Source: Moraxella sp. | GTDB taxonomy: Bacteria > Pseudomonadota > Gammaproteobacteria > Pseudomonadales > Moraxellaceae | Direction of reading: 5' to 3' | Assembly (NCBI RefSeq): GCF_024227015.1 | Contig: NZ_JAAELD010000088.1 | Location: forward strand, 1-34,529 | Length of the DNA: 34,529 nt | Shown: in pieces, positions 1 through 34,529 of the stretch | How the letters are laid out: every line of letters starts with the position of its first letter | Position numbering within the stretch: the stretch's first letter is position 1 | Program-made: the position numbers and the translations under genes | The notes under the pieces: generated by a model | Told to the model about the DNA's origin: nothing | The model's input: the letters and a program-made list of their open reading frames with translations, nothing else | The model's database searches: none

Positions 1-1010
1 AGAATGTCTGGGTTGTCATCAGGCTGTACGTCATTACCCTCTTTTAGGATACGACCCCATAGACGCGGCATGACAGTCAGCTTACCCCATTCCATGCCTG
101 CCATCATGTAGGCACGATTCCATGAACGTGACAACCGCTCCCCTTCGCCATTAGAGTGATGCACCAAGCCACCGCCAAGCATTCTTAGACGACCGCCAAA
201 TGGTAAATCCGCCGACACAGGCTGAGTGACAAATACTTCTGGTTCATAATCATGAGCACGGAATGGGCGAGAGTTATCCTCATTATAAATCTGCCAATGC
301 GCCATGTGGGTATAGCCAAACCATAGGTCTGCATTCGTTCCAAAGACATCATCCATCATTTTTGATTTTAATGACACTTGGAATTTTAGCTCTGGCGCAC
401 GCTGATCATTTGGTGTGTAGTTCACGGTTTCTTGATTTGGCGTGCTAGGATGGCGGTTTGGCTTGCCGTGAAAATACATCGGCAAGATATAAACAGGGTT
501 ATGTGGGCGTACGCGCCACAGCCCTGCCTCGCTGTTCTTGTCCAAATCATAGCTTAAAGACAGCGGTGTATAGCTGCTGGCCAGACGCTGCACTTCAGCT
601 TCATTGATTGCTACATTGGCATTGTTATCAGCGGTGTGTTCAATGGCATCTTGAGCGGATGGTTCAGCGAACACCACTTGGCGCTTACCAGTAATGCTAC
701 GAATGGTCTCACCCAATGCAATTGGTTGTTTTTGTTGAAGTACAGCAGGCTTGTTGCCTTTGGCGATCGAATCAAAACACGCCAAACGTGCCGCATCACT
801 AACCACCGCCGCACACTCATAAAACAATGACTCACCCTCAACACGACTCTTAATCGGTGCCTCAATCGCGTCAGTCGTAACATCAATAACCTCCGCCGCT
901 GTCTCAGATGTGGCAGGCAGTGGAGCTTCAACACCATCGTTGGCGATGGCATTCATCGTGATCAATAACGTCGCTGCGAGCGCTGTTTTTGTAAAGATAT
1001 GAGCATTCAT
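1..1010 (-). CDS. pldA: Outer membrane phospholipase A (OMPLA), C-terminus cut by window edge
   Basis: The minus-strand frame opens with ATG at 1010 and stays open for 336 codons to the window edge, so it is missing from the complete-ORF track. OMPLA is a Ca-dependent outer-membrane barrel enzyme that hydrolyses phospholipids misplaced in the outer leaflet. Seen in the sequence: a signal peptide (about residues 1-23, ending NAIA), an N-terminal segment with ECAAVVSDAARLACFD, then the barrel. The active-site block LVHHSNGEGERLSRSWNR places H284, S286 and N298 with the same spacing as the E. coli His142-Ser144-Asn156 triad. The N-terminal extension before the barrel (about 150 residues) is longer than in E. 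coli. It lies 36 nt downstream of the DUF3465 lipoprotein gene in the same direction, with an AGG ribosome site, so the two are probably cotranscribed. The last barrel strands lie outside the window. Confidence 0.93.
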   Translation of the reverse strand, partial: MNAHIFTKTALAATLLITMNAIANDGVEAPLPATSETAAEVIDVTTDAIEAPIKSRVEGESLFYECAAVVSDAARLACFDSIAKGNKPAVLQQKQPIALGETIRSITGKRQVVFAEPSAQDAIEHTADNNANVAINEAEVQRLASSYTPLSLSYDLDKNSEAGLWRVRPHNPVYILPMYFHGKPNRHPSTPNQETVNYTPNDQRAPELKFQVSLKSKMMDDVFGTNADLWFGYTHMAHWQIYNEDNSRPFRAHDYEPEVFVTQPVSADLPFGGRLRMLGGGLVHHSNGEGERLSRSWNRAYMMAGMEWGKLTVMPRLWGRILKEGNDVQPDDNPDI

Positions 1011-1046
1011 AATGATACCTAGTTTCTAAAAAATCTTTGATTGCGC

Positions 1047-1529
1047 TCACTCAAAGCGCTCACCTTGATGTTCGATATAGCCACCTTGATGACGACCCGC
1101 TGGATCATGATGCGTCCAATGCACCACACCGCCTTTGTCGGTGTATTCATATTCGCCATAAAAACCTACGTCATCGCCTTTTTTGAGTTTCGCCACCCGT
1201 GGCGCAAGGTCAATGTTATGCGCAATCAACACCTTGTGTTTGCTGTCTTCTAGACGGACGATGAATTTTTGATGGCGTGAGCCTTTGTTGTCATCAGGCA
1301 ATATCGCCGTCACACGACCACAGCCTCGCACTTGGACGTCTGAACGCTGCTGATGGTAGCTGTCAAGAATCGGTTGGTTATTGCAAAACTGGTGTGCGGA
1401 TGATTGCCGAGCCTTGGTGGAAATTGGCTCAGCGACATGTTGCTTTTGGATGGGCTTATCTAATTCGCAGCCTGTCAGCGCCAGTGCGCCTAGGACGAAT
1501 ACAGACAACACCTTAGCCATTACCTTCAT
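1047..1529 (-). CDS. DUF3465-family lipoprotein
   Basis: A 160-aa protein with a lipoprotein signal (hydrophobic run ending in lipobox LTGC at about residues 18-21), so it should be a lipid-anchored envelope protein. The C-terminal ~90 residues carry the pattern I associate with DUF3465: a [12 protein letters not shown] stretch, [22 protein letters not shown], a [19 protein letters not shown] block and a final [11 protein letters not shown]. The many conserved His/Asp residues would suit a ligand- or metal-binding OB-like fold, but no function is known to me. It sits between ruvB (96 nt upstream) and pldA (36 nt downstream) on the same strand. Family assignment is from remembered motif shape only. 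Confidence 0.8.
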
Positions 1530-1624
1530 AAGTATGTCATCATTTTTGATAAAATGGGTATATTTTAGCTTAATTTTTATCAGTTTTATATCAAATCTTA
1601 AAGATTTTTAACAAATCACTACAT

Positions 1625-2608
1625 TTAAATGTCGATTGACAGTGCTTTATCTAATAAGATTCGCCCTTTTGGTGTGCGCTGAATGTAGCCTTGCTGAATC
1701 AAATAAGGCTCGATAACATCTTCTAGCGTCCCTCTGTCTTCTGCCATCGCCGCAGCAATCGCCTCCACGCCCGCAGGTCTGCCATCGAAGCGATCTTTTA
1801 GCATGAGCAAATAGCGTCTATCAAGATGATCAAGCCCCTGCTTATCCACTGACAGCATATCTAACGCTGAGCTTGCCATGTGCTCGGTCACCACGCCATC
1901 ACCCTTCACTTCAGCATAGTCGCGCACACGACGCAGCAGGCGATTGGCGATACGTGGCGTACCACGGCTTCGGCGAGCCACCTCGATCGCCCCGCCTTTA
2001 TCCATGGCAATATCCATCAGTCTCGCCGCACGCTCAACAATGGTCGTCAAATCCGCCACATTATAAAATTCGAGTCGCTGCACGATGCCAAATCGATCTC
2101 GTAAAGGCGCGGTTAATAGCCCTGCACGTGTGGTCGCCGCCACCAGAGTAAAAGGCGGTAAATCAAGCTTAATCGAACGCGCGGCAGGGCCTTCGCCAAT
2201 CATGATATCAAGCTGATAATCTTCCATCGCAGGGTACAATATCTCTTCGATGACAGGACTTAGACGATGAATCTCGTCAATGAATAATACATCACCTTCT
2301 TCAAGATTGGTCAGCATCGCCGCCAGATCTCCAGCCCGCTCAAGCACGGGGCCTGATGTCGAGCGCAGATTACCACCCATTTCACGCGCGATGATGTTGG
2401 CAAGCGTTGTCTTGCCAAGCCCTGGCGGTCCAAAAATAAGCGTATGATCAAGGGCTTCTTGGCGCTGTCTGGCCGCCGTAATAAAGACCTCCATCTGCTC
2501 ACGAACCTTAGGCTGTCCGATATAATCAGACAAAGTTGCAGGGCGTATTGCACGATCTAATACGTCGTCTTTTTTTGGATTGGGGTCGATTAGACGGTTC
2601 TGACTCAT
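1625..2608 (-). CDS. ruvB: Holliday junction branch migration ATPase RuvB
   Basis: RuvB is the hexameric AAA+ motor that drives branch migration with RuvA. The protein shows Walker [10 protein letters not shown] (about residues 60-68), Walker [10 protein letters not shown], sensor region [10 protein letters not shown], the arginine-rich [22 protein letters not shown] stretch and the C-terminal winged helix ending [17 protein letters not shown]. The ORF track begins at a TTG at 2626, but the ATG at 2608 gives MSQNRLIDP and the usual family length (327 aa), so I use it. ruvA and ruvC are not adjacent; the 370 nt upstream are non-coding. A possible promoter (GCGACA, 17 nt, TATACT on the minus strand) lies about 40-70 nt upstream. 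Confidence 0.97.
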
Positions 2609-2647
2609 TGTGATTCTTGTTCTCAAAATACTCTAAAAATAGCAAAT

Positions 2648-2676
2648 AGTATAAAGGATTTTTGGTTATTTGTCGC
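2648..2676 (-). promoter_or_regulatory. Candidate sigma70 promoter of ruvB
   Basis: On the minus strand GCGACA is followed after 17 nt by TATACT, about 40 nt before the ruvB ATG. The -10 matches 5/6 and the -35 4/6 of the consensus. Prediction by eye only. Confidence 0.4.
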
Positions 2677-2779
2677 CACCATTCTTGGTAAGGCACTGCC
2701 CGCGCTGCACCTTATAGATAAAGCCAAATCTATCAACTTGTAATCATCCGTTAATGTATAAGACAGATTATCGCCATGG

Positions 2780-2806
2780 TGATTATTTTAAATCACAAAA
2801 TAATCA
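2780..2806. repeat. 10-bp inverted repeat in AT-rich intergenic DNA
   Basis: TGATTATTTT and AAAATAATCA form a perfect 10-bp dyad around a 7-nt loop (AAATCAC). It lies in the 373-nt gap between divergent ruvB and the gene at 2982. No T-run follows, so it is not an obvious terminator; a protein-binding site is possible. Apart from this and the dyad at 2949-2976 I see nothing coding in the gap, which is strikingly AT-rich. Confidence 0.5.
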
Positions 2807-2948
2807 TAACTTTCAATGATTTATGAATAAATGATTAAAATTAATATTACCAAATTTACACTCGTGTTGCTAATTTTTGAGGAAATAAACAATAACACAA
2901 CACTTTCACCAAGGATTTTATATGACTTTTTTGGTGTAAAGATTTATT

Positions 2949-2976
2949 ATATACGCAACTTAAATTTAGCGTATAT
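2949..2976. promoter_or_regulatory. Inverted repeat at the promoter/start of the 2982 gene (candidate operator)
   Basis: ATATACGC and GCGTATAT form a perfect 8-bp dyad separated by 12 nt, ending 5 nt before the annotated ATG. The right arm contains a -10-like TATATT. The spacing (20 nt centre to centre) is two helical turns, typical of a dimeric repressor site. No regulator can be named from the sequence. Confidence 0.4.
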
Positions 2977-2981
2977 TTTGC

Positions 2982-3455
2982 ATGGTCATCACTAAAGTCT
3001 CAAACGCCTTGTCATCGCCATTCATCGCGCACTCATTCGGCATTGTTCGCACTCATCTTAACGTGAAGTCAATCATCTGTTTGATGGTTATCTTGGCGAG
3101 CATGATGAATTTTGCCCACGCCAACCCACGCTTCATGGCGACTCACGGCACGTCTTATCAGTCATCTGAGCCAGATTTGGCGGTGACACAGTATGAGCTT
3201 GCTTTGGTGCAGGTGTTGTCTGAGATCTGTCCGCCCATGCTGACCGCCAATCAGCGCGTTGCATTTACCCGCGCTTACAATCAACAATTACGCTCATTCA
3301 TCCTGACATCCGCCAGCCCAAATGACACGCTGCGACGGATGCATTCACAGCGTAACTATCGTAACGCCCTAAATAGCGTGCGCGCATGGACGGCAAGCTA
3401 TCCAAAAGCTCAAAATCGCAAATTATGTCTACAGTTCGCTGAAGTTGAATTTTAA
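2982..3455 (+). CDS. Small secreted protein of unknown function
   Basis: I do not recognise this 157-aa protein. It has an N-terminal hydrophobic segment (IICLMVILASMMNFAHA) fitting a Sec signal peptide with cleavage after AHA. The mature part is about 110 residues, mostly helical in character, with cysteines in SEICPP and RKLCLQF that could pair in the periplasm, and basic patches (RRMHSQRNYRNA). The start is uncertain: the ATG at 2982 lacks a ribosome site and leaves 27 extra residues before the signal peptide, whereas a GTG at 3063 would give MKSIICLMVIL, a textbook signal-peptide start (130 aa). A -10-like element at 2972-2977 also argues for the later start. It has its own terminator and sits alone between ruvB and hemB. 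Confidence 0.7.
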   Translation: MVITKVSNALSSPFIAHSFGIVRTHLNVKSIICLMVILASMMNFAHANPRFMATHGTSYQSSEPDLAVTQYELALVQVLSEICPPMLTANQRVAFTRAYNQQLRSFILTSASPNDTLRRMHSQRNYRNALNSVRAWTASYPKAQNRKLCLQFAEVEF

Positions 3456-3470
3456 ACCTATTATTATAAG

Positions 3471-3497
3471 AAGCCGTCTCAAAGTCGGCTTTTTTAT
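3471..3497 (+). terminator. Intrinsic terminator of the 2982 gene
   Basis: AAGCCG, a 9-nt loop and CGGCTT followed by a T-run, 15 nt after the stop codon. Confidence 0.8.
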
Positions 3498-3556
3498 TTG
3501 TCAAAATTTTGTTAAGATAAGCATAAAATAATCACATAACAAGACCGAGAATCATC

Positions 3557-4561
3557 ATGTCAAATCACACTTTTAATCGTCAATTTCCCCTAACTCGCAT
3601 GAGACGCCTGCGCGTGTCCGATGGTATTCGAGACATGGTCGCTGAGACGCATCTAAAGCCTTACCATCTCATTGCGCCGCTGTTCGTGATCGAAGGTAAG
3701 AACGAACGCCAAAGCATCAAGAGCATGCCTGATGTTGAACGATTGTCGATTGATCTGACCATAGATTACGTCAAACAGCTATATAGCGAAGGCGTGCGCA
3801 TGGTGGATATTTTCCCTGTGATTGACCCTGCATTAAAAAGCCCCAATGGCGAAAACGCCTATCACTCAGACACGCTTGCTGTGCGCGCCGTTCGCGAGAT
3901 TAAGGACACCTGCCCTGATATGATCGTCATGACCGATGTGGCGCTCGATCCTTACACCACCCACGGGCAAGATGGCATCATTGACGAGACTGGCTACGTC
4001 ATGAATGACATCACCATCGAGACTTTGGTTAAGCAGACGTTGGCTCACGCACGCGCTGGCGCTGATGTCATCTCTCCTTCTGACATGATGGATGGTCGCA
4101 TTCGTGCGATGCGTGAGGCGCTGGAGCTTGACGGCTTTGTCAATACTGCCATCATGGCATATTCTGCCAAATACGCATCCGCCTACTACGGACCATTTCG
4201 CGATGCAGTCGGCTCATCGGGCAATCTAAAAGGGCATAAAAAACAATATCAAATGAACCCCGCCAATCTTGCCGAAGCCCTGCATGAAGTCGCCCTTGAC
4301 ATCAGTGAAGGCGCGGACATGGTCATGGTAAAACCCGGTCAGCCCTACCTAGATGTGGCGCGCGAAGTCAAGGATCAATTTGGTGTGCCCACATTCGCCT
4401 ATCAAGTCTCTGGCGAATACGCCATGCACATGGCCGCAATCCAAAACGGCTGGCTCACTGATGCAGTTATCCTAGAGAGCCTGATTGGCTTTAGACGTGC
4501 AGGCTGCGATGGTATCTTGACCTACTTCGCCCTAAAGGCAAGTCGTATGATGAATGAATAA
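3557..4561 (+). CDS. hemB: Delta-aminolevulinic acid dehydratase (porphobilinogen synthase)
   Basis: Cytoplasmic haem-pathway enzyme that condenses two 5-aminolevulinates to porphobilinogen. The 334-aa length is normal. Both Schiff-base lysines are visible: K205 in MAYSAKYAS and K259 in MVMVKPGQPYLD. The metal loop reads TDVALDPYTTHGQDG (residues 126-140): the three cysteines of Zn-dependent enzymes are replaced by Ala/Asp, the pattern of the Mg-dependent type known from Pseudomonas aeruginosa. It is a single-gene unit between two terminators. hemH lies about 14 kb away in the same window. Confidence 0.98.
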   Translation: MSNHTFNRQFPLTRMRRLRVSDGIRDMVAETHLKPYHLIAPLFVIEGKNERQSIKSMPDVERLSIDLTIDYVKQLYSEGVRMVDIFPVIDPALKSPNGENAYHSDTLAVRAVREIKDTCPDMIVMTDVALDPYTTHGQDGIIDETGYVMNDITIETLVKQTLAHARAGADVISPSDMMDGRIRAMREALELDGFVNTAIMAYSAKYASAYYGPFRDAVGSSGNLKGHKKQYQMNPANLAEALHEVALDISEGADMVMVKPGQPYLDVAREVKDQFGVPTFAYQVSGEYAMHMAAIQNGWLTDAVILESLIGFRRAGCDGILTYFALKASRMMNE

Positions 4562-4686
4562 GTTTTTAAGGTTCTGTTAACGGGCTAGAATGTAGGTGTG
4601 ATTATTCACACCCATTTATCTATTCATACGATCCAATAAAGACAAAAACTGTCATCTGACTTTACAGGCATTAATAATTTATTCTA

Positions 4687-4717
4687 AAAAACCACGCCAG
4701 ATGAGTGGTTTTTATCA
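4687..4717 (+). terminator. Terminator after hemB
   Basis: A perfect 9-bp dyad AAAAACCAC / GTGGTTTTT with a 9-nt loop and A/T runs on both sides, about 125 nt after the hemB stop. The 276-nt hemB-maeB gap otherwise holds only the maeB promoter. Confidence 0.75.
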
Positions 4718-4792
4718 TTCAACTCTTAACTTTTTTCTCATTAATTAACAAAAAACACTCATCAATCAGACCTAGCACCACCCCAAAAATCA

Positions 4793-4801
4793 TGCTAGAA
4801 T
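4793..4801 (+). promoter_or_regulatory. Extended -10 element of maeB
   Basis: TGCTAGAAT fits the TGnTATAAT extended -10 pattern, 36 nt before the maeB ATG. No good -35 is seen. Confidence 0.45.
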
Positions 4802-4837
4802 AAACCCGTTAATTTCACAAAAAATCAGGAAAATTCC

Positions 4838-7171
4838 ATGTCCCAACAAAATGTCTCAAATCAGGACAAAACACAAGATACCGCATTTCAATCTGACATT
4901 GATGCTCAGCGTTTACAATTCGAACAAAACGCCCTGCATTATCACGAACACCCTCGCCCAGGTAAGATCTCTGTCACCCCAACCAAACAAATCGCCAACC
5001 AACGCGACTTGGCTCTAGCCTACTCTCCCGGCGTTGCTGTACCATGTCTTGAAATCGAAAAAGACCCAAAACTTGCCGCCAAATACACCGCTCGCTCCAA
5101 CCTAGTTGGCGTCATCACCAATGGTACCGCCGTACTCGGTCTGGGCAACATTGGCGCACTGGCATCAAAACCTGTGATGGAAGGTAAAGGTGTACTGTTT
5201 AAGAAATTTGCAGGCATTGATGTATTCGACATCGAAATCAACGAAAACGACCCAGACAAATTCATCGAAACCGTTGCAAGCTTAGAGCCGACTTTTGGCG
5301 GTATTAACCTAGAAGACATCAAAGCACCAGAGTGCTTTAAAATTGAGCGTGAACTTCGTAGCCGCATGAACATCCCTGTGTTCCATGACGACCAACATGG
5401 CACAGCGATTATCTCGGCAGCCGCTCTGCTTAACGCCCTAAAATTAAACGGCAAAAACATCAGCGACATCACGCTGGTCTGCTCAGGCGCAGGCGCAGCA
5501 GCGATCTCATGTCTTGATCTGGCGGTAGCACTGGGCGTTCGTAAAGAAAACATCTACGTACTAGATTCAAAAGGCGTCATCACCACCAGCCGCGAGAACC
5601 TAGACGAGTCAAAACAACGCTACGCACGCGACACAGACAAGATCACCTTGGCAGAAGTCATGGTAAATGCGGACGTATTCTTAGGCCTGTCAGGTCCTGG
5701 CGTCGTCTCTCAAGACATGGTGCGTTCGATGGCCCGAGATCCGATCATCTTCGCCCTGGCCAACCCAACCCCAGAGATCATGCCAGAGCTTGCCCACGCC
5801 GTACGTTCGGACGTGATCATGGCGACAGGTCGTTCAGATTATCCAAACCAAGTAAATAACGCGCTTTGCTTCCCGTACATCTTCCGTGGTGCGCTGGATG
5901 TGGGTGCAACGGTCGTGAACGAAGAGATGAAACTTGCCTGCGTGCACGCCATCGCAGCCATGGCACACACAGAATCTACCGAGCTAGAAGATGATGGCAA
6001 ATCTGCCAAATCATTCGGTCGTGAGTATCTAATCCCTGGCCCGCTAGAGCCAAACCTAATCCTAGAGATTGCTCCTGCCGTTGCAAAAGCGGCGATGGAC
6101 ACAGGCGTTGCGACATTGCCTATCGAAGATTTCGATGCGTATCGTCAGACGCTATCTGAATTCGTCTACAACACCGCTCTTGCGATGAAGCCTGTATTCA
6201 ACAAGGCCAAACGCAATCCAAAACGCATCGTGTACGCAGAAGGCGAAGACATCAACGTACTGCGCGCTGTGCAAGTTGTGGTCGATGAGAAGATCGCTAC
6301 GCCAATTCTTGTTGGTCGCCCTGATGTTATTAAGCAAGAAATCAACGCACTTGGTCTGCGCCTGATCGACGGTGAGAACATCACCATCATCGACCCAAAC
6401 AACAACCCACGCTACGAAGAATACAGCCAGCATCACTATACCACCAACCAACGTAACGGTGTCAGCCTAGAATTGGCTCGCCGTGATGTGCGTCGTAAGA
6501 CGACATTGATCGCATCATTGATGGTAGAGCTTGGCGACGCTGACGGTCTGATCTGTGGTACGTTTGGTTTCTATCACCTACATCTAAAATACCTAAACCA
6601 AGTCATTGGCAAAAAAGAAGGTGTCAGCAACTTCTACGCGATGAGCGCCGTATTGATGCAAAACCGCAACCTATTCATCGCCGATACCTACATCAATGAC
6701 GACCCAACCGCTGAGGAGTTGGCTGAGATGACCATCTTGGCAGCCAAGAGCGTGCGTCGCTTTGGCATCACACCAAAAGTTGCCCTACTGTCACACTCAA
6801 ACTTCGGCACGTCAGACCGCGAATCTGCTGTGAAGATGCGCAAGGTTCACGACATCCTAACTCAGATGAATGTTGATTTTGAATTTGATGGTGAAATGCA
6901 CGGTGACATCGCACTAGATGAGCGCATGCGCAAGCAAAGCTATCCATTTAGCTCACTTCAAGGCTCAGCGAACCTGCTGATCCTACCGACGCTAGATGCT
7001 GCTAACATCGCTTTCAACCTTCTAAAAACTGCTACAGGCTCGGCCGCACTAGGTCCGATTCTACTGGGCGCAGACAAGCCTGTACACATTCTTACCCCAT
7101 CAGCTACCGCACGTCGTATCGTCAACATGACGGCGCTGACTGTGAACGATGTTCAAGAAATGCAAGCTTAA
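4838..7171 (+). CDS. maeB: NADP-dependent malic enzyme with phosphotransacetylase-like C-terminal domain
   Basis: Catalyses oxidative decarboxylation of malate to pyruvate, yielding NADPH. The 777-aa protein has the MaeB two-part layout. The malic-enzyme half (about 1-440) has [55 protein letters not shown] and the nucleotide-binding [15 protein letters not shown]. The C-terminal half (about 450-777) is a PTA/PTB-like domain ([30 protein letters not shown]), which in this family is regulatory rather than catalytic. AGGAAAATTCC precedes the ATG at good spacing. It stands alone between terminators. Codon use looks typical of a highly expressed gene. Confidence 0.97.
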
Positions 7172-7187
7172 GCAATCTCATAGACAA

Positions 7188-7216
7188 AAGACCTTGCCAC
7201 GCAGGGTCTTTTTTTT
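7188..7216 (+). terminator. Intrinsic terminator of maeB
   Basis: AAGACCTTGC, loop CAC and GCAGGGTCTT form a 10-bp stem with one G-T pair, followed by an 8-T run. Confidence 0.9.
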
Positions 7217-7231
7217 ATGTCAAAAAAACAG

Positions 7232-7237
7232 TACAAT
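7232..7237 (+). promoter_or_regulatory. Candidate -10 of cca
   Basis: TACAAT sits 16 nt after the T-run of the maeB terminator, which itself provides a weak TTTTTT -35. It lies downstream of the ATG at 7217, so it supports the later start at 7265 for cca. Confidence 0.4.
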
Positions 7238-7264
7238 CAAACAAATTTCAATGGTGATTCATCG

Positions 7265-8434
7265 ATGCAAATTTATCTGGTAGGCGGTGCGGTGCGCGAT
7301 ACCCTGTTAAACCTCCCCATTAAAGACAAGGATTTTATGGTTGTGGGTGGTTCGGTAGAGCAGATGCTGGCACAAGGCTTTGAGCAGGTGGGCGCGGATT
7401 TTCCTGTATTCTTACACCCCATCACACACGCTGAATATGCCCTAGCCCGCACCGAAAGAAAAAGCGGACACGGCTATCAAGGCTTTAGCGTAAGCACGAA
7501 TAACGTCAGTCTAGAAGACGACCTCATGCGCCGCGACCTTACCATCAATGCGATGGCGATGCCTGTGCGCTCGCTTTTTGATGACACATTGACAGGGCAG
7601 ATCGTCGATCCTTATGATGGTCAAGATGATCTTGATAAAAAAGTATTGCGCCACGTCTCGCCTGCCTTTAGTGAAGATCCGCTTAGGGTGCTTAGGGTAG
7701 CGCGGTTTTATGCGCGGTTTTATGACATGGGCTTTGTGGTGGCAGATGAGACCGCTACACTAATGCAAAGCATCGCTAGAGACGGCGAGCTCAACCATCT
7801 AAGTCGCGAACGCATTTGGAGCGAATCGGCGCGAGCCCTGGGTGAGAAGCACGGATACGCGTATTTTAAGCTGCTATTAGAGCTTGCTATTTTAAAACAC
7901 ATCTTGCCAGAGCTGTCTGACAGCCTACAAGACAAAGTGCGACGAGAATCTGCATTTAATGCGTTAAAACGCTGTCCAGATGCACCCTTGACCATCAAAT
8001 TCGCCTTACTCATGTCGGTATTTTTAGATGATCCTGATGCTTTGGACAAGCTACAACACACCACCAATCGCCTGATGACGCCCAATCACATCAAGAACTT
8101 TGCCAAGGCGTTCATCACGCATTATGACAACATTCTAAAGCTGCCAAATGTGGATGCAGATACTCTGCTGTCTTTGATCGAACAGACACGCGCGCACAAA
8201 GACGATGAAACGATACGCCTATTGATGCAGGTGGTAAATGCACTACACAAGATTAACATATCAATGGAATTCATGATAAACGCCATCAAAATCTACAATA
8301 AAATTGGCATTAATGACGTCAATCCCAACCTAAAAGGCAAGGCAATCGGTGATGAGCTGACACGCTTAAGAAAAATCCAGCTCGCAGATTATTTAGATCG
8401 GTATTTAGAAGATACGACAAGGAAGCACTCATGA
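7265..8434 (+). CDS. cca: CCA-adding tRNA nucleotidyltransferase, without a recognisable HD domain
   Basis: Adds or repairs the 3' CCA of tRNAs. [18 protein letters not shown] with KDKDFMVVG carries the catalytic GG and DxD of class II nucleotidyltransferases; [43 protein letters not shown] and [16 protein letters not shown] follow as in E. coli Cca. The tracked ORF starts at 7217 inside the maeB terminator T-run, so I place the start at 7265, which begins exactly where the family does. The result is 389 aa. After residue ~200 the HxxHD-type motifs of the E. coli HD phosphohydrolase domain are not visible; the tail is a diverged helical region. The stop overlaps the next start by 4 nt (ATGA), so the two are translationally coupled. 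Confidence 0.92.
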
Positions 8435-9207
8435 ATTCATCTAAAGTCGCCCTAGTCACAGGTGGTGCCAAGCGTATCGGGCATGCGATCACTCAGGCAT
8501 TGCACACACAGGGCTATGATGTCATCATTCATCACAATCACAGTCAAGATGCTGCCAAGGCACTTCGCGATGAGTTAAATGCCATTCGCCTAAATTCTGC
8601 CAACACCATCCAGGCCAACCTTAGCATCATTAATGACAGCGCCCTACTAAATCAATTCACCAACGATGTCATGTCACTGTTTGGACAGTTAGATCTATTG
8701 GTACATAACGCGTCTAGCTTCTATTCGACCTCGCTGAATGACGATCATGCAAATTGGCAGACACACTGGGATGATTTGTTCTTGACTAACGCCAAAGCGC
8801 CACTTTTTTTGAGTGTGGCTTTTAAAGATGAGCTTGCCAAGCAACACGGCGCCATCATCAGCCTGCTGGACATTCATGCGCGCGATAAGCCCTTTGTCGG
8901 CTACCCGATTTATAACATGGCAAAGGCTGCCCACCACATGATGGTGCAAAGCCTTGCGCTTGAGCTTGCGCCCAACATTCGCATCAATGGCGTATCGCCA
9001 GGCGTGAACATCTTTCCTGATGATAATCAAAACAGCGAATTAAACGACAGCACAAAACAAGCCCTAACCGACTCTGTGCCACTCGGTAAAATCGGCACAC
9101 CTCAAGACATCGCAAATGCCGTGGCGTTCTTGGCAGGTGCCGATTATATTACAGGTCAAGTGCTTGCCATTGATGGCGGGCGCAGCCTCACCCTAAAAGG
9201 TGGATGA
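8431..9207 (+). CDS. folM: Pteridine reductase, FolM/PTR1-like short-chain dehydrogenase
   Basis: A 258-aa short-chain dehydrogenase. The cofactor motif [11 protein letters not shown] (about residues 10-20) has the TGxxKRxG form of pteridine reductases rather than TGxxxGIG. It has LVHNASSF (NNAG equivalent), the catalytic [14 protein letters not shown] (Tyr-x3-Lys) and INGVSPG, and ends [12 protein letters not shown]. FolM-type enzymes reduce dihydromonapterin or dihydrofolate with NADPH in folate/pterin metabolism; the exact substrate here is not deducible. An AAGGAAG site inside the end of cca precedes the ATG. cca and this gene form a two-gene operon closed by the terminator at 9358. Confidence 0.82.
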
Positions 9208-9357
9208 CATTCTTGTATGTTTTGCTGACATATTTTGGCAATCATTAATGCGATGACAACCGCCCAAATACAAAACCCTTGCAATAACAAGGATTTAAAA
9301 TCCACCAATTTCCCGCTCAAGTTACAAAATTGTTGCCAAATGTGGCTTGTTTTTATC

Positions 9358-9384
9358 AAAAATAGCTGACAATGCTATTTTTTT
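9358..9384 (+). terminator. Terminator after the cca operon
   Basis: A perfect 9-bp dyad AAAAATAGC / GCTATTTTT with a 7-nt loop and a T-run. It lies 150 nt past the stop and physically overlaps the permease promoter. Confidence 0.75.
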
Positions 9385-9394
9385 ACGGTACAAT
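9367..9394 (+). promoter_or_regulatory. Strong sigma70 promoter of the permease gene
   Basis: TGACAA, 16 nt, TACAAT: both hexamers match 5/6 if TGACAA is read as a TTGACA variant shifted by one base, and the spacing is normal. The -35 lies in the loop of the upstream terminator. Transcription would start near 9401, giving a leader of about 210 nt. Confidence 0.6.
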
Positions 9395-9415
9395 GCGCTT
9401 CTATTTTTCATCTGA

Positions 9416-9458
9416 AAAATCCCAAATCTGCCACATCGGCGTTTTTGGGTTTTATTTT
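9416..9458 (+). terminator. Terminator-like hairpin inside the permease leader (candidate attenuator)
   Basis: AAAATCCCAAA pairs with TTTGGGTTTT (10 bp, one bulged T) and is followed by ATTTTG. It lies between the promoter at 9367-9394 and the ribosome site at 9599. The rest of the 404-nt gap before the permease shows no gene. Confidence 0.4.
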
Positions 9459-9611
9459 GTAAAAAATTCTTGGAGTTGATAGCTTAATCAAATCTCAAAC
9501 ACGCCCAAATCAGATTATCCCGATCTGTCATTAGCACGTTTGAAACAGTATTACGCACCCCAACGCCTTTTCTCTTTTTTGCGTTTACGCACGCTTTTGG
9601 AGGATAATACG

Positions 9612-10997
9612 TTGAGTATTTCACCTGTTCCTGCTAATGCTGCCAAGTTGCAGCGTAATCTTGGTCTATGGCACGTCATCATTATTGGTCTTGCCTATAT
9701 TCAGCCGATGACACTACTTGATACCTTTGGTATGGTATCTCGCGACAGTGGCGGTCATGTCCCCATGTCCTATATCTTTGCCCTGATTGCCATTTTGCTG
9801 ACATCAATTAGCTACGGTCATATGATACGGGCATACCCATCCTCAGGCTCTGCCTATACCTACACCCAAAAAGCAATCAACCCATCAATGGGCTTTATGG
9901 TCGGCTGGTCGAGCTGGCTAGACTACCTGCTTTCGCCGATGGTTAATATCATCTTGGCGGTGCTATATCTTGAAGCTCTATTCCCCTCGGTGAACCATTG
10001 GGTTTGGGTAATTGGCCTGACAGGTCTGATGACCATCGTCAATATTTTTGGCTCAAAGACCGTTGCCTACTTTAACAGCTGGATCGTAGCGGTGCAGTTG
10101 GTGGTTATTGCTGTATTCACCTATTTGATCTATAGCAAGCTACAAATGGCACAGTACGCTGCCAACACTCGCCCTGAAGACATCTATGAGCTGTGGAGCT
10201 TGAAGCCATTCTGGGATGAGATGACCAGCGTTGGTGCGTTGATCACAGGTGCGACCATTCTATGCTTCTCGTTCACAGGCTTTGACTCGATTTCTAGCCT
10301 TGCTGAAGAGACCAAAGACGTTAAAAACACCCTGCCAAAAGCAATGATTCTAACAACGCTGATCGCAGGTATGGTATTTATCATCAGCGGCTACTTCATG
10401 CAAGCTTACCTACCAAGTAGCCCTGAACTGTACTTTGAAGCGGTGGATGAGACTCAAGCAGAGATCTTGCTACTTGTGGGTGGTTCGGCATTCCAAGCGA
10501 TCGTACTGGGCTTTGCAATTGTCACAGTAATGGCGTCTGGTATCTCAGCTCATGCTGGCGTATCTCGTCTGATGTATGTGATGGGTCGTGACGGCGTGAT
10601 CAGCAATAAGATTTTTGGCCAATTAAGCCCGAAATTCTTCACTCCAGTGAACAACATCCTGATCGCAGGTGGCGTGGCATTGACCGCAGGCTTTATTAGC
10701 CTAGAGACAGTGGTAAACCTAATCAGCTTCGGTGCGTTGACTGCATTTAGCTTTGTGAACCTGTCGGTAATCTTCCGCTATGCCATTCGGGATAAACGCA
10801 TCAAAACCCCAAAAGAGATTTTTAACTACGTCATCATACCTACACTTGGCTTTATCAGCATCTTCTTGATGTGGCTAGAAGTGGATAGCATCACCTTTGG
10901 TGTGGGTATCTTCTGGGCATTCTTAGGCTTTATCTGGCTAAGCATCAAGACAGGCGGCTTCAAAAAGCCAGTACCTCAATACCGCGAAGACGTGTAA
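9612..10997 (+). CDS. APC-family permease, PuuP (putrescine importer)-like
   Basis: A 461-aa inner-membrane carrier of the amino acid-polyamine-organocation family with about 12 hydrophobic segments. It closely follows E. coli PuuP as I remember it: LGLWHVIIIGLAYIQPMTLLDTFG, GSAYTYTQKAINPSMGFMVGWSSWLDYL, GATILCFSFTGFDSISSLAEET, HAGVSRLMYVMGRDGV and SFGALTAFSFVNLSVIF. A putrescine or related amine/amino-acid substrate is inferred. The tracked ORF starts at a TTG (9540) with no ribosome site; a perfect GGAGG at 9599-9603 sits 8 nt before TTG 9612, which gives MSISPVPANAAKLQRNLGL, so I chose that. It has its own promoter and terminator. dat/ddc in the same window make polyamine chemistry a natural theme. 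Confidence 0.87.
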   Translation: MSISPVPANAAKLQRNLGLWHVIIIGLAYIQPMTLLDTFGMVSRDSGGHVPMSYIFALIAILLTSISYGHMIRAYPSSGSAYTYTQKAINPSMGFMVGWSSWLDYLLSPMVNIILAVLYLEALFPSVNHWVWVIGLTGLMTIVNIFGSKTVAYFNSWIVAVQLVVIAVFTYLIYSKLQMAQYAANTRPEDIYELWSLKPFWDEMTSVGALITGATILCFSFTGFDSISSLAEETKDVKNTLPKAMILTTLIAGMVFIISGYFMQAYLPSSPELYFEAVDETQAEILLLVGGSAFQAIVLGFAIVTVMASGISAHAGVSRLMYVMGRDGVISNKIFGQLSPKFFTPVNNILIAGGVALTAGFISLETVVNLISFGALTAFSFVNLSVIFRYAIRDKRIKTPKEIFNYVIIPTLGFISIFLMWLEVDSITFGVGIFWAFLGFIWLSIKTGGFKKPVPQYREDV

Positions 10998-11011
10998 TGC
11001 GTTTCACATCC

Positions 11012-11041
11012 AAAAACCCTGTCAAGTTGGCAGGGTTTTTT
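11012..11041 (+). terminator. Intrinsic terminator of the permease
   Basis: AAAAACCCTG / CAGGGTTTTT, a perfect 10-bp stem extendable by T-G and C-G pairs, followed by T. Confidence 0.92.
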
Positions 11042-11114
11042 GTTAAAATAATCATACAATTTTTCTTAAAAATCGTATTATAATAATAAAATAATCCCAC
11101 CCTTAGGTGACATC

Positions 11115-11558
11115 ATGAAAAAACCAATACTCCTATCTGCATTCGTCCTAGCCCTCGCCATGACAGGCTGTGCCACGAAACAGCCACAGCTCAACGTCAA
11201 TGACTGCGCAACTGCAGACTGGCAAACTATCGGCATCAAAGACGGTCAAAACGGCTACAGCGCCCAACGCATTCTAAGCCATCAAAAAACCTGCCAAGCA
11301 GCTGGCATTAGCCCGAACCGAGCAGCTTGGGAAGAAGGTCGTCAGATCGGCCTACAAAGCTACTGCACGAAGTCGAATGCCTACGAGATGGGCAGACGCG
11401 GCTATGAATTGACCGGTGTCTGCGATCACAACCTAGAAGAGCTGCACCATGCCAACATGATGGGACTTCAACAATATGAGATGAGTCAGCGCATTCACCG
11501 CCCTTATGGGTATGGCTACTATGGCGGCTATCCGTTTTTGCCTTGGTATTTTTATTGA
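11115..11558 (+). CDS. DUF2799-like lipoprotein
   Basis: A 147-aa lipoprotein: signal peptide with lipobox AMTGC (about residues 16-20). The mature part begins with NDCATADWQTIGIKDGQNGYSAQRI, the C-x(n)-W-xx-G-xx-DG pattern that I associate with DUF2799. Further repeats of this style follow (WEEGRQIGLQSYC, YEMGRRGYELTGVC), with four mature cysteines that could pair. The last 20 residues are Tyr/Gly-rich (GYGYYGGYPF). Function unknown. It is a single-gene unit: an AT-rich promoter with TATAAT at 11079-11084 upstream and a perfect terminator downstream. Confidence 0.75.
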   Translation: MKKPILLSAFVLALAMTGCATKQPQLNVNDCATADWQTIGIKDGQNGYSAQRILSHQKTCQAAGISPNRAAWEEGRQIGLQSYCTKSNAYEMGRRGYELTGVCDHNLEELHHANMMGLQQYEMSQRIHRPYGYGYYGGYPFLPWYFY

Positions 11559-11568
11559 TTCACACAAG

Positions 11569-11595
11569 CCCCAATGGTATTCATTGGGGTTTTTC
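11569..11595 (+). terminator. Intrinsic terminator of the DUF2799-like gene
   Basis: CCCCAATG / CATTGGGG, a perfect 8-bp stem with a 5-nt loop and a 6-T run, 11 nt after the stop. Confidence 0.92.
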
Positions 11596-11672
11596 GTTTA
11601 TAGATGATTTTTGCAACCTTGCTCTTTATGGGAAAATTATAAATTCTTAAATCCCAACCAAGCTAGTTGATA

Positions 11673-12002
11673 TTAAGCATTGAATGCCATAATAACAATA
11701 CCCACGAACACGATCGCCAGCATCAGCCAGCCCAGTCGCTTTGCGCTTTGATTAACTTCAACCAAATCCACATCTTGCTTTAATTTTGTTGCAATCCAGC
11801 GCCTCGTCAGATATCCTGATACCATCCCAAATACCGCCAAGCATACCGCATGTAGCAGCCCAGCCCAGATGCCTTCAAGGTTAAAGATCTCAAGCTCTGG
11901 ACGACAATACCAAAGCACAAACAAAATCAACGCATAAAGCGCAACGCCAAACCCACGCCCAGCGTCAAGAATGTGCTTATAGGTCTCATCTGAACAGCTC
12001 AT
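11673..12002 (-). CDS. Small membrane protein of unknown function
   Basis: A 109-aa protein that I do not recognise. It has three hydrophobic segments (about residues 17-33, 44-64 and 89-107) separated by short polar loops, one of them RRWIATKLKQDVDLVEVNQSAKR, basic then acidic. The first segment follows a polar N-terminus, so there is no cleaved signal peptide; an inner-membrane location is likely. It is transcribed divergently from metR with 147 nt between them; GGATGGGTG lies just before the ATG. No catalytic or binding motif is seen. The coding call rests on length, start context and consistent hydrophobic pattern. Confidence 0.65.
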   Translation of the reverse strand: MSCSDETYKHILDAGRGFGVALYALILFVLWYCRPELEIFNLEGIWAGLLHAVCLAVFGMVSGYLTRRWIATKLKQDVDLVEVNQSAKRLGWLMLAIVFVGIVIMAFNA

Positions 12003-12105
12003 TATTCACCCATCCCTATTATCTTTAAATAAAATTTAAGAGCAATTTACAATGGTTTATGCCCACAAACAACAACATTTTAACATGAAAAAATTTTAAA
12101 TCTTA

Positions 12106-12114
12106 TGCTAAAAT
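12106..12114 (+). promoter_or_regulatory. Extended -10 of metR
   Basis: TGCTAAAAT (in TTATGCTAAAATA), 35 nt before the ATG. The same string occurs before metX. No good -35 is apparent. Confidence 0.45.
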
Positions 12115-12149
12115 ATTGAATAATTTTAAATCATTAGGTTAAGATTATC

Positions 12150-13037
12150 ATGTTAGAAATCCGCCACCTACAGATGCTCTCTACGCTGGCTCGTCATGGC
12201 TCGCTGGCGACCACCGCCGATGAGCTGAATCTGACCGCATCCGCCATCTCTCATCAGCTAAAAGAACTTGAAAGCTTTTATAACATCTCTTTGGTGAATC
12301 GTCGCACGCGCCCTGTCAGCTTCACGCCTGCAGGCAAGCTCTTACTGCAGCTGGCCGACAGCATTCTACCGCAGGTCGCCCGCACCAAATCCGACATCAA
12401 ACGACTGGCGCACGGTCAGGCAGGACAATTAAGACTTGCCAGTGAATGCCACAGCTGCTTTGATTGGCTGATGCCAATTTTAAATGTTTATCGTAAAGAA
12501 TACAGCGATGTTGAGCTGGACTTTACTTCAGGGTTTGAACCTGAGCCGCACCAGATGCTCATTGATGGCGACATTGATCTACTGATCACCGCAAGCAACC
12601 TGCCCATTGAAGGCATCCTGTACGAGCCACTATTTACTTACGAAAGCCGCCTGGTGCTCTCGCCTTCACATCTGCTCGCCAGCCATAACACCATCGAACC
12701 TGACGACCTCATCAATGAGACGCTCATCGCTTATCCTGTAGAACAAAAACGTCTAGACATCATCGCTAAGTTCTTGGAGCCTAACGGTGTCATGCCAAAG
12801 CAAATCCGCACTACCGAACTTACCGCCATGCTCATACAGTTGGTCGCCAGTGAACGTGGTGTGGCGGCACTGCCTGACTGGGTGGCGAGCGAATATGAAA
12901 AAAAAGGCTGGGTGGTTAGCCGTCCGCTGGGCGCTGGCGTGTACTGCCAACTGTATGCAGCGATTCGTAGCGACAGTCAGGAATTGGCTTATATGAAAGG
13001 TTTTCTAAGCTTACTAGAAAACATTCAAAAACCTTAA
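12150..13037 (+). CDS. metR: LysR-type transcriptional regulator MetR
   Basis: MetR activates methionine-biosynthesis genes with homocysteine as co-effector. The 295-aa protein has an N-terminal winged helix-turn-helix (MLEIRHLQMLSTLARHGSLATTADELNLTASAISHQLKELE) and a periplasmic-binding-like effector domain. The match to E. coli MetR is specific: LRLASECHSCFDWLMPIL, PVEQKRLDII and VASERGVAALPDWV are close counterparts of MetR segments (IAIECHSCIQWL; ARMGIAALPHWV). It stands alone; metX and metW, plausible targets, lie about 11.5 kb away. I did not find a clear TGAA-N5-TTCA MetR box in its own upstream region. Confidence 0.9.
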   Translation: MLEIRHLQMLSTLARHGSLATTADELNLTASAISHQLKELESFYNISLVNRRTRPVSFTPAGKLLLQLADSILPQVARTKSDIKRLAHGQAGQLRLASECHSCFDWLMPILNVYRKEYSDVELDFTSGFEPEPHQMLIDGDIDLLITASNLPIEGILYEPLFTYESRLVLSPSHLLASHNTIEPDDLINETLIAYPVEQKRLDIIAKFLEPNGVMPKQIRTTELTAMLIQLVASERGVAALPDWVASEYEKKGWVVSRPLGAGVYCQLYAAIRSDSQELAYMKGFLSLLENIQKP

Positions 13038-13138
13038 ACTAATGAATGATGATAGACAATTTAAATGATAGTATTTTTTAAATAAATGATAATAGCAGTT
13101 TTATCATCCAAACAATATAGTTATGCATCCGTCAAAGA

Positions 13139-13147
13139 TGGTATAAT
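13139..13147 (+). promoter_or_regulatory. Extended -10 promoter of icd
   Basis: TGGTATAAT is a perfect -10 with the TGn extension; the -35 is poor. Transcription would start near 13154, leaving a leader of about 110 nt. Confidence 0.6.
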
Positions 13148-13169
13148 AGCCACGCGACAAATGGATTTA

Positions 13170-13192
13170 GCTGCAAGTCATCCGCTTGCAGC
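13170..13192 (+). promoter_or_regulatory. Stem-loop in the icd leader
   Basis: GCTGCAAG / CTTGCAGC, a perfect GC-rich 8-bp stem with a 7-nt loop (TCATCCG), about 16 nt after the predicted transcription start. There is no T-run, so it is not a terminator. It may stabilise the mRNA 5' end or be a binding site. Confidence 0.5.
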
Positions 13193-13243
13193 GATTGAAT
13201 GATGTGTGACATTAGGCGCATCAACCATTCACCCTATTTATGA

Positions 13244-15487
<2,244 letters not shown>

Positions 15488-15499
15488 TTCATCCTCACA

Positions 15500-15528
15500 A
15501 AATGCCATCTTTTTAGGTGGCATTTTTA
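15500..15528 (+). terminator. Intrinsic terminator of icd
   Basis: AAATGCCATC / GGTGGCATTT (10-bp stem with one T-G pair), followed by TTTTATTT. It ends 11 nt before the next start codon. Confidence 0.9.
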
Positions 15529-15538
15529 TTTCTGTATT

Positions 15539-16027
15539 ATGAAAAACATCACCTTAAGCACATTAAAATATTTAATGATCTTCATCGTCATCTATATGGT
15601 GGTGAATCTTTGGCGCGCACCCACCTTACCCGACACGCCAGAGCTTCGCTATCAGACCAATCAAGGTCAGATCATTGATGCCGTCGCCCAAAGTCATGAT
15701 GCACCTGTATTGGTGTATTTTTGGGGTACGTGGTGCTCGATCTGTCGCATCACCACGCCGAATGTCGAGACATTACACGAGAATGGTACGCCTGTGATCA
15801 CCGTTGCCACACGATCGGACAGCACGACAGAATTGGCGGAGTACCTCACCAAAAATCAGCTTGATTTTATGGTGATTAATGACTTGGATGGTCGGGTTTT
15901 TCAGGATTGGCAAGGCAAAGTAACGCCATCGTTCGTCATCCTAAAAGATGGTAAAATCCATCAAAGCTTTACCGGCATCGCACCACTTTGGTCGTTAAAA
16001 TTAAGGCTTTGGATGGCGCGCCTTTAA
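15539..16027 (+). CDS. Membrane-anchored thioredoxin-like disulfide oxidoreductase
   Basis: A 162-aa protein with an N-terminal membrane anchor or uncleaved signal (about residues 8-24, YLMIFIVIYMVVNLW) and a periplasmic thioredoxin-fold domain. The redox motif is WCSIC (residues ~73-77) in VLVYFWGTWCSICRITTPN, and the cis-proline is in KVTPSFVILKDG. It resembles the ScsD/DsbE/TlpA group that handles periplasmic disulfides, reduces cytochrome c apoprotein or protects against copper; the partner cannot be assigned. The start follows the icd terminator almost directly with no good ribosome site, so the 5' end is less certain. gmk follows 76 nt later, with its own promoter. Confidence 0.82.
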   Translation: MKNITLSTLKYLMIFIVIYMVVNLWRAPTLPDTPELRYQTNQGQIIDAVAQSHDAPVLVYFWGTWCSICRITTPNVETLHENGTPVITVATRSDSTTELAEYLTKNQLDFMVINDLDGRVFQDWQGKVTPSFVILKDGKIHQSFTGIAPLWSLKLRLWMARL

Positions 16028-16059
16028 TGAGATTAACATTAGGCGGGTTTTTAGGCTTA

Positions 16060-16068
16060 TGTTATAAT
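16060..16068 (+). promoter_or_regulatory. Extended -10 promoter of gmk
   Basis: TGTTATAAT: a perfect -10 with TGn extension, 35 nt before the gmk ATG. Confidence 0.6.
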
Positions 16069-16103
16069 AATCGTTTTTATTCTGTATTCATCAAGAGCAC
16101 CCC

Positions 16104-16724
16104 ATGAGCGCACAAGGCACATTATTCATCATCACCGCCGCATCAGGCACCGGCAAAACCAGCCTCGTCAAAGAGCTACTCGCCACTACGGACAACCTAA
16201 AAGTTAGCATCTCGCACACCACCAGACAGCCACGACCTGCTGAGGCTGATGGCGTGCATTATTATTTTACTGACAAAGCGGCTTTTGAGCAGCTGATCGC
16301 GAAAGGTGCTTTTTTTGAATATGCTGAAGTCTTTGGCAATTATTATGGCACAAGCAAGCAAGCCGTGGATGACTTACTTAACCAAGGCATCGATGTCATC
16401 TTAGAGATCGACTGGCAAGGCGCATTACAAGTCAAAGAAAAATCCCCGCAAGCTGTAATGATCTTCATTCTGCCACCAAGTCGTGACGCGCTGCGCAGCC
16501 GATTGTCTAATCGTGGTCAGGACAGCAGCGATGTCATCCAGACACGTCTGGCGGGTGCGGTCACTGAGATGAAGAATTACCACCACTTTGATTATGTTGT
16601 AATTAATGATGACTTTAGCACCGCATTGAGTGATCTGCAGACCATCATCAAGGCGCAGCGCCTAACCTTAACGCAGCAGGCAGCTCGTCAAAACGCACTC
16701 ATCGAATCTCTACTAAGCGACTGA
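16104..16724 (+). CDS. gmk: Guanylate kinase
   Basis: Phosphorylates GMP to GDP with ATP. The 206-aa protein shows the P-loop [12 protein letters not shown] (residues ~12-23), GMP-binding [36 protein letters not shown] and the [11 protein letters not shown] Walker-B-like strand, then the lid [18 protein letters not shown]. Length and motif order are normal. The P-loop reads ASGTGK where many homologues have PSGAGK, a conservative difference. The next gene starts 7 nt downstream and probably shares the transcript. Confidence 0.97.
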
Positions 16725-16731
16725 TCGCCCG

Positions 16732-17692
16732 ATGGCTCGCTTGGTGCTGCTTGGGCTGCTTGCAGGGTTATTTTTTAGTACGACGTTTGTACTTAACGAG
16801 CTAATGGCAAGCCAAAACGGTCATTGGTTCTGGTCGGCAAGTGGTCGCTACATCTTTATGTGGTTCATATTAAGCGCGCTCATCGCCCTAAAAGACGGCG
16901 TTAAGACCTTAGTTGGTCTTGTTGCACTGTTTACAGATCACTGGAAATTCTGGTGTGTGGCAGGCGGTATTGGCTTTGGTGGGTTTTATGCGTTTTTGTG
17001 CTTTGGTGCAGATCACGCACCCGGCTGGATCATCGCTGCGACTTTTCAGTTTACCGCTGTGGCAAGCTTGATTGTCTTGGCTGTATTTGGCGAGCGTCTA
17101 AGTAAGCGCATCATTGGCACAAGTCTGCTGATATTCACAGGTGTGCTAATTACCAACCTTGGCGAAGGACTACATCACGCCACAGGCAGCACAAGTACTT
17201 TATTACTGATGGGTACTACCTGCATTCATAGCAGGGTTTTGTTTCCCTGTGGGCAATCAGCTAGTCTGGTATAGCACTGCCAAGCCCACTCATCATAACG
17301 CATTGACCCAAGCCATCCCACACATCACATCACCACTCATGCGCAGTGCCTTAAATAAAGTATGGCTACTGACCACAGGTTCTCTGCCGCTTTGGCTCGT
17401 GCTTGGCTTGTTCATACAGCCAGATTTTCCCAGCACATCTCAAGTGTTTAATACGTTTTTGGTGGCGTTATTTGCAGGTGTGATCGCAACGAGCATTTTT
17501 CTGTTTGCGCGTTCCAAAGCCACAACCAGCGCGCAGATCGCTGCCATCGACGCCACCCAAGCAAGTGAAGTGCTGTTTGCCGTCTTGGGTGGTATGGCTC
17601 TATTGGGGACATCGGCACCGTCGCTCATCAGCATGATTGGGGTGTTGATGGTTGTGGTGGGTTTATTTGGTTTTGCCAAGATACAGGCTTAA
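16732..17692 (+). pseudogene. DMT-superfamily transporter (EmrE/multidrug-resistance efflux type), frameshifted
   Basis: Two ORFs, 16732-17274 (frame 1) and 17249-17692 (frame 2), together make one ~320-aa transporter with about ten hydrophobic segments. The first reads well to LLMGT, then becomes out of character (CIHSRVLFPC). The second frame, read back past its GTG, continues with LPAFIAGFCFPVGNQLVWY, which is the expected join. The break therefore lies within about 17211-17221 (GGTACTACCTG) and equals one extra base or two missing bases. It may be a real inactivating mutation, a phase-variable or programmed shift, or a sequencing error; there is no long homopolymer at the site. The family exports or imports small organic molecules; the substrate is unknown. 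It lies between gmk (7 nt) and the TRIC gene (4 nt). Confidence 0.8.
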
Positions 17693-17695
17693 TTC

Positions 17696-18346
17696 ATGAT
17701 GAATATTATCTTTGAGAGCATCACGCCTGATTTTATGATTTACCTGCTGGACATGGTGGGCGTGGTGGCGTGTGCGATCGCAGGCACGACGCTTGCGCTT
17801 CATAAGAAATTTGATTTTTTTGGTTGTATCTTGGTGTCCATGGTGAATGCTATCGGCGGCGGTACGATTCGTGATGTCATGCTCGACCGCCATCCGCTAT
17901 TTTGGATGACCGATTTGAATTATGTCATTGTGATTACATTAACTTCGCTCATCTGTCAGGTGTTGTTTAATTATTATCAAAAAATCGACTGGACGCTCAA
18001 GTTCTTCGATGCGATCGGGTTGGCAGCATTTAGCGTGATCGGGCTCAAAGTCGGTCTTACCCTCGGGGCGCATCCGATGATCGCTGTGATGATGGCGGTC
18101 TTAACCAGCATCGCCGGTGGCATCATGCGCGACATGATCTGTAACGAGATTCCACTTGTTCTACAAAAAGAAATCTACATCAGTGCAAGCATCACGGGCG
18201 CGTTGCTTTATTTTATGCTTGGGCAAATTGGCGCATCGGACGCGATTCAGGACACTTTGACACTCGTTACGATCTTCGGGGTGCGGATGTTGGCGATTCG
18301 CTTTGATTGGCATTTACCCTCTATCCGCCTAAATTCCGATACATAA
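17696..18346 (+). CDS. TRIC-family (UPF0126, YadS/YicG-like) membrane protein
   Basis: A 216-aa inner-membrane protein with about seven hydrophobic segments in two homologous halves. Each half carries the family signature: NAIGGGTIRDVML (about residues 55-67) and SIAGGIMRDMICNEIP (about 139-154). Bacterial TRIC homologues form trimeric monovalent-cation channels; some relatives have been linked to glycine uptake. The physiological role here is unknown. The start is 4 nt after the DMT transporter stop, so it is likely cotranscribed with gmk and that gene. Confidence 0.88.
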   Translation: MMNIIFESITPDFMIYLLDMVGVVACAIAGTTLALHKKFDFFGCILVSMVNAIGGGTIRDVMLDRHPLFWMTDLNYVIVITLTSLICQVLFNYYQKIDWTLKFFDAIGLAAFSVIGLKVGLTLGAHPMIAVMMAVLTSIAGGIMRDMICNEIPLVLQKEIYISASITGALLYFMLGQIGASDAIQDTLTLVTIFGVRMLAIRFDWHLPSIRLNSDT

Positions 18347-18350
18347 TAAA

Positions 18351-18380
18351 AAAACCTGCCAAATTTAGCAGGTTTTCTTT
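18351..18380. terminator. Bidirectional terminator between the TRIC gene and hemH
   Basis: AAAACCTGC / GCAGGTTTT, a perfect 9-bp stem with an 8-nt loop and A/T runs on both sides, in the 36-nt gap between convergent genes. Confidence 0.9.
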
Positions 18381-18382
18381 GG

Positions 18383-19345
18383 TTATAAATATCGTCCGAC
18401 CACGTCCGCCATCAGCTCAATGTGCAGCGCATCGGTGTTCAGCGCAGGGATATACTCATAAGATTTACCGCCTGCATTCATGAAGTTATCACGGTTCTCC
18501 ACTGCAAGCTCCTCTAGAGTCTCCAAGCAATCAGCCGAGAAAGCAGGGCTTAGCACCTGCACAGACATGCCTTTAGCCCCCCACTCGCCAAGCAGCTCAT
18601 CGGTATAGGGCTTAAGCCATTCTTGCGCGCCGAAACGCGACTGAAAACTTATCGCCCATTCATCAGCGCCCAACCCTAGCTCACTGGCAACCAGCACGGC
18701 GGTCTTTCGGCATTGCTCAGCATAGGGATCGCCTTTATCTGCATAAGGCTTAGGAATGCCATGAAAGCTCATTAGCAATTTATCAGCTCGCCCATGCCCC
18801 GCCCAGAACTTACGAATGCTATCCGCTAACGCCTTGATGTACAGTGGATGATCATGATAATCACGCGTGAACTGAATGGCAGGCATGTTGCGCTTATCCA
18901 TGCAGTATTCCGCCACCTTGTCGAATACTGCTGCCGTGGTGGTCGCCGAATACTGTGGATAGAGTGAGAAGATGATAAAGTCATCGTAGCCTTTATCTTG
19001 AAGCTCCTTCATCACATGCTTGATGTTCGGATTGCCGTACGTGGTGGCAGGAAACACAGGGGTTGGCGTGCCATTGTCGATAAGTTTGTCTTGTAGTAGC
19101 GCAGCTTGCTGTTTTAGGATTGCAAGTAGCGGCGAACCGTCTGCTGTCCAGACACTTTCATAAGCATGAGCCACTCGCTTGGGACGCGTGGTCAATACGA
19201 ATAGGTTTAAGATGATTTGCCAAATAAATGGCGGAATCTCAATCACACGAGTGTCGGACAAGAACTCACGCAAATAGCGGCGTACACCTTGAGGTGTGGG
19301 CTCGTCTGGCGTACCTAAGTTCACAAGAATAATGGCGGTTTTCAT
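18383..19345 (-). CDS. hemH: Ferrochelatase
   Basis: Inserts Fe(II) into protoporphyrin IX, the last step of haem b synthesis. The 320-aa protein starts MKTAIILVNLGTPDEPTPQGVRRYLREFLSD, has SLYPQYSATTTAAVFD, the metal-binding histidine in LLMSFHGIPKPY (about residue 195) and the active-site glutamate in FSADCLETLEEL (about residue 276). Length and motif order are those of bacterial HemH. It is the only minus-strand gene in this half of the window, divergent from the ABC importer with 195 nt between them. Confidence 0.97.
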   Translation of the reverse strand: MKTAIILVNLGTPDEPTPQGVRRYLREFLSDTRVIEIPPFIWQIILNLFVLTTRPKRVAHAYESVWTADGSPLLAILKQQAALLQDKLIDNGTPTPVFPATTYGNPNIKHVMKELQDKGYDDFIIFSLYPQYSATTTAAVFDKVAEYCMDKRNMPAIQFTRDYHDHPLYIKALADSIRKFWAGHGRADKLLMSFHGIPKPYADKGDPYAEQCRKTAVLVASELGLGADEWAISFQSRFGAQEWLKPYTDELLGEWGAKGMSVQVLSPAFSADCLETLEELAVENRDNFMNAGGKSYEYIPALNTDALHIELMADVVGRYL

Positions 19346-19476
19346 GAATGTTTATCATTTAAAAATTTGGTTTAGTTTAACATTTTTTGGCAAAAATAGC
19401 AGTTTATTTTATCAATTAACGCATTCATAGATAACAAATATTCTTATTTGCATTGTTAAGTAGCATCACATTCTGC

Positions 19477-19505
19477 TTGCAATTTATCTTGTTATAGAAT
19501 AACAT
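19477..19505 (+). promoter_or_regulatory. Candidate promoter of the ABC importer operon
   Basis: TTGCAA, 17 nt, TAACAT: 4/6 and 4/6 matches at ideal spacing, ending 35 nt before the ATG. The Zur-like dyad at 19490-19504 covers the spacer and -10. Confidence 0.4.
19490..19504. promoter_or_regulatory. Zur-like operator upstream of the ABC importer
   Basis: TGTTATAGAATAACA is a perfect 6-bp dyad (TGTTAT / ATAACA, 3-nt centre). It matches the core of the E. coli-type Zur site TGTTATAATATAACA at 13 of 15 positions. It lies 36 nt before the solute-binding-protein ATG and overlaps the predicted promoter, as a repressor site should. A second small dyad CAAATA-TTCT-TATTTG lies at 19435-19450. The assignment is by motif resemblance only. 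Confidence 0.5.
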
Positions 19506-19540
19506 AAGCCAAATTTTTTATACTCTCACGGGATAATTTT

Positions 19541-21106
19541 ATGAAAACCACCAATTGGCTACGCCCTACAGCCCTTGTGATCGCTCTCATCAGCTTAACC
19601 GCCTGCGGTAATGAAGACAAGGCGACTACCGCCACAGACAACACCACGCCTGCCACGAGCGATAAGACACTCACAGTCGTTACCCCTTGGGAAATTACCA
19701 ATGCCGACCCCAGTACGTCAGGCTTTGTCTATCAACGTATGGGTATTGGCGAGACGCTGGTGGACGTGGACGACAAGGGAGCGATTATCCCTGCCCTAGC
19801 TGAAAAATGGGAAACAAAAGACAACGGCAAAACATGGGTGTTTACGTTGCGTGATGATGTCAAATTCCATGACGGCACGCCGATGACCGCCAAAGAAGTG
19901 GTAAACAGCCTAACGCTTGCCCTAAACAAGCCCACCGCCCTAGAAAGTGCTAATATCGAGCTTATCAAGGCAGTTGATGATAAAACGGTAGAATTCAATC
20001 TTGCCGAGCCTTTGACCACCCTACCTTCTTATTTGACACACGCCACCGCCATTATCCTAGCCCCTGCGTCTTTTGATGACAAAGGGCAAGCCACCAAAAT
20101 CATCGGCACAGGGGCGTATCGGGCGGATAAGGTTGAGCCACCACAAAAGATTGAGCAGTCCGCTTATGCCGACTATTGGGGACAAAAAGCCCACATCAAT
20201 CGCATTAACTACCTTGCCAACTCTCGCAGTGAGACCCGTACTCTGCTCGTGGAAAGTGGCGATGACCATTTGGTGTACACCCTAGACAGTGCCAGTCTAA
20301 AACGCCTACAAAACAACAGCGACCTACAAGTGGCAACCCAAACGCTCGCTCGTACCATCGCCATTAAGATGAACATCGCCAACCCGCTCTTTGCCGATAA
20401 AACCACCCGCCAAGCCCTATCTGATGCCATAGACCGTGAAGCCATTGCCAAATCGGTGCTACGCATTGGCGACGCGGGGGCGTATGAGCTACTACCGCCC
20501 ATGTTTGGCGGTTGGCAGGCAGGCGTGGCAAAATCCACTCCTAATTATCCTGCCATTAAAGCCAAGCTGCTTGCCAATGGCTTTACCGAAGGGGCAAATG
20601 GCGTGCTACAAAAAGACGGCAAGCCCTTTACCATATCGCTCATCACCTTCTCTGACCGCCCAGAGTTACCGCTTATCGCCACCGCCTTGCAAGACCAATG
20701 GCGTAAAATCGGCGTGGATTTACAAGTTAATATCACCAACTCATCAGAAATTCCCAAGGCTCATCAAGACGGCTCACTGCAAATGGCTCTGTACGCTCGT
20801 AACTACGGCAACACCCCAGACCCATTGGCTTCACTACAATCCGACCTAAGCCCACAAGGCAGCGACTGGGGCGTGATGAATTACCAAAACTCTACGCTTA
20901 CCCAAGCCTTGCATGACATCGCCACCACAGCCGATAATGTCAAGCGAGATGAACTCAAAAAACAAGTCGCCACCATTTTGGCAGATGAGCGTCCGCTTAT
21001 TCCTGTCGTGTACTACCAACAAAGTGCGTCCGCTCACAAGTCGCTACAAGGCTTGACGCTTGACCCCTTTGAGCGTAAATACAACCTAAATCAGCTTAAA
21101 TGGTAA
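19541..21106 (+). CDS. ABC importer solute-binding lipoprotein, SBP family 5 (NikA/DppA/CntA-like)
   Basis: A 521-aa binding protein of the nickel/peptide/opine class. The lipobox LTACG (about residues 18-22) predicts a lipid-anchored periplasmic receptor, followed by a Thr-rich linker. Family segments include VTPWEITNADPSTSGFVYQRMGIGETLVDVDDKGAIIPALAEKWE, VKFHDGTPMTAKEVVNSL, GTGAYRADKVEP, ALSDAIDREAIAKSVLRIGDAGA and a C-terminal PLIPVVYYQQ. Substrates of this family include Ni-chelates, metallophores, haem, dipeptides and opines. The short Nik-sized ATPases downstream and the Zur-like operator point to a metal chelate, but that is inference. It heads a four-gene operon and is separated from the permeases by a terminator-like hairpin. 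Confidence 0.88.
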   Translation: MKTTNWLRPTALVIALISLTACGNEDKATTATDNTTPATSDKTLTVVTPWEITNADPSTSGFVYQRMGIGETLVDVDDKGAIIPALAEKWETKDNGKTWVFTLRDDVKFHDGTPMTAKEVVNSLTLALNKPTALESANIELIKAVDDKTVEFNLAEPLTTLPSYLTHATAIILAPASFDDKGQATKIIGTGAYRADKVEPPQKIEQSAYADYWGQKAHINRINYLANSRSETRTLLVESGDDHLVYTLDSASLKRLQNNSDLQVATQTLARTIAIKMNIANPLFADKTTRQALSDAIDREAIAKSVLRIGDAGAYELLPPMFGGWQAGVAKSTPNYPAIKAKLLANGFTEGANGVLQKDGKPFTISLITFSDRPELPLIATALQDQWRKIGVDLQVNITNSSEIPKAHQDGSLQMALYARNYGNTPDPLASLQSDLSPQGSDWGVMNYQNSTLTQALHDIATTADNVKRDELKKQVATILADERPLIPVVYYQQSASAHKSLQGLTLDPFERKYNLNQLKW

Positions 21107-21121
21107 TACGCCATGACACCC

Positions 21122-21150
21122 AAAGAGCGACACACCATCGCTCTTTGCCT
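21122..21150 (+). terminator. Intra-operon hairpin after the binding-protein gene
   Basis: AAAGAGCGA / TCGCTCTTT, a perfect 9-bp stem with a 7-nt loop, 15 nt after the stop, followed by GCC and then a TTGTTTTT run. It probably acts as a partial terminator or 3' stabiliser that gives more binding protein than permease. Confidence 0.6.
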
Positions 21151-21203
21151 TGTTTTTGACCCTCTTTTCGCTTCATGCCTAAGTTTCTGGTAACCACATC
21201 ATT

Positions 21204-22139
21204 ATGCTAAAACTACTCACATCACGGCTTATCCAACTGCTCTTGGTCGTCTGGTCGGTCGGCACTTTGACCTTTGTTCTTATGCGAAGCCTGCCCGGCG
21301 ACATGGCGTATCGTATCGCTGCGTCTCGCTATGGCTACGACCAAGTAACGGCAAGCTCTGCCGACCAAGTGCGAGCCGAACTGGGTCTTGATTTGCCATG
21401 GTATGAGCAGTATATAGCATGGTTTGGCGACCTGCTCCGCTTGGATTTGGGTAATTCGCTCGTCAGTGGGGTAAGCGTGTGGGGCGAGATAGCTCACCAG
21501 TTTGGGCACACGCTGGCGTTGGCTTTTGTCGCTTTGATTATCTCGCTCATCATCGCCCCACCGATAGGCATACTCTCTGCCCTGCGACCTAATGGGGTCT
21601 TTGACCGTTTTACCTTATTTATCGCCACACTGCTCCGCTCCGCCCCTGCCTTTATCATTGGCGTGCTACTCATCACCATTTTTGCGGTGCATTTAAAATG
21701 GCTACCTGCCATCGGCTACGGCAAGCCGATTAACTACATCCTGCCTGCTCTCACACTCGCCTTGGGTCTGTCGGCGGTGTCCATTCGGGTCAGTCGTAAT
21801 GCGGCAGTGGCGGTGCTTGATTCTACGTTTTATGAATTTGCCAAATTAAAGGGGCTAACTCCTTGGCAGGCATTTAGACGGCATGGCGTGCGTAACATTG
21901 CCATTCCCATTGTCGCCTATCATGGGGTGCAGCTCATCTATCTCATCGAAGGCGTGGTCATCGTGGAGAGCCTGTTTGCATGGCCGGGTATCGGTCACGC
22001 CCTAGTTCACGCCATCATAGCCCGAGACATTCCAATGATACAAGGCTCGGCTTTGGTCATGGGCGGGCTGTTCGTGGTGTTAAACGCCATCTTGGATGTC
22101 ATCAATCGCTACATTGACCCCCGTTATGAAGCTCACTAA
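21204..22139 (+). CDS. ABC importer permease 1 (NikB/DppB-like)
   Basis: A 311-aa inner-membrane permease with about six hydrophobic segments. It begins with the DppB/NikB N-terminus (LLTSRLIQLLLVVWSVGTLTFVLMRSLPGD), has ELGLDLPWYEQYIAWFGDLLRLDLGNSL, the EAA-loop region EFAKLKGLTPWQAFRRHGVRNIAIPIV that contacts the ATPase, and EGVVIVESLFAWPGIG near the end, all standard for this family. It should pair with the permease at 22185 to form the translocation path. The ribosome site is weak. The gap of 97 nt after the binding-protein gene holds the hairpin. Confidence 0.93.
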   Translation: MLKLLTSRLIQLLLVVWSVGTLTFVLMRSLPGDMAYRIAASRYGYDQVTASSADQVRAELGLDLPWYEQYIAWFGDLLRLDLGNSLVSGVSVWGEIAHQFGHTLALAFVALIISLIIAPPIGILSALRPNGVFDRFTLFIATLLRSAPAFIIGVLLITIFAVHLKWLPAIGYGKPINYILPALTLALGLSAVSIRVSRNAAVAVLDSTFYEFAKLKGLTPWQAFRRHGVRNIAIPIVAYHGVQLIYLIEGVVIVESLFAWPGIGHALVHAIIARDIPMIQGSALVMGGLFVVLNAILDVINRYIDPRYEAH

Positions 22140-22184
22140 GCCCTATCAGCATTTGCCAAACCCCGTTATCAATTTGCCAATATT

Positions 22185-22985
22185 ATGATGAAATACTTAA
22201 AAAACCTAACCCCCACTCAGCTTATCGGACTTATCATCTTGGCGGCACTCCTCATCTTTGCCTATGGTAGTCCACTCGTACGCCCCCATGACATGGCACT
22301 GCAAAACCTAGATGTTATCCTATCTGCCCCCAGTGGCGAACACCCCTTTGGTACTGACCATCTAGGGCGTGATATGATGGCGCGACTGGCGTCCGCCATT
22401 CGCTTGTCTTTTTCGCTCATTGTCGGCTCAGTGGGGGTGTCGCTCATCTTTGGGCTACTGTTTGGCTTGCTGGCGGGGATTTTTGGGGGGATTTTGGATA
22501 AGTTTTTTAACTTTATCTGTGATTGTATCATGGCATTGCCTGGTTTATTGTTTATCCTACTGTTTGCGTCTATCGCCCCCAACAGTTTTTGGTCACTGTA
22601 TCTGGGCGTATCACTTGTCATGTGGGTGGAGTTTTTTAAGATGACCCGTGCGATGAGCCTAAACCTACGCAAATCAAGCGAAGTACAAGCCAGTACACTC
22701 ATGGACATGGGGCTGTGGTACATCATCAAACGCCACTATCTGCCACGGCTTGCCCCTGTCATGTGGACACTCTCGGCATTTGGGGCGGGTAATGCGGTGC
22801 TAGCCCTTGCCACGCTTGGCTTTGTCAATGTCGGTCTTAAACCACCGACCGCCGAGCTGGGTCTGATGATGACCGAACTGTTTCCTTATTATTATGAAGC
22901 GCCTTTGGTGTTCTTTTTGCCGATTATCACCGTGTTTTTACTCGTGCTTTCATTTCAATTATTATCAGGCAAACAGGACGGCTAG
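22185..22985 (+). CDS. ABC importer permease 2 (NikC/DppC-like)
   Basis: A 266-aa permease of the DppC/NikC type, short like NikC. It has the marker HPFGTDHLGRDMMARLASAIRLS (about residues 53-75), about six hydrophobic segments, the EAA-like loop ASTLMDMGLWYIIKRHYLPRLAPVM and LATLGFVNVGLKPPTAELGLMM. The ATG pair at 22185/22188 lacks a clear ribosome site. The 45-nt gap before it contains a near-perfect direct repeat (TATCA..ATTTGCCAA twice). The stop is 2 nt from the ATPase start. Confidence 0.93.
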   Translation: MMKYLKNLTPTQLIGLIILAALLIFAYGSPLVRPHDMALQNLDVILSAPSGEHPFGTDHLGRDMMARLASAIRLSFSLIVGSVGVSLIFGLLFGLLAGIFGGILDKFFNFICDCIMALPGLLFILLFASIAPNSFWSLYLGVSLVMWVEFFKMTRAMSLNLRKSSEVQASTLMDMGLWYIIKRHYLPRLAPVMWTLSAFGAGNAVLALATLGFVNVGLKPPTAELGLMMTELFPYYYEAPLVFFLPIITVFLLVLSFQLLSGKQDG

Positions 22986-22987
22986 TC

Positions 22988-24433
22988 ATGCAAAACACCC
23001 AACCATCACAAGATATTTTAATCCAAATCAATAACTTATCCGTCCACACCACAGACGGTGCTACCTTAGTTGAGCCCATTAGCCTTAGCATAAAAAAGGG
23101 GCAAAATTTGACCATCTTAGGTGAGACAGGCTCGGGCAAAAGCCTGCTTGCTCAAGCGGTCATGGGGGCATTGCCTAAGGGCTTGACAGTCAAAGGACAA
23201 ATTCTCATCAACGGCAAAACGCTCCATGACGGACAAGGCGAGCTTGATGAACATCAATTTGCCAAGCTGTGGGGGCGTGATTTGACCATGCTCCCCCAAG
23301 AGCCAGTGCGTTCGCTTGACCCCACCATGACGGTGTTTCGCCAGATTTGGGAGAGTCTGCATTTTGTCAAACGAACCGATAACTCTGCCGCCAAAGACGC
23401 CACCCTACGCACCTTAGAGCAACTCTCCTTAGCCCACGCCAAAGACTACTACCCCCATGAGCTGTCAGGGGGCATGGCACAACGTGCATCCTTTGCGTCT
23501 GCCACCGTAAGTGGGGCGTACATGGTTATCGCCGATGAACCCACAAAAGGGCTTGACCACACCAATAAAATCGCTGTCGTGGACATGCTCGCCCAAGTCG
23601 CCAAACAAGGCGGCTGCCTTTTGACCATCACGCATGACATCGAAGTCGCCAACCGTCTAAGTGGCGATAACGACCTGCTTATGGTCATGAAAAAAGGTAA
23701 GCTCTTAGAGCAAGGGCAAGCCACCGATGTCCTACAAAATCCCAAATCCGACTACGCCAAAGAGCTGATGAGTGCCAACCCTGCCACATGGACAAAGGCG
23801 GACATCACGCCTGCTGAGTCACCCCTTTTGACCTTAAAAGACGTGGCCATCAGTCGTGGCAACAAAGAGCTGTTTAGCGGGCTTAACATCACACTCCACA
23901 CAGGGCAAGCGGTGGGACTCATCGGCGATAGCGGTATCGGCAAAAGCTCACTCGGGGACGCCATTTGCGGTCTTATTACCCCGTCCAAAGGGAGTATGAC
24001 ATGGCACACCAAGCCCAAACGCCACCAAGCGCTAAAACTCTACCAAGACCCACCGTCCGCTTTCGCCCAAAACATCACGCTAGGCACGCTTATCGATGAC
24101 GTGGTCAAACGCCATAACCTTGATAAATCACAAATCGCCCCGCTCATGGAAGCCTTACAGCTCCACCCCGACCTACTACACCGTACAAGCGAGAGTGTCT
24201 CTGGGGGCGAGCTTCAACGCATTGCCATCATGCGAGCCTTGATGATGAAACCTGTGCTACTGTTTGCCGATGAAGTCACCAACCGCCTAGACCCCATTAC
24301 CCAAAAAACCACATTAGATTTACTCACGCACGCCTGTCGCACCCAAAACTGCACGCTCGTCATGGTGAGCCACGACCACGATTTGACACGGCATTATTGT
24401 GATACAGTGGTGGATTTGACGGATTATCGTTAG
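22988..24433 (+). CDS. ABC importer ATPase, two nucleotide-binding domains fused (NikD-NikE-like)
   Basis: A 481-aa cytoplasmic protein with two complete ABC ATPase domains. Domain 1 (about 1-255): Walker A GETGSGKSL, signature LSGGMAQR, Walker B MVIADEPTKGLD, H-loop THD. Domain 2 (about 270-481): Walker A GDSGIGKSS, signature VSGGELQR, Walker B LLFADEVTNRLD, H-loop SHD. In domain 2 the residue after Asp is Glu as required, but E-V replaces the usual E-P. In most relatives the two ATPases are separate genes; fused versions such as YejF are about 530 aa. Each half here is NikD/NikE-sized, lacking the C-terminal extension of OppD/DppD. GGACGG provides a ribosome site inside the end of the permease gene. 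Confidence 0.93.
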   Translation: MQNTQPSQDILIQINNLSVHTTDGATLVEPISLSIKKGQNLTILGETGSGKSLLAQAVMGALPKGLTVKGQILINGKTLHDGQGELDEHQFAKLWGRDLTMLPQEPVRSLDPTMTVFRQIWESLHFVKRTDNSAAKDATLRTLEQLSLAHAKDYYPHELSGGMAQRASFASATVSGAYMVIADEPTKGLDHTNKIAVVDMLAQVAKQGGCLLTITHDIEVANRLSGDNDLLMVMKKGKLLEQGQATDVLQNPKSDYAKELMSANPATWTKADITPAESPLLTLKDVAISRGNKELFSGLNITLHTGQAVGLIGDSGIGKSSLGDAICGLITPSKGSMTWHTKPKRHQALKLYQDPPSAFAQNITLGTLIDDVVKRHNLDKSQIAPLMEALQLHPDLLHRTSESVSGGELQRIAIMRALMMKPVLLFADEVTNRLDPITQKTTLDLLTHACRTQNCTLVMVSHDHDLTRHYCDTVVDLTDYR

Positions 24434-24484
24434 TTCGATGTAGAGAGTTTGGTATTTTAGCGGCAAGAATTTTTGTCAAAATTA

Positions 24485-24493
24485 TGCTAAAAT
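24485..24493 (+). promoter_or_regulatory. Extended -10 of metX
   Basis: TGCTAAAAT within TTATGCTAAAATA, identical to the element before metR. It lies at the base of the terminator hairpin, so transcription would start inside that hairpin, near 24500. Confidence 0.5.
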
Positions 24494-24535
24494 AAATAGG
24501 TGTCAGTTACTAGCTGGCACCTATTTATTTTATTA
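24488..24535 (+). terminator. Large terminator hairpin between the ABC operon and metX
   Basis: AAATAAATAGGTGTCAG pairs with CTGGCACCTATTTATTT (17 bp, one T-G), extendable to 19 bp, around loop TTACTAG and followed by a T-rich stretch. It would end the ABC importer transcript. In a transcript starting near 24500 only the inner 7 bp can form. Confidence 0.8.
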
Positions 24536-24547
24536 ACAAAAACAACA

Positions 24548-25798
24548 ATGAACGGAACGATCGTGAGCGAACAAGATAATAACACACCTCCCCATTTAGA
24601 CCCCGCTTCTGTCGGTATCGTAACACCTCAAACCTTGCATTTTGATGAGCCATTGACCTTAGAATGCGAGCGGGTATTGCCGTCATTTGACCTAGTCATC
24701 GAGACTTATGGCGAGCTAAATGCCGACAAGTCCAACGCCATTTTAATCTGCCATGCCCTATCAGGCTCGCACCACGCCGCAGGCTATCACAGCGAGAATG
24801 ATACCAAGGCTGGCTGGTGGGATAATTTGATTGGCAATGGCAAAGCGATAGACACGAGCCGATTTTTTGTGGTGTGCCTAAACAACATCGGCTCATGCCA
24901 CGGCTCCACGGGCCCGACAACTGTTAATCCCGCCACAGGCGAGATTTGGGGGGCGGATTTTCCGCTTATCACGATAAAGGACTGGGTAAAAACCCAAGTC
25001 ATGCTCTCCGACCGCCTAGGCATTGCTAAATGGCACGCCATTGTCGGTGGGAGTATGGGCGGTATGCAAGCCTTGCAATGGTCGGTGGATTATCCCGACC
25101 GACTAGAACGTGCCGTCATCATCGCCAGCACGCCCAAGCTGTCCGCCCAAAACATCGCCTTTAATGAAGTCGCTCGCCAGTCTATCCTATCTGACCCCGA
25201 TTTTCATGACGGCTGGTACCTCAAACATGGCACCTACCCCAGACGTGGGCTGATACTCGCTCGCATGGTGGGGCATATCACCTACATCACCGAAGAGGCG
25301 ATGAAAGCCAAATTTGGGCGGGACTTAAAATCAGGAAAATTCATGTACGGCTTTGATGTGGAATTTCAAGTAGAAAGCTACCTGCGTTATCAAGGCGAAC
25401 GGTTTAGTAAAAACTTTGATGCCAACACTTATCTACTCATGACAAAAGCCTTGGACTATTTTGACCCGACACGGGATTATACGAAGGATGAGCTGGACGA
25501 AAAAGAAGCCTTAAAGCAAACGCTTGCCCGCACCCAATGCCAATTTCTCATCGTCTCCTTTACGACCGATTGGCGGTTCACGCCTGAGCGGTCGGTGGAG
25601 ATTGTGGATGCTTTAATGGCAAACGACAAGCGAGTGAGCTTTGTCAATGTGGACGCACCGCACGGGCATGATTCGTTTTTGTTTGATATTCCACGTTATA
25701 CGACTGCCGTTCGGGGTTTTTTGAACGCCCACATTATCGCACGTCAAACCCAAGGCGACATCACGCCCCAAGAGATTTCACAATTGGCAAGACAATAA
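24548..25798 (+). CDS. metX: Homoserine O-acyltransferase (MetX)
   Basis: First committed step of methionine synthesis: acylation of homoserine. The alpha/beta-hydrolase fold carries the nucleophile elbow [13 protein letters not shown] (Ser at about residue 169), the Asp in [13 protein letters not shown] and the His in [12 protein letters not shown]. The family segments [13 protein letters not shown] and [12 protein letters not shown] are also present. Whether acetyl- or succinyl-CoA is used cannot be told by eye; several gammaproteobacterial MetX enzymes are succinyltransferases. The tracked ORF starts with GTG at 24500 inside the terminator hairpin, so I use the ATG at 24548; a GTG at 24563 preceded by GGAACG is also possible. 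metW follows by 13 nt. Confidence 0.94.
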
Positions 25799-25811
25799 AA
25801 TAAGGAAACTC

Positions 25812-26429
25812 ATGAACAACATCGACCACCAACTTGCCGAAAAATGGATAAAACCCAACTCAAAGGTTCTGGATTTGGGCTGTGGGGACGGCACACTATT
25901 GGCTCATCTGCAAGAACGTCTGGGCGTGTTTGGCTATGGCATTGAGATTGACCCTGACAAAATCAATGAAGGCATTGCCAAAGGGCTAAACATCGTGGAG
26001 CAAGACCTAAATGACGGCTTGGCTCGCTTTGCTGACAACAGCTTTGATACTGTGGTCATGGCTCGTGCCTTGCAAGCGGTCAAAAATCCTGAAACCTTGC
26101 TAAACGACATGCTCCGTGTTGCCAAATTTGGCATTGTCACCTTTCCAAACTTTGCCTATTGGCAAAACCGCATTTATCTTGGCATTAAGGGCATCATGCC
26201 GATGAGTGAGACCCTACCCCACCAATGGTACAACACGCCCAACATTCATCTTTGCACCTTTAAGGATTTTGAACGGCTGTGCCACGACAACAACATTCGC
26301 ATTTTAGATACAGTCGCCCTGTGGGACAACCCCAACCCCAAAATCCCTGCCTTTGTCCGTGATAAAATAGTCAAAAAAGCCCCGAATCTCCTGGCGGATG
26401 TGGCGGTGTTTCGCGTGGCACGCACCTAA
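25812..26429 (+). CDS. metW: MetW, methyltransferase-fold partner of MetX
   Basis: A 205-aa protein with the SAM-binding motif VLDLGCGDGTLLAHL (about residues 19-33), GYGIEID and MARALQAVKNPETLLNDMLRVAKFGIVTFPNF, then HQWYNTPNIHLCTFKDFERLC, all characteristic of MetW. In bacteria with MetX, MetW is needed for methionine synthesis and is thought to activate or stabilise MetX. The metX-metW pair here (13-nt gap, AAGGAAA ribosome site) is the standard arrangement. No terminator follows directly. Confidence 0.95.
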   Translation: MNNIDHQLAEKWIKPNSKVLDLGCGDGTLLAHLQERLGVFGYGIEIDPDKINEGIAKGLNIVEQDLNDGLARFADNSFDTVVMARALQAVKNPETLLNDMLRVAKFGIVTFPNFAYWQNRIYLGIKGIMPMSETLPHQWYNTPNIHLCTFKDFERLCHDNNIRILDTVALWDNPNPKIPAFVRDKIVKKAPNLLADVAVFRVART

Positions 26430-26486
26430 AATAATATGCTTAGCAGGCATAGAAATGCAATTTAGTAAGTTTATTTGCCATTTTGT

Positions 26487-26523
26487 AACATCTGTTTGAT
26501 TGAGTTTATCGAATCAAGATGTT
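26487..26523. repeat. Interrupted inverted repeat in the metW/Sel1 gap
   Basis: AACATC and TTGATT pair with AATCAA and GATGTT, a 12-bp stem with a 3-nt bulge and a 10-nt loop. No T-run follows. It could be a 3' structure for metXW or an operator for the next gene. Confidence 0.35.
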
Positions 26524-26538
26524 AATATAGCTCAGGTA

Positions 26539-26547
26539 TGCTTAAAT
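26539..26547 (+). promoter_or_regulatory. Candidate extended -10 of the Sel1 gene
   Basis: TGCTTAAAT within GGTATGCTTAAATATT resembles the TGCTAAAAT elements before metR and metX. Its position before the hairpin at 26568 would place that hairpin in the leader. Confidence 0.35.
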
Positions 26548-26567
26548 ATTTAGAGCACCCCATTTTT

Positions 26568-26600
26568 ATGACTTATCAGCCATTAAGTCATTTTTATTTT
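26568..26600 (+). terminator. Terminator-like hairpin in front of the Sel1 gene
   Basis: ATGACTTA / TAAGTCAT, a perfect 8-bp stem with an 8-nt loop followed by TTTTTATTTT, ending 20 nt before the ATG at 26621. It is either the metXW terminator or an attenuator. Confidence 0.55.
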
Positions 26601-26620
26601 AAAAAATCAGTGGAGTTACC

Positions 26621-27190
26621 ATGAAAGTCCTAAAAGCCGTCTTACTTTCAACCATCCTAGGAACAGCAACGCTTGCAAGCGCACAAAACCCATCATCGAA
26701 TTCGCGCTTTGAGACCATGGACATCGCAAGCCTAACTTCACAAGCCTCTCAAGGCAATCATCACGCGCAGTTTTTCTTAGCCAAACGCCTACAAAAAGGT
26801 GAAGGCGTACAAAAAGACGCCAATCGCGCTGCCTACTGGTACACGCGTGCCGCCGAGCAAAACATCGCCCCTGCACAGCTAAACCTTGGCATCATGTATC
26901 TGCGCGGTGAAGGCGTGAAGGCTGACATGGCGACTGGTCGTAAATGGCTAGAGAGTGCGGCACACCTAGGCGATAACCGTGCAAGCTATGCCCTAGCGAT
27001 GATCGACGAAAGACAGCAGCGCCTTGTTGACGCCTACAAATGGTACGACCTATCTAGCCGTGATGGCATGCTAGACGATAACATCCGCGGTAAAGCTCAA
27101 GCCAAGATCGGTCAGCTTGCCCTAAACCTATCATCAAGCGACATTGAAAAAGCCAAAAACAGCGCCAATCGCTGGTTCCAAAGCCACTAA
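26621..27190 (+). CDS. Periplasmic Sel1-repeat protein
   Basis: A 189-aa protein with a signal peptide (cleavage likely after LASA, about residue 21) and Sel1-type TPR-like repeats: ASQGNHHAQFFLAKRLQKGEGVQKDANRAAYWYTRAAEQ, NIAPAQLNLGIMYLRGEGVKADMATGRKWLESAAH and a weaker third, LGDNRASYALAMIDERQQRLVDAYKWYDLSS. Such proteins scaffold protein-protein contacts in the envelope; the partner is unknown. GGAGTTACC precedes the ATG as a good ribosome site. It is a single gene with its own terminator and a terminator-like hairpin in its leader. Confidence 0.88.
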   Translation: MKVLKAVLLSTILGTATLASAQNPSSNSRFETMDIASLTSQASQGNHHAQFFLAKRLQKGEGVQKDANRAAYWYTRAAEQNIAPAQLNLGIMYLRGEGVKADMATGRKWLESAAHLGDNRASYALAMIDERQQRLVDAYKWYDLSSRDGMLDDNIRGKAQAKIGQLALNLSSSDIEKAKNSANRWFQSH

Positions 27191-27208
27191 TTGCTAATTT
27201 ATACCCAT

Positions 27209-27237
27209 AAAAAACCGCTCAAATGAGCGGTTTTTTT
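27209..27237. terminator. Terminator between the Sel1 gene and ddc
   Basis: AAAAAACCGCTC / GAGCGGTTTTTT, a perfect 12-bp stem with a 4-nt loop and A/T runs on both sides, so it can serve both convergent genes. Confidence 0.95.
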
Positions 27238-27248
27238 GTTTGTACAAA

Positions 27249-28793
27249 TCAATCAATCGGCGGGGTATAAGTGCCATTTTTAATATCATCTTTGATACGC
27301 TCGGCTTCTGCCAGCACTTGCGATAGCAGGGCTTGCACGTTTTCAAGCGTGGCGATTGGGCTTAATGTCGTCATTTTTAACGATTGCACATTTTGACGGC
27401 TATCGATCACACGAGTTACGCCAATGTTCGCTTCCCCACGGGCAAACAACTCGTCCGCCACATTTTGATTTAGGCTATCAATAAACTCATCAGGATAACC
27501 AGTTGGTACGACACGGAACAACACAGACGCAAATTGTGGCTCAACAAGCAATTCCAAACCGTCCGTATTGCGAATATAATCCGCCACCTGTTTTGTCAGA
27601 TTTACCCCGTGGTCAATCATTGAGCCGTACAGCTCTTCGCCCAACGCCTCCACCGTGAACCACAATTTTAACGCATCAAATCGGCGAGTGGTTTGCAAGG
27701 ATTTTGACACCAAGTTTGGCACGCCATGCTCTTCATCATAGGCAGAGTTTAGATACTCGGCTTCATAGTGCATAAAGCGGTAATTTTGCTCATCTTTTAG
27801 CAGGAACGCACCGCAAGAAATGCTTTGGAAATAGTGCTTATGAAAATCAAGCGTTACCGAATCGGTCAGCTCAATGCCGTCTAGCATATGGCGGTAATCG
27901 TTGGACAGTAGCAACGCCCCACCCCACGCCGCATCAACGTGTAGCCACGCTCCGAATTTGTCGCACAAGGCGCGGATTGCTTTGATGTCATCAATCGCCC
28001 CTGCGTCGGTCGTTCCTGCCGTTGCCACGACACACGCCACAATGTTGCCTTTGGCGTGCAAGTCCGCCATGATGTCGGCTAGGGCATTGGTATCCATTTG
28101 GGCGTTGTCATTGACAGGCACGGTAACCACTGATTGAAAGCCCATGCCCATCATCGCCATGTTTTTTTGTACGGAGAAATGGGCATTTTCCGAGCATAAC
28201 ACTTTGACTTTTTTCATCGCATCGTTTGGCACACCATCACGCTGCACTGACCACGCTTTGCCGTTGTCGTCTTGGTAATGTTTGCTAATCGCCCAATCAC
28301 GAGCCAACAGTACGCCCATAAGGTTGGACTGCGTACCGCCTGATGTGAACACGCCTGCCTGCCCTGCCCCATAGCCAACCTTTTGGCGTAACCAGTCAAT
28401 GAGCTGAACTTCCATAAGCGAGCCTGCTGGCGACTGATCCCATGAATCCATAGATTGGTTGGTGGCGTTAATCAGCACTTCGGCAATTTGCGATGTTACC
28501 ATGGTAGGACAGTGCAAATGAGCCAATGAATGGGGATGATGAACTTTTAAACTTTTGTTTAAAAACAGCTCCACCAACCGCTCCAACGCCTTATCCACGC
28601 CCAAGCCGTCTTTGGCAGGGTTAAAGGCGATTTGCGAGCGTAGCTCTTTAATGCTACCGCCTGTGTACATTTTGTCGTTTTGGAGCCATGCCGTTACCGC
28701 TTTGACAGCGTCCGTCATCGCACGTTCATAATCGGCGATTGATTGACTGTCATTACAAAATAAGGCTTGGCGGTGCTTGGATAGGTTTGACAT
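27249..28793 (-). CDS. ddc: L-2,4-diaminobutyrate decarboxylase
   Basis: A PLP-dependent group II decarboxylase of 514 aa. It has the N-terminal [13 protein letters not shown] segment, [20 protein letters not shown], the PLP-contacting [28 protein letters not shown] and the Schiff-base lysine in [18 protein letters not shown] (about residue 319). Beside dat, the best reading is decarboxylation of diaminobutyrate to 1,3-diaminopropane, as in Acinetobacter; on sequence alone other group II decarboxylases are possible. AAGGAAAAAAATA precedes the ATG. A terminator lies between dat and ddc, and an extended -10 follows it, so ddc can be expressed on its own. Confidence 0.9.
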
Positions 28794-28879
28794 TATTTTT
28801 TTCCTTTTGATTGGTGTTTTAAATGTTTATCATGAATGTGCATTTTGGGCGAATGTGATTCACCCCTACGCCATTGACA

Positions 28880-28888
28880 TTTATAGCA
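28880..28888 (-). promoter_or_regulatory. Candidate extended -10 of ddc
   Basis: The minus strand reads TGCTATAAA, downstream of the dat terminator and about 90 nt before the ddc ATG. Confidence 0.4.
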
Positions 28889-28904
28889 CCCAATTTTATC
28901 TTTT

Positions 28905-28951
28905 AAAACAAAAAACCAAACCAAATCAGGCAACACCCAATCTGATTTGGT
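28905..28951 (-). terminator. Terminator of dat (minus strand)
   Basis: On the minus strand ACCAAATCAG / CTGATTTGGT (perfect 10 bp, 12-nt loop) is followed by TTGGTTTTTTGTTTT. It separates dat from ddc. Confidence 0.75.
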
Positions 28952-28969
28952 CTTTTAGATTAGGGGGTG

Positions 28970-30346
28970 TTAGCCACGAACCGCTTTCACCGCTTCCCCC
29001 ACCGCCTTTTTAAAGCGAGTGATGACCTCTTCACACTCTTCACGAGTAATGGTAATCGGGCAAAGCAAACGCACCACCGTGCCGCCACGACCACCACGCT
29101 CCAATAACAGCTTATTATCAAAGCACGCTTTTTGGATAGCGACCGCAAGCTCACTGTCGGCAGGGTATGACCCCATATGGTCGGCGGATTTACGCTCGTC
29201 CACAATCTCAATACCCGTCATGAGACCACGTCCACGCACATGACCGATACAGGGGAATTCTTGTACAATTTTACGCAGTTCATCACGCAAAAACTCTCCT
29301 TGAATGCGTGAATTTTCGGCAAGGTTGTTGTTTGTGATTTGATCTAACACATTATAACCTGCCGCCATGGCTAGCTGATTGCCACGGAAAGTACCTGTAT
29401 GACCTGCTGGCGACCATGCGTCAAATTTTTTGTTAATGGCAAGCACCGCAAGGGGCAAACCACCGCCCACCGCCTTAGACATCACGACCACATCAGGGAC
29501 GATTTCGGCGTGTTCAAAGGCGAACATCTTGCCAGAGCGGGCAAAGCCTGCTTGCACTTCATCTAGGATTAGCACAATGTCATGTTTTGCAGTAACTTCA
29601 CGGATTTTTTGGAGCCATTTTTTGGGAGCAGGGACGACACCGCCTTCGCCTTGAATGGCTTCTAGGATAACGGCAGCAGGCTTGACCACGCCGCTTTCTA
29701 CGTCTTCGATGAAGTTTTCGAAATAGTAAGTCAATGCGTCCACGCCAGCTTCACCGCCAAGCCCAAGCGGACAACGGTATTCGTGCGGATACGGCATGAA
29801 CTGTACGCCCGCCATGAGATTACCGACTTTTTCTTTGGCAGACAAGTTACCTGTCATTGCAAGCGAGCCGTGCGTCATGCCGTGATAACCGCCCGAGAAT
29901 GCGATGACATTATCACGCCCTGTGTAGGTTTTGGCAAGTTTAATGGCGGCTTCTGTACCGTCCGCCCCTGTTGGACCACAAAACTGCAAGACAAAATCTT
30001 TTGGGAAAAATGACAACAATTTTTCGGTAAATGCGTCTTTAATCGGCGTGGTGATGTCAAGGGTATGCAGTGGCAAACCGCTTTCTAGCACGTCTTTAAT
30101 GGCGTTGATTGTGGCAGGGTGATTGTGTCCTAGGGCAAGTGTCCCTGCTCCTGCTAGGCAGTCAAGGTATTCGTTGCCTTCTACGTCCACCACCCAGCAA
30201 CCTTGTGCTTTGGCAATGGCTAGGGGGAGTTTGCGGGGGTAGCTACGGACATTTGACTCCATCTGGTTTTGACGAGTCAAGTAGTAGTCGTTGGTTGCAC
30301 CGTCTTTGGGAGTTACAGGGGCATGATTTACAGAATGAACGCTCAT
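28970..30346 (-). CDS. dat: L-2,4-diaminobutyrate:2-oxoglutarate 4-aminotransferase
   Basis: A 458-aa class III PLP aminotransferase. Motifs: [18 protein letters not shown] near the N-terminus, [59 protein letters not shown], the PLP lysine in [15 protein letters not shown] (about residue 290) and [16 protein letters not shown]. The [12 protein letters not shown] form and adjacency to ddc identify the DABA aminotransferase, which forms diaminobutyrate from aspartate semialdehyde and glutamate; 1,3-diaminopropane is the end product with Ddc. It is separated from ddc by 176 nt containing a terminator. Upstream lies a 454-nt non-coding gap before acnB. Confidence 0.93.
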
Positions 30347-30754
30347 ATCGGATTACCATCTCAGATAAGGGTTAAAAGAAAAACCTATGAACAGACAATA
30401 ACAAATCATAATGACGACTTGATGAATGTCCATCCCTAAACCCAAACCCAATTTAATCAATAAAATTTGGGTTTAACAAGGTTTGGCGACGTTCGGCGTG
30501 TGGTTCAATGAAGTTAGGAATGATAGTTAAGAAAAATCCATTGCACACCAGTTTTGCAAGAGCAATTACCCTACTGTCTATATGGAGATAAAATAAGGCA
30601 ATTCAACCGCTTGCACGGCAATACTTTCGAAAATTAAAAACAAATGTAAACTCATTAAAATTCAAAAAGTGGCAAATTATAACACACAAGGGATATTTGG
30701 CAAGGATTTTTATGGTTAAAATCTAAAAAGATTGCTTAAAATACACCCAAATAA
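30347..30754. other. Non-coding gap between dat and acnB
   Basis: About 400 nt with no credible ORF. It holds one inverted repeat, AAACCCAAA / TTTGGGTTT at 30438-30474, and AT-rich stretches. The dat promoter must lie here but no convincing -35/-10 pair was found. Confidence 0.5.
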
Positions 30755-30788
30755 AAAAAACACCGCCAATCGCTTGACGGTGTTTTTT
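30755..30788 (-). terminator. Intrinsic terminator of acnB
   Basis: AAAAAACACCG / CGGTGTTTTTT, a perfect 11-bp stem with a 12-nt loop. On the minus strand it is followed by a T-run, 12 nt after the acnB stop. Confidence 0.93.
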
Positions 30789-30800
30789 GATCAAATCAGA

Positions 30801-33434
30801 TTAGGCAAGTTGTGCTACGCTGATTTTGTCTGATTTCTCGGTGTACTCGCTCATTTGGTCGAAGTTTAGGTAGTTATAAACTTCGGCTTCCATAGACTCA
30901 AGCTTACCTGCGTACGCCATGTACTCTTCAACGCTTGGCAGTTTACCAAGAACAGAAGCGACAGACGCAAGCTCAGCAGAAGCTAGGTAAACGTTCGCAC
31001 CTTGACCCAGACGGTTCGGGAAGTTACGAGTAGAGGTCGATACCGCTGTAGAGTTAGGAGCGATACGAGCTTGGTTACCCATACATAGTGAACAGCCAGG
31101 CATCTCAGTACGTGCACCTGCTTGTGCGTAGGTGTTGTAGTAACCTTCATCCATCAGCTGCTTCTCGTCCATCTTGGTAGGTGGCGCGATCCACAGACGA
31201 GTGGTCAGGCTGCCTGCTGGCACTTCAGACAGAAGCTTACCTGCGGCGCGGAAGTGACCGATGTTGGTCATGCACGAACCGATGAATACCTCATCAATCT
31301 TATCGCCTGCAACTTCTGATAGTAGCTTAGCATCATCAGGGTCGTTCGGGCAGCATAGGATTGGCTCTTTGATGTCAGCTAGGTCGATCTCATACACTTT
31401 GGTGTATTCTGCATCAGCGTCAGCTTTTAGCAGGCTTGGGTTGTCTAGCCATTTTTGCATGTTCTCAGCACGACGAGCTAGGGTACGAGCGTCGCCATAG
31501 CCTTCAGCGATCATCCATTTTAGCATGACGATGTTAGAGCGTAGGTATTCAGCCACTTTCTCTTCTGATACAGTGATCGCACAGCCGGCAGCTGAACGTT
31601 CAGCAGACGCATCAGATAGTTCGAATGCCTGCTCAACAGTTAGGTCGTTTTCCATCTCGGTGAGGTCGATCTCTAGGATGCGGCCAGAGAAGATGTTTTT
31701 CTTACCTTTTTTCTCAACAGTTAGGTCGCCTGCTTGGATTGCATAGTAAGGGATAGCATGCACTAGGTCACGAAGTGTGATACCAGGTTGCATTTTACCT
31801 TTGAACTTAACAAGTACAGACTCAGGCATGTCAAGTGGCATAACTCCAGTTGCAGCAGCGAACGCTACCAGACCAGAACCTGCTGGGAATGAGATACCGA
31901 TTGGGAAACGAGTGTGTGAGTCGCCACCAGTACCTACGGTATCAGGCAGCAGCATGCGATTTAGCCATGAGTGGATAACGCCGTCGCCTGGGCGTAGAGA
32001 CACACCGCCACGGTTCATGATGAAATCAGGTAGCGTGTGGTGAGTTACCACGTCAATCGGCTTAGGATAAGCTGCGGTGTGACAGAACGACTGCATCACT
32101 AGGTCGGATGAGAAGCCTAGGCACGCCAAGTCTTTTAGCTCGTCACGAGTCATCGGACCTGTGGTGTCTTGTGAACCAACAGTAGTCATCTTAGGCTCGC
32201 AGTAGGTGCCTGGGCGGATGCCTTGACCTTCTGGCAGACCACATGCACGACCAACCATTTTTTGAGCTAAGGTGAAGCCCTTACCGGTGTCAGCAGGTTG
32301 ATCTGGGGTGCGGAATAGAGTAGATGGCTCTAGACCTAGCGCTTCACGCGCCTTACCTGTTAGGTTGCGACCGATGATTAGGTTAATACGACCGCCAGCA
32401 CGTACTTCGTCTAGTAGTACAGGCGTTTTTAGTTTAGACTCAGCGATTTGTGAACCGTTTTTGAATGCGGTCACAGTTGCGGTATCGTGGTCGATTTTTA
32501 GGGTAACTTCGTCGCCCATGTTCATGTCAGCAACGTCGATCTCAATAGGTAGCGCGCCTGCGTCTTCCATGGTGTTGAAGAAAATCGGAGCGATCTTACC
32601 ACCCAGACACACACCGCCGTCACGCTTGTTAGGGATGTGCGGAATGTCGTCACCGAAGAACCATAACACAGAGTTAGTCGCTGATTTACGACTAGAACCT
32701 GTACCCACAACGTCGCCCACATAGGCAACAGGATTACCCTTGGCAATCAATTCTTTGATTTGGCTTAGTGGACCAACTTCACCATTTTTCTCTGGGTTAA
32801 TGCCGTCTCTGGCATTTTTTAGCATGGCGTTGGCGTGTAGTGGAATGTCAGGACGGCTCCATGCATCTTGAGCTGGAGATAGGTCGTCTGTGTTGGTCTC
32901 GCCAGTTACTTTAAATACAGTAATGGTCATCTCGCTAGGCACGTCTGGGCGGCTGGTGAACCACTCGCCTTCTGCCCATGATTCTAGTACTGCTTTAGCG
33001 TTGGCGTTGCCTGCTTTAGCTTTTTCTTCTACATCATGGAAAGCATCGAATACAAGCAGAGTCTTCTTCAGTGCTTCAGCAGCCAATCCACCAAGCTCAG
33101 CATTGTCTAGTAGATCAACCAATGGCGCAACGTTATAACCGCCAAGCATCGTGCCTAGTAGATATACTGCACGCTCTTTGGTGATTAGTGGTGAAGTCGC
33201 TTCGCCTTTAACAATGGCATTCAAGAAAGCAGCTTTAACGTAGGCAGCTTGGTCAACACCTGCTGGTACGCGGTTCTCTAATAGATCAACCAAATATTCT
33301 TCTTCGCCAGCTGGTGGGTTTTTTAGTAGTTCTACCAGATCTGCTGTCTGTGCGTCGGTCAATGGCTGTGGGGGTACGCCTAAGGCTTCACGCTCGGCGA
33401 CGTGGGCTCTGTATTCGGTTAGCATTTGCGACAT
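30801..33434 (-). CDS. acnB: Aconitate hydratase B
   Basis: Bifunctional aconitase / 2-methylisocitrate dehydratase-type enzyme of the TCA cycle. The 877-aa protein has the AcnB order: N-terminal HEAT-like domain (MLTEYRAHVAEREALGVPPQPL), swivel domain, then the catalytic part. The [4Fe-4S] ligands are visible in FIGSCMTNIGHFRAAGKLL and GCSLCMGNQARI, and SFCHTAAYPKP and TVGTGGDSHTRFPIG are also typical. The tracked ORF starts at 33473, but the ATG at 33434 has GGAG at good spacing and yields the family N-terminus MSQMLTEYRAHVAERE. A Fur-like site lies 35 nt upstream. Confidence 0.97.
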   Translation of the reverse strand: MSQMLTEYRAHVAEREALGVPPQPLTDAQTADLVELLKNPPAGEEEYLVDLLENRVPAGVDQAAYVKAAFLNAIVKGEATSPLITKERAVYLLGTMLGGYNVAPLVDLLDNAELGGLAAEALKKTLLVFDAFHDVEEKAKAGNANAKAVLESWAEGEWFTSRPDVPSEMTITVFKVTGETNTDDLSPAQDAWSRPDIPLHANAMLKNARDGINPEKNGEVGPLSQIKELIAKGNPVAYVGDVVGTGSSRKSATNSVLWFFGDDIPHIPNKRDGGVCLGGKIAPIFFNTMEDAGALPIEIDVADMNMGDEVTLKIDHDTATVTAFKNGSQIAESKLKTPVLLDEVRAGGRINLIIGRNLTGKAREALGLEPSTLFRTPDQPADTGKGFTLAQKMVGRACGLPEGQGIRPGTYCEPKMTTVGSQDTTGPMTRDELKDLACLGFSSDLVMQSFCHTAAYPKPIDVVTHHTLPDFIMNRGGVSLRPGDGVIHSWLNRMLLPDTVGTGGDSHTRFPIGISFPAGSGLVAFAAATGVMPLDMPESVLVKFKGKMQPGITLRDLVHAIPYYAIQAGDLTVEKKGKKNIFSGRILEIDLTEMENDLTVEQAFELSDASAERSAAGCAITVSEEKVAEYLRSNIVMLKWMIAEGYGDARTLARRAENMQKWLDNPSLLKADADAEYTKVYEIDLADIKEPILCCPNDPDDAKLLSEVAGDKIDEVFIGSCMTNIGHFRAAGKLLSEVPAGSLTTRLWIAPPTKMDEKQLMDEGYYNTYAQAGARTEMPGCSLCMGNQARIAPNSTAVSTSTRNFPNRLGQGANVYLASAELASVASVLGKLPSVEEYMAYAGKLESMEAEVYNYLNFDQMSEYTEKSDKISVAQLA

Positions 33435-33468
33435 AGCAATTCTCCATGATAGTAGGTCATAAGTGCTT

Positions 33469-33487
33469 GACAATGATTTTCATTATT
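33469..33487. promoter_or_regulatory. Fur-box-like sequence upstream of acnB
   Basis: GACAATGATTTTCATTATT matches the classical 19-bp Fur consensus GATAATGATAATCATTATC at 15 of 19 positions. A further ATTATC half-site follows downstream on the plus strand. It lies 35 nt before the acnB start codon, in the promoter region. By-eye match only. Confidence 0.5.
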
Positions 33488-33683
33488 GCAATAATTATCA
33501 AGTGCCTAGACGTTGATTTTAAAGGCAATCTTGCCCAAATTTACTCTTTGTATGATAACCGAAAAATGACATATTTTCAAAAAAATATTTGCCATAACCA
33601 ACATTTTTTTAAAAAATACCACCCATTTGTCAGGGTTTGGCATTGGGTGTGATTTGGGCTTAGGCGACACGTGGAGCATTGGG

Positions 33684-34388
<705 letters not shown>

Positions 34389-34440
34389 TTATTATGTTAT
34401 GGGCCGACTTATAAATACGCCGTCTTATTTTGATTTTCTT

Positions 34441-34469
34441 ATTTTATCAGAACATTATGATTCCGCCAA
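34441..34469 (-). promoter_or_regulatory. Promoter of alkB
   Basis: On the minus strand TTGGCG, 17 nt, TAAAAT, with TGA just before the -10 (extended -10). It ends about 60 nt before the alkB ATG. Confidence 0.6.
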
Positions 34470-34529
34470 TACGCCCATCAACAACTAGGATTACCATCCC
34501 AAAAACCTTATTATTGACAAGGGTTTGAT

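Follow-up and report, generated by a model that had tools for sequence, protein, structure and literature searches.

A conserved, probably folded mRNA leader before the UUG-initiated putrescine importer gene of Moraxella

In Moraxella, a putrescine importer gene is preceded by a leader of which about 140 bases are conserved and probably folded, and this leader, together with a UUG start codon, probably controls the amount of importer that is made. We lean, by a modest degree, toward reading the leader as a cis-regulatory RNA, so far undescribed and specific to Moraxella, that controls initiation of translation of the importer. We class it as a new candidate family of structured mRNA leaders; the label riboswitch is not justified from the sequence. 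Rfam gave no gathering-level match in the window (the whole 34,529-nt stretch of Moraxella sp. DNA that was analyzed), relaxed thresholds gave chance-level matches only, and a search of the literature available to us found no paper describing a Moraxella RNA motif of this kind. The features discussed below, in window coordinates, are as follows.

9358 to 9384, plus strand: A/T-rich hairpin AAAAATAGC/GCTATTTTT (9358-9382) with a T-run, around the -35 hexamer (from sequence).
9366 to 9394, plus strand: promoter with -35 CTGACA (9366-9371), 17-nt spacer, and -10 TACAAT (9389-9394); 10 of 12 consensus matches.
9421 to 9458, plus strand: terminator-like 10-bp hairpin CCCAAA..TTTGGG (9421-9449) with tail TTTTATTTT (from folding z and genome pattern count).
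9472 to 9561, plus strand: conserved leader core, starting GGAGTTGATAGCTTAATC; proposed sensing or binding domain (from pairwise identity and covariance model R2).
9482 to 9556, plus strand: predicted outer helix, GC 9482-9483/GC 9555-9556 and UAAU 9485-9488/AUUA 9550-9553; pairs 93.8 to 100% kept in alignment A5.
9495 to 9543, plus strand: predicted helix P2, UCAAAC 9495-9500/GUUUGA 9538-9543; kept in both leader subtypes.
9511 to 9527, plus strand: predicted hairpin P3, CAGAU 9511-9515/AUCUG 9523-9527; 98.7% of alignment cells paired.
9561 to 9614, plus strand: proposed masking helix, CAACG 9561-9565/CGTTG 9610-9614 (start codon inside) and CCTTT 9566-9570/GGAGG 9599-9603 (RNAalifold consensus).
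9599 to 9603, plus strand: Shine-Dalgarno GGAGG (from sequence).
9612 to 10997, plus strand: PuuP/PlaP-type putrescine importer of the APC family, with a UUG start (PF00324/PF13520).

Which transporter does the leader precede? The permease is 44% identical to Escherichia coli PuuP over its full length (461 aa) and 50 to 51% identical to plasmid-borne copies annotated as PlaP, and so has the full-length homology to characterized proteins by which the PuuP/PlaP family is recognized. Orthologues at 60 to 73% identity occur in Acinetobacter (our genus g15, assigned by its 87% nucleotide identity to A. baumannii) and in one other genus of the family; elsewhere in the order, the homologues found were all much weaker. 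In two Moraxella genomes there is a second, divergent importer paralogue (L063, G013:C1, about 719900-720100; L064, G009:C15, about 3000-3150), which also has a TTG start and lies behind a different leader, conserved between the two. Beside this paralogue on G013:C1 is a 1,117-codon open frame (L077:3-3353), a candidate that looks Cas12a-like by eye. In a search of the Moraxella genomes for SpeA, no protein reached the cutoff and only decarboxylase paralogues were recovered; a second, shorter decarboxylase paralogue is present in G003, G004, G006, G008, and G012, and four of these are genomes with the short leader subtype described below.

The first-pass annotation had proposed a promoter (written as TGACAA-16-TACAAT) overlapping the preceding terminator and, after it, a leader of roughly 210 nt. 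The promoter is present, with its -35 hexamer inside the loop of the A/T-rich hairpin, and transcription starting about 7 nt past the -10 hexamer, near 9401, would give a leader of about 211 nt. Nearly all Moraxella leaders have an equivalent promoter (TTGGCA/CTGACA-N17-TAAAAT) at the corresponding alignment position. The A/T-rich hairpin, which may act as terminator for the SDR (pteridine reductase-like) gene upstream, is disrupted in most relatives in the same leader comparison. Since the -35 hexamer lies in the loop of a hairpin that a T-run follows, the promoter of this lineage may overlap the upstream terminator.

As the first-pass annotation presupposed, the leader is conserved across Moraxella, strongly so over the approximately 140 nt that follow the terminator-like hairpin. 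The core (9472-9561), a conserved 5' leader segment of the kind expected of riboswitches, had a mean pairwise identity of 89.8% across 14 Moraxella genomes; the 70 nt preceding it averaged 54.9% and the last 50 nt before the TTG 76.6%. For comparison, identity in the permease gene was 56.2% at third codon positions and 92.0% at codon positions 1 and 2. Indel lengths in the Moraxella leaders are not divisible by three, and the 20 leaders have no upstream open reading frame (ORF) in common (one candidate preceded by a Shine-Dalgarno sequence was seen, in one species only); the constraint on the leader is therefore not coding. Regulation of speF involves a leader ORF, and a conserved upstream ORF with a ribosome-binding site, as in leader-peptide attenuators of the odc1 or speF type, was not found among these leaders. 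An in-frame extension of the permease up to a TTG at 9540 was also rejected, since indels in relatives break the frame.

When relatives were searched at the DNA level, the leader turned up in most members of the genus, and a pattern scan of GTDB genomes gave their names as Moraxella: M. bovoculi, M. lacunata, M. caprae, M. oblonga, M. catarrhalis, M. cuniculi, M. oculi, and others. The R2 covariance model, which takes in the entire conserved leader, matched 9472 to 9624 in its own genome and the equivalent place in 14 others. The element is single copy in each genome and stands always and only before the putrescine-importer gene; with this single gene context, its signal is not readable from a regulon. 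Several candidates elsewhere were set aside. No extra copy before another gene was convincing (a weak R2 match in G010 reads, by eye, like protein-coding DNA), pattern matches outside Moraxella lack the rest of the element, and those weak matches of the Acinetobacter model R1 in other genera that were inspected likewise read by eye like protein-coding DNA.

The predicted structure combines consensus folding with a helix drawn by hand. The RNAalifold consensus of the long leader subtype (15 genomes) contains P2, P3, and the masking helix. The short subtype, found in 5 genomes with M. catarrhalis among them, retains GGAG, GATAGC, TAATC, and P2 and shows two compensatory pairs; a model built on the long subtype only finds it at the right place, with E values of 0.001 to 0.06. 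Within P2, L019, a short-type leader from M. catarrhalis, has a compensatory change from U-A to C-G; the tips that lengthen P3 in several species vary in length and are, by eye, largely self-complementary. The outer helix (GC.UAAU/AUUA.GC) was the one drawn by hand and then checked on the alignment, and RNAalifold pairs part of its strand locally instead; its pairs are mostly invariant and therefore show little covariation. A covariation analysis across relatives, which the first-pass annotation had called for, gave a divided answer. Double-sided changes were found at 4 pairs in 9 cells, compared to 2.1 in shuffles and with 0 of 500 shuffles reaching 9, on an alignment that was fitted to the structure, but no pair covaries within the long subtype and many core pairs never vary, so that the support from covariation is modest. 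Folding energy was moderately low for the whole leader (z = -2.3) and unremarkable for the conserved part alone (z from -2.8 to +0.8). An unusually stable fold was accordingly rejected, and the case for more than chance rests on conservation and not on stability.

At the 3' end of the leader, the perfect GGAGG and the TTG start codon (9612-9614) were both present as first described. TTG is the start in 62 of the 62 family orthologues examined, each preceded by a Shine-Dalgarno-like motif, and an annotated A. baumannii copy starts at the TTG position as matched by residue count. Among distant Pseudomonadales homologues (n = 7), the best start candidate is mostly ATG, with one unclear. In the proposed masking helix, 90.5% and 96.9% of cells are paired in its two parts, with three double-sided pairs, on an alignment fitted to the model. 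The opening energy of the start region, 11.1 kcal/mol, is ordinary for the window's genes (mean, 10.5; standard deviation, 5.9), and an unusually closed start site was rejected. Given these ordinary folding and opening energies, we put masking of the start site forward as a proposal. One leader (L017, G017:C35) keeps the core and has most of the masking-helix region replaced by another possible helix (AATCTAA/TTAGATT).

How might such a leader act? We propose that transcription would begin near 9401 and that the RNA from 9472 onward would fold into the conserved core of outer helix, P2, and P3. In the approximately 50 nt that follow, CAACGCCUUU would pair with the Shine-Dalgarno sequence and the UUG start and thereby lower initiation. 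A signal bound by the core would then shift the balance between a masked and an open start site. The signal would most plausibly be a polyamine or a related metabolite, or else a protein or a small RNA (sRNA); the one pointer to polyamine sensing is the gene product. The terminator-like hairpin that separates the promoter from the core would be dispensable for this switch.

The alternative that survives best, possible though rather unlikely, is that the core, rather than being a metabolite aptamer, is bound by a factor acting in trans, either a CsrA-like protein or Hfq with an sRNA, that blocks or opens the Shine-Dalgarno sequence. A leader conserved more in sequence than in stability would fit such a partner, and the core opens with an invariant GGAG that, together with the GGAGG Shine-Dalgarno, resembles paired CsrA sites. 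Nevertheless, a conserved stretch of some 90 nt is longer than a single sRNA or CsrA site would usually need, and the helices are kept across both leader subtypes. An extensive network of Hfq and sRNAs is described for Acinetobacter (PMC12802169), but the importer gene is not named in the main text of two Acinetobacter interactome papers.

An unlikely explanation is that the gene belongs to a polyamine modulon, in which the UUG and a partly hidden Shine-Dalgarno sequence would raise translation as polyamines rise, with no dedicated aptamer. The start codon is of the inefficient kind in every orthologue and the gene product is a putrescine importer. Moreover, polyamines stimulate UUG-dependent initiation of cya and gshA in E. 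coli, and the effect on gshA dropped from 2.4-fold to 1.1-fold when UUG was changed to AUG (PMC4405209). This explanation accounts for the start codon but not for approximately 90 conserved nucleotides far upstream of it, and it implies a positive loop for an importer.

The first-pass annotation had pointed to a 10-bp hairpin with a U-run in the leader and had read the long leader, the hairpin, and the rare start codon as signs of attenuation, translational control, or an unrecognized riboswitch. The hairpin is real and well formed as a terminator: it lies between promoter and gene, the segment around it (9402-9470) folds with z = -3.5, and its spaced pattern was counted two times in the genome and never in the reversed control. 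A regulated terminator would be expected to persist among relatives, but this one was seen in only about 6 of 20 orthologous Moraxella leaders (similar hairpins are limited to L002, L003, L006, L009, and, loosely, L014), and L004 and L013 have only about 25 nt between the inferred transcription start and the core. In addition, inspection by eye showed no antiterminator that would pair with the core. Judged from the alignments, the hairpin is lineage specific and lies outside the conserved element; with so few leaders carrying it and so little room in L004 and L013, it is peripheral to the question, and we consider transcription attenuation very improbable. What stands of the earlier reading is the unrecognized regulatory RNA, which fits best with a conserved leader and TTG and no Rfam match. 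An RNA thermometer is scarcely credible: a short A/U-rich masking helix covers the Shine-Dalgarno sequence in both subtypes and could melt with temperature, but the conserved upstream core would not be needed and the start region opens with ordinary energy.

Our preferred reading of a cis-regulatory RNA acting on translation initiation also finds support in the Acinetobacter orthologue, whose leader contains a different, equally conserved element of approximately 80 nt, GGGGGGATCGTTCGTCTCAAACGATCC...CTGATCCTTGATCAACGATTATGAGGATAACGCCGTTGAC. Its hairpin has 98.9% of cells paired and one compensatory pair, and model R1 found one strong match per genome, before the importer orthologue, in more than 60 genomes. 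R2 misses the Acinetobacter leaders and R1 misses the Moraxella leaders, so that no homology between the two was detected by these models; the leaders either have diverged past recognition or are of separate origin. Acinetobacter leaders (L031-L050, L058-L062, L065-L070) carry two ATCCT copies, each of which might pair with the Shine-Dalgarno sequence. A further idea, that in Moraxella the core binds putrescine or a related diamine as a riboswitch and so gates translation from a masked UUG, with an unrelated RNA filling this role in Acinetobacter, is a speculation we hold to be quite doubtful.

Convincing polyamine-sensing RNAs are rare, and a leader before a single putrescine-importer gene makes a compact test case, one that bears on translational control of uptake by diamines, a protein, or an sRNA. 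Its genus includes pathogens of humans and animals, the different leader in Acinetobacter provides a parallel, and the UUG conserved in all 62 orthologues is by itself a testable regulatory feature.

How does the leader compare with known systems? A 2023 paper found earlier evidence for polyamine-sensing RNAs unconvincing and reported one spermidine class, a variant of SAM-I located before biosynthesis genes (PMC10853860). The Moraxella leader shares with it a position before polyamine genes and possible polyamine sensing but precedes an importer, has an unrelated sequence, and lacks a SAM-I match. The odc1 and potE motifs (PMC8632094) are also leader RNAs before polyamine genes. The odc1 motif includes an upstream ORF, whereas the Moraxella leader has no conserved one; the potE motif resembles it in preceding a polyamine transporter (an antiporter), in being genus limited, and in its weak covariation, but is restricted to Veillonella and environmental sequences. 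The Salmonella speF leader (PMC6386406) likewise takes alternative conformations before a polyamine gene, although these respond to arginine. Members of the E. coli polyamine modulon such as cya and gshA share a UUG start in a polyamine-related setting; the accessible part of that work (PMC4405209) describes no putrescine importer and no comparably long conserved leader among them. The leader in A. baumannii and its relatives, although without detectable sequence or model homology to that of Moraxella, stands before the same gene and combines a UUG start with a conserved hairpin and possible masking of the Shine-Dalgarno sequence.
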